In this document: positions 1-43,355 of the stretch, one piece after another
Layout of the letters: each line of letters starts with the position of its first letter
How positions within the stretch are numbered: the stretch's first letter is position 1
NCBI RefSeq assembly: GCF_000239295.1
Contig: NZ_JH417736.1
Location: forward strand, 1 to 43,355
Direction of reading: 5' to 3'
DNA from: Flavonifractor plautii ATCC 29863
GTDB taxonomy: Bacteria; Bacillota; Clostridia; Oscillospirales; Oscillospiraceae
Length of the DNA stretch: 43,355 nt
The notes under the pieces: model-generated
Seen by the model: only the letters and a program-made list of their open reading frames with translations
The model's database searches: none
What the model was told of the DNA's origin: nothing
Position numbers and translations under genes: made by a program

Positions 1-49
1 CAGGGACCTCCATCTCCCCCATTGAGTCCCGTTCTATCCGGTAGTCCAT
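1..49 (-). CDS. Class II fumarase/aspartase family, N-terminal fragment
   Basis: Only the first 16 codons lie in the window; the gene runs off the left edge. The start ATG at 47-49 follows AAGGAG at 8 nt spacing, and the peptide begins MDYRIERDSMGEMEVP. The RIExDSMGxxxVP pattern is the N-terminal signature of class II fumarase and aspartate ammonia-lyase (fumarate + water = malate, or aspartate = fumarate + ammonia). The DSMG wording leans toward fumarase, but the two cannot be separated from 16 residues. It lies in the same direction as, and 87 bp after, the MmgE/PrpD gene, with a hairpin between. It could consume fumarate made by the neighbouring lyase (inference). Confidence 0.7.
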   Translation of the reverse strand, partial: MDYRIERDSMGEMEVP

Positions 50-101
50 ATGTGGCTCTCCTTTCCTTATTCGCTCATTTTAGATTATACGGGATGTGTC
101 A

Positions 102-132
102 AATCCCCCGGCCCAGAACGAGCCGGGGGATT
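102..132 (-). terminator. Hairpin after the MmgE/PrpD gene
   Basis: An 11-bp perfect stem (AATCCCCCGGC paired with GCCGGGGGATT) with a 9-nt loop begins 5 bp after the MmgE/PrpD stop codon. On the minus strand it is followed by only a short weak T stretch, so termination may be partial and let some readthrough into the fumarase-like gene. Confidence 0.55.
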
Positions 133-136
133 CGGG

Positions 137-1498
137 TCATCGGAGAATGGGAACGGTCTGGCGCATGAGATTGGTAACGGCATCATCCTTCAGCTTCCAG
201 AGGGTCCTGCATAACACACGCGCCTGCTCCTCACCCAATACCGGGCGGGTACAGCGCAGGAATTTCTCCTCCAGCGCCTGATCCGAAATGGGATCTGTCC
301 GGTGTCCCACGGGATAAATGCGCTCTGTATGGTACTCTGTGCCATCCAATAGGGTGACGGATACGAAGGCAGGTCCTACTCCCATATCCACCGGGAGCGC
401 ATCATACCGCTCCGCATGGCAAAGATGAGTGGCTTTTATAATCCGTTGGATATCGGGCCGGAAGATAATCTTCTCTGTATAATTGTCCGGCATGTTGTCC
501 AACCCGCTCAAATAGAGGGCCACCTGAAACCCAACGCTGAACTTGGCCTCATCTCCGGTTCTGGGTTCGGGCGTCACCAGCTCACGCAGAGCGGCCGCAC
601 TCAGTTCCACCCGGATGGAGGCGATGTCCTCTGGTTGAAAATGATGTACTTGCGCCAAATCAACAAAGGCATCCACTGCACGGTGGGTACTGCTACAGGA
701 GGGATACTGTTTAATCGCAAACCCGGGGGTGCAGACATCGTATCGGTTTCCCAGGGTCTTGTACCAGTCTGAACCAAACGGGTCAAAGCGAAGCCCGGAA
801 TACTCGTAGAGGTAGCCCTCCCGGCCGTCCAGGGCGGAGGAGGAGGCGGTACAGCCTTCCCGGGCCAGACAGGCCGCCAGAAGTCCATCCGCAGCCGCCT
901 TGCCGATATGAAGCGACTTGGTGTCCGTCCCGAAGTTCTCCCGCACACCAGCCGCCATGGAGGCGGCAATTCCCAGGCAGTTTACAAGTTCCTTTTCCTT
1001 CAATTTCAAAAGATACGCGGCGCCCGCGGCGGCTCCAACAATACCGGTAACACTGCTGGCATGCCATCCCCGCTCGTGGAGGGCGTGAGCGCAAAGACGC
1101 CCCAGCTTGCACTCCACCTCGGTGGCTACGGCGAATGCACGTATCAGTTCTTCGCCAGGGCTGTTCAATTCTTCCCCCAGTGCCAGCAGAGCGGGCAGCA
1201 CAGCCACGGTGGGGTGCCCCAGATTGGAGCTGGAGGTGTCATCCAACTCCAGCTCGTGGCCGCTGATACCGTTCAGGAACGCCGCATCTCGCGCGGAAAA
1301 GCCTCCGCCAATCCCCGCCAGAGTGGCTTTCCCGGCCCGCGGAATAACCCGCGCAGCTTTTTCTACCACCCCGGTACGGCTGCCAAGGACCATAGCCCCC
1401 ACAGTATCCAGAATAGAGCGGGTGCAGAGGTAGACCTCCTCCTCGCCCAGCGGTACTGGATGTTGAATAAAGTGTGCAAAGGCTTCTGACAGCGTCAT
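137..1498 (-). CDS. MmgE/PrpD family protein (epimerase or dehydratase)
   Basis: A full-length 453-residue MmgE/PrpD protein. Family landmarks are visible in order: HELELDDT near residue 82, GHPTVAVLPALLAL near 93, RGWHASSVTGIVGAAAG near 143, GTDTKSLHIGKAAADG near 190 and a KQYPSCSSTHRAVDAF block near 263. Characterised members include 2-methylcitrate dehydratase (PrpD), cis-aconitate decarboxylase and iminodisuccinate epimerase. No methylcitrate synthase or lyase is nearby, so a PrpD role is unsupported. The start overlaps the stop of the lyase gene by 4 nt (ATGA), implying translational coupling and a shared substrate. With a fumarase-superfamily lyase beside it, epimerisation of a succinylated amine is my preferred hypothesis. 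The family is certain; the substrate is not. Confidence 0.85.
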   Translation of the reverse strand: MTLSEAFAHFIQHPVPLGEEEVYLCTRSILDTVGAMVLGSRTGVVEKAARVIPRAGKATLAGIGGGFSARDAAFLNGISGHELELDDTSSSNLGHPTVAVLPALLALGEELNSPGEELIRAFAVATEVECKLGRLCAHALHERGWHASSVTGIVGAAAGAAYLLKLKEKELVNCLGIAASMAAGVRENFGTDTKSLHIGKAAADGLLAACLAREGCTASSSALDGREGYLYEYSGLRFDPFGSDWYKTLGNRYDVCTPGFAIKQYPSCSSTHRAVDAFVDLAQVHHFQPEDIASIRVELSAAALRELVTPEPRTGDEAKFSVGFQVALYLSGLDNMPDNYTEKIIFRPDIQRIIKATHLCHAERYDALPVDMGVGPAFVSVTLLDGTEYHTERIYPVGHRTDPISDQALEEKFLRCTRPVLGEEQARVLCRTLWKLKDDAVTNLMRQTVPILR

Positions 1499-3000
1499 GA
1501 CTCCTCCTCCCTAATTAATGCATCGGTCAGCTCCTCCAATCGGCTGGAGGCCCGCTTCAGTCGATCCCCTCGGGCCTTCCATTGACTGTCCAGCTCCTTC
1601 AGCCGTCCCCCTCCCCACTGGATCATTTCAGCCACACGTGCAGGACTGGGGCCTCCGATAAGGCTGCGGCGTTCCACATTCTGGACAGGATCCAGAGCGG
1701 CACGCAGCAGTTCCTCCGGCATGTCCACTTCTACCCCAAGCGCCTCCAGGCCCGCCCGGTGCAGGAGGTCCCGGCCAATTGCCTCACAGGGGATATGCTC
1801 CTCATGGGCCAGAAGCACCAGCCTGCCGACCAGCTTCTTGGCGGCCGCAAAGGACAGGCCCTGGCTGCGTACCAGCTCGTCTGCCAGCTCGGTCATGGTG
1901 GAAAAGCCTTTGCGGGTCATATCCAAAGCGCGCTCCCGATCCACCTCCAAAGTGCGTACAATCCCCTCCAGGAGATAGGCGCTGTCCATAACTCTCTGCG
2001 CGATTTCATAGTACAGGCTGACCACAAAGCCGGGCTCCCGCCCATTGCCTGGCGTATAGGCTTTCATGGTGTTGAACATCGTACTCAGGGCGCCATAGCT
2101 CCATTCCCCGGAATAGCGAAGTGTTTCCAGGGCCACGGGGTTGCGTTTTTGGGGCATGATGGTGCTGTAGGAGCAGTACTTCAAATTCAGGCGCGAGATG
2201 CCCACCTCTCCCATGTTCCACAACAGCAGGCTCTCCGCCATTCGGCCCACATTCTGGATAAAAATACACATGGCGCTGGCCGCCTCATAGGCGAAATCCA
2301 GGCTGGACGTGGCGTTCATAGAGTTCAGAAGCAGGCCGTCAAAGCCCAGCAGCTCGGCAACCCGCTCCCGGTTGATGGGAAAACCAGTCGTGGCGATGGC
2401 CGCGCCCCCCATAGGGCTCAGGTTGGTGTGGTCGTAGGCTGCCAGCAGGCGCTCCAGATCGCGGGCAAAGTTTTCGAACGCACTCAGATAGAAGTGCCCA
2501 AGTGTAACCGGCTGCGCATGCTGTGAGTGGTGTGTATAGCCCGGTATAATGGTATTTTTGTGCTCCTCTGCCTTTCGGAGCAGGGTATCCATCAGGAAGG
2601 AAACCGCTTCACACATATCCAGCAGTGTCTTTCTGGTATACATGCGTTCAATGGTCAAGTTCATATCATTGCGGGAACGGCCGGTGTGGAACTTTCCGCC
2701 TACTTCTATCCCCAGTTCCTCAATCAGCCATTCCTCCAGATTGGAGAAGAGATCCGTTAGGCCCGGCCGGCGGCCTGTAGCATCCGGTCCCGCGGCCAGG
2801 AGCTTACGCAGAGCCGCAGAAATGGCTCTGGCCTCCTTGTGTGTCAGTATGCCCTGCTCCCAAAGCATGCGGACGTGGGCAAAATGGTTTTCCATCTGCA
2901 TGGGGAAGGAAAGCTTGTCCTCCTGAATGGTGTCCTCCGTATGACGGTTCAGAATGACCATATCCCGGCCGTCATATTTGCTGCGCTCCGCTTCTGTCAT
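1495..3000 (-). CDS. Argininosuccinate lyase-like enzyme (fumarase superfamily)
   Basis: A 501-residue member of the aspartase/fumarase superfamily that eliminates fumarate from a succinylated amine. It carries the ASL block GGKFHTGRSRNDMN, a variant GYTHHSQHAQPVTLGH block, and the signature loop YSTIMPQKRNP that holds the catalytic Ser and Lys. In canonical ASL the loop reads GSSxMPQKKNP, so the Gly before the catalytic Ser is Tyr here, and the sequence is clearly divergent. No arginine biosynthesis genes are nearby; it sits in a sigma-54 operon between an NhaC-type carrier and an MmgE/PrpD protein. A catabolic C-N lyase acting on an N-succinyl amino acid or aminopolycarboxylate is likelier than a biosynthetic ASL. 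The ATG at 3000 was chosen because AAGGAG lies 12 nt upstream; the frame is open further, into the preceding gene. Confidence 0.82.
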   Translation of the reverse strand: MTEAERSKYDGRDMVILNRHTEDTIQEDKLSFPMQMENHFAHVRMLWEQGILTHKEARAISAALRKLLAAGPDATGRRPGLTDLFSNLEEWLIEELGIEVGGKFHTGRSRNDMNLTIERMYTRKTLLDMCEAVSFLMDTLLRKAEEHKNTIIPGYTHHSQHAQPVTLGHFYLSAFENFARDLERLLAAYDHTNLSPMGGAAIATTGFPINRERVAELLGFDGLLLNSMNATSSLDFAYEAASAMCIFIQNVGRMAESLLLWNMGEVGISRLNLKYCSYSTIMPQKRNPVALETLRYSGEWSYGALSTMFNTMKAYTPGNGREPGFVVSLYYEIAQRVMDSAYLLEGIVRTLEVDRERALDMTRKGFSTMTELADELVRSQGLSFAAAKKLVGRLVLLAHEEHIPCEAIGRDLLHRAGLEALGVEVDMPEELLRAALDPVQNVERRSLIGGPSPARVAEMIQWGGGRLKELDSQWKARGDRLKRASSRLEELTDALIREEES

Positions 3001-3032
3001 ATCGCAATCATACTCCTTTTTCTCATGCGTTG

Positions 3033-4550
3033 TTACTTGGACTCCGCGGCCTTCACTCCCCACAGCCTGCAGGAGAGGAGGTAAAATACGATCAGCAGAG
3101 CCAGGGCGACCACCAGCATAATCCAGATATTTGCATTGGTGAAGCCCAGAATCAGGTAGGCCACAAAGCTGGCCAGCGCCGCGATTCCCGCATAGGGGAG
3201 TTGGGTACGGGTGTGCTCCAGCAGATCACATCCGGCAGCCATTGCGGACATCACCGTCGTATCGGAAATGGGCGAGCAGTGGTCGCCAAACAGGCAGCCG
3301 GACAGCACCGCGCCAATTGTCATGGGGATGGACACCCCAAAACCGACGGCCATATTGATGCCGATCGGAAGCAGGATCGCCATGGCCCCCCACGAAGTAC
3401 CTGTGGCAAAGGAGATAATGACGCCCACCAGGAACAGCAGGGCGGGTACCACATGCGGAGTGATCAGCCCCAGCGTGGAATCCACAATAAACTGAGAGGT
3501 TCCAAGATCCTTGCAGACAGAGCCCACGCCCCAGGCCAGGACCACGACGACCAGGACGGAGCCCATCTTTTGAATACCGCCGATGAACACGTCGAAGGTT
3601 TCCTTAAAGCTCATCAACTTCTGGGCCGTAATCATAATCATACATACGATAGAGGCCAGCAGATAACCGGAGGTCAGAGCAATGCGGATTTTGGAGCCGG
3701 GAATGTTCTGGAACGGGAACCCCCAACTGACAAACATCACTAGGATGGTCCCCAACAGGATCACCAGGGGCAGGATCATATTCCAGGGAGACACCTTCTT
3801 GTCATCGGATACCAGGATGGCCTCGTCGTCCGAGATGTTCTGCGGCAGTCCCAGACGCGCCTGCTCCTCCGCCTTGGCCATGAATCCAAAGTCGTGTCTG
3901 CCAAACGCCACAATTGGAATCAGGAAGAGTGCGAGAATGGAGTAAAATTGATAGGGAATCGCCGCCATGAAGGTGGAGGCGTCAGAGCCGTTGATGCCGA
4001 GCGTTTCAAACTCGGTCGCAATAATGCTCATGATATAGACGCCCCAGCCGGTGATGGGAATCAGAATACAGACTGGTGAGGAGGTGGAGTCCAAAATATA
4101 GGACAGCTTTGCCCTGGATGCCTTGAGACGGTCAAAGATGGGGCGGAACATGGGCCCCAGAATGAGGCTGTTGCCAGAGTCGGAAAAGAAGATGACCAGC
4201 CCGCCCAGCCAGGCCGCCAGCTGCGCTTTTACTTTGCTGTTGACGCTGTTTGCCACGGCCTTTGCAAATGCCCGTGCCCCGCCGGATTTCTCGATCAGGG
4301 CTACAAAGCCGCCCACGGTCGCCATCATTACGATCGTCTGGGGATTGTTGTCTGTCGCCAGATCGACAAACAGATAGTCGCTGAACAGGTGCTGCAGGGA
4401 GAGCCAGGGGTTGGCGCCCACTTGGATCATGATGCCGAGGAACAGGCTGATTGCCAGGGAGAGCACTACGTTGCGGGTGGCAAAGGCCAGCACGACTGCT
4501 ACAACAGCCGGAATGAGAGACAGCCAGCCATAGTTGATGACTTCTTCCAT
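3033..4550 (-). CDS. NhaC-family Na+/H+ or organic anion antiporter
   Basis: A 505-residue polytopic membrane protein with roughly a dozen hydrophobic segments and no signal peptide. It matches the NhaC ion-transporter family: an N-terminal ATRNVVLSLAISLFLG segment, a conserved FFSDSGNSLILGP stretch near residue 120, and a GTSWGAMAILLPIG stretch near 378 followed by LFGDHCSPISDTT. The family contains Na+/H+ antiporters but also the malate/lactate exchanger MleN, so it may carry the organic acid used by the next two genes. It is first in the operon, with AGGAGG 5 nt before its ATG. A sigma-54 promoter and activator-type boxes lie directly upstream. Substrate unknown. Confidence 0.85.
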   Translation of the reverse strand: MEEVINYGWLSLIPAVVAVVLAFATRNVVLSLAISLFLGIMIQVGANPWLSLQHLFSDYLFVDLATDNNPQTIVMMATVGGFVALIEKSGGARAFAKAVANSVNSKVKAQLAAWLGGLVIFFSDSGNSLILGPMFRPIFDRLKASRAKLSYILDSTSSPVCILIPITGWGVYIMSIIATEFETLGINGSDASTFMAAIPYQFYSILALFLIPIVAFGRHDFGFMAKAEEQARLGLPQNISDDEAILVSDDKKVSPWNMILPLVILLGTILVMFVSWGFPFQNIPGSKIRIALTSGYLLASIVCMIMITAQKLMSFKETFDVFIGGIQKMGSVLVVVVLAWGVGSVCKDLGTSQFIVDSTLGLITPHVVPALLFLVGVIISFATGTSWGAMAILLPIGINMAVGFGVSIPMTIGAVLSGCLFGDHCSPISDTTVMSAMAAGCDLLEHTRTQLPYAGIAALASFVAYLILGFTNANIWIMLVVALALLIVFYLLSCRLWGVKAAESK

Positions 4551-4566
4551 AAGAACCTCCTATTCT

Positions 4567-4599
4567 TCACGTATGATGGTTCAGTCTTCCATAATGCAC
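4567..4599 (-). CDS. Possible 10-residue leader peptide ahead of the NhaC-type gene
   Basis: A GTG codon preceded by AAGGAGG at 7 nt opens a 10-codon frame (MHYGRLNHHT) ending in TGA 17 nt before the antiporter ATG. It lies at the very 5' end of the mRNA predicted from the sigma-54 promoter. The ribosome site is stronger than most real ones in the window. It has two adjacent His codons but no obvious attenuator hairpin. It may instead act only as a ribosome standby site. Speculative. Confidence 0.25.
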   Translation of the reverse strand: MHYGRLNHHT

Positions 4600-4627
4600 C
4601 GGGTTACCTCCTTCTTTCTTTTAATAG

Positions 4628-4643
4628 TGCAAACCGTGTGCCA
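4628..4643 (-). promoter_or_regulatory. Sigma-54 (-24/-12) promoter of the NhaC/lyase/PrpD operon
   Basis: On the minus strand the sequence reads TGGCACACGGTTTGCA, a perfect match to TGGCAC-N5-TTGCA. There are exactly 10 nt between the GG (-24) and GC (-12) dinucleotides. Predicted transcription starts near 4617, about 67 nt before the antiporter ATG. A sigma-54 activator gene lies immediately upstream. Confidence 0.85.
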
Positions 4644-4722
4644 AATAAATTTACATTATCAGGGAAATTAACAGCATCTTTCTCATATTAAGATCACAGG
4701 GAAGCAAAAAATCAATGTTATA

Positions 4723-4831
4723 AGAGCGACAGGCGACGAATTTTCGTCGCCTGTCGCTCTCAATCATAGGTTGTATACGGTTCAACGTCGCCTTATTGAC
4801 AATTATTCGTCTTAAATGACAATTTTTTGTC
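4723..4831. promoter_or_regulatory. Three GAC-N8-GTC boxes, candidate activator binding sites
   Basis: Three 14-bp boxes share GAC(G/A)A(A/T)T(T/A)TT(C/T)GTC. They lie at 4735-4748, 4798-4811 and 4818-4831, with centres 63 and 20 bp apart (about 6 and 2 helical turns), so they face the same side of the DNA. The first is the core of a perfect 18-bp inverted repeat (4723-4740 and 4743-4760). They sit about 110-195 bp upstream of the -12 element, the usual range for sigma-54 enhancers; the third overlaps the activator's stop codon. The repeat lacks a T-tract, so it is not a convincing terminator. Confidence 0.65.
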
Positions 4832-6227
4832 ATTCAATCATTAACCCATACTTACGAATCTTATACTGCAGCGTGGTTCTCGGGATCTGCAGAAGTGCCG
4901 CCGCCTCCACAATTTTGCCGCCACAGGACATCAATGCCTGCAAAATCAGTTTTTTCTCATACAAGCCCATAGTTTCCGGCAGTGAAAGCGTTGGCTCCGT
5001 ATTCTTCTGATGAATTTCCGGAGGCTCCCTCATGGTCAAATAAGCGGGCAGGTGCTCCAGAGAGAGCACGCTTCCCTCTCCCAAAACATTGAGTGCCGCT
5101 TCAATGGCATGCTCCAACTCCCGCACATTGCCGTGCCATCTGCAATTGCTCAGAAAAAGAATCGTCTCCTGGGCCATCTGGGGGACCGGCCGGCCTAACA
5201 CCCTGCTGTACTTATAAAGGAAATACTCGGATAGCAACGGGATATCGTCCGGCCGCTGGTTCAGGGGTGGAATCGCCAATGTCACGGTGTTGAGGCGATA
5301 CAGCAGATCGGGACGCAATTCTCCATTCCGCACCAACTCATCGGGTGGACAGTTGGAGGAGGAGACGATACGAACGTCAACCGCAATAGGCTGTGTACTT
5401 CCCAACGGCATGACCTGTTTTTCCTGAAGCACTCTCAGCAGCTTTGCCTGGAGATTGAGCGGCATGGAGTTAATCTCGTCCAAATACAGAGTTCCCCCAT
5501 CCGCCTCCTGAAAAAGGCCTTTTCGGTTTTCCGCCCCGGTAAAGGCCCCCTTCCGGGAGCCAAAAAGCAGTCCTTCCAAAATACTCTCGGGCAGAGCGGC
5601 GCAGTTTACCGCCACAAAAGGCTTGGCCTTCCGATAGCTGGCATTGTGGAGCGAGGACGCTACCAACTCCTTGCCGGTTCCCGTCTCTCCACAAATCAAT
5701 ACAGAGGATGTGCTGTTGGCTACCTTTCCAATCGTCTCCTTTAAACGGAGCATCCCTGAATTTTGGGTTATGATATCGGTCAAGCTGTAGCGGGCCGCGG
5801 CACTGCGGGGGGCAGGCGGAGTCTGACTGGGCGGTACGGGGTGAATACGATTGTCAATATGTGTGATGTCTCGTGAAATTTCCACGGCACCTACAATTTT
5901 GCCCCGAAAAATAATCGGAAAATTCAGATTGTTGCATACCGTTTTCCTGCCCTGGAGATTCCATGCCTCCTGATTTTCAATGTATATAATTTTTCCGGTA
6001 TGAAGAACCTGCAGCAGCGTGCTGTCTTCCGGACTTAAAGAGGGGAAGAGCTCCAGCAAGTTCTTGCCCAGCGCCCACTGATTATGAGCCAGATTCTCTT
6101 CATCCGTATAGCGTGGATTAAACCTCTGCTTTGCAATAATTCTCCCCGTGCTGTCAATGACGGTGACAGAATCCACATAGTTCAAATTTTCACTCAGCCA
6201 TCGCATGGCGATTTCCTTGGTGTCCAC
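4830..6227 (-). CDS. Sigma-54-dependent transcriptional activator (PAS-AAA-Fis)
   Basis: An activator of 465 residues. A PAS-like sensor covers about residues 15-125 (SVTVIDSTGRIIA through IVGAVEISRDIT). The AAA+ domain has Walker A GETGTGKE near 180, the sigma-54 contact loop GAFTGA near 227 and Walker B TLYLDEI near 246. A Fis-type helix-turn-helix (AAALLQIPRTTLQYKIRKYG) ends the protein. There is no receiver domain, so it probably senses a small ligand. The usual ESELFG before the loop is EGLLFG here, but GAFTGA is intact. GTG at 6227 was chosen because GAGGAGG lies 8 nt upstream and a good -35/-10 promoter lies just before it; ATG at 6206 is possible. It most likely drives the adjacent NhaC/lyase/PrpD operon. 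Confidence 0.9.
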   Translation of the reverse strand: MDTKEIAMRWLSENLNYVDSVTVIDSTGRIIAKQRFNPRYTDEENLAHNQWALGKNLLELFPSLSPEDSTLLQVLHTGKIIYIENQEAWNLQGRKTVCNNLNFPIIFRGKIVGAVEISRDITHIDNRIHPVPPSQTPPAPRSAAARYSLTDIITQNSGMLRLKETIGKVANSTSSVLICGETGTGKELVASSLHNASYRKAKPFVAVNCAALPESILEGLLFGSRKGAFTGAENRKGLFQEADGGTLYLDEINSMPLNLQAKLLRVLQEKQVMPLGSTQPIAVDVRIVSSSNCPPDELVRNGELRPDLLYRLNTVTLAIPPLNQRPDDIPLLSEYFLYKYSRVLGRPVPQMAQETILFLSNCRWHGNVRELEHAIEAALNVLGEGSVLSLEHLPAYLTMREPPEIHQKNTEPTLSLPETMGLYEKKLILQALMSCGGKIVEAAALLQIPRTTLQYKIRKYGLMIE

Positions 6228-6278
6228 GCCTTCAGCCTCCTCTGCTTTGCAAATAAACAGTTCTGCTCCTTTCCCGCT

Positions 6279-6307
6279 ATCATAGCATAGACCCAACACA
6301 GCGGCAA
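6279..6307 (-). promoter_or_regulatory. Vegetative promoter of the first sigma-54 activator
   Basis: Reading the minus strand, TTGCCG (6302-6307), a 17-bp spacer and TATGAT (6279-6284), with TG one base before the -10 (extended -10). The start would be near 6272, giving a 45-nt leader before the GTG at 6227. This argues against the longer open frame that begins at 6314. Confidence 0.55.
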
Positions 6308-6455
6308 GCCTCACGCCTGCACTTCTGTCAACTTTACCTATTCCACCGATGGTATGTCAGCCATGAGACCATACAAGTACCGGTATGGTTGGCCGCGGAG
6401 GCGCTTTTGGACTCCGGATGCGTCGCGCATATGTGGGAATCTGAAAAGGAAAAGA

Positions 6456-6489
6456 AACCCCGCCGGAACCCAAGGATTCCGGCGGGGTT
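6456..6489 (-). terminator. Intrinsic terminator of the tct/dehydratase operon
   Basis: A 13-bp stem (AACCCCGCCGGAA / TTCCGGCGGGGTT) with an 8-nt loop lies 34 nt after the IlvD/Edd stop. On the minus strand it is followed by TTTCTTTTCC. It is flanked by A-rich sequence on the other side. The rest of 6315-6450 shows nothing recognisable beyond the promoter noted above. Confidence 0.85.
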
Positions 6490-6523
6490 CTGGTCTCAAC
6501 GAAAACCCACTCACTGACAGGCG

Positions 6524-8224
6524 CTATTTCTCCAGCTCGATAATGGCGCCGCGGTCCGCAGAGCTGACGTGGGCGGCGTATTTGGCCAGAGCCGGGCCGC
6601 GTGGCTTGACCAGAGGCTTCCAGACGGCCCGGCGGCGCTCAAGCTCCTCCGGGGAGACCTTCAGCTCAAGGCGGCGGGCCGCGATGTCAATGAAAATTTC
6701 ATCGCCGTCCTCCACCAGGGCGATGGGGCCGCCAGCGGCCGCCTCCGGGGAGATATGCCCGATGCAGGGGCCATGTGTGGCGCCGGAGAAGCGCCCGTCG
6801 GTGACCAAGGCGCAGTCCTCGTCCATACCCCGGCCCATGATGAGGGCGGTGGTGGAGAGCATCTCCCGCATGCCGGGCCCCCCCTTGGGGCCCTCATACC
6901 GGATGACCAGGACGGTGCCCTTCTCAATGGTCCCGGCGCTCACCGCCGCGTCCGCCTCCTCCATGGAATTGAACACCCGCGCCCGGCCGGAGAACCGGTA
7001 CATGGAGGGCTTGACACCCGACTGCTTTACCACAGCCCCGTCGGGGGCCAGGCTTCCGCAGAGCACGGCAATGCCGCCCTCCGGCTTCTGGGGGTGCTCC
7101 ATGGTGCGGATCACGTCGTTCTCCACAGGCTCCACGGCGTCCAGCATCTGACCCAGGGTCTTTCCTGCGACGGTCATCACGTCCCGGTGGAGCTTGGGCT
7201 CCACGTTTTTCAGCACCGCCGGAATGCCGCCGCAGGCGTCCATGGAGACGATGGGGTATTTGCCGGAGGGCTGGAGGTTACATACGAAGGGCACCTCCCG
7301 GCTGATGCGGTCGAAGTCGTCCAGTGTCAGCTCCACGCCGGCCTCGTGAGCGATGGCCAGCAGGTGGAGCACCAGATTGGTGGAGGAGCCGGTGGCCATG
7401 GCCCCCGCCACGCCGTTGAGCAAAGCCTCCCGCGTGAGGATTTGCCGGGGGGTGATGCCCCGGCGCAGCAGCTCCATGACCTGCCGGCCGGACTGCTTGG
7501 CGATGCGCTTGCGGCGGTTGGACACCGCCGGAGCGGTGCCGCAGCCGGGCAGGGACATGCCCAGCACCTCTGTGAGCATACACATGGAGTTGGCGGTACC
7601 CAGGTGGGCGCAGCTTCCCACGGTGGGCAGGGCGGCCTCCTCGGCCTTCTTCATCTCTTCCACGGTACAGCTCCCCTGCTCCACCCGGCCGGGGAATTCC
7701 CGCAGCTCACTGGAGCAAAACAGAGGGTTGCCGCCCACGTTGCCGGGCAGCATGGGGCCGCCGGTGACCACGATGGCGGGGATGTCCAGCCGGGCGGCGG
7801 CCATGAGCATGCCGGGTATGATCTTGTCGCAGCCGGGGATGAGCACCATGGCGTCAAAGTGGTGGGCCTGCACCACCATTTCGATGGAGTCGGCGATGAG
7901 ATCCCGGCTGGGCAGAGGGTAGCGCATACCGCAGTGGCCCTGGCACAGGCCGTCGCAGATGGCGATGGTGCCGGTTTCGCGGGGGATGCCGCCCCCCTCC
8001 AGGATGCCGTATTTCACCTGCTCGGCCAGTTCCCGCATGTGCATGTGGCCGGGAACCATCTCGCTGAAGGAGTTGATCACCGCCACAAAGGGCTTTTTCA
8101 TGTCCTCCTCGTCCATGCCGGTGGCGTAGAGCAGGGCCCGTTGGCCGGTGCGGGCCACGCCGTTGGTCAGCTCACTGCTGGCCAGGCCGGGGTTCTTGAG
8201 CTGAAAGTCCCAGTCACAATCCAT
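6524..8224 (-). CDS. IlvD/Edd family dehydratase, probably acting on a sugar acid
   Basis: A 566-residue member of the IlvD/Edd family of iron-sulfur dehydratases, which convert 2,3-dihydroxy acids to 2-keto-3-deoxy acids. Cluster and metal-site motifs are present: CDGLCQGHCGMRYPLPSRD near residue 90, LIPGCDKIIPGM near 127 and SMDACGGIP in the middle. The C-terminal half has the usual GGPGMREM and TDGRFSGATHGPCIGHISPEA blocks. There are no branched-chain amino acid genes around it. It is the last gene of an operon with a tripartite tricarboxylate transporter and an altronate dehydratase, so a pentonate or hexonate dehydratase is likelier than dihydroxy-acid dehydratase. The start has GGGAGG 5 nt upstream; the gap from the previous gene is 12 nt. 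Confidence 0.88.
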   Translation of the reverse strand: MDCDWDFQLKNPGLASSELTNGVARTGQRALLYATGMDEEDMKKPFVAVINSFSEMVPGHMHMRELAEQVKYGILEGGGIPRETGTIAICDGLCQGHCGMRYPLPSRDLIADSIEMVVQAHHFDAMVLIPGCDKIIPGMLMAAARLDIPAIVVTGGPMLPGNVGGNPLFCSSELREFPGRVEQGSCTVEEMKKAEEAALPTVGSCAHLGTANSMCMLTEVLGMSLPGCGTAPAVSNRRKRIAKQSGRQVMELLRRGITPRQILTREALLNGVAGAMATGSSTNLVLHLLAIAHEAGVELTLDDFDRISREVPFVCNLQPSGKYPIVSMDACGGIPAVLKNVEPKLHRDVMTVAGKTLGQMLDAVEPVENDVIRTMEHPQKPEGGIAVLCGSLAPDGAVVKQSGVKPSMYRFSGRARVFNSMEEADAAVSAGTIEKGTVLVIRYEGPKGGPGMREMLSTTALIMGRGMDEDCALVTDGRFSGATHGPCIGHISPEAAAGGPIALVEDGDEIFIDIAARRLELKVSPEELERRRAVWKPLVKPRGPALAKYAAHVSSADRGAIIELEK

Positions 8225-8236
8225 ATCCGCCTCCCA

Positions 8237-9766
8237 TTAAGCCAGCACGCCGATGGGCCAGGGCACAAACTCGTTTTCACCCACGCCCAGCAGTTCGCTC
8301 TTGCTCCTATCGCCGGAGGCCACTTGGAGGATACGCTCAAAGATGAGCTGCCCCATCTCGTCCAGATCCTTTTCACCGTCGATGATGACCCCGCAGTTGA
8401 TATCCATGTCCCCCTCCATCCGCTGGTACATGGGGGTGTTGCTGGCCAGCTTGAGCACGGGGGAGGGCACACCGCCGAAGCAGGAGCCGCGGCCGGTGGT
8501 GAAGGCCACCATGGTGGCGCCGCCAGCCACCTGGCCGGTGGTGGCCACAGGGTCGTAGCCGGGGGTATTCATAAAGACCAGGCCGTGCTCGGTGACCTTT
8601 TCGGCGTAGTCGTACACCTCGTTCAGGGCGGTCTCGCCCCCCTTCTTGGCGCCGCCCAGGGATTTCTCCAGCACATTGGCCAGGCCGCCCTTGTTGTTGC
8701 CCGGGCTGACACGGCCGTTGATCTGGCAGTCCTTGCCCTCGTTGTACTTCAGCCACCAGTTGATGTGATCCACCAGCTTCTGCCCCACCTCCGGCGTACG
8801 GGCCCGGCGGGTGAGGGTGTGCTCCACGCCGAAGATCTCAGTGGTCTCGGAGAGGATGGCGGTGCCGCCGTTTTTCACCAGCAGGTCCACCGCCCGGCCC
8901 AGGGCGGGGTTGGCGGACAGGCCGGAGAAGCCATCGCTGCCGCCGCACTCCAGGGCCAGCACCAGGTGCTCGGCGGAGACGGTCTGCCGCCGGCAGGCGT
9001 TGACCACGGGCAGCAGCTGCTCCACCCTGCGGATGCCCTCCTCCACGGCCTTGGCGGTGCCGCCCACGTCCTGGATCACCAGCTTCTGGAGGGTCTCACT
9101 CTCCTGGAGACCGGCGTGCTCAAACATGCCGTCGATGTTGTTGCGCTCACAGCCCAGGGCCGTCACGATGGCCGCGCCCAGATTGGGGTTGGTGGCATAG
9201 CCCATGATGGTGCGGCGGAGCAGATCCATGAAGGGACCGGTCATCTCCATGCCGCAGCCCAGGCCGGTGACGAAGGGCACCACTCCGCTGACGTTGGGGT
9301 AGGCGGCCAGACGCTCCGGGGTGAAGTGGTTGGCGATCTTCCGGGCCACGGTGGCGGCGCAGTTGCTGGCCACCAGAATGCCGATGTAGTTGCGGGTGGC
9401 CACCCGGCCGTCGGGGCGGACGAAGCCCTGGAAGGTGGCCCGCTGCTCCGGAGGCAGGAGCTCGGTGGGGTGATAGTCCCGGCTGAAGGCGTAATCCAGA
9501 TCCACGTGCTCAAAGACAATGTTGTGGCTGTGCATCATGGTGCCGGCGGGGGTGTCCTCCGCTGCAAAGCCGATGCAGGTGTTATACTTGAGAATCGGCT
9601 CCCCCTTCCGGATGTCCCTGGCCGCAGCCTTGTAGCCCGCGGGCACCTCGGTACGGGTGGTAAAGCCCTCGCTCTCCACTGCCATGCCGGCGGGCACGTC
9701 CCGGCGGGCCACCACCACATTGTCCTTCTGGTTCAGGCGAATAAAAGGAGAAATCTCCCGTTTCAT
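8237..9766 (-). CDS. UxaA-family altronate dehydratase
   Basis: A 509-residue UxaA-family protein, about the size of E. coli altronate dehydratase. The N-terminal SAF-like domain (residues 1-95, NVVVARRDVPAGMAV onward) is followed by the large GD-AH domain, starting at GFVRPDGRVATRNYIGILVA and containing ALECGGSDGFSGLSANPALG. The family removes water from D-altronate or galactarate to give 2-keto-3-deoxy acids. The ATG at 9766 is supported by AGAGG upstream; the open frame extends about 36 codons further but has no family similarity there. It sits between tctC and the IlvD/Edd gene. Altronate is possible, but without uxaB or a tagaturonate gene nearby another aldonate is equally likely. Confidence 0.88.
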   Translation of the reverse strand: MKREISPFIRLNQKDNVVVARRDVPAGMAVESEGFTTRTEVPAGYKAAARDIRKGEPILKYNTCIGFAAEDTPAGTMMHSHNIVFEHVDLDYAFSRDYHPTELLPPEQRATFQGFVRPDGRVATRNYIGILVASNCAATVARKIANHFTPERLAAYPNVSGVVPFVTGLGCGMEMTGPFMDLLRRTIMGYATNPNLGAAIVTALGCERNNIDGMFEHAGLQESETLQKLVIQDVGGTAKAVEEGIRRVEQLLPVVNACRRQTVSAEHLVLALECGGSDGFSGLSANPALGRAVDLLVKNGGTAILSETTEIFGVEHTLTRRARTPEVGQKLVDHINWWLKYNEGKDCQINGRVSPGNNKGGLANVLEKSLGGAKKGGETALNEVYDYAEKVTEHGLVFMNTPGYDPVATTGQVAGGATMVAFTTGRGSCFGGVPSPVLKLASNTPMYQRMEGDMDINCGVIIDGEKDLDEMGQLIFERILQVASGDRSKSELLGVGENEFVPWPIGVLA

Positions 9767-9846
9767 ACCGCATACCTCTTTTACAATCGGATGGGACTGC
9801 CCCGCCCACGGGCGAGGCAGTCCATGTGTTCTTGTGGGAGAGGGGC

Positions 9847-10866
9847 TCAGGCTGCCGCGTTGGCCGCGGCCCACAGATCCTCATACTCAGTCTGGATATC
9901 CGCCAGCTGGCTCTCGTAGTCGGCCGGGGACAGGTAGGTAGGCTCGTTGCCCAGATCCAGGATGGCCTGCTGCACCTCTTCGTCCTCCATCAGCTCTGCC
10001 ACTGCGGTATCAAAGGTGTCCTGAATGTCCTTGGGGGTGTCCTTGGGCAGGAAGAAGCCGAATTCATATCCATTGTAGAGCCAATCCACGCCCTGTTCCT
10101 TGGCTGTGGGCACGTCGGGATAGACTGCGCTGCGCTCCTCGGCCGGGAAGCCCAGGGCCACAAAGTCACCGGACTCGATATAGCCCTTGGCCGTAGAGTA
10201 CTGGTTGGGCATGATATCGATATGGCCGCCCAGCAGCGCGGTGCACTTGTCGGAGTTGGAGCCCACATCTACCAGGTTAAACTGCACGCCGGTGGCCGCC
10301 TCAAAGGACTTGACCATCATGTAGGTAAAGCCGCCCACCTCGACGCCCATGGTGACCTCTCCGGGGTGCTCCTTGCAGTAATCAATCAGCTCCGGATAGG
10401 TGCTGTAGGGGGCGTCGGCGCTGACATAGAATCCAGTGGCATTGTCGGTGACCACGTGGGGCCCCACAGCGAAGCCCTCGTAGGAGTAGTCGGACACGCC
10501 GGTGACATTGTTGATCAGCAGGGCATTGTGGAAGAAGAGGATGGTGTTGCCGTCTGGGGCGGCCTCATGAACCTGGTTGATGCCGCTGGAGCCGCCGGCG
10601 CCGGTGACATTGACCACCACAAAGGACTGTCCCAACTTGGCCGTCAGTTTCTCGGCCAGAACACGGGCCAGCAGATCGGTACCGCCCCCGGCGCTGGCAG
10701 GGACAACAATGGATACCGGGCCGGAGGGCCACCCTCCGCCTGAGGCGGAGCCTGTATTACCGGCGGCATCAGGGGATTCGGTGTTCTCGCTGGTGCTGCC
10801 GCAGCCGGCCAGCAGGGTTCCAACCAGAGCGGCTCCAGTGATAAGGGCAAGCAGTCTCTTTTTCAT
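9847..10866 (-). CDS. tctC: Tripartite tricarboxylate transporter binding lipoprotein TctC
   Basis: A 339-residue Bug/TctC solute-binding protein. It has a lipoprotein signal ending LLAGC (Cys22), then a Gly/Ser-rich linker and the binding domain. The binding domain starts with WPSGPVSIVVPASAGGGTD and includes VVNVTGAGGSSGINQV, typical of the family's carboxylate pocket. It captures an organic acid outside the membrane and hands it to TctA/TctB. AAGGAGG lies 9 nt before the ATG at 10866. It follows tctA by 44 nt and precedes the altronate dehydratase by 80 nt. The neighbouring dehydratases suggest a sugar acid rather than citrate as ligand (inference). Confidence 0.93.
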   Translation of the reverse strand: MKKRLLALITGAALVGTLLAGCGSTSENTESPDAAGNTGSASGGGWPSGPVSIVVPASAGGGTDLLARVLAEKLTAKLGQSFVVVNVTGAGGSSGINQVHEAAPDGNTILFFHNALLINNVTGVSDYSYEGFAVGPHVVTDNATGFYVSADAPYSTYPELIDYCKEHPGEVTMGVEVGGFTYMMVKSFEAATGVQFNLVDVGSNSDKCTALLGGHIDIMPNQYSTAKGYIESGDFVALGFPAEERSAVYPDVPTAKEQGVDWLYNGYEFGFFLPKDTPKDIQDTFDTAVAELMEDEEVQQAILDLGNEPTYLSPADYESQLADIQTEYEDLWAAANAAA

Positions 10867-10910
10867 GGGAAAATCCTCCTTAGTGAATATTGATTTCGAT
10901 CTCAATGGGC

Positions 10911-12428
10911 TCAAGCCGCACCCGCAGTCTCCTTTTTGCGGTTGCGCACCTGCTTGATTACCGTCCACACCACGAACAGCACCGCGGCCACCATAAACAC
11001 AGCGGCGATGGGGTGGGTGAAGAAAGCCAAAAAGTCGTTCTGGGTCAGCATCAGGCCCCGGCGCAGGTTGGTCTCCAGCAGGTCGCACAGAATGAAGCTG
11101 AGGATGAAAGGAGCCACGGGGATCTTAAACTTGCTCATCAGGTAGCCCAGCACGCCGAAGATCACGATGGACTGGGCATCAAAGATACGGTTGTTGGTGG
11201 CGAAGGCGCCCACGGTACACAGCACCAGCACCACAGGGAGCAGGATGTACTTTGGGATACTCAGCAGACGGACAAAAATCCGCATGCCGCCCAGCTCAAG
11301 CACCAGCATGACCACGTTGGCCAGAATGCAGGCGATGAAGATGGTGTAGATGAGGTCTGCGGACTCCACAAAGAGCAGGGGTCCGGGGGTGAGGCCGTGG
11401 ATCATAAAGGCCCCCAGCAGCATGGCCGTCACACCGTCGCCGGGGATGCCCAGGGTCAGCAGGGGGATGAGGGCGCCGCCGATGACTGCGTTGTTGGAGG
11501 TCTCGGAGGCCACCACGCCGTCCATGATCCCAGTGCCGTACTTCTCCGGGTGCTTGGAGGTCTTTTTGGCGGTCATCCAGGAGAGAATACCGGCGGTGGA
11601 GCCCCCGATGCCGGGCAGGATACCGATGCCGGTACCGATGAGGGCGGAGCGCAGTGCGTTCCACTTCTGCCCCACGAACTCCTTCCAGGTGAATCCGAAG
11701 CCCTTGATTTTAAAGCTCTGCTTGATCTGAGTGGCCTTTCCCATCTTTTTGACCTCTTCAGCGTAGGCCAGCACCTCCGCAATGGCAAAGATGCCGATCA
11801 GGGTAGGCAGGATGTCAAAGCCGGAGGACAGTTCGTTGATACCGAAGGTGAATCGCTTGGTTCCATCAATGGGCGCCATACCCACCAAGGCAATGATCAG
11901 GCCCAGGCAGCCGGAGAGCAGTCCCTTGATCATGCTGGTGCCCGCCAGGGCGGCGATCATAGAGAGGGCAAAGAGGCACACGCCGAAGTACTCGATGGCG
12001 GAAAACTTCAGGGTAATCTGCGCCACGGAAGGGGCCACGAACATAAGCACCAGGAAGGAGAACAGGCCGCCCAGGAAGGAGAATACCACTCCGGTACCCA
12101 GAGCCTTGCCCGCCTCACCCTTTTTGGCCATGGGGGAGCCATCGAAGCAGGTGGCGATGGAGGAGGAGGTGCCGGGGATGTTGATGAGGATGGCAGAGAT
12201 CAGGCCGCCGGAGATCCCGCCGATGTAGAGCGCCACGAGTAGGGTGAACGCCTCATGGGCCTGCATGGCGAAGGTGACCGGCAGGAAGAGGGCCACCGCC
12301 ATGGCGGCGGACAGGCCTGGGATGGAGCCGAACACAATGCCCACCGCGACACCGACGATCAGCAGCAGAATGGACATGGGGTTCATCATCCCGGCAAATG
12401 CGTTTCCAATCAGGGATAAGGTTTCCAT
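10911..12428 (-). CDS. tctA: Tripartite tricarboxylate transporter large subunit TctA
   Basis: A 505-residue membrane protein of the TctA family with about twelve hydrophobic segments. Diagnostic stretches are GIVFGSIPGLSAAMA near residue 30 and GISGGLISAILINIPGTSSS near 73. A second copy of the Gly/Pro-rich motif, GTGIGILPGIGGSTAGI, lies near 242, as expected for the family's internal duplication. It forms the sodium-coupled transport channel with TctB and receives ligand from TctC. AAAGGAGG lies 8 nt upstream of the ATG, and tctB ends 15 nt before it. Confidence 0.95.
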   Translation of the reverse strand: METLSLIGNAFAGMMNPMSILLLIVGVAVGIVFGSIPGLSAAMAVALFLPVTFAMQAHEAFTLLVALYIGGISGGLISAILINIPGTSSSIATCFDGSPMAKKGEAGKALGTGVVFSFLGGLFSFLVLMFVAPSVAQITLKFSAIEYFGVCLFALSMIAALAGTSMIKGLLSGCLGLIIALVGMAPIDGTKRFTFGINELSSGFDILPTLIGIFAIAEVLAYAEEVKKMGKATQIKQSFKIKGFGFTWKEFVGQKWNALRSALIGTGIGILPGIGGSTAGILSWMTAKKTSKHPEKYGTGIMDGVVASETSNNAVIGGALIPLLTLGIPGDGVTAMLLGAFMIHGLTPGPLLFVESADLIYTIFIACILANVVMLVLELGGMRIFVRLLSIPKYILLPVVLVLCTVGAFATNNRIFDAQSIVIFGVLGYLMSKFKIPVAPFILSFILCDLLETNLRRGLMLTQNDFLAFFTHPIAAVFMVAAVLFVVWTVIKQVRNRKKETAGAA

Positions 12429-12443
12429 CAGTTGCGCCTCCTT

Positions 12444-12929
12444 TTAACCCAGTATGCCGGCGGGCAGCATGACATTCAGACCGAACCGGAAGATAAAGTA
12501 AACCGCGACGCACACCACGACGGCGATCACCGCGAACAGGATGATCCCTTTGATGCCCCGCTTCTCTTTGGGCGCCAGGATAGTGATCTGTGCAAACAGA
12601 TACACGATGGAGCTGAGGAGGAAGCCCGCCGGCTCAATGACAAACACATATACGGTGAATGCCGCGATGGTGGCCAGCACCCGCAGGTACTCCGGCTTCT
12701 CCTCCTCCGCTCCTTCATTCGGCTGGAAGCTTCGCATGGTGCGGAATCCGGCACGGATTTGAAAGAAGGAGAGGATGCAGGTAATGATGGCCAGAACCTT
12801 CGGCATGAAGTCGGAGCCAAGTCCCCCCATCAGGCTGGGCGGCAGTGCGCTGGCCGCCAGGAAGAGGGCGATGGAAAGAATCAGGAAGAATACGCCCGCA
12901 GCCAGATCCCCGAACTTTTTCAAGAACAT
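12444..12929 (-). CDS. tctB: Tripartite tricarboxylate transporter small subunit TctB
   Basis: A 161-residue protein with four hydrophobic segments, the layout of TctB. It starts MFLKKFGDLAAGVFFL, and the second segment is reached after a short LPPSLMGGLGSDFMPK loop that is typical of the family. It pairs with TctA in the membrane. It is the first gene of the tctBAC-uxaA-ilvD unit; no regulator gene is attached, so control may come from the CdaR-type gene at 20070 or from elsewhere. Confidence 0.9.
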   Translation of the reverse strand: MFLKKFGDLAAGVFFLILSIALFLAASALPPSLMGGLGSDFMPKVLAIITCILSFFQIRAGFRTMRSFQPNEGAEEEKPEYLRVLATIAAFTVYVFVIEPAGFLLSSIVYLFAQITILAPKEKRGIKGIILFAVIAVVVCVAVYFIFRFGLNVMLPAGILG

Positions 12930-12991
12930 TGCTTTGATCCCTCATTTCTCTGTTTGTCGTTCCACAGTTGCTGTCTCATCCGGATAACTTT

Positions 12992-12997
12992 ATTATA
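12992..12997 (-). promoter_or_regulatory. Possible -10 element of the tct operon
   Basis: The minus strand reads TATAAT about 63 nt before the tctB start. No good -35 is present at 16-18 bp. The imperfect inverted repeat GCACA-N5-TGTGC lies a few bases upstream, so the promoter may need an activator. No sigma-54 element was found here. The rest of 12930-13131 is otherwise featureless. Confidence 0.3.
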
Positions 12998-13131
12998 CAC
13001 GGGCACACCGTATGTGCACTGTGACGGCAACACAAGAATCAGGCGCTATCTTATGTCTTTAATACATTTCCACAAATACAGCACATAAGGGCGCGCACCT
13101 CTTTGGGCACTATTGCGCTAGTCCCCCGGAT

Positions 13132-13605
13132 TCAGAACCGGCTGCAATCCACCTTTTCCCGGGCAGCCATAGAGCATGCCTCGCCCTCCACCACCACCTC
13201 GCCCCTCTGATTGACGGCGGTGGCCTTCATAACGATGCGGCCGGGGCTGAACTTTACCGTGCCGTCGGGTTTGGTGACCTCCTCGCCCTTTTTGACCACC
13301 TCAAAGGTGGCGGTGATGGTGTCCCCCGCGTAGACCGGCCTGAGAAAGTTCAGGCTCTGGCGCACATAGAGGCTGCCTGCGCCTGGCAGGTAATTGCCCG
13401 CCAGGGTGCTGAACAGGGCGCCGGACAGGAAGCCGTGGGCGATGCACCGGCCGAAGGGGCTCTGCTCGCCGAACGCCTTGTCGATGTGGACGGGGCTGTA
13501 GTCGTCCACCAGGCCGGCAAAGGCGTAGATGTCGCCCCTGGTGATGGTCTTGGTGACCGACGCCTTCTGCCCCACATAGATTTCATCCAGAGTAAAGCTG
13601 TTCAT
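13132..13605 (-). CDS. MaoC-family enoyl-CoA hydratase
   Basis: A 157-residue single hot-dog MaoC dehydratase. The hydratase motif is visible as FAGLVDDYSPVHIDKAF near residues 31-47, where the Asp and His are the catalytic pair, followed by GRCIAHGFLSGALFS. Family members hydrate or dehydrate acyl-CoA thioesters, such as (R)-specific enoyl-CoA hydratase. It is the last gene of the operon, 13 nt after the CoA-transferase, so its substrate is probably the CoA thioester that enzyme makes. The ATG at 13605 matches the family N-terminus better than the upstream in-frame ATG. No clear terminator follows. Confidence 0.87.
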   Translation of the reverse strand: MNSFTLDEIYVGQKASVTKTITRGDIYAFAGLVDDYSPVHIDKAFGEQSPFGRCIAHGFLSGALFSTLAGNYLPGAGSLYVRQSLNFLRPVYAGDTITATFEVVKKGEEVTKPDGTVKFSPGRIVMKATAVNQRGEVVVEGEACSMAAREKVDCSRF

Positions 13606-13618
13606 CGTGTTTTCCCTC

Positions 13619-15199
13619 TCAATCCTGGAGCACAAGCCCCATTTTTTCCGGGCGAAAAATTCGCGGATCCATCTCTTTCAGATCGGCAGCCACAGCAGGC
13701 CGGAAGCCCATCAGTGGATAGATGTCCCGCTCCAGCTCCGCGCCGGGGGCCACCTCCACGAGGGTCAGGCCTTGGTCGGTCAGGCGGAATACCGCCCGCG
13801 CCGTAATGTAGAGCACCTCCTGGCCGGTCTCCCGCGCGTAATCGCCGGAGAAGGTGATCTGCTCTACCTCCGGGACAAACTTGACCACATTGGAGTCCTT
13901 GACGATGTTCAGCCGTCCGTTTTCCAGGCGGATATCGGTGTCCTTCACCGAGGAGAAGGTGCCCATAAAGCAGATTTTCTTGGCGTTCTGCGTGATGTTG
14001 ATGAAGCCGCCGGGGCCGGTCATCCGCCCGGCGAACTTGGACACGTTTACATTGCCGTGGCGGTCGATCTGGGCCGCGCCCAGATAGGCGATGTCGATGC
14101 TGCCACCGTCATAGCCGTCGAAAATCTCGGTGTGCTTGACAATGGCCTCCACGTCGGCGGAGGCGCCGCAGCCGTTGCCGGGGGCTGGCACGCCGCCCAG
14201 TGTGCCCGACTCGATGGACAGGGTCATCTCGCCGGCCACCCCCTCCTCGCCGGCCACGGAGGCCACACCGTCGGGCATGCCGAAGCCCAGGTTTACCAGG
14301 CACTCCCTCCGCAGCTCCATGGCGCCCCGTCGGGCGATAATCTTGCGGATGCCCAGCTCCATTGGCTCCAGGGCACCCATGGGCACCCTGACCTCGCCGG
14401 TCCACTCCGGATGGTAGGGGATGGCGTCGAAGTAGTGCTGGCGGCTGTACTCCGGCCGCCCCACCACCACATAGTCCACGAAGCAGCCGTGGACCTTCAC
14501 GCTGCGGGGGTCCAGGGTGTTGTCCTCCACCAGGGTATCCACCTGGGCGATGACGGTTCCGCCGTTGTTCTTGGTAGCAAGGGCCATCTCTAACTGCTCC
14601 AGAAACAGCCCTTCCTTCTCCATGGACAGATTGCCTCGGCTGTCGCCGTAGGTGGCCTTGATGAAGCACACATCGGGGGGCGTCAGCTTGTAGTGGAGCA
14701 GCCGGCGGCCGTCGATCTCAATGCTCTGGACGATGCCTCGGCCCTCAGTGTGGGCTTTCCTGGCCGCGTCGTTGAAGCAGCATGCCTCCACCTCCGGGTC
14801 GCAGAAGGTCTTGAGGCCCACGTGGGTAATGACGCCGCACTTGTGCCCCGCCATGGCCCGGCACATATGAACCAGCACCCCCTGAGGGGCGCAAAAGGTC
14901 TCGATCTGGTTGCCGGTGATCAGAGGGTTGAGCTTGGGAGCCAGACCTACGTGGGCGCCCACCATACGCCGCACCAGCCCCGCGTGGGCCAGGTGGTTGG
15001 CGCCATGTTCCCCGCCGTCGCCGATGGCGGAGGTGTAGAACACGTTCAGATCCCTTGGGTGGCCCTCGGCCAGAAAGCGCTCCTCCAGGGAGACCAGCAG
15101 CTCCTCCGGAACCGACAGTGTCACGAAGCCCAGCATGCCCAGCGTCATTCCGTCCTGCACCAGGGCTGCGGCCTCCTGCCGGGAAATCACTTTACGCAA
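13619..15199 (-). CDS. Fused acyl-CoA:carboxylate CoA-transferase (copy 1)
   Basis: A 526-residue CoA-transferase with the two half-domains fused, as in propionate and 3-oxoacid CoA-transferases. The C-terminal half carries the catalytic Glu in SIESGTLGGVP and the GGFINITQNAK block; the N-terminal half has a GHKCGVITHVGLKTF block. It moves CoA from a donor such as acetyl-CoA to a carboxylic acid. TTG at 15199 was chosen because AAAGGAG lies 8 nt upstream and the resulting N-terminus aligns with the paralogue at 24864. GTG at 15208 overlaps the previous stop as GTGA but leaves no room for the ribosome site. It is one of two clearly homologous copies in the window, each with different partners. 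Confidence 0.88.
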   Translation of the reverse strand: MRKVISRQEAAALVQDGMTLGMLGFVTLSVPEELLVSLEERFLAEGHPRDLNVFYTSAIGDGGEHGANHLAHAGLVRRMVGAHVGLAPKLNPLITGNQIETFCAPQGVLVHMCRAMAGHKCGVITHVGLKTFCDPEVEACCFNDAARKAHTEGRGIVQSIEIDGRRLLHYKLTPPDVCFIKATYGDSRGNLSMEKEGLFLEQLEMALATKNNGGTVIAQVDTLVEDNTLDPRSVKVHGCFVDYVVVGRPEYSRQHYFDAIPYHPEWTGEVRVPMGALEPMELGIRKIIARRGAMELRRECLVNLGFGMPDGVASVAGEEGVAGEMTLSIESGTLGGVPAPGNGCGASADVEAIVKHTEIFDGYDGGSIDIAYLGAAQIDRHGNVNVSKFAGRMTGPGGFINITQNAKKICFMGTFSSVKDTDIRLENGRLNIVKDSNVVKFVPEVEQITFSGDYARETGQEVLYITARAVFRLTDQGLTLVEVAPGAELERDIYPLMGFRPAVAADLKEMDPRIFRPEKMGLVLQD

Positions 15200-15204
15200 T
15201 GTAC

Positions 15205-16359
15205 TCACTCCTTTGTCAATTGGGCGGCCCGCTCCCTGCGGATGCCCTCATAGAGCCCCTGGGCGTAGGCCGCCCCCAGGGCCCGGTCAAACAGGCCGTA
15301 GCCCGCCGCAGGCTTGACGCCGTTCCAGCCGTCCGGCCGGTGCTCTACCCGCTGGGTACCGTCGGCGTCCGTCACCTCTCTAATGCTCCACGCCTCGTCC
15401 CAGATGCGGCGGCCGTGATCAGGGCGGAGACAGAAGGGGCGCCCCATATCACACAGGGCCCGCATGATCTCCCCCATGTCGCTGCTGCCGCAGCCGGTCT
15501 GGTGGCCGGACTCGTAGAAATCGCCCCCAGGCTCCCGCTGGACGTTGCGGAAGTGGACAAAGGGGAGCTTCCCCCTGGGACCGAATTCCCGGATCATGGC
15601 GGGCAGATCGTTGTCCGCGCCGGAGCCCAGGGAGCCGCAGCAGAAGGTGATGGTGTTGCTGGGGCTGTCCAGGTCGGCGGTGAAGAGGATACGCCGGTAG
15701 TCCGCGGCGTTCTTGGCGATGCGCGGCAGGCCGAAGATGGGCCGCGGCGGGTCGTCGGGGTGGAGGGCCAGCTTGACGCCGCACTCCTCCGCCACCGGGA
15801 GCACCGCCCGGAGAAAATAGCGGCAGTTGTCCCACAGCTCCTCCTCCCCGATGCCCTGGTAGCTGTGCAGCAGGGCCTGGAGCTCCGCCGGAGTGTGGTT
15901 GGTCCCCCAGCCGGGCAGCTCAATGCCCCTCTCCGGGTCCACGGCCCGCACCTTTTCCTTCTCAAAGCTCAGGCAGTCCGAGCCGTCGGGGAGGACATGG
16001 GCCAGATCGGTACGGGTCCAGTCAAAGACCGGCATGAAGTTGTAGCAGATGATCCGGATGCCGCACTCCGCCAGCATGCGGATGTTTTTCCGGTAGTTTT
16101 CGATGAGGGCGTCCCTGGAGGCATAGCCCCGCTTGATGTCCTCGTGAATGCGGAAGCTGTCCACAAGCTCAAACTTCAGGCCGTGGGCCTCGATCTGCTC
16201 CTTCAGGCGCAGCACCTCCCCCCGGTCCCACACCTGCCCCAGGGGCAGATGATAGAGGGAGGTGACAATGCCGTACAGGTTGGGAATCTGCGCGTACTGG
16301 CGCAGGGAGATGGGGTCCTTCTCCCCGTGCCAGCGGAGAATCAGGTGCATGTCCTCCAT
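15205..16359 (-). CDS. uxuA: Mannonate dehydratase family UxuA (paralogue 1)
   Basis: A 384-residue UxuA-family TIM-barrel enzyme that dehydrates D-mannonate to 2-keto-3-deoxygluconate. Family blocks are complete: [52 protein letters not shown] and RPDHGRRIWDE, which contain the metal-binding His and Asp residues. About half of its residues match the second UxuA at 32329 by eye. AGGAGG lies 5 nt before the ATG. It lies 10 nt after the restored stop of the HpcH aldolase. Being in an operon without kdgK or eda, it may serve a different aldonate or feed the aldolase directly. Confidence 0.88.
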   Translation of the reverse strand: MEDMHLILRWHGEKDPISLRQYAQIPNLYGIVTSLYHLPLGQVWDRGEVLRLKEQIEAHGLKFELVDSFRIHEDIKRGYASRDALIENYRKNIRMLAECGIRIICYNFMPVFDWTRTDLAHVLPDGSDCLSFEKEKVRAVDPERGIELPGWGTNHTPAELQALLHSYQGIGEEELWDNCRYFLRAVLPVAEECGVKLALHPDDPPRPIFGLPRIAKNAADYRRILFTADLDSPSNTITFCCGSLGSGADNDLPAMIREFGPRGKLPFVHFRNVQREPGGDFYESGHQTGCGSSDMGEIMRALCDMGRPFCLRPDHGRRIWDEAWSIREVTDADGTQRVEHRPDGWNGVKPAAGYGLFDRALGAAYAQGLYEGIRRERAAQLTKE

Positions 16360-16416
16360 GGGGGCCTCCTCAGTACGCGGAGGAGGCGGCCACCGCCCCG
16401 CCCCCGCGTACCTGGC

Positions 16417-17157
16417 TCAGGAAGCTCCTGCCGCCGGACACCATGTACTGGTTGACCGCGGTGACCAGATAGCGGGCCCCCACTCCTCGGCCTGTCTGGC
16501 CGCCTCAGGCGTGCCCACGTAGTAGCCGGCGGTCTTTCCCGCGGCCACGATACGGCGGATCATCCGCTCGGTCAGCTCCAGCATTTTGGGGCTGCCGGCG
16601 GGCTCCCCGTAGGAGGCGGCCAGGTCGCCGGGGCCGATGAAGTAGACGTCCACCCCGTCCACCTCCAGAATCCCATCCAGGTTCTCCACTGCCTGGCGGG
16701 TCTCCACCTGGCAGCACACCAGCTTGGTGTCGTTGGCCTGCCTCAGGTAGGCCCGCTTGTCCTCCACCATGCCGTACCGGGCGGCGCGGGGGAGGTAGGC
16801 GGTGCCCCGGCGCCCCTGGGGGGCGTAGTTGGCCAGCTCCACCACCCGCCGGGCGTCCTCGGCGGTGTTCACCAGGGGGAGCTGCACGCCGTTGGCGCCG
16901 AAGTCCAGGGCCTTCTGGATGTGGTCGTACTCCTTCATGGTGCACCGCACCACCGCGGGCACCCCCCGCAGCTGGGAGGCCCGCACCATGTCCGCCAGGG
17001 TGCTCTGCTCGATCACCCCGTGCTCGTTGTCCAGCAGCAGGAAATCAAAGCCCATCAGGGCCGTGACCTCCGCGATGTCCGGCAGGCCGTAGGTCACAAA
17101 GCAGCCGTACAGCGTCCGTTCCTTCAACGCCTCTTTCCACGGCGTCAGGTTGTCCAT
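16417..17157 (-). CDS. HpcH/HpaI family aldolase, C-terminus frameshifted
   Basis: A class II pyruvate-dependent aldolase of the HpcH/HpaI family, 246 residues as read. Active-site pieces are present: LLDNEHGVIEQ (His base), VVRCTM (Arg), QVETRQAVEN (metal Glu) and VDVYFIGPGDLAASYG (metal Asp). It would cleave a 2-keto-3-deoxy sugar acid to pyruvate and an aldehyde. The last 13 residues are not family-like. Adding one G to the G5 run (plus strand C5 at 16477-16481) restores GARYLVTAVNQYMVSGG and moves the stop to 16370, 10 nt before uxuA. The catalytic core is intact, so activity may survive. AAGGAGG lies 7 nt before the ATG. Confidence 0.85.
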   Translation of the reverse strand: MDNLTPWKEALKERTLYGCFVTYGLPDIAEVTALMGFDFLLLDNEHGVIEQSTLADMVRASQLRGVPAVVRCTMKEYDHIQKALDFGANGVQLPLVNTAEDARRVVELANYAPQGRRGTAYLPRAARYGMVEDKRAYLRQANDTKLVCCQVETRQAVENLDGILEVDGVDVYFIGPGDLAASYGEPAGSPKMLELTERMIRRIVAAGKTAGYYVGTPEAARQAEEWGPAIWSPRSTSTWCPAAGAS

Positions 17158-17174
17158 ATCCGTTCCTCCTTTTC

Positions 17175-18290
17175 TCAGCGCAGGGACGCAAAGAGGGACG
17201 CGATGTCCTCCCTTGTGGCCTTGCAGATGTCGTTTGCCATGTTGCCCGACGCGGCGGCGTTGGCCGCCAGCTCGTCGAGGGCCTCCTGCGTATCGGGCAC
17301 GCCCATGGCGGTCAGGGTGGTGCGCATGCCGGTGAGCTCCTTCAGCTCGGCCAACCGGTCGGCGGCCGCGTTGGCGTCGGCGAAGCCCATCATGCGGCTG
17401 AGGGTGTGGAGCAGCGGGCGCACCGCTGCGTCCTTCCGGAACCAGGCATCCAGGGTGAGGGCGCAGGCCTCGCCGTGGGGGATATGGTACTTGGCGGTCA
17501 GCAGGTAGGAGCAGGCGTGGCTGCCGGTGGTGCCCGTATTGCTGAAGGCATAACCGGCGATGGTGCTGGCCATGGCCATCCGCTCCCGCGCCACGGCGTC
17601 GGAGCCGTCCCGGAAGGCGGCCTCCAGGTTCTCAAAGGCCAGCTTGGCGGCCCGGACGGCCAGGCCGTCGGACACCGGGTTGGCCCGGACCGAGCACATG
17701 GCGTCCAGGCTGTGGGCGATCACGTCCAGGCCGGTGGAGGCGGTGACGGCGGGGGGCACGGTGTAGGTCAGCACCGGGTCCACCAGGGCCAGCCGGGGGA
17801 ACATGGGGCTGCCGAAGATGGCGATTTTGGCGTTGGCGGCGTGGTCGGAGAGCACCGCGCCCCAGCCCACCTCGCTGCCGGTTCCGGCGGTGGTTGGCAC
17901 GGCAATGAGGGGCAGCGCATCGGTGACGGGCCTCCCCCGCAGTAGCTCCAGGCCGGTGCAGTCCATGGCGGCCGCAGCCGCCGCGGCCTTGGCGCAGTCC
18001 ATGGCGGAGCCGCCGCCCAGGCCGATGATGGCCCGGGCCCCCAGCTCCCTGGCCCGCCGGGCACAGGCGTCCACGTTGTCACAGGTGGGATTGGGCTCCA
18101 CCTCAGAGATGATGTCCAGCACGCGGCCGCCCGCGCACTCATTCAGCCGCGCGGCCACGCCGCTGCGGTGGGTGAAGGGATCGGAGACGATCAGCGCCCG
18201 GTCCAGCCCCCGCTCGGCCATAAGCTGTCCCAGCTCATCCAGCTTCCCGGTGCCGAAGACCACTTCCACCGGGTTGTAATACTTCCACAT
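17175..18290 (-). CDS. Iron-containing alcohol dehydrogenase
   Basis: A 371-residue group III (iron-containing) alcohol dehydrogenase, the usual length. The NAD-binding GLGGGSAMDCAKA motif is near residue 92 and VPTTAGTGSEVG near 131. The metal-binding region reads STGLDVIAHSLDAMCS, and the distal HIPHGEACAL follows. It probably interconverts an aldehyde and an alcohol; beside the HpcH aldolase, the aldehyde (glyceraldehyde, lactaldehyde or glycolaldehyde) released by that enzyme is the natural candidate. It is first in its operon, with AGGAGG 9 nt upstream and a 17-nt gap to the aldolase. The intergenic region upstream diverges toward the FAD oxidoreductase. Confidence 0.88.
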   Translation of the reverse strand: MWKYYNPVEVVFGTGKLDELGQLMAERGLDRALIVSDPFTHRSGVAARLNECAGGRVLDIISEVEPNPTCDNVDACARRARELGARAIIGLGGGSAMDCAKAAAAAAAMDCTGLELLRGRPVTDALPLIAVPTTAGTGSEVGWGAVLSDHAANAKIAIFGSPMFPRLALVDPVLTYTVPPAVTASTGLDVIAHSLDAMCSVRANPVSDGLAVRAAKLAFENLEAAFRDGSDAVARERMAMASTIAGYAFSNTGTTGSHACSYLLTAKYHIPHGEACALTLDAWFRKDAAVRPLLHTLSRMMGFADANAAADRLAELKELTGMRTTLTAMGVPDTQEALDELAANAAASGNMANDICKATREDIASLFASLR

Positions 18291-18395
18291 GGCAGCAATT
18301 CCTCCTTGCTTGTCGGTACGGCCTGACGGCCGTTATCTCGCCTCTGCATACCTCAAGTATAGCACGGCCCCCCACCCTGCCTAATGTGTCGCGGT

Positions 18396-18502
18396 CACAA
18401 AGTTTTGTGCCAAAAGAATGACTGCGGCACTGATTTATACCAGTCCGCCGCAGCGGCTGCCTCCCTCCTTGTTCCAGCTCCATAGAAAAGCTTTGCAAAG
18501 CT
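18396..18502. promoter_or_regulatory. Two palindromes in the divergent control region
   Basis: In the 300-bp divergent region, CACAAAGTTTTGTG (18396-18409) is a 6-2-6 inverted repeat and AGCTTTGCAAAGCT (18489-18502) is a perfect 14-bp palindrome. Both are operator-like. A weak -10 (TATACT, minus strand at 18356-18361) faces the alcohol dehydrogenase gene. The CdaR-type regulator downstream is a possible binder, but nothing in the sequence proves it. Confidence 0.4.
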
Positions 18503-18596
18503 GTGTCAGCGGCACATTCCGCCCAGCAGTCAGATCTGTCATACTGGATATACAACATAGAGCGCCCCGACCGGCGCAGAACATGAGGTGAAGCAA

Positions 18597-19954
18597 TTGA
18601 AAGAATTTCGCCATACCGTTATCTACCACACCGACTGTGCGCTCCCGCTGTATGACGAGGTGGATGTCCTGGTCTGCGGCGGTGGGCCGGCCGGCATTGC
18701 GGCGGCCTCCATGGCCGCCCGGCAGGGGCGCTCCGTCCTTCTGGTGGAGCGGCTGGGTTTTCTGGGGGGCGCGGCAGTGGCCGGTGGTTCCGGCACGGTC
18801 TGCGGTACATTTCTGTGCAGTGACACGCCGGAAGCCGACGGCCCCCGCCAGACCGTCTTCGGCTTTACAGAGGAGTTTCTCCAGGCCATGCGCGCCCGGG
18901 GCGGCGTGACGCCCCCGCAGCTCTACGGCAAGACCTATCTCATCACCCACGATCCCCAGGTCTATAAAGAAGTGGCCGAGGAGCTGGTGCTGGGCGCAGG
19001 GGCGGGCATCCTCTATCATACCAATATTTTCGGCGTCATCAAGGAGGGGGATTTTTTTATGGGGTGGTAATTGATACCAAGAGCGGCCTGGCCCAGATCC
19101 GCGCCAAGGTGCTCATCGACGCCACCGGCGACGCAGATCTGATCTACCGGGCGGGGGGCGGCTACACCATGGGGGACAACGGCACCATCCAGAATCCCAC
19201 CGCCATGTTCCGCTTGGGCGGGGTGGACACGGCGCGCTTCTCCGACTACTGGGGGCCGGACACTATCAGTCCCGACTGTGTGACGGAGCTGCTCCACGAG
19301 GCCAACCGCCAGGGCTGGCATCTGCCCCGGGTCAAGGTCTGGGTCTTTCCTACTCCCCGGCCCGGTGAACTGCTGATGAACACTACCCTACTGACCGGCC
19401 GGGACGGCCGGGCGCTGAACGTATGCAACCCGGAGGACCACACTGAGGCGGAGATCGTCGGCCGCCGCCAGGTACAGGAATACGCCCGCTTCTTCCGGGA
19501 GCATATTCCCGGCTGTGAGCACAGCTTTATCAACGACTGCTCTCCCGAAGTGGGCGTCCGCCAAACCCGCAGCATCCGCGGCATTGCGCGGCTCACCAAT
19601 GACGACGTGGCCCATGCCCGCAAGCGCTCCGACGGCATCTGTCGCTGCCCCTGGCCCATTGAACTCCACGCCGGTAAAACGCCCTACCTGTTCTGGCTCA
19701 TCAACGATTACTACGAGGTTCCCTACGGCTCCCTGGTTCCGGAAACCGGCGAGCATCTGCTTGTGGCCGGGCGCAACCTGTGCGCCGAGCACCAGGCCCT
19801 GGCAAGCTGCCGGGTCACCGCCCAGTGCTTTGAATATGGACACGCTGCCGCGCTGGCGGCCGACCTGTCCATCCGGCGGGATCTGCCCCTGCGTGAGCTG
19901 TCCGGCGCTGAAATCCGCGCCCGTATGAACGAAAACGGCGCCCGCCTAGACTAA
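18597..19954 (+). pseudogene. FAD-dependent oxidoreductase, split by a frameshift
   Basis: The reading frame breaks at 19052-19058, a run of seven T. The first part (to 19070) has the FAD-binding VLVCGGGPAGIAAASMAAR motif, with E and R residues of the dinucleotide fold after it. The second part, open from 19064, continues with KVLIDATGDADLIYRAG and ends with a C-terminal FAD contact region (LLVAGRNLCAEHQAL). One extra T gives EGDFFYGVVIDTKS and a continuous protein of about 450 residues of the FAD_oxidored type, which oxidises small hydroxy or sugar-derived acids. The TTG at 18597 has GAGGTG 6 nt upstream; GTG at 18588 has none. A tandem T-tract allows polymerase or ribosomal slippage, so function is not excluded. 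Confidence 0.8.
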
Positions 19955-19960
19955 ACCTCT

Positions 19961-19996
19961 ATGTGAAAAGGCGCCCTTTCAGGCGCCTTTTCACAT
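19961..19996 (+). terminator. Terminator between the oxidoreductase and cdaR-type gene
   Basis: A 15-bp perfect stem (ATGTGAAAAGGCGCC / GGCGCCTTTTCACAT) with a 6-nt loop begins 6 nt after the oxidoreductase stop. The GGCGCC core is followed by TTTT, so it fits an intrinsic terminator. Confidence 0.8.
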
Positions 19997-20014
19997 GCCC
20001 GGATACCCAATCAG

Positions 20015-20043
20015 TTGTGCTTTCTGCCCAGCTATGGTACAAT
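20015..20043 (+). promoter_or_regulatory. Promoter of the CdaR-type regulator
   Basis: TTGTGC (20015-20020), a 17-bp spacer and TACAAT (20038-20043). The start would be near 20050, just ahead of the AGGGAGG ribosome site. The -35 is weak. Confidence 0.5.
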
Positions 20044-20069
20044 AAAGGGCAAAAAGGGAGGTGCCGCCC

Positions 20070-21221
20070 ATGATCAACCAGGCCTTTGCTGAGCAGTTTA
20101 TCCGACGCATCCGCTCCCAGACCGACTACAACATCAACATCATGAATGAGCACGGTATCATCATTGCGTCGTGCAGTGAAGAGCGTGTGGGCACCTTCCA
20201 CGCTACCGCCTTCCGCATGATCACCAACAACATCAGCATCAACGTCACCGAGGATCTGACCGAGGATCTCCCCGGCGTGACTTCGCCTGGGGTGAACCTG
20301 CTGCTGCGGGAGAACCTGATCCCGGTGGGCGTCATCGGCGTCTCCGGCGATCCATCCACCGTAATGTCCCTGGCCAAGCTCATCAAGCTGTCGTTTGAAT
20401 CGCTGTACGACTACGAACTCCAGCGTGAATTCCTCCCCACTGCCTCCACCGGCGCCATGAGCCATCTGGCCCGCCTTCTCTTTGTGGACCGCCCGGTCAA
20501 CATCATGCGCATCCGCTCCCAGGCCGCTGAACTGGGTATCACTGAGCACGTCAACCGCTATCCCCTTCTTATTGAGTATGTGGGGTGCGAGAGCTCCGAA
20601 CTGGTGCTTTCCCGCTTTGCCGAGGACTACCCGAATTCCCCCAGCCATTCTCCCAACGACCTGCTGTTCTGTATCGGCGGCAACCTGCTCCTGCTCTTCA
20701 AGCAGATTGACGAAACTACGGTGGCCACCTACCGCAACCAGATCCGCCTGTGTATCGAAGAAATCGATGCATGGTTTGAATCTCAGGTGCCCGGACAGAA
20801 AAGCCGCTATATCTGCGGCACGGTCCAGAACCGCTTTTCCTATTACGGCCGCATCTATGAGGATATCATGTGGCTGTACCGCTACCGCCAGAAGAAAGAG
20901 CTTAAGGTGTACTTTCTAGCCGACTACCTGACCGAATACATGATGAGCCAGATCTCCACCGAGACCATGGCCCCTCTGTTGGACATCTATGTACGCCTGA
21001 TCCGGGAGCATATGGATGAGTCCATCTTTCGTGAGACCATCGGTGCGCTGATCGAAACCAGTATGAACCTGAGCGAGGCGGCGGAGCTGCTCTATCTCCA
21101 CAAGAACACTGTGGCAGCCCGGGTCAAGAAAATCAAAGAGCTGCTGGGTATCAGCCCCCTGACCAGCATTCGGGACGCAATTTTCATGACTGCCATCTAC
21201 AATTACCTCAATATGGTTTAG
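20070..21221 (+). CDS. CdaR-family sugar diacid regulator
   Basis: A 383-residue transcription factor. The N-terminal 135 residues match the putative sugar diacid recognition domain (TDYNINIMNEHGIIIAS, then TSPGVNLLLRENLIPVGVIGVSG). The C-terminus has the PucR/CdaR helix-turn-helix (LSEAAELLYLHKNTVAARVK). Known members respond to glucarate, galactarate or glycerate. It has its own promoter and lies between terminators, so it is monocistronic. The surrounding operons all handle sugar acids, making it a candidate controller of the region 3 operon and perhaps the tct operon. AGGGAGG lies 8 nt before the ATG at 20070. Confidence 0.88.
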   Translation: MINQAFAEQFIRRIRSQTDYNINIMNEHGIIIASCSEERVGTFHATAFRMITNNISINVTEDLTEDLPGVTSPGVNLLLRENLIPVGVIGVSGDPSTVMSLAKLIKLSFESLYDYELQREFLPTASTGAMSHLARLLFVDRPVNIMRIRSQAAELGITEHVNRYPLLIEYVGCESSELVLSRFAEDYPNSPSHSPNDLLFCIGGNLLLLFKQIDETTVATYRNQIRLCIEEIDAWFESQVPGQKSRYICGTVQNRFSYYGRIYEDIMWLYRYRQKKELKVYFLADYLTEYMMSQISTETMAPLLDIYVRLIREHMDESIFRETIGALIETSMNLSEAAELLYLHKNTVAARVKKIKELLGISPLTSIRDAIFMTAIYNYLNMV

Positions 21222-21280
21222 CACATTGTTTCCAGTCGATGCCCGGCAGGGATATCCTCTCCAGGCACTCTGGCAGCGGG

Positions 21281-21328
21281 CAGCATAAAACCCGTCGGAA
21301 TCCAAGGATTCCGACGGGTTTTATGCTG
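21281..21328 (+). terminator. Strong bidirectional terminator after the CdaR-type gene
   Basis: A 23-bp perfect stem with a 2-nt AA loop, 59 nt after the stop. GC-rich in the middle with AAAA/TTTT near the base. Its tip (GGAATCCAAGGATTCC) resembles the terminator tip at 6456-6489. The rest of 21222-21451 shows nothing I recognise. Confidence 0.85.
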
Positions 21329-21451
21329 CAGAGAGGAGATTTAAACCTTGGGTCTTCGAACCATGCGGGGCCGCCGGCGGATGCAGCCGATCCTATCAGA
21401 GCCTTTTTTACAATGTAGACTTGCCCTGCCGTATATATCAAGTAACATAAA

Positions 21452-21748
21452 TCACAGCTCCTCTGGCTTGAGGTGCACGTTAATCTGGATTCTGCGGTTC
21501 AGCATACGGATTATCCCCTCCTCACATGACTTATTGAGCGGTTTGGACACGGTGATGCGCGAACTTCTGATGATGATACTCACGTCGTTTTGAGTGTACT
21601 GTATCTGCTGGTTGTACCACCGGCCGTCCACCAGTTGGGAGCGGTCGGCAGCCATCCGGAACAGCTTTAGCAGCCGCTCCTTATATGCGCTAAAGGTAAT
21701 GCTTTTAAACCCGTGGCGCATGATGAGCATCTTTTTTGCGTTATCCAT
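21452..21748 (-). CDS. Hypothetical protein, possibly a gene remnant
   Basis: An open frame of 98 codons with coding-like codon choice (RMAADRSQLVDGRWYNQQ, VSKPLNKSCEEGIIRML) but lower GC than its neighbours. It has no clear ribosome site at ATG 21748 or at the in-frame ATG 18 nt downstream, and I recognise no domain. Charged, no membrane segment, no signal peptide. It lies alone between two terminators. It may be a real small gene or the tail of a decayed one. Confidence 0.35.
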   Translation of the reverse strand: MDNAKKMLIMRHGFKSITFSAYKERLLKLFRMAADRSQLVDGRWYNQQIQYTQNDVSIIIRSSRITVSKPLNKSCEEGIIRMLNRRIQINVHLKPEEL

Positions 21749-21921
21749 AATACCGCATCTCAAAACAGCGCAGACTCATCCATCGCCGCCGAAATGTGTT
21801 GTGATCCAGCTTATAGAGTGTCTTCTGTATGTCCGCCTTTGATATGACAGTACTTGGTTCGTGCAATAAATTGACCGCTTCCCCAGCTGGGGGTATTCCC
21901 TTTTTGTCACGGGATAGAAAG

Positions 21922-21953
21922 GGGCCGCCGGTTCTTTGAAACACCGGCGGCCC
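21922..21953 (-). terminator. Terminator of the BKACE/DASS operon
   Basis: An 11-bp stem (GGGCCGCCGGT / ACCGGCGGCCC) with a 10-nt loop lies 71 nt after the transporter stop; the minus strand continues with CCTTTCTATCCC. Confidence 0.75.
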
Positions 21954-22023
21954 TGTTGAAGGGTTGCTTTCAATCCGGGGACTACATTCCAGCTTATGTC
22001 TTCAGAGCACAGATGACAGAGGC

Positions 22024-23493
22024 TCAGCTCCCAGTCAGCGCGCAGCCGATGGGATATCCTACGAATCCAATGATCAGAGATGTAATTACAATCATGATAA
22101 TGCCGAACAGATATATCTGGTTGCGGCTGCTGTACTCGTGTCCGTGGAGCATGGCAATGGTGGCGAAGGAGGAGGGCAGCAAATAGGCGCATGAGCCGCA
22201 CATCGTTGTCACCAGGGCAATGCCCACCGCGCTGATGGCTCCGCCGCTGCTGGCTGCCAGAGCCACACCCACCGCTGTCATTACCGTGATAGTGGACACA
22301 TTGGAAGCAAAGTTGGTCATCAGGACGGAGACAGTGGCGATGACAAACATCACCACCACAGGCGCCACGCTTTGGGTGAGGGGGGTAATATTCTGCTGAA
22401 TGGCGGCCACGATTCCGGTGGAATCGGCGCTCATGGCGCTGCCCAGGTAGACACCGATGCTGATGAAAATCAGGATGCCCCAGTTGATGCTCTGGTTGAC
22501 CACAGTCCTGACGTCCAGCAGGGGCTTGCCGTCAATGTGGACCACCGCCATTACCACCACGGATAGGATCGCCCAGAAGGTAATGCCGAAGCTGTTGAAA
22601 GCATTGACCCAAGCGGTGTCGCTGAACATCTTAAGCACTCCGGGCAGAATCCACATGATAACGGTCACAAAGAACACCACTGCAGTGGTACCCTCCCGCA
22701 GCGTCATGGGGCCCTGCTTTTTGACGACGTTCTCAATCTTGAAGTCCTTGAATTTGGACATATCCGGACGGGTCAGCAGGCGCACCGCGACGCACAGCAG
22801 AACGAACAGGATCAGGCCCGTGGGCACGCCGAAGGCCAGATAGCTGAACAGACTCAGGCTCTCCCCTGTGGCCCCCTCATAAATGCCGATGCCCAGAATG
22901 GCCAAGGAGTGGGAGATGGGGGTCATGGCTCCGCCGATGTTGACGCCGAACACTGTGAGGATGTTGGCCACATGGGGATAGGCATCCCGACTGGTGTAGC
23001 CCAGCTCTTTGTAGATGCGGGAGACAAACGCCAGCATAAAGGCGGTGGCGGGCACCTGATCCATAAAGCACCCCAGGAGCATGCCGAGCACACCCAGGGA
23101 AATGGTAAAGATCCAGGGGCTTTTGCTGACCAGCTTGATGCTCATAAATTTGGCTACCAGCCGGTCGGTAAAACCGGACTCGTTGAGGGCATGGGTCATG
23201 ATAAAGCTCATCAGCACAAAATAGATGATCCAGTTGCCGATGGAGCCCGCGATGGCTTCATTGACGGTGCATACGCCGCTCTGTCCCAGCAGCACGATGG
23301 CCAGCATAGCCGGCCACACCGTATCCACAATGGACAGCATCAGGATAACGCCGATGAAGATACCGATGACCCGCATACCGACGGCGGTCAGGGGCGCCAC
23401 CGGCGGAGCCACCCAGAAGGCGGCGATGACCGCCAGGCAGACCAGAATTTTGATCAACAGGGAGGCCGGCATATAGAATTTCTGTTTTTCCAT
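22024..23493 (-). CDS. SLC13/DASS-family anion transporter
   Basis: A 489-residue membrane protein with about a dozen hydrophobic segments, resembling the divalent anion:Na+ symporter (DASS/SLC13) group. Family features are a GVNIGGAMTPISHSLAI stretch in the first repeat and NFASNVSTITVMTAVG in the second, the paired Asn-containing loops that bind sodium and carboxylate. It would import a di- or monocarboxylate across the cytoplasmic membrane. It follows the BKACE gene by 28 nt in the same unit, so its cargo is probably the beta-keto acid or its precursor. A second, unrelated-looking SLC13-type permease is encoded in the divergent unit. Confidence 0.87.
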   Translation of the reverse strand: MEKQKFYMPASLLIKILVCLAVIAAFWVAPPVAPLTAVGMRVIGIFIGVILMLSIVDTVWPAMLAIVLLGQSGVCTVNEAIAGSIGNWIIYFVLMSFIMTHALNESGFTDRLVAKFMSIKLVSKSPWIFTISLGVLGMLLGCFMDQVPATAFMLAFVSRIYKELGYTSRDAYPHVANILTVFGVNIGGAMTPISHSLAILGIGIYEGATGESLSLFSYLAFGVPTGLILFVLLCVAVRLLTRPDMSKFKDFKIENVVKKQGPMTLREGTTAVVFFVTVIMWILPGVLKMFSDTAWVNAFNSFGITFWAILSVVVMAVVHIDGKPLLDVRTVVNQSINWGILIFISIGVYLGSAMSADSTGIVAAIQQNITPLTQSVAPVVVMFVIATVSVLMTNFASNVSTITVMTAVGVALAASSGGAISAVGIALVTTMCGSCAYLLPSSFATIAMLHGHEYSSRNQIYLFGIIMIVITSLIIGFVGYPIGCALTGS

Positions 23494-23521
23494 TCGTCTC
23501 TTCCTCTCCGTCAGATTGGGC

Positions 23522-24397
23522 TTACCGGCCGAGCTTCAGAATTTCGCGGGCCTCGTCGGGGGTGGCGACCTCCATGCCCAGCTCGCGGATGATGCGTACG
23601 GCCCGCTCCACCATTTGGGCGTTGCTCTTGAGCAGCTCTCCGGGGGCGTAGTAGATGTTGTCTTCCATACCCACCCGGGCCCCGCCGCCCTTGAGGACGG
23701 TCATCGCCATGCCGGGAACGTGATGTTTGGCACCGATGGAGATGGTGGAAAAGTTCACAAAGCGGTCCTTAGGCAGCTTCTTGATCATGAAGTCCAGGTT
23801 CTCCTCGGAGAAGGAGATGGAGCCCTGGCTGATGCGGTCCATACCCATGACAAAGGAGAGTGAGACGGGCTCCTCCAGCACGCCGGCTGGTACCAGTACA
23901 TTGAACACGTCCTCCACGCTCTCGGGGTTGAAGCACTCCAGCTCCGGCTTGATGCCCATGTCCCGCATTTTCCGGGCGTACTTGAGCAGGAAGGGGCGGT
24001 ACCACTCGTAGACAAAGGTACGGTCCCCCCAGCTCGTGCCGATCAGGGAGCAGTCCAGGGAGCACATCTCAGGCTTGACCAGGTTGGGGTCGTACAGCAG
24101 CCTCATGCCGTCCTCAGCGCAGGTTCCCTCCCGGTTTGCGGGGGCGGTAGAGTACTGAAGAATGGCATTACACCTGGCCCGGATGCCCGAGCCGATGGCG
24201 CTGTATACCTTGGGATCATTGGTGGACAAGCCCTCTTGATCCCGGGCGTGAATGTGGATAATGGCCGCACCTGCATTGTAGCAGTCGTACGCGGAGGCCG
24301 CAATCTCCTCCGGGGTCAGGGGGATATTGGGATTTGCCTCCTTGCCGTGGAACGCGCCCGTCTGGGCCACCGTGATAATCACTTTTCTCCTCGCCAT
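23522..24397 (-). CDS. Beta-keto acid cleavage enzyme (BKACE, Kce-like)
   Basis: A 291-residue BKACE (DUF849) protein. The zinc-binding HxH is in AAIIHIHARDQEG (His48 and His50), and the distal Glu is in GGGARVGMEDN near residue 238. The family condenses a beta-keto acid with acetyl-CoA to give acetoacetate and a new acyl-CoA; the founding member acts in lysine fermentation, others on different beta-keto acids. No lysine fermentation genes (kamA, kdd, kal) are here. The neighbouring CoA-transferase could recycle acetoacetate or acyl-CoA. It is first in its unit behind a sigma-54 promoter. The substrate is unknown. Confidence 0.92.
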   Translation of the reverse strand: MARRKVIITVAQTGAFHGKEANPNIPLTPEEIAASAYDCYNAGAAIIHIHARDQEGLSTNDPKVYSAIGSGIRARCNAILQYSTAPANREGTCAEDGMRLLYDPNLVKPEMCSLDCSLIGTSWGDRTFVYEWYRPFLLKYARKMRDMGIKPELECFNPESVEDVFNVLVPAGVLEEPVSLSFVMGMDRISQGSISFSEENLDFMIKKLPKDRFVNFSTISIGAKHHVPGMAMTVLKGGGARVGMEDNIYYAPGELLKSNAQMVERAVRIIRELGMEVATPDEAREILKLGR

Positions 24398-24487
24398 AAT
24401 ATCGCTCCTCTACACGTTCTCGTCATAGGATGACGTTCGTTTGCCCCGGCGTGAAGGGTAAAACCGCCGGAGACATTCTGTTCTTAA

Positions 24488-24503
24488 AGCAAACGCAGGG
24501 CCA
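24488..24503 (-). promoter_or_regulatory. Sigma-54 promoter of the BKACE/DASS unit
   Basis: The minus strand reads TGGCCCTGCGTTTGCT: TGGC-C and TTGCT with 10 nt between the GG and GC dinucleotides, one mismatch to TGGCAC-N5-TTGCW. The start would be near 24477, leaving an 80-nt leader that contains a CGTCAT-AGG-ATGACG hairpin (24421-24435). Confidence 0.7.
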
Positions 24504-24553
24504 ACTCCTCCATTCAGCATTTTTCGCCCCATTTTGCCTGTTTTTTGAGAAAA

Positions 24554-24706
24554 ATGCGTATTTAGCCGGGGCATCCTCCATCAAAAACATGCAATTATGC
24601 GCATTTTTAGGTTTCATATTGCGCAAAAGCGCCTATTCGTTGAGCTGCAACGAATAGGCGCTTTTGTGACGGGCACCGGGCGCAAAAAACAGGCATTTAT
24701 GCGCAA
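24554..24706. promoter_or_regulatory. Four (A/T)TGCG(C/T)A(A/T) boxes between divergent sigma-54 promoters
   Basis: Boxes lie at 24554-24561 (ATGCGTAT), 24597-24604 (ATGCGCAT), 24619-24626 (TTGCGCAA) and 24699-24706 (ATGCGCAA). Each is palindromic or nearly so. Centres are 43, 22 and 80 bp apart; the first three are roughly helically phased. All lie between the two -24/-12 promoters at enhancer distance from one or both. They are candidate sites for the activator encoded at 27851. Confidence 0.5.
24624..24666. repeat. 19-bp perfect inverted repeat, terminator-like
   Basis: Arms of 19 bp (CAAAAGCGCCTATTCGTTG at 24624-24642, complement at 24648-24666) with a 5-nt AGCTG loop. The AAAA and TTTT at the base resemble the bidirectional terminators elsewhere in the window, yet it lies upstream of both promoters with no gene feeding into it. 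Confidence 0.7.
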
Positions 24707-24784
24707 TGAGCGCCGCTGTATGCGGCAGCGGCCGGAGGGGCCGCCCCCTGTCTCCCGCACCGCTTATAATGGATTCTTCCATAT

Positions 24785-24800
24785 TGGCATGCCTCTTGCT
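24785..24800 (+). promoter_or_regulatory. Sigma-54 promoter of the CoA-transferase/permease/activator unit
   Basis: TGGCATGCCTCTTGCT, with 10 nt between the GG (24786-24787) and GC (24798-24799). One mismatch (T for C) to TGGCAC-N5-TTGCW. The start would be near 24811, 53 nt before the GTG start codon. Confidence 0.75.
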
Positions 24801-24816
24801 GATTCCATGGGCGAAG

Positions 24817-24837
24817 GCCCCGCTCGGTAAGCGGGGC
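24817..24837 (+). other. 5'-leader stem-loop of the CoA-transferase mRNA
   Basis: An 8-bp perfect GC stem (GCCCCGCT / AGCGGGGC) with a 5-nt loop begins about 6 nt after the predicted sigma-54 start and ends before the AAAGGA ribosome site. A position at the RNA 5' end suggests protection from decay. Confidence 0.45.
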
Positions 24838-24863
24838 GCGGAACACAGAAAGGATGATGTGAT

Positions 24864-26429
24864 GTGGCGCAGCGGATCACAGCCGAGGAAGCGGCTGCTC
24901 TGATTCAAGATAACATGGCCCTTGGGGTGGGCGGCTTCGGCGCCTATGCGGCTCCGGACGAGCTTCTATCCGCCCTAGCGGAACGGTATGAGCGCCTGGG
25001 AAGCCCCAGAGCCCTGACGGCGGTATGCGGCATCAGTCCCGGCAGCAACCGGCCCGACGGCCGCGGACTGGCCCGGCTCCGGGCTCCTGGCCTGCTGGAT
25101 ACCGTGATGGCTGGGCACTTTGCCAACCCGCCCGAGATCGCCGAGCTCATCGGCACCAACCAGGTGGCGGCCTATGCCCTGCCCCTTGGCGTGATGCTCC
25201 ACCTGTGGCGGGCGATCGCCGGCCACAAGCCCGCGGTGCTCACCCATGTGGGGCTGGGCACCTTTGCCGATCCCCGGGTGGAGGGCTGCAAGGCGAATCA
25301 AAAAACCCGGGCTCAGGGCCGGGACATCGTGGAGTTAGTTTCGCTGGACGGGCGGGATTATCTGGCCTACAAGACCTTCCCCATCGACGCCTGCTTCATC
25401 CGGGCCACCTGGGCCGACGAGGACGGCAGCCTGTCCATGGAGGATGAAGGCGTGGGCGACTATGCCGCCGAACTGGCCGCCGCCACCCACAACAGCGGCG
25501 GCATTGTTATTGCCCAGGTGCGGGGGATCGTCAGCCGTGGCTCTCTGCCGCCCAAGAGCGTACGGGTTCACCACCCGATGGTGGACTATGTGGTGGTCAA
25601 TACCGACCCGGCCCTGCATATGCAGAGCTACGCGGCCCAGCTCCGTCCGGAGCTCAGCGGGCAGCTCCGCCGCCCCACCGACTCCATCCCGCCCATGCCC
25701 CTGGACAACCGTAAACTCATCGCCCGCCGGGGAGCCCTGGAGCTGCGGCCCGACTGTCTCATCAATCTGGGCATCGGCATTCCCTCCGGGGTTGGAGTGG
25801 TGGCCAACGAGGAGGGCATCGCCCAGCGCATCACCCTCTCCCTGGAGTCCGGTCCCCAGGGCGGCGTGCCGGTGGAGGGGGCTGGATTCGGTTCAGCGGT
25901 CAACGCCGAGGCCATCTATACCGTGGCCGATACTCTTGAGCTTTATGACGGCGGCATGCTGGATCTGTCCTTCCTGGGCGCGGCGGAGGTTGACTGCCAC
26001 GGCAACGTAAATGTCTCCAAGTTCGGCTCCCGCTGCACCGGCCCCGGAGGCTTTGTCAACATCTCCCAAAATACCAAACGCGTGTTTTTTACCGGAACCT
26101 TTACCGCAGGCGGCCTAAAGGAGGAGGTGCGGGACGGCAGGTTGGTTATACTGCAAGAGGGCAGGAGCAAAAAATTCCGCCGTCAAGTGGAGCAGATCAC
26201 CTTTTCCGGCGATTACGCGGTCAAAAGCGGCCAGGATGTGACCTTCCTTACGGAGCGGGCGGTGCTCAAGCTGACGCCGGATGGGCTGATGCTCACCGAA
26301 ATCGCCCCCGGCGTGGAGCTGGAGCAGGATATTCTGGCCCAGATGGAGTTCAGGCCCCTGATTTCCCCGGAGCTGCGTGAGATGGACCACCGCATCTTTC
26401 AGGCGGGCCCCATGGGGCTGACACTGTGA
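24864..26429 (+). CDS. Fused acyl-CoA:carboxylate CoA-transferase (copy 2)
   Basis: A 521-residue fused CoA-transferase of the same type as the copy at 13619, similar along its whole length. The catalytic Glu lies in SLESGPQGGVP, followed by GGFVNISQNTKRVFF. It would load CoA on, or take CoA from, the acids made by the BKACE reaction; acetoacetate/acetate exchange is one plausible use. GTG at 24864 has AAAGGA 9 nt upstream and gives an N-terminus (MAQRITAEEAAAL) matching the paralogue. It is first in a sigma-54 unit with a permease and an activator; its stop overlaps an upstream in-frame GTG of the permease. Confidence 0.9.
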   Translation: MAQRITAEEAAALIQDNMALGVGGFGAYAAPDELLSALAERYERLGSPRALTAVCGISPGSNRPDGRGLARLRAPGLLDTVMAGHFANPPEIAELIGTNQVAAYALPLGVMLHLWRAIAGHKPAVLTHVGLGTFADPRVEGCKANQKTRAQGRDIVELVSLDGRDYLAYKTFPIDACFIRATWADEDGSLSMEDEGVGDYAAELAAATHNSGGIVIAQVRGIVSRGSLPPKSVRVHHPMVDYVVVNTDPALHMQSYAAQLRPELSGQLRRPTDSIPPMPLDNRKLIARRGALELRPDCLINLGIGIPSGVGVVANEEGIAQRITLSLESGPQGGVPVEGAGFGSAVNAEAIYTVADTLELYDGGMLDLSFLGAAEVDCHGNVNVSKFGSRCTGPGGFVNISQNTKRVFFTGTFTAGGLKEEVRDGRLVILQEGRSKKFRRQVEQITFSGDYAVKSGQDVTFLTERAVLKLTPDGLMLTEIAPGVELEQDILAQMEFRPLISPELREMDHRIFQAGPMGLTL

Positions 26430-26440
26430 GGGGGACGTTT

Positions 26441-27825
26441 ATGGAAACCCGGGTCAAGGCGCCGCTGGCCGCAAACCGTCGGCGCGCCCTTCTTTTTGTG
26501 CTCACACTGGTGCTCCCCGCCCTGATTCTTCTGCTGCGCCCCCTCGGCTTTACCCTACAGCAGTCCGTCATCCTCGCCGCCCTGGTGCTCACCATCCTGT
26601 GGTGGGTGACCGGGGTGGTGGAGCGGACAGCGGCCTCTCTCTTTTTGCTGGCGGCCTTTTTGCTGTGCAGCGGCGCGCCGGTCCAGACAGTCTTTTCCTT
26701 CCCCCTGTCAGAAAATTTTGTCCTCATCACCGTCTCTTTTCTGTTTTCCCAAGGAATTTCCAACAGCGGCCTGCCGGGCAAGCTGCTCCAGCCTCTTCTG
26801 GCGCACTTTGCCCGCTCCCCCGGGCGTATGGTGCTCTCCCTCCTCCTCTCCGCCGCGGCCATGATGTTTCTCATTCCCCAGCCCTTTTCCCGCATCATTA
26901 TCCTTTCGTTGATCTACCGGGAGTACTTTGCTAGAATAAACCTGTCCGAGCCTTTGCGCACCGCCCTCCTGTTCGGCCTTTATTATTTCTCTATTTTGAT
27001 AAATATGTCCATGATTCGGGGCGATATTATTCTCAATGGCGCCCTCTCCTCCATGGCCGGTCTGACCGTAGATGAGGGCGTCTGGGCGGCCTATATGTGC
27101 TGGCTCCCACCCTGGCCTACCTGCTGGCGGCGGTCCTTCTCTACCGGTTCCTGTTCCGCAGGGTGCTGCGCACCTTCCCCTCCAGCCCGGCACAGACGGC
27201 GGAGCGGGTTCAGCTCACTGGGTCGGAACGGCGCAACCTGGTCTTTCTGCTGGCCGTGGTGGTGCTTTGGGCCACCGAGGATTTTCACCCCCTTACCGGC
27301 ACTCTGGTTGTGGCAGCCGCCACGGCGCTCATGTTCCCCCTGGGGCTGCTGCGCCTGCCGGACGTAAAGGCCATCAACGTCAAGCTGCTGATTTTCCTCA
27401 CAGCGGCCTTTGCCATCGGTGGAACCTTAAAGTCCTGCGGTGTGGCCGACCGGCTGTTTTCCCTTTTTGTTCCTGTTTTTCCACAGACATTCTCGCCGGC
27501 TTACGCAGCGGTGGTTCTGCTGACCGTGGTACTGCTCCACACCGTGCTGGGCAGCAACATCACCACCATGTCGGTGGTAGTACCCGGGCTGATGTCCATC
27601 GGTGCCGGGGTGGCCCCTCCTCTTCCGCTGATGTTTCTCATCTGCATTGCGGTGTGCAGCCAATTTCTTCTGCCCTTCCACCATGTAATTCTGCTGCTGG
27701 GTGAAGGCGACCGCTGCTATTCCACCCATGAGCTGCTCCGGGTTGGCATCCCCCATACCGCTCTTATGCTTTTCGCCGTATTTCTGCTCTATCTCCCCTG
27801 GTGGCGGCTGCTGGGGGCGCTGTAG
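26441..27825 (+). pseudogene. SLC13-like permease, split by a frameshift
   Basis: Two overlapping frames make one transporter of about 460 residues. The first (26441 to about 27096) has several membrane segments, starting RRALLFVLTLVLPALILLL, and ends in-family at GVWAAYM. The second (from about 27097) continues with VLAPTLAYLLAAVLLYRFL and includes TVLGSNITTMSVVVPGL, the Asn-containing loop of SLC13/DASS carriers. One extra base near 27095-27098 would join them. There is no long homopolymer at the break. The ATG at 26441 has AGGGGGA just upstream. It is placed between the CoA-transferase and the activator, so it probably carried, or carries, the same acid as the DASS protein. Confidence 0.75.
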
Positions 27826-27850
27826 GGCCAAGAGAGGAGGCTTCCGCCCC

Positions 27851-29299
27851 ATGTCCGGCGCTAATATCAAACGCCTAATGGATCCGGAGATCCTGGCGGC
27901 TATCATGGACTCGGCCACCGACGGCTTCACCTATACGGACGAAACCGGATATATTGTCTACAACAACCGGGCTTACAGTGAAATGACCGGGCTTCCGGAT
28001 GAAAAGATCCAGGGGCACAACATCCACCAGCTTGTCAAGGAGGGGTTTCCCATCTCGCGGATGATGCTGGAGGTGTTCCAGAGCCGGGAAACCCGCTCCG
28101 AACTCATCAAGTACCAGGCCGACTCCGAGCGGCTTCTCCTCGTCACCCTCTCCCCTGTCTACAGCCCGGACGGACGATTCCGCGGCGCGGTGGGCAACGT
28201 GCGGGACATGACCGAGCTGATGCAGCTCCGCCAGCAGATGGACATCACCTATTTGGACTACGACCGGGAGATGCAGGTCAAAGAGAAGGCCAACCGGGAG
28301 CTGGTTCAGCGCATCAATGAGATGCTCCACCTGATGGAGGACTACGACATCGTAGGCAGGAGCAAGGCCATGCACAACCTGGCGGAGCTGGCCCTGCGGG
28401 TCAGCCACGTCCGCTCCACCGTCCTGATTACCGGCGAATCCGGCGTTGGTAAGGATGTCTTTTGCCGCATGATCTGCCGCTTTGCGGGCAGCCCGGACTA
28501 TATCAAGATCTCCTGTGGGAACCTTCCGGAGAACCTGCTGGAATCAGAGCTGTTCGGCTATGAGGCCGGCGCCTTTACCGGGGCCAACCGGACGGGAAAG
28601 CGGGGAATCTTTGAGCTGGCGGGAGACGGCGTGATCTTTTTGGACGAAATCGGCGAACTGCCGCCCCAGCTCCAGGTGAAGCTGCTGACCGTGCTCCAGG
28701 ACCGCCGGTTCTACCGCATCGGCGGCACCGCTCCCCTGCCTATGAACGCCCGCGTCGTGGCCGCCACCAACCGGGATCTGAAAAAAGAGGTGGCCCAGGG
28801 CTCCTTCCGCCGGGATCTCTATTACCGACTCAACGTCATTCCCGTGCACATTCCGCCCCTGCGGGAGCGGACCGAGGATATCCTGCCCCTGGCCGAGCAC
28901 ATCCTGCTGCGCCTGAACCGCCAGCAGGGAACCGGGAAGCTGTTTGGCCAGGCCTTCAAGAAGGCCCTTCTGGCCTACCGCTGGCCAGGCAATATCCGGG
29001 AGCTGAACAACATCATCGAGCGGGCCTTTGTACTGGCAAGGAGCGACACCCTCGAGCTGGAGGATCTGCCCGACGAGATGACCGCCCAGTGGCTACAGCG
29101 TACGCCCCAGGGGCCGGTACCGGCGGGCTCCAGCCTGCACTGCATTTTGGAGGAGGTTGAGGCCGCAGTATTGGCCCAGCGTCTTCAGGAGGACCGTACC
29201 CTCAGCGAGATTGCCGCCACTCTCGGCATTGATCTGTCGACTCTGGTTCGCAAGATCAAAAAGTACAACCTGCCAAAGCGCCACAACCGTGGAAAATAA
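27851..29299 (+). CDS. Sigma-54-dependent transcriptional activator (PAS-AAA-Fis), second
   Basis: An activator of 482 residues. A PAS domain spans about 8-125 (MDSATDGFTYTDETGYIVY to GAVGNVRDMTE). A short coiled-coil linker (MQVKEKANRELVQRINEML) follows. The AAA+ domain has Walker A GESGVGKD at 195, ELFGYEAGAFTGA ending at 245 and Walker B VIFLDEIGEL at 261. The Fis helix-turn-helix is at the C-terminus (IAATLGIDLSTLVRKIKKY). It has no receiver domain. ATG 27851 follows GAGAGGAGG. It is last in the unit it probably controls, giving positive feedback, and likely also acts on the divergent BKACE promoter. Its C-terminal HTH differs from the one at 4830, in line with different boxes. Confidence 0.92.
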   Translation: MSGANIKRLMDPEILAAIMDSATDGFTYTDETGYIVYNNRAYSEMTGLPDEKIQGHNIHQLVKEGFPISRMMLEVFQSRETRSELIKYQADSERLLLVTLSPVYSPDGRFRGAVGNVRDMTELMQLRQQMDITYLDYDREMQVKEKANRELVQRINEMLHLMEDYDIVGRSKAMHNLAELALRVSHVRSTVLITGESGVGKDVFCRMICRFAGSPDYIKISCGNLPENLLESELFGYEAGAFTGANRTGKRGIFELAGDGVIFLDEIGELPPQLQVKLLTVLQDRRFYRIGGTAPLPMNARVVAATNRDLKKEVAQGSFRRDLYYRLNVIPVHIPPLRERTEDILPLAEHILLRLNRQQGTGKLFGQAFKKALLAYRWPGNIRELNNIIERAFVLARSDTLELEDLPDEMTAQWLQRTPQGPVPAGSSLHCILEEVEAAVLAQRLQEDRTLSEIAATLGIDLSTLVRKIKKYNLPKRHNRGK

Positions 29300-29391
29300 A
29301 ACTGTGAGAGAATCATGTCATAAAAATACAGGGATGTACCCCAGGAGAGATGGGCTTGCGGCAGGGGCAGCCCAAACCATTCCCTGCTTAG

Positions 29392-29417
29392 AGGGGGGAG
29401 GCTGATGCCTCCCCCCT
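29392..29417. repeat. GC-rich hairpin between convergent genes
   Basis: An 11-bp stem (AGGGGGGAGGC / GCCTCCCCCCT) with a 4-nt loop lies between the convergent activator and LpdD-like genes. It has no T-tract on either side, so it is at best a weak terminator for either. Nothing else is recognisable in 29300-29481. Confidence 0.4.
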
Positions 29418-29481
29418 GTCACCCTCATTTGGATTCGGCTGAACGGTTCTCCTCCGTACTCTACCACCACTTTCACCCGCT

Positions 29482-29874
29482 TTAAGACAGCCTGTCCGCC
29501 CGCACACGGTCTTTGAATTGTCTGCATGCCTCCCTGCAATTCTCCAGAAGGCATTGGATCTCACTGCCATCCGCGTGGTCAATGTGGATGCCGACCGCTA
29601 CACTGACATTGCATTTCAGCTCGGTAGCCAGATACTTTGCCGCCCACCGTGCCGCCTCGTCGTCTCTGTGTCCGAACACACACAGCACACTGACGGTAGC
29701 GCCGCGCATTTTGTGTCCCACTGTTCCGGATTCGTCGCACCCCAGCGCCGCAGCTCCCACATGATGACGGCCCCCACCGCAGATTGTGACACTATAATCC
29801 CTGCCACACTGGACGGCACAGAGTTCAATTTCATATTTGCTTTGCCCTGCAATTGTAATACGATACTCCTCCAT
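29482..29874 (-). CDS. LpdD-like prenylated-flavin chaperone domain protein
   Basis: A 130-residue single-domain protein resembling LpdD, a small chaperone for prenyl-FMN in UbiD-type decarboxylase systems such as gallate decarboxylase. Matching features are the conserved CGGGRHHVGAAALG glycine-rich stretch near residue 32, FGHRDDEAARWAAKYLA near 67 and VSVAVGIHIDHADGSEIQ near 90. No UbiD-type decarboxylase (lpdC) or prenyltransferase (lpdB) is in the window, so the partner must be encoded elsewhere or it has another role. It has its own start with AAGGA upstream and lies in a locally AT-richer stretch. Family assignment is from recognition of the motif pattern, without a search. Confidence 0.72.
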   Translation of the reverse strand: MEEYRITIAGQSKYEIELCAVQCGRDYSVTICGGGRHHVGAAALGCDESGTVGHKMRGATVSVLCVFGHRDDEAARWAAKYLATELKCNVSVAVGIHIDHADGSEIQCLLENCREACRQFKDRVRADRLS

Positions 29875-29906
29875 AGCGCCCCATCCTTATCCCTGAATTT
29901 TTATTT

Positions 29907-29912
29907 ATTATA
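29907..29912 (-). promoter_or_regulatory. Possible -10 element of the LpdD-like gene
   Basis: The minus strand reads TATAAT in an AT-rich stretch about 33 nt before the start codon. No convincing -35 accompanies it. Apart from this and the terminator at 30151, the interval 29875-30303 contains no gene I can support. Confidence 0.35.
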
Positions 29913-30150
29913 CAACAATACTATAAGGAAATCCATCATTAGATTGTGCATCTTAGAGGCAGCTCCACGCTCTGTCGTCCAAAGCGTGGTATAAATTGTT
30001 GCCGATAGGACACCGCAATATTATGCTTCTCATTTCAAAAATGAGGCTTGGCTTGGCTGTGCTTTCTCACGGTATTTGCAGCAACATTTCTGCCTCTCAA
30101 TGCATCTGCCCGAGACTTTAAGGCACAAAACAAATGGTCGGGAACGCAGA

Positions 30151-30189
30151 GAAAAGGCACTGTATTTCTACGAAATACAGTGCCTTTTC
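30151..30189 (-). terminator. Terminator of the hexuronate operon
   Basis: An 18-bp perfect stem (GAAAAGGCACTGTATTTC and its complement) with a 3-nt loop lies 115 nt after the kdgK stop. A-tract and T-tract flank the stem base, so it can act in both directions. Confidence 0.75.
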
Positions 30190-30303
30190 AAACGCTGCGC
30201 CGGTCTGAATCGTTCCGCCGTACGGTGTTGAGCATCGACCCAGCGGTATTTCTCCGCTATTTTGTGAGCAGTCCCATTCCGTCTGCGCTCCCCATGACCG
30301 GTA

Positions 30304-31329
30304 TCAGCGCTGTACCCGGCCGGAGCCGTCTCCACCGGCCAGCTTTTCGACCTCCGCCACGGTGATGCGGTTAAAATCTCCCTCAATTGAGTGTTTGAGG
30401 GCGGAGGCCGCTACGGCAAATTCAATGGCCGCCTGGCTGTCCTTTCCAGCCAGCAGGGCGTAAATCAATCCGCCGCCAAAGCTGTCTCCGCCGCCCACCC
30501 GGTCCACGATGCGCAGGTGATACTCCTTGGAGAAGCAGTAGTGTTCCCCATCGTACAGCATGCCGGCCCAGTCGTTGTCGCTGGCGGAAATGGAGCTGCG
30601 CAGGGTGATGGCCACCCGCTCAAAGCCGAACTGGTCAGCCAACTGCCTGGCCACACTCTTGTAGCCTTCCTTATTTAACTTGCCGCCAGTAATGTCGGTC
30701 TCCGCAGCCTCAATACCGAACACGTCCTTGGCGTCTTCCTCATTGGAGATGCACACGTCCACATACCGGCACAGCTCACTCATGGCCGCCCGGGCCTGCT
30801 CCCGGGTCCACAGCTTGCCCCGGTAGTTCAGATCGCAGGAGATCTTGACTCCCCTGGCCTTGGCTGCCCGGCAGGCGTCCTTGCAGATCTCCACCACATT
30901 GGGGCCCAGAGCGGGCGTGATGCCGGTAAAGTGGAACCAGTCCGCCCCGGCAAAAATTGCGTCCCAGTCAAAGTCGGCAGGCTGGGCCTCCTGGATGGCG
31001 GAGTGGGCCCGGTCGTAGATGCACACGCTCCCCCGCTGGGAGGCCCCCTTCTCCAGGAAATAGATGCCCACCCGGTCTCCGCCCCGGACGATATGGGAGG
31101 TATCAACGCCAAAGCTGCGCAGGGCGTTGACCGCCGCCTGGCCGATGGCGTGGCCGGGCAGCTTGGTAACATAGACGGAATCCAGCCCGTAGTTGGCCAG
31201 AGAGACGGCTACATTGGCCTCCCCGCCGCCGAAGGTGGCCTGCAACTGGTCGTTCTGGAAGAACCTATAGTATCCATTGGGGGCCAAACGGAGCATGATC
31301 TCGCCAAAAGTTACAACGCGCTTGTTCAT
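30304..31329 (-). CDS. kdgK: 2-keto-3-deoxygluconate kinase KdgK
   Basis: A 341-residue PfkB-family sugar kinase that phosphorylates 2-keto-3-deoxygluconate. It opens with VVTFGEIMLRLAPNGYYRFF, carries the substrate-binding GGGEANVAVSLANYGL and ends with the catalytic motif DRVGGGDSFGGGLIYALL, where the final Asp is the base; the usual GAGD is GGGD here. AAGGAGG lies 8 nt before the ATG at 31329; the open frame extends upstream but only in the shadow of the aldolase. It follows eda by 13 nt, so the two make the classic phosphorylative end of the hexuronate route. Confidence 0.93.
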   Translation of the reverse strand: MNKRVVTFGEIMLRLAPNGYYRFFQNDQLQATFGGGEANVAVSLANYGLDSVYVTKLPGHAIGQAAVNALRSFGVDTSHIVRGGDRVGIYFLEKGASQRGSVCIYDRAHSAIQEAQPADFDWDAIFAGADWFHFTGITPALGPNVVEICKDACRAAKARGVKISCDLNYRGKLWTREQARAAMSELCRYVDVCISNEEDAKDVFGIEAAETDITGGKLNKEGYKSVARQLADQFGFERVAITLRSSISASDNDWAGMLYDGEHYCFSKEYHLRIVDRVGGGDSFGGGLIYALLAGKDSQAAIEFAVAASALKHSIEGDFNRITVAEVEKLAGGDGSGRVQR

Positions 31330-31342
31330 GGTACGTCCCTCC

Positions 31343-32305
31343 TTATTTCTGCACCAGGTGGATGGCAAAGCCCCCAAAGTCTCCCTCCAGGTAGACCGCC
31401 TTTGCCCGCCCCTTGGCATCGGTCTTACAGGTGGCGTGGTCAATCGCCACCCCGCGGCGCTCCAGATGATAGATGGCCCGCTCCACACTGTTGGTACCGA
31501 TGGCGATGTGTCCGTGGACGCCGGGGCCGGGGACCTTGGTGCACTCCACCGCCGTCCCCGCGTGGTTGGAGCTGTTCCCCGCCCGGAAGGGCAGGCCGAA
31601 CAGGCCGCAGATAGTCCTGGCCGTGCGCTCGGACGCCTGGGCGTCCAAGCAGTTGATGCCCACATGGGCCAGGCTGAAGCCCAGCATGGTATCCACCGCC
31701 TCCCGGGTCAAGCGGGTGATTTCGGCCCAGTTCTCCGCCTCAATGAGGTCTTTTTTCACCATCCAGGTGCCGCCGCAGGCCACAACCTGGTCAAAGGACA
31801 GATAATCCATCAGATTTTTGGCGCTGACACCGCCGGTCGGCATCCATTTCAGAGCCTTATAGGGTCCGGCGATGGCTTTGAGCTTGGCCACACCGCCGTT
31901 TTGCTCGGCGGGGAAAAACTTGACCGCCTCCAGCCCAAAAGCCATGGCCTGTTCCATCTCGCCTGGGGTAGCGGTACCGGGCAGGATCAGCCCCCCCTTG
32001 GACTTTACATAGCGCACGGTATCGGGGTTGAAGCCGGGACTGACAATAAATTTGGCCCCGGCCGCCAGGGCCCGGTCCACCTGTTCATGGTTTAAAACGG
32101 TACCCGCACCCAGAAGCATCTCGGGCACCTCAGCCGCAATCGCCCGCATGGCCTCCTCGGCGGCACAGGTGCGGAAGGTCACCTCTGCCGCAGGCAGCCC
32201 TCCCTCCACCAGGGAGCGGGCTAGGGGGACGGCCTTCTTCGCATCGTCAATGGCGATAACCGGGATGATGCCAATGCGGCAAATCTGTTCCAAAATGGGA
32301 TTCAT
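31343..32305 (-). CDS. KDPG aldolase fused to a VOC-like domain
   Basis: A 320-residue fusion. Residues 1-210 are a KDPG/KHG aldolase: EVTFRTCAAEEAM holds the active-site Glu, GAGTVLN follows, and the Schiff-base Lys is in LEAVKFFPAEQNGG. It cleaves KDPG to pyruvate and glyceraldehyde 3-phosphate. Residues 215-320 form a vicinal-oxygen-chelate (glyoxalase-like) domain starting at LAHVGINCLDAQASERTA and ending GFAIHLVQK. Ordinary Eda is about 210 residues, so the extension is an added domain with no recognised function; it could bind a metal or a sugar-acid ligand. The gap from uxuA is 23 nt. Confidence 0.88.
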   Translation of the reverse strand: MNPILEQICRIGIIPVIAIDDAKKAVPLARSLVEGGLPAAEVTFRTCAAEEAMRAIAAEVPEMLLGAGTVLNHEQVDRALAAGAKFIVSPGFNPDTVRYVKSKGGLILPGTATPGEMEQAMAFGLEAVKFFPAEQNGGVAKLKAIAGPYKALKWMPTGGVSAKNLMDYLSFDQVVACGGTWMVKKDLIEAENWAEITRLTREAVDTMLGFSLAHVGINCLDAQASERTARTICGLFGLPFRAGNSSNHAGTAVECTKVPGPGVHGHIAIGTNSVERAIYHLERRGVAIDHATCKTDAKGRAKAVYLEGDFGGFAIHLVQK

Positions 32306-32328
32306 ACTCCATATCCTTTCCCGTCCGG

Positions 32329-33438
32329 CTACACAGCCGCGGCGCCGTTTTGTCCATTACGCTGAATGTTATTCTTCTGAATCGCTTCCCACAGGCCGTT
32401 CAGATAGCTGGCGCCCAGGGCCCGGTCATACAGGCCGTAGCCCGCCCGCCCCTTTTCGTCCCAGATCATGCGTCCGTGGTCGGGGCGTATGTAGCCCTCG
32501 AAGCCCACATCGTAATAGGCCTTCATAATTTCGTACAGATCCAGGCTTCCGTCGCCGGAGAGGTGGGCCGCCTCCTCAAACCGGCCGGGGCCGGTGAACT
32601 TAATGTTGCGCACATGGGCAAAGTGGATATGTCCCTCTCCGCCGAACTCCCGTACCAGGGCAGGAATGTCGTTACAGGGGCTGGAGCCCAGAGAGCCTGA
32701 GCACAAGGTCAGCCCGTTATAGGGGCTGTCCACCAGCTCCACGATGCGGCGCATATTCTCCCGGCAGGTGTAAATGCGGGGCAGGCCGAAGATATCCCAG
32801 GGGGGATCGTCGGGGTGGATGGCCATCTTCACATCGTACTGCTCGCAGACGGGAATCACTGCCTCCAGGAAATACTTCAGGTTGCGGAACAGGTCCTCAT
32901 GGGAGACATTCTGGTATTGGGCAAACAGGCGCTTGAGCTCCGCCATGCGTTCCGGTTCCCAGCCCGCCATCTCAAACTCCCCTGCCCCCTGTTGGATCTG
33001 ATCCGCGAAGGCCTGTGGGTCGGTGATGCGGTCAATGACTGCCTGATCATAGGCCAGGACTGTGGAGCCGTCGGGCCGCGGCTTGGCCAGATCAGTGCGG
33101 GTCCAGTCAAAAACCGGCATAAAGTTGTAGCAGATCACCTTTACGCCCGCCTGGCCCAGCCGCCGCACCGTCTCCCGGTAGTTGTCGATATACGCGTCCC
33201 GTCCGGGCAGGCCCAGCTTGATGTCCTCATGGACATTGACGCTCTCAATGACCTCCATCTCCAGGCCAGCGGCATTGACTTCCTCTTTGAGGGCTGAGAT
33301 GCGCTCCGTGGGCCAGAGCGCGCCGGCGGGCAGATCCATCAGGGAGGTGACCACGCCGCTCATGTTGGGGATTTGCTTGATGTATCGCAGCGGTATGGGA
33401 TCCAGTTGGCTCCCATACCAGCGAAATGTCATCTTCAA
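32329..33438 (-). CDS. uxuA: Mannonate dehydratase UxuA (paralogue 2)
   Basis: A 369-residue mannonate dehydratase converting D-mannonate to 2-keto-3-deoxygluconate. All family blocks are present: [68 protein letters not shown] and [11 protein letters not shown]. Of the two UxuA genes this one is in the canonical uxuB-uxuA-eda-kdgK context, so it is the likely true mannonate enzyme. TTG at 33438 has AAGGAGG 8 nt upstream; an ATG two codons later is the alternative, with a longer gap. Confidence 0.93.
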
Positions 33439-33506
33439 GGCTGTTTCCTCCTTACACTTCCCGCCCTGCTGCCGTCTGAAGGGCGGAACAGAATCCTCTG
33501 TTTCTG

Positions 33507-35129
33507 TTATGGCTGTTTACATACACAATTGCGGTGCAGGGTGGCCCGCACTGCCCCCGGGCCGGCCAGCATGTCCCGGAACATCTCTTCTGTCCTCTCC
33601 CCCAGGCCTGCTGCATACAGATCAACCCCAAAGAGGGCTGCATTGGACAGGATGGGGCGGAGCTGTCCTGCCAGGGAATCGGGCCGGCCCACTTCAATTC
33701 CCTTCAGGTGGGCCTGGAGCTGGGGCAGCATGGGGTCCGGGCTGACAGGCATGGCGTTTCCCCTGTCATCCACCCCCAGCAGGTAGCGGCACCAGCCGGC
33801 GAACACCAGGGGGGCGAACTCCAGTCCGGCCAATGCCTGCTCCGACTGCCGTGCATAGCGCCTGAGGGTACCGCCGTAACGGACGGGCAGCTTCTGTGAG
33901 GTGTCGGCTGCGATACGCTGCGGTGTATCCGGGATGGCGGGATTGGGGAATCGCTCATGGAGCACCTCGTCAATGAATGCCCTGGGGCTGAGGATACCGG
34001 GATCTTCCACCACGGGCAGACTCTCGGCGGCAATATGCTCCACCAGGGCCTTGAGATCTGCATCCCCCATTTCGGCGGCGATGGAGGTATACCCCAGCAG
34101 GCAGCCGTACACCGCCAGAGCGGTGTGCAGGGGGTTTAGGCAAGTGCCCACCTTCATCTTTTCCGCCTTCTCCACGGTGGTCCGGTCCGTGAGATACACC
34201 CCCGCCCCTTCCAGGGCGGGGCGTCCGTTGGGGAAAGCGTCCTCCAGCACCAGGTACTCCGTGATCTCCGCGTTGACAAAGGGGGCGATAAGGGTGCCCG
34301 TGTTGGTGCGGGCAATGGCCATGTCCGCCACACCCAGGCGCCCCAGCTCCTCCTGCACCCGCTCGGAGGGGTGGGGGGTAATTTTGTCGATCATGGACCA
34401 GGGGAAGCTCACCCGGCCCTCGTCCTCCAGCCAGTCCAGGAAAGCGGACTCTACCAGCCCCCGCTCCGCCCAGTCCCGGGCCATGGACAGCACCCCGGCG
34501 CGGAGCTTCTCCCCGTTGCGGGCACAGTTGTCCATGCTCACCATGGCAATGGGCGCGCCTCCGGCCTGGAAACGGCGGTACAGCAGAGCCGCCGCGATAG
34601 ACATGGTGTGACGGGGCCCCTCCGGCCCGGCGGCCAGATCCCGCTCCACCACCGGCAGGGGCTTTTTCTCCAGATCGGTTAGGGCGTAGCCCTTCTCGGT
34701 AATGGTGAAGCTGGCCATCTGGAGAGTCGGGCTGCAAAACACCCGGGTCAGCCTGGCCCAGTCAGGGCCGGCGCAGTCGGCCTTGAGGCCGCCGGCCACG
34801 CTGGCAATCACCTCCCGCTCCTCGCTGCCGTCGGCGCGCATGCGCACCAGCAGGCTCAGGGCGTCATAGGGGCTATAGACCTGGTCAATGATCTGAAAGT
34901 CAAAGGATTCGGCGGCCAGGATGCCTGTGTCGGCCCTGCCGGTATTCAAAAGAGTCTGCTGGGCCGCGGCCAGGAACCCCCGGAAGATGTTGCCCGCGCC
35001 AAAGTGGAGCCACACCGGCGCCTCCCAGGTGCGGGCCCGTACGGCAGCCACATCGTAGCGGGGCAGCCGGATACCGGCTTGCGCCCAAGCCGCCCGGTCC
35101 TGCAGACCTTGCATATTCAAATGTAACAT
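33507..35129 (-). CDS. uxuB: Fructuronate reductase UxuB
   Basis: A 540-residue member of the mannitol dehydrogenase family, long-chain type. [19 protein letters not shown] near residue 40 is the nucleotide-binding start, [13 protein letters not shown] lies near 198, and [18 protein letters not shown] near 333 holds the catalytic Lys/His region of fructuronate reductases in Firmicutes. It reduces D-fructuronate to D-mannonate with NADH, between UxaC and UxuA in the pathway. GAGAGG lies 7 nt before the ATG. A related activity on tagaturonate cannot be excluded. It is 16 nt after the ABC permease gene, in one operon. Confidence 0.9.
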
Positions 35130-35145
35130 GTTTGCGCCTCTCTCA

Positions 35146-35820
35146 TCACACTCTGGTATCCACCAGATGCTTGCCCAGCTTTTTCTCCAGCATGCCCTGA
35201 ATTTGGGTCAGGACCGTGCTGAAAATCAGGTAGACAAAGGCGGCCTCGATATACAGCAGCAGCGGCTGGAACTTGACCGCGTTGATGGCCTGGGCAGTCT
35301 GGAAGATCTCATGAACGGTAATGGTCGCCACCAGGGAGGTGTCCTTCAGCAGGCTGATGAAGGAGTTACCCAGGGAGGGCACGGCCACCAGGGCGGCCTG
35401 GGGGACGATGATCCGGCTCATGGTCTGCCACTTGTTCAGACCCAGAGCCCTGCACGCCTCATTCTGGCCCTTGGGGATGGAGCCCAGGGCTGCACGGATG
35501 ACCTCGGAGTTATAGGCGCCCTGGCTGATAGTCAGGGCCAAGATGGCCGCCGGGATGGGATCAAGGATGATGCCCACATAGGCCAGGCCAAAAAAGATGA
35601 TGAAGATTTGTACGATCAGCGGCGTACCGCGGATGACCCAGACATAGAACCAGGAAATGGCTTTTAAGGGCTTCCATTTGGACATCCGCATCAGCGCCAC
35701 CGCGAAGGCCACGACCAGTCCCAGGATAAACGAAACGAGCATCAGAGGTACCGAAATGGTAAGACCGGCCTTAAAGAGCGGCCAGAACGAATCGATGAGC
35801 AACTGAAGGGTATTATCCAC
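35146..35820 (-). CDS. ABC transporter permease, polar amino acid type
   Basis: A 224-residue HisM/GlnP-type permease with about five hydrophobic segments. The EAA loop that docks the ATPase is EACRALGLNKWQTMSRIIVPQA-like near residue 130, and RGTPLIVQIFIIFFGLAY near 64 is the family hallmark. It begins with GTG, with AAAGGAGG 9 nt upstream. A single permease would work as a homodimer with the ATPase at 40136 and the lipoprotein at 35907. The setting is a hexuronate operon, so the usual amino acid cargo is in doubt. Confidence 0.92.
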   Translation of the reverse strand: MDNTLQLLIDSFWPLFKAGLTISVPLMLVSFILGLVVAFAVALMRMSKWKPLKAISWFYVWVIRGTPLIVQIFIIFFGLAYVGIILDPIPAAILALTISQGAYNSEVIRAALGSIPKGQNEACRALGLNKWQTMSRIIVPQAALVAVPSLGNSFISLLKDTSLVATITVHEIFQTAQAINAVKFQPLLLYIEAAFVYLIFSTVLTQIQGMLEKKLGKHLVDTRV

Positions 35821-35856
35821 AGCGGCCCGCCTCCTTTAGAAATAGTGTTCATAGGG

Positions 35857-35885
35857 CCGGGGGACCGCCTGCGGCGGCCCCCCGG
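35857..35885 (-). other. Hairpin between binding-protein and permease genes
   Basis: A 13-bp GC stem with one internal mismatch and a 3-nt loop lies in the 86-nt gap. Such stems commonly stabilise the upstream binding-protein mRNA or damp readthrough, giving more binding protein than permease. No T-tract follows, so it is not a full terminator. Confidence 0.5.
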
Positions 35886-35906
35886 CGGAAAAGTGCTGGG
35901 GTCAGC

Positions 35907-36812
35907 TTACTTCTGATAGATGCTGGTGCTGTCGGCCACGGACTGGCCAAAGTACTGAACGGTCAGGTCGTAGCAGGTGCCGTCATCGATCATCTCCTGC
36001 AGGATCTCGTTGACTTTCTCGGTCAGGGTGTCGGCGCCCTTCTGGAAGGCCACTGCGGACTGGATGATCCACTCCTCGCCCTCCTCGGGCTCATAGATAG
36101 CGGCAATCTTCACGTTCATGTCGGGGCGCTCCTTCATGTACTCCTCTACGGCGGCCACATTGTTGACGGTGGCATCGGCGCGGCCGGAGACAATCAGATC
36201 CATGGCGGCGGTGAGGGATGCGTCGGACAGCTCCGCGCCCGCCTTGCGGGCCAGATCACCGGCGGTGGAGTTCAGGGCGTTGGCGCAGCTCCTGCCGGCC
36301 AGGTCGGCAAAGCTGGTAATCTCCTCGTTGTCACCGGCCACCACCAGGCAGAAGGGGTTCTCGGCGTAAGCAATGGACATGTTGTACTTCTCCTGGCGCT
36401 CGGGCTTGGGGTTCACGCCGCAGATGATGCAGTCATAGCGTCCGGAGTCCATGCCGGCCTCCACAGGATCCCAACTGCTAGAGATCTGGAAGTCGGGCTC
36501 CACGCCCAGGCGGGAGCAGATCTCCTTGGCGATATCCACCTCAAAGCCGGTAAGCTCGCCGGTGCCATCCTCGTTGTAAACGTAGGGCACCCAGTTGCCC
36601 TCAGCGGCGATGGTCAGCTTGCCCGCGTCCAGAACCTTCTGGAGGGAGTCGTCGGCCGCGGGAGCCTCCGTGCCGGGGACAGCCGAACCGGTAGCGGGAG
36701 GATTGGTGTCAGGGGGCGTGGAGCCGGAGGGCTCACTGGGGCTGCCGCAGGCGGCCAGAGAGAGGACCAGTGCAAGAGAGAGGGCCGCAGGTACGAGTTT
36801 CTTCAGCTTCAT
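35907..36812 (-). CDS. ABC transporter substrate-binding lipoprotein (SBP_bac_3 type)
   Basis: A 301-residue family 3 binding protein. Its lipoprotein signal ends LSLAACG, and a Pro/Thr/Ser-rich tether of about 35 residues precedes the domain that starts KVLDAGKLTIAAEGNWVPY. GFEVDIAKEICSRLGV and MDLIVSGRADATVNN are the usual ligand-lobe motifs. ATG 36812 has AAGGTGA upstream; a GTG three codons earlier is also in frame. Members normally bind amino acids, but neighbours are all hexuronate enzymes and epimerases. The ligand may therefore be a uronate or a uronate-containing conjugate. Confidence 0.9.
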   Translation of the reverse strand: MKLKKLVPAALSLALVLSLAACGSPSEPSGSTPPDTNPPATGSAVPGTEAPAADDSLQKVLDAGKLTIAAEGNWVPYVYNEDGTGELTGFEVDIAKEICSRLGVEPDFQISSSWDPVEAGMDSGRYDCIICGVNPKPERQEKYNMSIAYAENPFCLVVAGDNEEITSFADLAGRSCANALNSTAGDLARKAGAELSDASLTAAMDLIVSGRADATVNNVAAVEEYMKERPDMNVKIAAIYEPEEGEEWIIQSAVAFQKGADTLTEKVNEILQEMIDDGTCYDLTVQYFGQSVADSTSIYQK

Positions 36813-36875
36813 TTGATTCACCTTTTCCTTTTCTGATTTTTATTGACCGGCGGAGACATCTGCCGGAAAATAACG

Positions 36876-37715
36876 TCAATCGTCCTCCACAAACCGCTCC
36901 AGAACCCGAAGATTCCGGCGGTCGGCGGCATAGGGATCGGAAAAATAGTGCTCGTCGGCCACCTCCTGCACCAGATATCCGGTATAGTGGTGGTCGTTCA
37001 TGGTCTGAATCTGCTGGGCCAGGGCGGTGTTGCCATCCCCCCAGACGTTATGCAGCCAGGGATCTCCATCCAAAAAGTGCATGTGGATCAGCTCGGCTCC
37101 AAAGGCCCGGAACCAGTCCCCGAGAGTCTCACCCGCCGCGCCGGTGGCAATGTTGTCCACCATCATCTTCAGGCTGGGGTGTCCCACCTCCCGGTGCATC
37201 CGGCGGGCCCGCTCCAGGTTGCAGACCAGGTTGCTCTCGTCGTCCCGGAGGGACTCCATGACCAGTGTCACTCCACAGGGCTGGGCCACCTGACACAGCC
37301 GGCCCAGGTGATCCCGGCAGCGGTTCCACATGGCGGACTCGTCCTCTCCCTGGTAGCCCCAACCGGAGTTCACCACCACCCGGTCGGCCCCCAGCTCGGC
37401 GGCCAGATGGATGGCGTTGGAAAAATATCGAAAGGAGTACTCCAGGTGGGCGGGCTCCTGGGCGGCATACTGGTACTGGTAGGCAATGCTGGGGGCGGTG
37501 ACCGACACCACCCGCACGCCGTGGGCCCTCAGCTTGGCCCTGAGGGCAGAGATATCGTCATAGCCGGTGTGATCCAGCCAGAAGTGGGCGGCGCCGCACC
37601 ACAGCTCAATCTGCCCGATACCCAGGCGCTGCTGGCAATCCAGGAAGAAGTCCATGGAAAAGCGGCGGTAGTGCTGGTTCATGTTGACCAGCTGACTGCG
37701 TTTGATGCCTCTCAT
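36876..37715 (-). CDS. Sugar phosphate isomerase/epimerase family (TIM barrel)
   Basis: A 279-residue xylose-isomerase-like TIM barrel protein. The four expected metal ligands of the epimerase group are visible: Glu in GVTLVMESLRDDES, Asp in LKMMVDNIATGA, His in ELIHMHFLDGDPW and Glu in GYLVQEVADEH. Relatives include D-tagatose 3-epimerase and inosose-type isomerases. Its ATG overlaps the stop of the preceding paralogue (ATGA), so the two are translated together and may form a heteromer. In a hexuronate operon it could epimerise an unusual uronate or ketonic acid into the main route (inference). Confidence 0.85.
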   Translation of the reverse strand: MRGIKRSQLVNMNQHYRRFSMDFFLDCQQRLGIGQIELWCGAAHFWLDHTGYDDISALRAKLRAHGVRVVSVTAPSIAYQYQYAAQEPAHLEYSFRYFSNAIHLAAELGADRVVVNSGWGYQGEDESAMWNRCRDHLGRLCQVAQPCGVTLVMESLRDDESNLVCNLERARRMHREVGHPSLKMMVDNIATGAAGETLGDWFRAFGAELIHMHFLDGDPWLHNVWGDGNTALAQQIQTMNDHHYTGYLVQEVADEHYFSDPYAADRRNLRVLERFVEDD

Positions 37716-38551
37716 TCCGCCCCTCCTCTCAGGACCTCCAGGGCCCGCTCCTCCGGCCAGGAGGGCCGGCCGGCATAGCGCTCCCCCGGCAGCAGCAGGG
37801 ACACCGGGCCGGCATAGCCCGCCGCCTCCAGCTCCGCCCGGTAGCGCTCCATGGGCAGCACACCCTCGCCCCAGGCCCGCCAGCCGTGGTAGTTTCCGTC
37901 GCACAGGCGCACCAGGCCGGTGTGCTCCCCCAACCGCTCGAACCACCGGGGGATGCTGTCGCCCCAGGTGCTCATAACGTTGGTGTCCAGGCACACCCCC
38001 AGGGCAGGGCTGTCCACCCGGCGGAGCAGCTCGGAGAGCTCCTCCAGCCTGCCCAGCACAGGAGACTCTGCAATAAGCGGGGTCTCCGGCCCCATGACCG
38101 GAGCCAGCAGCAGGCGCACACCTGCGGCCTCCGCCTGAGGACACAGCGCGGAAAGCAGTCCGGCGGCATTCCGCCGCAGAGCCTCCGGCTCTATATCCCA
38201 GCAGGCCCCCGCCGCCCCCAGCACCAGCCGTCCGGCCCCCAGCTCGGCGGCCAGGGCGATGCATACCCGGTAGTAGTCCAAGGTGGCCTCCCGCTGCCGC
38301 CCCGGCGGAGCGGTGAGGGAGTAGCGGTAGGGGGGCGGCGTGAGCACCCGGACAGGAAGCCCCGCCTCCGCCAAGGCGGCCCTGAGGGGAGCGGCGGACT
38401 CATGTCCCGTGTGGCTGCACCAGAAGTGGGGCGTCTGTGGCACGAAATCCACGCCGTCCAGGCCAAGCCGTACCTCCGCCTCCAAAAACGCGGCAAGCGG
38501 GACGCGGCTGTACGGGCCGTTGGAGCCCAAAAGGGGCCAGGTCGCCCTCAT
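37712..38551 (-). CDS. Epimerase-like TIM barrel paralogue lacking metal ligands
   Basis: Also 279 residues and alignable with the gene that follows it (shared GLDGVDFVPQTPHFW versus GIGQIELWCGAAHFW, then HTGHES versus HTGYDD). Three of the four metal ligands seen in the partner are missing by eye: the strand Glu is Ala in VRLLLAPVM, the His strand reads LVRLCDGN, and the last Glu is Leu in GPVSLLLPGE. Only the Asp in GVCLDTNVMS remains. It is therefore probably non-catalytic or mechanistically different. It is 3 nt after the first bicupin gene. Confidence 0.82.
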   Translation of the reverse strand: MRATWPLLGSNGPYSRVPLAAFLEAEVRLGLDGVDFVPQTPHFWCSHTGHESAAPLRAALAEAGLPVRVLTPPPYRYSLTAPPGRQREATLDYYRVCIALAAELGAGRLVLGAAGACWDIEPEALRRNAAGLLSALCPQAEAAGVRLLLAPVMGPETPLIAESPVLGRLEELSELLRRVDSPALGVCLDTNVMSTWGDSIPRWFERLGEHTGLVRLCDGNYHGWRAWGEGVLPMERYRAELEAAGYAGPVSLLLPGERYAGRPSWPEERALEVLRGGAE

Positions 38552-38554
38552 GGC

Positions 38555-39304
38555 TTACTTAATCTCGCCGGGATACCCGTTCTCACACAGCTCAAACCAC
38601 ACATAGGCGAACCGCTCGCCTTCGGCGCACTCGCTGCCGTGGTGGGAGCCGTGGGGGGTGAATGTGATGTCGCCGCCCTCCACGTGGATCTTTTCATCCT
38701 CAGCGGTGTAGGTGAAGGAGGCTCCGGGGAGCATGATGTACCACTGCTCCAGCTCGTTGTGGATATGCTGGCCGATGTAGTTAGGGCCGGTGCCGAAGTT
38801 GGCGCCCATGGACAGGCGGCCCAGGTTGCGGTGCTCGATCATCATCATCTGCTGGATGTCGGCGCCGGTAAAATCCTCCTTGTAGTGCCACGCCTGGGAC
38901 ACGCCCCGGAACCGGGGCAGGGTCAGGTGGGCCTCTTTCAGGCAGGTCTTGTCGTAGTCGTTGAGCTCGGTGACGAAATGGACGATCTCCATGCACTCCT
39001 TGGCATCGGCCGCACAGTGGAAGGTGAACTGCTCCTTGTCAAAGTCGGGCACAAACACAGAGACCTCCGTGATGTTGAACACGCGGCGGGGGGTGGCGAT
39101 GTAGCCCTTGCCGGCGGTGATCAGAAACACCTGGTTGTGCTCCGTCTTGGAATAGAGGGCGGGCGAGAGCTCCGCGCCGGGCTGAAGGGAGATGCGCTCC
39201 ACTGCCGCATCCTTGTAGGCGCCCTCCAGAACAGGCACCCGGGACACCCCATCGGTATACTCGTGGCGGATGTCGGCGCCCTTCGAAATTTTAACCAAAG
39301 CCAT
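38555..39304 (-). CDS. Bicupin protein (copy 1)
   Basis: A 249-residue two-cupin protein, similar throughout to its neighbour. The C-terminal cupin carries GQHIHNELEQWY then GDITFTPHGSHHGS, which fits HxH-x4-Q-x6-G and G-x5-PxG-x2-H, so two His plus Gln and a third His can bind a metal. The N-terminal cupin (TEHNQVFLITAGKGYI) lacks the full His set. Cupins of this kind include sugar isomerases and aminohydrolases; 5-keto-4-deoxyuronate isomerase is a different subgroup. Role unknown but presumably a sugar-acid isomerase. Confidence 0.82.
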   Translation of the reverse strand: MALVKISKGADIRHEYTDGVSRVPVLEGAYKDAAVERISLQPGAELSPALYSKTEHNQVFLITAGKGYIATPRRVFNITEVSVFVPDFDKEQFTFHCAADAKECMEIVHFVTELNDYDKTCLKEAHLTLPRFRGVSQAWHYKEDFTGADIQQMMMIEHRNLGRLSMGANFGTGPNYIGQHIHNELEQWYIMLPGASFTYTAEDEKIHVEGGDITFTPHGSHHGSECAEGERFAYVWFELCENGYPGEIK

Positions 39305-39355
39305 GGTACATTCCCCTTTACAATAAATTAAGCCTTTGAGTCAATGTGAATTGGC

Positions 39356-40108
39356 TTACTTGATCTCGCCGGGATAACCGTCGATGCACATTTCAAACCA
39401 GATGTAGTCGCACTGCCTGCCGGCCTCCACCTTGCTTCCGTGCCAGAAGCCGGTGGGGGTGAAGGACAGGTCGCCGCCGGTCATCTTTACTTCCTCGCCG
39501 CCGGCGGTGTAGATGAACTCGGAGCCGGGCAGGGGGAAATACCACTGGGCCAGCTCGTTGTGGATGTGCTGTCCGATCTCGATGGGGCCGGTGCCGCGGA
39601 CGCAGCCCATAGACAGACGGCCCAGGTTGCGGTGCTCCAGCAGCATAATGGAGGTGGTGGTGTCGTTGTCCTTGAAATCCTCGTCGTAGGTCCAGCCCTC
39701 AGAGATACCGCGGAACCGGGGCAGTACCATGCGGGACTCCACCAGGCAGGTCTTGTCGTAGTCGCTCAGCTCGGTGATGATGTGGAGAAACTCCAGGGGC
39801 TGCTTGCTGTCCGCAGAGCAGGTGATGGTGAAGCGCTCCGCGTCAAACTCAGGGACGAATACGCCGGGCTCCCTGATGTTCCACGCCTGACGGGGGGTGG
39901 TCACATAGCCCTTGCCCTTGGTGAAGATAAAGAGCTGGTTGTGCTCGGTGACGGAGTAGACCTCCGGTGTGATGGAGCAGCCGGGCTGCAGGGCGCAGTG
40001 GGCGAAGTGGGCCTGGTCAAACTCCCCCTCCAGCACCGGCACACGGGCATAGCCGTCCACGAATTCGTACTTGACGCCGCTGTAGCGGGCCACCTTGATC
40101 TGAGACAT
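39356..40108 (-). CDS. Bicupin protein (copy 2)
   Basis: A 250-residue bicupin and tandem paralogue of the next gene. Shared blocks are VPVLEG near residue 24, DYDKTCL near 116, LPRFRG near 129, EHRNLGRLSMG near 157 and WFEMCIDGYPGEIK at the end. Its metal-binding region reads GQHIHNELAQWYF and SFTPTGFWHGS, with the same two His, Gln and His as copy 1. The residues around the pocket differ, so the two may have different substrates or form a heteromer. It lies 27 nt after the ABC ATPase gene. Confidence 0.82.
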   Translation of the reverse strand: MSQIKVARYSGVKYEFVDGYARVPVLEGEFDQAHFAHCALQPGCSITPEVYSVTEHNQLFIFTKGKGYVTTPRQAWNIREPGVFVPEFDAERFTITCSADSKQPLEFLHIITELSDYDKTCLVESRMVLPRFRGISEGWTYDEDFKDNDTTTSIMLLEHRNLGRLSMGCVRGTGPIEIGQHIHNELAQWYFPLPGSEFIYTAGGEEVKMTGGDLSFTPTGFWHGSKVEAGRQCDYIWFEMCIDGYPGEIK

Positions 40109-40135
40109 GTTTGCTTCCTCCTTGAATGGTTTGAA

Positions 40136-40867
40136 TCAGAGCATCTTGCTCAGGAAATCCTGAAGACGCTTGTTCTTGGGATGGGCGAAGAACTCCTCGG
40201 GCTCGCTGTCCTCCACAATGCGGCCGCCGTCGATGAAAATCACCCGGTCGGCCGCCTCGCGGGCAAAGCCCATCTCGTGGGTCACTACCAACATGGTCAT
40301 ACCATCGGCGGCCAGCTTCTTCATCACGTCCAGCACCTCGCCCACCATCTCGGGATCCAGGGCGGAGGTTGGCTCGTCAAAAAGCATGACCTCGGGCCTC
40401 ATGGCGAGGGCCCGGGCGATGGCGATGCGCTGCTGCTGTCCGCCGGAGAGCTGGTTGGGGTAGGCGTCCCGCTTATCCTCCAGACCCACGGTCTTCAGCA
40501 GCTCCATGGCCTGGCTCTCGCACTCCTTCTTATCCCGCTTTTTAACCAGGGCGGGGGCCAGCATGATGTTGTCCAGCACCGTCAGGTGGGGAAAGAGGTT
40601 AAACTGCTGGAACACCATGCCCATACCCAGGAGCACCTTGTTGGCGCTCCTGGCGTCGGCGCTGACCAGATCCACATCGTGGTAGAGGATCTGTCCCCCT
40701 GTGGGCTTTTCCAGCAGGTTCAGGCAGCGCAGAAAGGTGGACTTGCCGCAGCCGGAGGGGCCCACAATGGCCACCACCTCGCCGGGCTGGATCTCGATGT
40801 CGATGCCCTTGAGCACCTCGTGCTTGCCAAAGCTCTTCTGAAGCCCTTTGACGCTGATCATACTCAT
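40136..40867 (-). CDS. ABC transporter ATPase, polar amino acid type
   Basis: A 243-residue GlnQ/HisP-type ATPase. Walker [10 protein letters not shown] near residue 36, Q-loop [11 protein letters not shown] near 86, signature [16 protein letters not shown] near 140, Walker [14 protein letters not shown] near 160 and H-loop VVTHEMGF near 197 are all intact. It powers the permease encoded at 35146, although four genes (two cupins, two epimerase-like) separate it from the binding protein and permease. Its ATG overlaps the uxaC stop by 4 nt. Confidence 0.95.
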
Positions 40868-42294
40868 ACCGTATCTGCCCCCCGTAAGTGATACTGCTCG
40901 AAACCGAAGTAGTGGATGCTGTTGCGATAGGATATCCCGGCCACCAGCCGCTCCAACGCGGCGGGGTCATCGGGGAATTCGCCGTCCTCCACCCACCGGC
41001 CGATAAGGTTGCAGAGGATGCGTCGAAAGTACTCGTGCCGGGTGTAGGACAGGAAGCTGCGGGAATCGGTGAGCATCCCGATAAAGTTGCCCAGCAAGCC
41101 GCCTGCGGCCAAGGTGGTAAGCTGGGCCTCCATCCCCGGCTTGTGGTCGTTGAACCACCAGGCGGAGCCGTGCTGTAGCCTCCCCGCAGTACCGGGCCCC
41201 TGGAAGCAGCCCATCAGGGCCACCAGCGCGGCGTTGTCGCTGGGCTCCAGGGAATAGAGGATGGTGCGGGGCAGCTCCCCCGTCTCATCCAGCCCGTCCA
41301 GGAAAGCAGCCAGTGCCGGCAGGTTCACCCCAGGGCCGATGCTGTCGTAGCCGGTGTCCGGCCCCAGCAGGCGGTGCATACGGTGGTTGTTGTCCCGCTG
41401 GGCGGCGAAGTGAAGCTGCATGGCCCAGTCCCGCTTGGCGTAGCCCCGTGCCAGGTGGGTCAGCAGCGCCCACTTATACTGCCGCACCTCCTCTTCCGTC
41501 ACGGTTTCTCCCGCCAGGCGGCGCCTGACCACGCTATCCAGTTCCTCCGGGCGGGCCGGGGCGTACCGCAGGTTGTCCAAGCCGTGGTCGGACACCTTGC
41601 AGCCGTGCTGTGCGAAGAAGTCCATCCGGTTATCCAGGGCGGCCAGCAGGCTCCCCCATCCGTTGATGTCCACCCCTGCGGCGGCGGAGAGCCGGGCCAG
41701 ATAGTCTGGGAAGTCCTCCTTCTCCACGTTAACCGCCTTGTCCGGCCGGAATGCGGGGAGCACTTTGGTTTCCAGGGTATGGTCGGCAGCCAGCCTCTGG
41801 TGCCATTCCAGGGTGTCCGCCGGATCATCGGTGGTGCACAAAAGGGTCACATTGGATTTACGCAGGATCTCACGCACACTCAGGCCCCCGCCGATGACGG
41901 CGCTGCAGTGCTCCCACACCTGGCGGGCGTTGGCCGCCGTCAGGTGTCCCGTGTAACCGAAGTAGCGCCGCAACTCCAGATGGCTCCAGTGGTACAGGGG
42001 ATTGCCCACCGCCTGCTCCACGGCGCCGGCCCAAGCCTCAAACTTCTCATAATCCCCGGCATCGCCGGTGATATACCGTTCGTCCACACCATTGGCCCGC
42101 ATCAGCCGCCATTTGTAATGGTCCCCCTCCAGCCAGAGCTGGGTCAGGTTGTGGAAGATCCGGTCCTCCGCGATCTCCCGCGGGCTCACGTGGCAGTGGT
42201 AGTCCAATATGGGCAGACGTTCCGCCACCTGATGGTATAGATACCTCGCCGTATCACTGGTCAACAGAAAATCCTCATCCAGGAATGGTCTCAT
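40864..42294 (-). CDS. uxaC: Glucuronate isomerase UxaC
   Basis: A 476-residue uronate isomerase, normal length. The N-terminal metal site [16 protein letters not shown] is near residue 30, [18 protein letters not shown] near 53, and a distal [10 protein letters not shown] and [18 protein letters not shown] are present. It converts D-glucuronate to D-fructuronate (and D-galacturonate to D-tagaturonate), the first step of the operon. It is the first gene of the twelve-gene unit, behind a good -35/-10 promoter and an operator-like site. Confidence 0.96.
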
Positions 42295-42388
42295 GGCTTT
42301 CCATCCTTCCTAGTCCGCCGTTTCCCGATGCGCGGGCCCGCCGGCCGCCCTGCTTTCCGCAGGAGTTCAATCTGTTTTATAATATATT

Positions 42389-42402
42389 TGTGATATATCT
42401 CT
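42389..42402. promoter_or_regulatory. Operator-like site A at the uxaC start
   Basis: TGTGATATATCTCT, 12 of 14 matches to the palindrome TGTNATATATNACA seen in full at 42606. It coincides with the predicted transcription start of uxaC, where a bound repressor would block initiation. Confidence 0.5.
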
Positions 42403-42409
42403 AGCCCAA

Positions 42410-42438
42410 AATGTAGCACAGTTCCCTCCATCCGTCAA
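42410..42438 (-). promoter_or_regulatory. Promoter of the hexuronate operon
   Basis: On the minus strand, TTGACG (42433-42438), a 17-bp spacer and TACATT (42410-42415). The start would be near 42403, about 108 nt before the uxaC ATG. Confidence 0.65.
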
Positions 42439-42534
42439 GACATAAACCGATAATTTTGCCAAGATAGCCATTTCCCATCCTTAAATTTTGTAAATAAAGC
42501 ACAAAAATTATCCATTTTTCCCCACTTTAAAGCC

Positions 42535-42563
42535 TTGACCCCTGGAAAAGATGCTGGTATAAT
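42535..42563 (+). promoter_or_regulatory. Promoter of the GntR regulator
   Basis: TTGACC (42535-42540), a 17-bp spacer and a perfect TATAAT (42558-42563). The start would be near 42570, giving a 73-nt leader that contains operator-like site B. Confidence 0.8.
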
Positions 42564-42605
42564 GACACCAACGATGTTGTAAGTACAGCCATTTTTCTAT
42601 GTGTC

Positions 42606-42619
42606 TGTCATATATCACA
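42606..42619. promoter_or_regulatory. Operator-like site B in the gntR leader
   Basis: TGTCATATATCACA, a 14-bp palindrome apart from the two C positions. It is nested in a wider CTATGTG-N12-CACATAG repeat. Placed downstream of the gntR start, it fits autorepression. Confidence 0.55.
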
Positions 42620-42642
42620 TAGAGTATCAGGAGGATATGCCA

Positions 42643-43317
42643 ATGGCGGCAGTGGTGGATAAACGGCGGGATAGTCTGTCGCAGGTCGCGTATGACCAGA
42701 TCAAGACGATGATTCTGCAAAAAGATTTGACCCCGGGACAATTCATCAATGAGGCGCAGCTCCAGGCGCTGCTGGGGCTTGGACGTACTCCCGTCCGGGA
42801 GGCGGTTCTTGCCCTGGCTCAGGACAAGCTGGTTCATATACATCCCCGCAAAGGGATTGAAATCAGCCGCCCCACGCTCAAGGACATCCATGATATCTTT
42901 GAAATTCGCTCCCTGCTGGAACCTCTGATTCTCCATCAGTGCTTTCACCAGGTGGATCTCCAGTGGGCGGTGGACATGCGCACGCTGCTGCTCCAGCATC
43001 AGGACGACGAGGCCGGAAACGCGGGCCAGACGGCTGCGCCGCTTATTGAACTGGACAACGAATTTCACCTGAAGCTGGTTGACACACTTCACAACCAATA
43101 TGCCTCCCAGCTCATGCGCAGCCTCACGGAATATCTCAACCTCATCCGCATCACAGCCTGGCGTCCAAGCCGTTATCAGGTCAGTAATCGGGAGCATATT
43201 GATATCCTGAATGCCATTTTAGAGCGCCGCCCGGAAGATGCCTGCCGGTTGCTGTCCGAGCACATTCAGCTCTCCTATCAGGAGGCCATCAATACCATGA
43301 TTCACTGTTCCTTTTAG
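42643..43317 (+). CDS. GntR-family regulator, FadR (FCD) subgroup
   Basis: A 224-residue regulator. The N-terminal winged helix includes SQVAYDQIKTMILQKDLTPG and LLGLGRTPVREAVLALAQD; the C-terminal FCD domain has IFEIRSLLEPLI near 87 and ELDNEFHLKLV near 134, with the Asp and His residues used for metal or ligand binding. Members such as UxuR and ExuR-like factors sense uronates or their derivatives. It diverges from the hexuronate operon and very likely represses it. ATG 42643 has AGGAGG 8 nt upstream; the ATG two codons earlier is too close to it. Confidence 0.93.
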   Translation: MAAVVDKRRDSLSQVAYDQIKTMILQKDLTPGQFINEAQLQALLGLGRTPVREAVLALAQDKLVHIHPRKGIEISRPTLKDIHDIFEIRSLLEPLILHQCFHQVDLQWAVDMRTLLLQHQDDEAGNAGQTAAPLIELDNEFHLKLVDTLHNQYASQLMRSLTEYLNLIRITAWRPSRYQVSNREHIDILNAILERRPEDACRLLSEHIQLSYQEAINTMIHCSF

Positions 43318-43328
43318 TGTGCAAAAAT

Positions 43329-43355
43329 CCCCGCCGCAGAGAATCTGCGGCGGGG
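43329..43355 (+). terminator. Terminator of the GntR gene
   Basis: A 12-bp perfect stem (CCCCGCCGCAGA / TCTGCGGCGGGG) with a GAA loop begins 12 nt after the stop and ends at the window edge, so the T-tract is not visible. An A-tract precedes the stem. Confidence 0.75.

Follow-up and report, generated by a model that had tools for sequence, protein, structure and literature searches.

A sigma-54-controlled operon in Flavonifractor plautii pairs an MmgE/PrpD protein with a lyase for the probable catabolism of 2-substituted succinates

We identified an operon of Flavonifractor plautii whose genes, taken together, probably direct the sigma-54-controlled catabolism of a 2-substituted succinate; N-(1,2-dicarboxyethyl) amino acids or amines are the most likely substrates. 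The observations behind this reading are the gene order, the promoter, conservation, the protein families, the active-site residues in alignments and the gene neighbourhood in a 43,355-base stretch of DNA (the window) and in related loci. The kind of chemistry is well supported by sequence comparison. An N-succinyl amino acid or amine is a likelier substrate than an S- or O-adduct, and iminodisuccinate (IDS) is one candidate among several.

The operon is confirmed: all of its named genes are present on the minus strand, in the order NhaC-family carrier, argininosuccinate lyase (ASL)-like lyase, MmgE/PrpD protein and class II fumarase-type fragment behind the promoter. The claim of an earlier, sequence-only reading that one sigma-54 operon joins the first three genes is thus borne out by Pfam matches above cut-off, gene order and promoter. 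The carrier (3033..4550, minus strand; 505 aa) matches Na_H_antiporter (PF03553, 188 bits) and is presumably the importer or exchanger of the substrate. The ASL-superfamily lyase (1495..3000, minus strand) matches Lyase_1 (PF00206, 160 bits) and ASL_C2 (32 bits). Its open frame extends to a GTG at 3063, but the ATG at 3000, which gives a protein of 501 aa, is the likelier start because AGGAG precedes it and relatives have a start codon at the matching position. The MmgE/PrpD-family protein (137..1498, minus strand; 453 aa) matches MmgE_PrpD_N (PF03972, 174 bits) and MmgE_PrpD_C (PF19305, 113 bits) and is a probable epimerase of a 2-substituted succinate. The stop codon of the lyase overlaps its start codon in an ATGA at 1498-1495, as expected from the proposed translational coupling.

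The promoter, TGGCACACGGTTTGCA (4628..4643, minus strand), is the only match to the pattern TGGCACNNNNNTTGCW in the window (4643-4628, 93 bases upstream of the NhaC ATG); shuffled versions of the window gave 0.07 matches on average, with at least one match in 6 of 100 shuffles. A sigma-54-type site with 10-12 of the 12 consensus bases lies upstream of NhaC in all eight loci tested, the window included. Further upstream is a sigma-54-dependent activator (4830..6314, minus strand; 494 aa if read from its first GTG, though its start is uncertain) that matches Sigma54_activat (PF00158, 212 bits) and HTH_8 (44 bits) and is the presumed regulator of the operon; in 7 of 8 other loci its orthologue immediately precedes NhaC. 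The promoter and regulator assigned to the interval 1-4550 therefore exist, but both fall outside it. Between them, a 19-bp perfect hairpin (4721..4762, minus strand; fold of 4690-4790, -39.3 kcal/mol, z -7.2) may be either the terminator of the regulator gene or an activator site.

The window begins at base 1 of its contig, so only the first 16 codons of the fumarase-type gene (1..49, minus strand; MDYRIERDSMGEMEVP, read directly) are present. The start of the “fumarase/aspartase-type gene next” is thus in place, but not the whole gene. We read the fragment as fumarase on the strength of these 16 residues and of the full-length class II fumarase that another locus with this operon, L009, carries nearby (TIGR00979, 704.4 bits against a cut-off of 664.75). 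The fumC model has four matches in the F. plautii genome: a complete but different gene on contig C202, the operon lyase and two low-scoring matches (42 bits). None of the four is the missing remainder.

Regulator, NhaC, lyase and MmgE occur together in 7 of the 8 other Oscillospiraceae loci found. Of the 10 loci from one search, five from Methanococcoides, which align over only part of the protein at 26-29% identity, were left out. Near the operon in the other loci are fumarase genes (6 of 8), malic enzyme (5 of 8) or at least one of the two (7 of 8), with neither near the operon in L019. In 5 of 8 loci, the lyase and MmgE genes overlap or are separated by no more than 4 bases (the window's ATGA is one case), and the pairing is kept in 8 of 9 loci including the window; in the remaining locus, L012, the lyase is present but NhaC, regulator and MmgE are missing. 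L100, which is only distantly related (37% identity in the lyase), also has a lyase of the ASL superfamily close to genes for class I fumarase and malic enzyme. MmgE and fumarase can also occur without such a lyase, since the nearest MmgE beyond the operon clade (L032/L105) has a class I fumarase and a TRAP carrier in its vicinity, and since a second MmgE of F. plautii adjoins class I fumarase genes (contig C26); MmgE and fumarase without lyase are likewise found in G599. Plasmid records matched the lyase (269), MmgE (193) and IDS-epimerase (138), and the annotation of nine plasmid neighbourhoods (five reached via the lyase, four via MmgE or IDS-epimerase) did not include the lyase/MmgE pair. 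Our literature search found nothing on such a gene cluster; one paper (PMC7599335) mentions both MmgE and NhaC.

The closest solved relative of the lyase is EDDS lyase. In a profile search of solved structures, EDDS lyase (6rx8/6g3d) scored 319 and 318 bits and the next match, argininosuccinate lyase, 222. Foldseek also placed EDDS lyase first by E-value (5e-25 vs 1e-19), with similar TM-scores for the lyase model (EDDS lyase 0.77-0.79, ASL 0.74-0.79); pairwise identity is 35.3% to EDDS lyase and 37.1% to the T. thermophilus ASL. All nine operon lyases keep the GRSRND segment, the Ser aligned with Ser280 of EDDS lyase and the Arg-Glu pair of GNGREPG, a segment that lines the amine side in ASL. 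Asp290, named as substrate-near in EDDS lyase (PMC12363623), is Val in all nine, and 20 of 21 other non-ASL, non-operon sequences also lack Asp there. The trees comprise 29 loci from each of two sets, as returned besides the window's own, rather than all matches. AU tests used groups named only after the tree had been seen, and those given below are likewise post hoc; the best tree does not join the lyase with EDDS lyase (AU p 0.078 for a common clade). Mean pLDDT of the two structure models is 78.7 and 77.6, with values below 50 in the active-site loops (264-286 in the lyase, 85-96 in MmgE).

By profile score, the closest solved relative of the MmgE/PrpD protein is IDS-epimerase (2hp3/2hp0, 258 bits), followed by 7bra (214) and cis-aconitate decarboxylases (162-175). 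Its model, of moderate confidence, has its highest TM-score with IDS-epimerase (0.83); by Foldseek E-value, human cis-aconitate decarboxylase comes first. Pairwise identity is 31.0% to IDS-epimerase and 33.8% to a cis-aconitate decarboxylase. All eight operon MmgE proteins keep H81, E84, H95, H146, K194 and K263, which align with the carboxylate-holding residues of IDS-epimerase and its catalytic His99 (E84 is Asp there). In all eight, the second catalytic base of IDS-epimerase, Tyr145, is replaced by His141, and the Arg of its RGHP by Leu93. In the tree, IDS-epimerase joins the YxeQ sequences (88/93); a clade of IDS-epimerase with the operon MmgE has a post hoc AU p of 0.116, and a clade of the operon MmgE with YxeQ alone is rejected (p 0.003, post hoc). 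PMC12290011 proposes a C2-enolate mechanism for the MmgE/PrpD family, with 1,4-dicarboxylates as substrates, and the residues named there correspond to conserved MmgE residues.

Two other assignments were rejected. Clustering with methylcitrate dehydratases, named by the sequence-only reading as evidence against an epimerase, is not found by score: NF042438 gives 50.6 bits against a cut-off of 950, and no methylcitrate dehydratase is among the ten PDB sequences matched by the MmgE profile. In Foldseek, identity to methylcitrate dehydratase structures is 14-19%, and the best tree places the operon MmgE outside the PrpD clade; the AU test does not reject its grouping with E. coli PrpD, which sits on a very long branch (p 0.10). 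2-Methylcitrate dehydratase is thus out by score and structure. A common clade with cis-aconitate decarboxylases is rejected as well (AU p 0.0018, post hoc).

In the succinate-adduct pathway that we favour, catalysis at each step, its stereochemistry, transport and the identity of the substituent X are all inferred. NhaC would import the polyanion. The MmgE/PrpD protein would remove the C2 proton of the succinyl half and return it on the other face, so that both configurations would become usable. The lyase would accept one configuration, take the C3 proton and split the C2-X bond, leaving fumarate and, as HX, an amino acid or amine; fumarase and then malic enzyme would convert fumarate to malate and pyruvate. 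No gene for handling HX was recognised in the block, and X is therefore not fixed. Of the uptake, epimerisation, C-N cleavage and fumarate use originally proposed, sequence evidence supports a two-enzyme module that probably acts on one succinate skeleton and feeds fumarate towards malate and pyruvate; it does not support specificity for iminodisuccinate, given His141 and Leu93 in all eight proteins. The underlying analogy to known enzyme families holds for the best profile matches, IDS-epimerase and EDDS lyase, but the trees do not group the operon proteins with these counterparts, and no feature found fixes C-N rather than C-S or C-O cleavage.

If iminodisuccinate itself were the substrate, the epimerase would interconvert its stereoisomers, the lyase would yield fumarate and aspartate, and an aspartase would release more fumarate. 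This is in line with the profile ranking of both proteins and with an aspartase/fumarase-family gene on contig C202 of the same genome, which we take, by eye from its sequence, to be AspA; the Arg-Glu pair of GNGREPG could hold an amino-acid product. However, two IDS-epimerase active-site positions are changed in every operon MmgE, the best tree lacks a grouping with IDS-epimerase (the AU test does not reject one), and we know of no natural gut source of iminodisuccinate, all of which makes this reading improbable. That the substrate is S-(2-succino)cysteine or a related thiol adduct of fumarate, handled as in the yxe pathway, seems rather unlikely. Loci of that type combine the MmgE/PrpD protein YxeQ, listed as of unknown function, with a succino-removing enzyme, in some of them the lyase 2SL in place of YxeK (PMC9706529). 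A protein 60% identical to 7bra (“bsIRG1”) ends one yxe-like locus (L116), and a 41% relative lies inside another (L091). Against it, none of the nine operon loci has a YxeK, YxeL or YxeP relative at E<=1e-5, despite the preference of 2SL for the N-acetyl substrate (PMC9706529), and the clade with YxeQ alone is rejected, as given above. Among 50 plasmid records that match 7bra, eight were examined; in seven, a flavin-dependent or NTA-type monooxygenase is encoded no more than ~3 kb from the MmgE/PrpD gene, and in the eighth none is annotated.

That the lyase is an argininosuccinate lyase used for eating argininosuccinate is very unlikely. It does pass the argH model TIGR00838 (334.2 bits against 279.5), and the tree allows a position next to the ASL clade (branch support 46/17). 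However, the KKNPD and AYNKDxQEDKE signature of ASL, which takes part in arginine binding, is found in all 16 ASL-clade sequences and replaced in all nine operon lyases, and the genome has a separate ArgH, inside the ASL clade, on contig C43 beside an ArgG-like gene and other arginine-synthesis-type genes (neighbours named from their N-termini). On these two grounds we reject the ArgH assignment, and restoration of arginine synthesis by the operon lyase, which had been named as a counter-test, is made unlikely by the genome evidence. None of the neighbouring genes examined was recognised as one for arginine degradation. Finally, the MmgE/PrpD protein and the lyase might work on two different compounds, for example as an isomerase or dehydratase of another dicarboxylate and an unrelated succinyl lyase, with fumarate supply as their only common role. 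MmgE with fumarase but no lyase (C26, G599) and lyase without MmgE (L012) fit such a division; the tight spacing of the two genes and the persistence of the pair argue against it, and we regard it as improbable too.

A broader reading that extends the succinate-adduct pathway is possible but doubtful. MmgE/PrpD proteins found with succino-cleaving enzymes (in this operon, in IDS degraders and, as YxeQ, in yxe loci) may share one function. As C2-epimerases, they would make both configurations of fumarate adducts, which form without stereocontrol, available for salvage by a stereoselective enzyme. The operon might then serve in the gut specifically to recover fumarate from succinated amino acids, amines or thiols of dietary and host origin (e.g. 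N-(1,2-dicarboxyethyl) amino acids, fructose-aspartate, S-(2-succino) compounds), and YxeQ might be the epimerase of S-(2-succino)cysteine. The probable structure of YxeQ has been published as a cis-aconitate decarboxylase homologue. If true, gut bacteria would have a compact anaerobic route for feeding on succinate adducts, and the IDS-epimerase/EDDS-lyase kind of enzyme pair, to our knowledge known mainly from degraders of man-made chelators, would gain a physiological setting. It would also suggest a role for YxeQ and other unassigned members of the MmgE/PrpD family, which PMC12290011 counts in 19.2% of species of a GTDB set and describes as mostly uncharacterised. C-N lyases of the EDDS-lyase group serve as biocatalysts (PMC12363623); with an epimerase as partner, both configurations would become usable.

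Among known systems, IDS degradation by Agrobacterium tumefaciens BY6, as described in PMC7347537, likewise applies an MmgE/PrpD protein, IDS-epimerase (2hp3), and a stereoselective C-N lyase to one 2-substituted succinate, and IDS-epimerase is the best profile match of the operon MmgE among solved structures. Unlike the BY6 enzyme, the operon MmgE has His for the second-base Tyr and Leu for the RGHP Arg, and the operon adds NhaC, sigma-54 control and, in its neighbourhood, fumarase and malic enzyme. EDDS lyase of Chelativorans sp. BNC1 (6g3d), for which we know of no MmgE partner, is the nearest solved relative of the operon lyase and shares the catalytic Ser position and GRSRND; the operon lyase differs in the Val at Asp290 and, in the best tree, in forming a separate clade. 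Iminodisuccinate and EDDS both belong to the N-(1,2-dicarboxyethyl) class. As in the yxe locus for S-(2-succino)cysteine, where YxeQ occurs with YxeK or 2SL (PMC9706529), an MmgE/PrpD protein adjoins a succino-removing enzyme, but the nine operon loci are without YxeK, YxeL and YxeP relatives and their MmgE belongs to a different clade. For the itaconate cluster, PMC12290011 shows that the (S)-(R)-methylsuccinate isomerase, an MmgE/PrpD protein, racemises C2 of a substituted succinate; corresponding residues are conserved in the operon MmgE, whereas Tyr148 of the isomerase corresponds to His141, and in place of that cluster's CoA enzymes the operon MmgE has a lyase beside it.

On the minus strand of the window, a sigma-54 activator gene (6314-4830) is followed by a 19-bp hairpin (4762-4721; z -7.2), a pattern-matched sigma-54 promoter (4643-4628) and, downstream of it, genes for an NhaC-family carrier (4550-3033), a lyase (3000-1495) and an MmgE/PrpD protein (1498-137), then the opening of a fumarase-type gene, of which 16 codons (49-1) precede the contig break. 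The promoter pattern matches once in the window versus 0.07 expected. The operon noted in the sequence-only reading is borne out. The window is the beginning of contig C120 (70,428 bases) in an assembly of 3.82 Mb and 242 contigs, in which the remainder of the fumarase gene broken at window position 1 was not found. The region beside the regulator (6524-12929) holds a gene of the dihydroxy-acid-dehydratase family, one resembling galactarate dehydratase (359 bits, cut-off 731) and apparent genes for a tripartite tricarboxylate carrier; together they may form a sugar-acid cluster.

The operon-type lyase is rare: at E<=1e-100, 4 of 250 family genomes have it, the own one among them; of 245 genomes drawn from the order, the own genome alone does; and in 398 genomes from the phylum the top non-own profile match reaches 354 bits, compared with 969 for the own lyase. 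Besides the window, eight loci carry it at 61-82% identity, five recovered by contig search and three from whole genomes; L010 and L011 are near-identical and should not be counted as two independent loci. The closest named relatives of the lyase come from contigs that bear the labels Flavonifractor sp. and Oscillospiraceae bacterium, which makes an anaerobic inhabitant of the gut the likely host of the operon. Regulator, NhaC, lyase and MmgE occur together in seven of these eight loci; L012, a 14.2-kb contig, has the lyase alone of the four, with class I fumarase genes nearby. All eight NhaC-bearing loci (window included) have a sigma-54 site that matches the consensus at 10-12 of 12 bases and starts 73-128 bases upstream of NhaC. 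The lyase and MmgE genes overlap or are at most 4 bases apart in five of eight loci (window, L009, L019, L020, L021) and lie 131-146 bases apart in the remaining three. We found no published description of such a cluster in the open-access literature.

Fumarase and malic enzyme nearby would be expected if the operon releases fumarate, and seven of the eight other loci have one or both. Five (L010, L012, L013, L020, L021) carry the alpha and beta genes of class I fumarase, L009 carries a class II fumarase, and malic enzyme is present in five (L009, L010, L011, L013, L020). Neither was found in the L019 neighbourhood. In three of the eight, a proline-racemase-family gene (L019 3218-4213, L020 5063-6037, L021 13302-14276) immediately precedes the sigma-54 regulator and might add another stereochemical step, either on the substrate or on a product; a search of the own genome found no gene of this family. 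L009 and L011 also carry an enolase-superfamily (MR/MLE) gene.

Although the lyase scores above the argH model cut-off (334 vs 279.5 bits), we rejected a role as the arginine enzyme. The own genome's other lyase, on contig C43 (31% identity to the operon lyase), directly adjoins ArgG-like and other arginine-synthesis-type genes, named from their N-termini. A 46-row tree unites the nine operon lyases in a single clade (100/100), outside a 16-row argininosuccinate lyase (ASL) clade (100/100) in which the E. coli and T. thermophilus enzymes and the C43 lyase fall. All 16 ASL rows have KKNPD and AYNKDxQEDKE, the latter in a segment that binds the arginine side in ASL; all nine operon lyases instead have KRNPV and YxxGNGREPG. 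The operon lyases keep GRSRND and the position of EDDS lyase Ser280 (counted from the alignment), the catalytic serine. EDDS lyase is clearly the nearest solved structure by profile (319 vs 222 bits) and by Foldseek E-value, but not by TM-score. Asp290, one of six substrate-near EDDS-lyase residues named in passages of PMC12363623, is Val in the operon lyase; Asp is also absent there in 20 of 21 non-operon, non-ASL rows. Operon and ASL rows share one side of a branch (support 46/17), and a clade of operon lyases with EDDS lyase was not rejected (AU p 0.078). A role as a C-X lyase that releases fumarate is thus a well-supported prediction, identity as an EDDS lyase a candidate only.

A group of five distant lyases has a segment, [GS]HxR[DE], similar to the one with GNGREPG in the operon lyases. 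Two of them, the EDDS-lyase-like L100 and L102, lie near octopine-dehydrogenase-family genes (L100 3549-4625, L102 7481-8581) and TAXI-type TRAP carriers, L100 additionally near malic enzyme and fumarase; such loci may serve a further pathway for compounds of the opine or N-succinyl type. A third, from A. vitis, adjoins ABC permeases. EDDS-lyase-like genes of other Firmicutes (L097, L098, L099, L101) also lie amid ABC-carrier genes, with an SBP_bac_6-type binding protein at L097 and the other three carriers judged by N-termini.

The best profile match of the MmgE/PrpD protein is iminodisuccinate (IDS) epimerase (258 bits), ahead of 7bra, published as bsIRG1 (214), and the cis-aconitate decarboxylases (CADs; 162-175). 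IDS epimerase also gives the highest TM-score (0.83), and Foldseek E-value puts human CAD first. In a 55-row tree, the eight operon proteins form one clade (100/100) with L032 as sister (99/97), and IDS epimerase groups (88/93) with rows of YxeQ, the MmgE/PrpD protein of the yxe locus. Grouping the operon clade with CAD alone (AU p 0.0018) or YxeQ rows alone (0.003) was rejected; grouping it with IDS epimerase (0.116), with PrpD (0.10) or with YxeQ, IDS epimerase and L032 together (0.24) was not. According to PMC12290011, characterised members all act on substrates with a 1,4-dicarboxylate backbone, shared C2 enolate chemistry is proposed, and the methylsuccinate isomerase residues are His88, Glu91, His102, His152, Lys202, Lys266 and Tyr148. 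H81, E84, H95, H146, K194 and K263 are kept in all eight operon proteins, corresponding by approximate spacing via the IDS-epimerase and 7bra rows, as the isomerase lies outside the alignment. In PMC7347537, the two bases of IDS epimerase are His99 and Tyr145, and R100 and Y146 are listed in the bsIRG1 active site. Where IDS epimerase has Tyr145 and the isomerase Tyr148, all eight operon proteins have His141; all eight likewise have Leu93 in place of the RGHP Arg. Since His can act as second base, epimerisation is still the likeliest reaction, with a presumed second base differing from that of known epimerases.

Two further MmgE/PrpD genes lie near fumarase genes. One in the own genome (L123, C26:78-3011) directly adjoins class I fumarase alpha (252 bits) and an apparent beta; the lyase search of this genome found none on C26. 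The one closest to the operon clade (L105, G599:C69, 107-10008) has genes for class I fumarase and a TRAP carrier nearby, along with apparent fumarate-reductase genes; the lyase is absent.

We propose that lyase and MmgE/PrpD protein recognise one chemotype, succinate with a leaving group X on C2. The lyase would cleave one configuration to fumarate and HX, the epimerase would convert the other into the one the lyase uses, fumarase and malic enzyme would lead onward to pyruvate, and the NhaC carrier would presumably import or exchange the substrate. By analogy with the nearest studied lyases (EDDS lyase and ASL), which cut C-N bonds, an amine is favoured as X, and the segment of the lyase on the product side has a conserved Arg-Glu pair that would fit an amino acid. 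We hold this epimerase/lyase route with moderate confidence, slightly reduced because the methylsuccinate isomerase residues were matched through spacing alone and the lyase families are not told apart by TM-score. The sequence-only reading had proposed uptake, epimerisation, C-N cleavage and fumarate use of an IDS-type succinylated amine; this interpretation is partly supported, with a plausible reaction class, the right closest relatives and a specific substrate that is still a candidate.

A thiol adduct, the substrate type of the yxe pathway, is a less probable rival. In its favour, yxe clusters, described in PMC9706529, likewise place an MmgE/PrpD protein beside succino-cleaving enzymes; that paper has 2SL in place of YxeK at some of the loci and assigns YxeQ no function. 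Against it, YxeK, YxeL and YxeP relatives occur in none of the nine operon loci at E<=1e-5. The succinylated amine remains favoured. The yxe parallel bears on 7bra itself, which according to PMC12290011 does not cluster with CADs. In L116 (3413-10047), the last gene of an apparently complete yxe-like locus, whose genes were named by N-terminus and order, encodes a protein with 60% identity to 7bra; at L091, a relative with 41% identity has YxeK-, YxeL-, YxeM- and YxeO-like genes around it. Given these settings, 7bra, published as Bacillus subtilis IRG1, is very probably YxeQ. This lends support to a more general rule by which certain MmgE/PrpD proteins go together with succino-cleaving enzymes.
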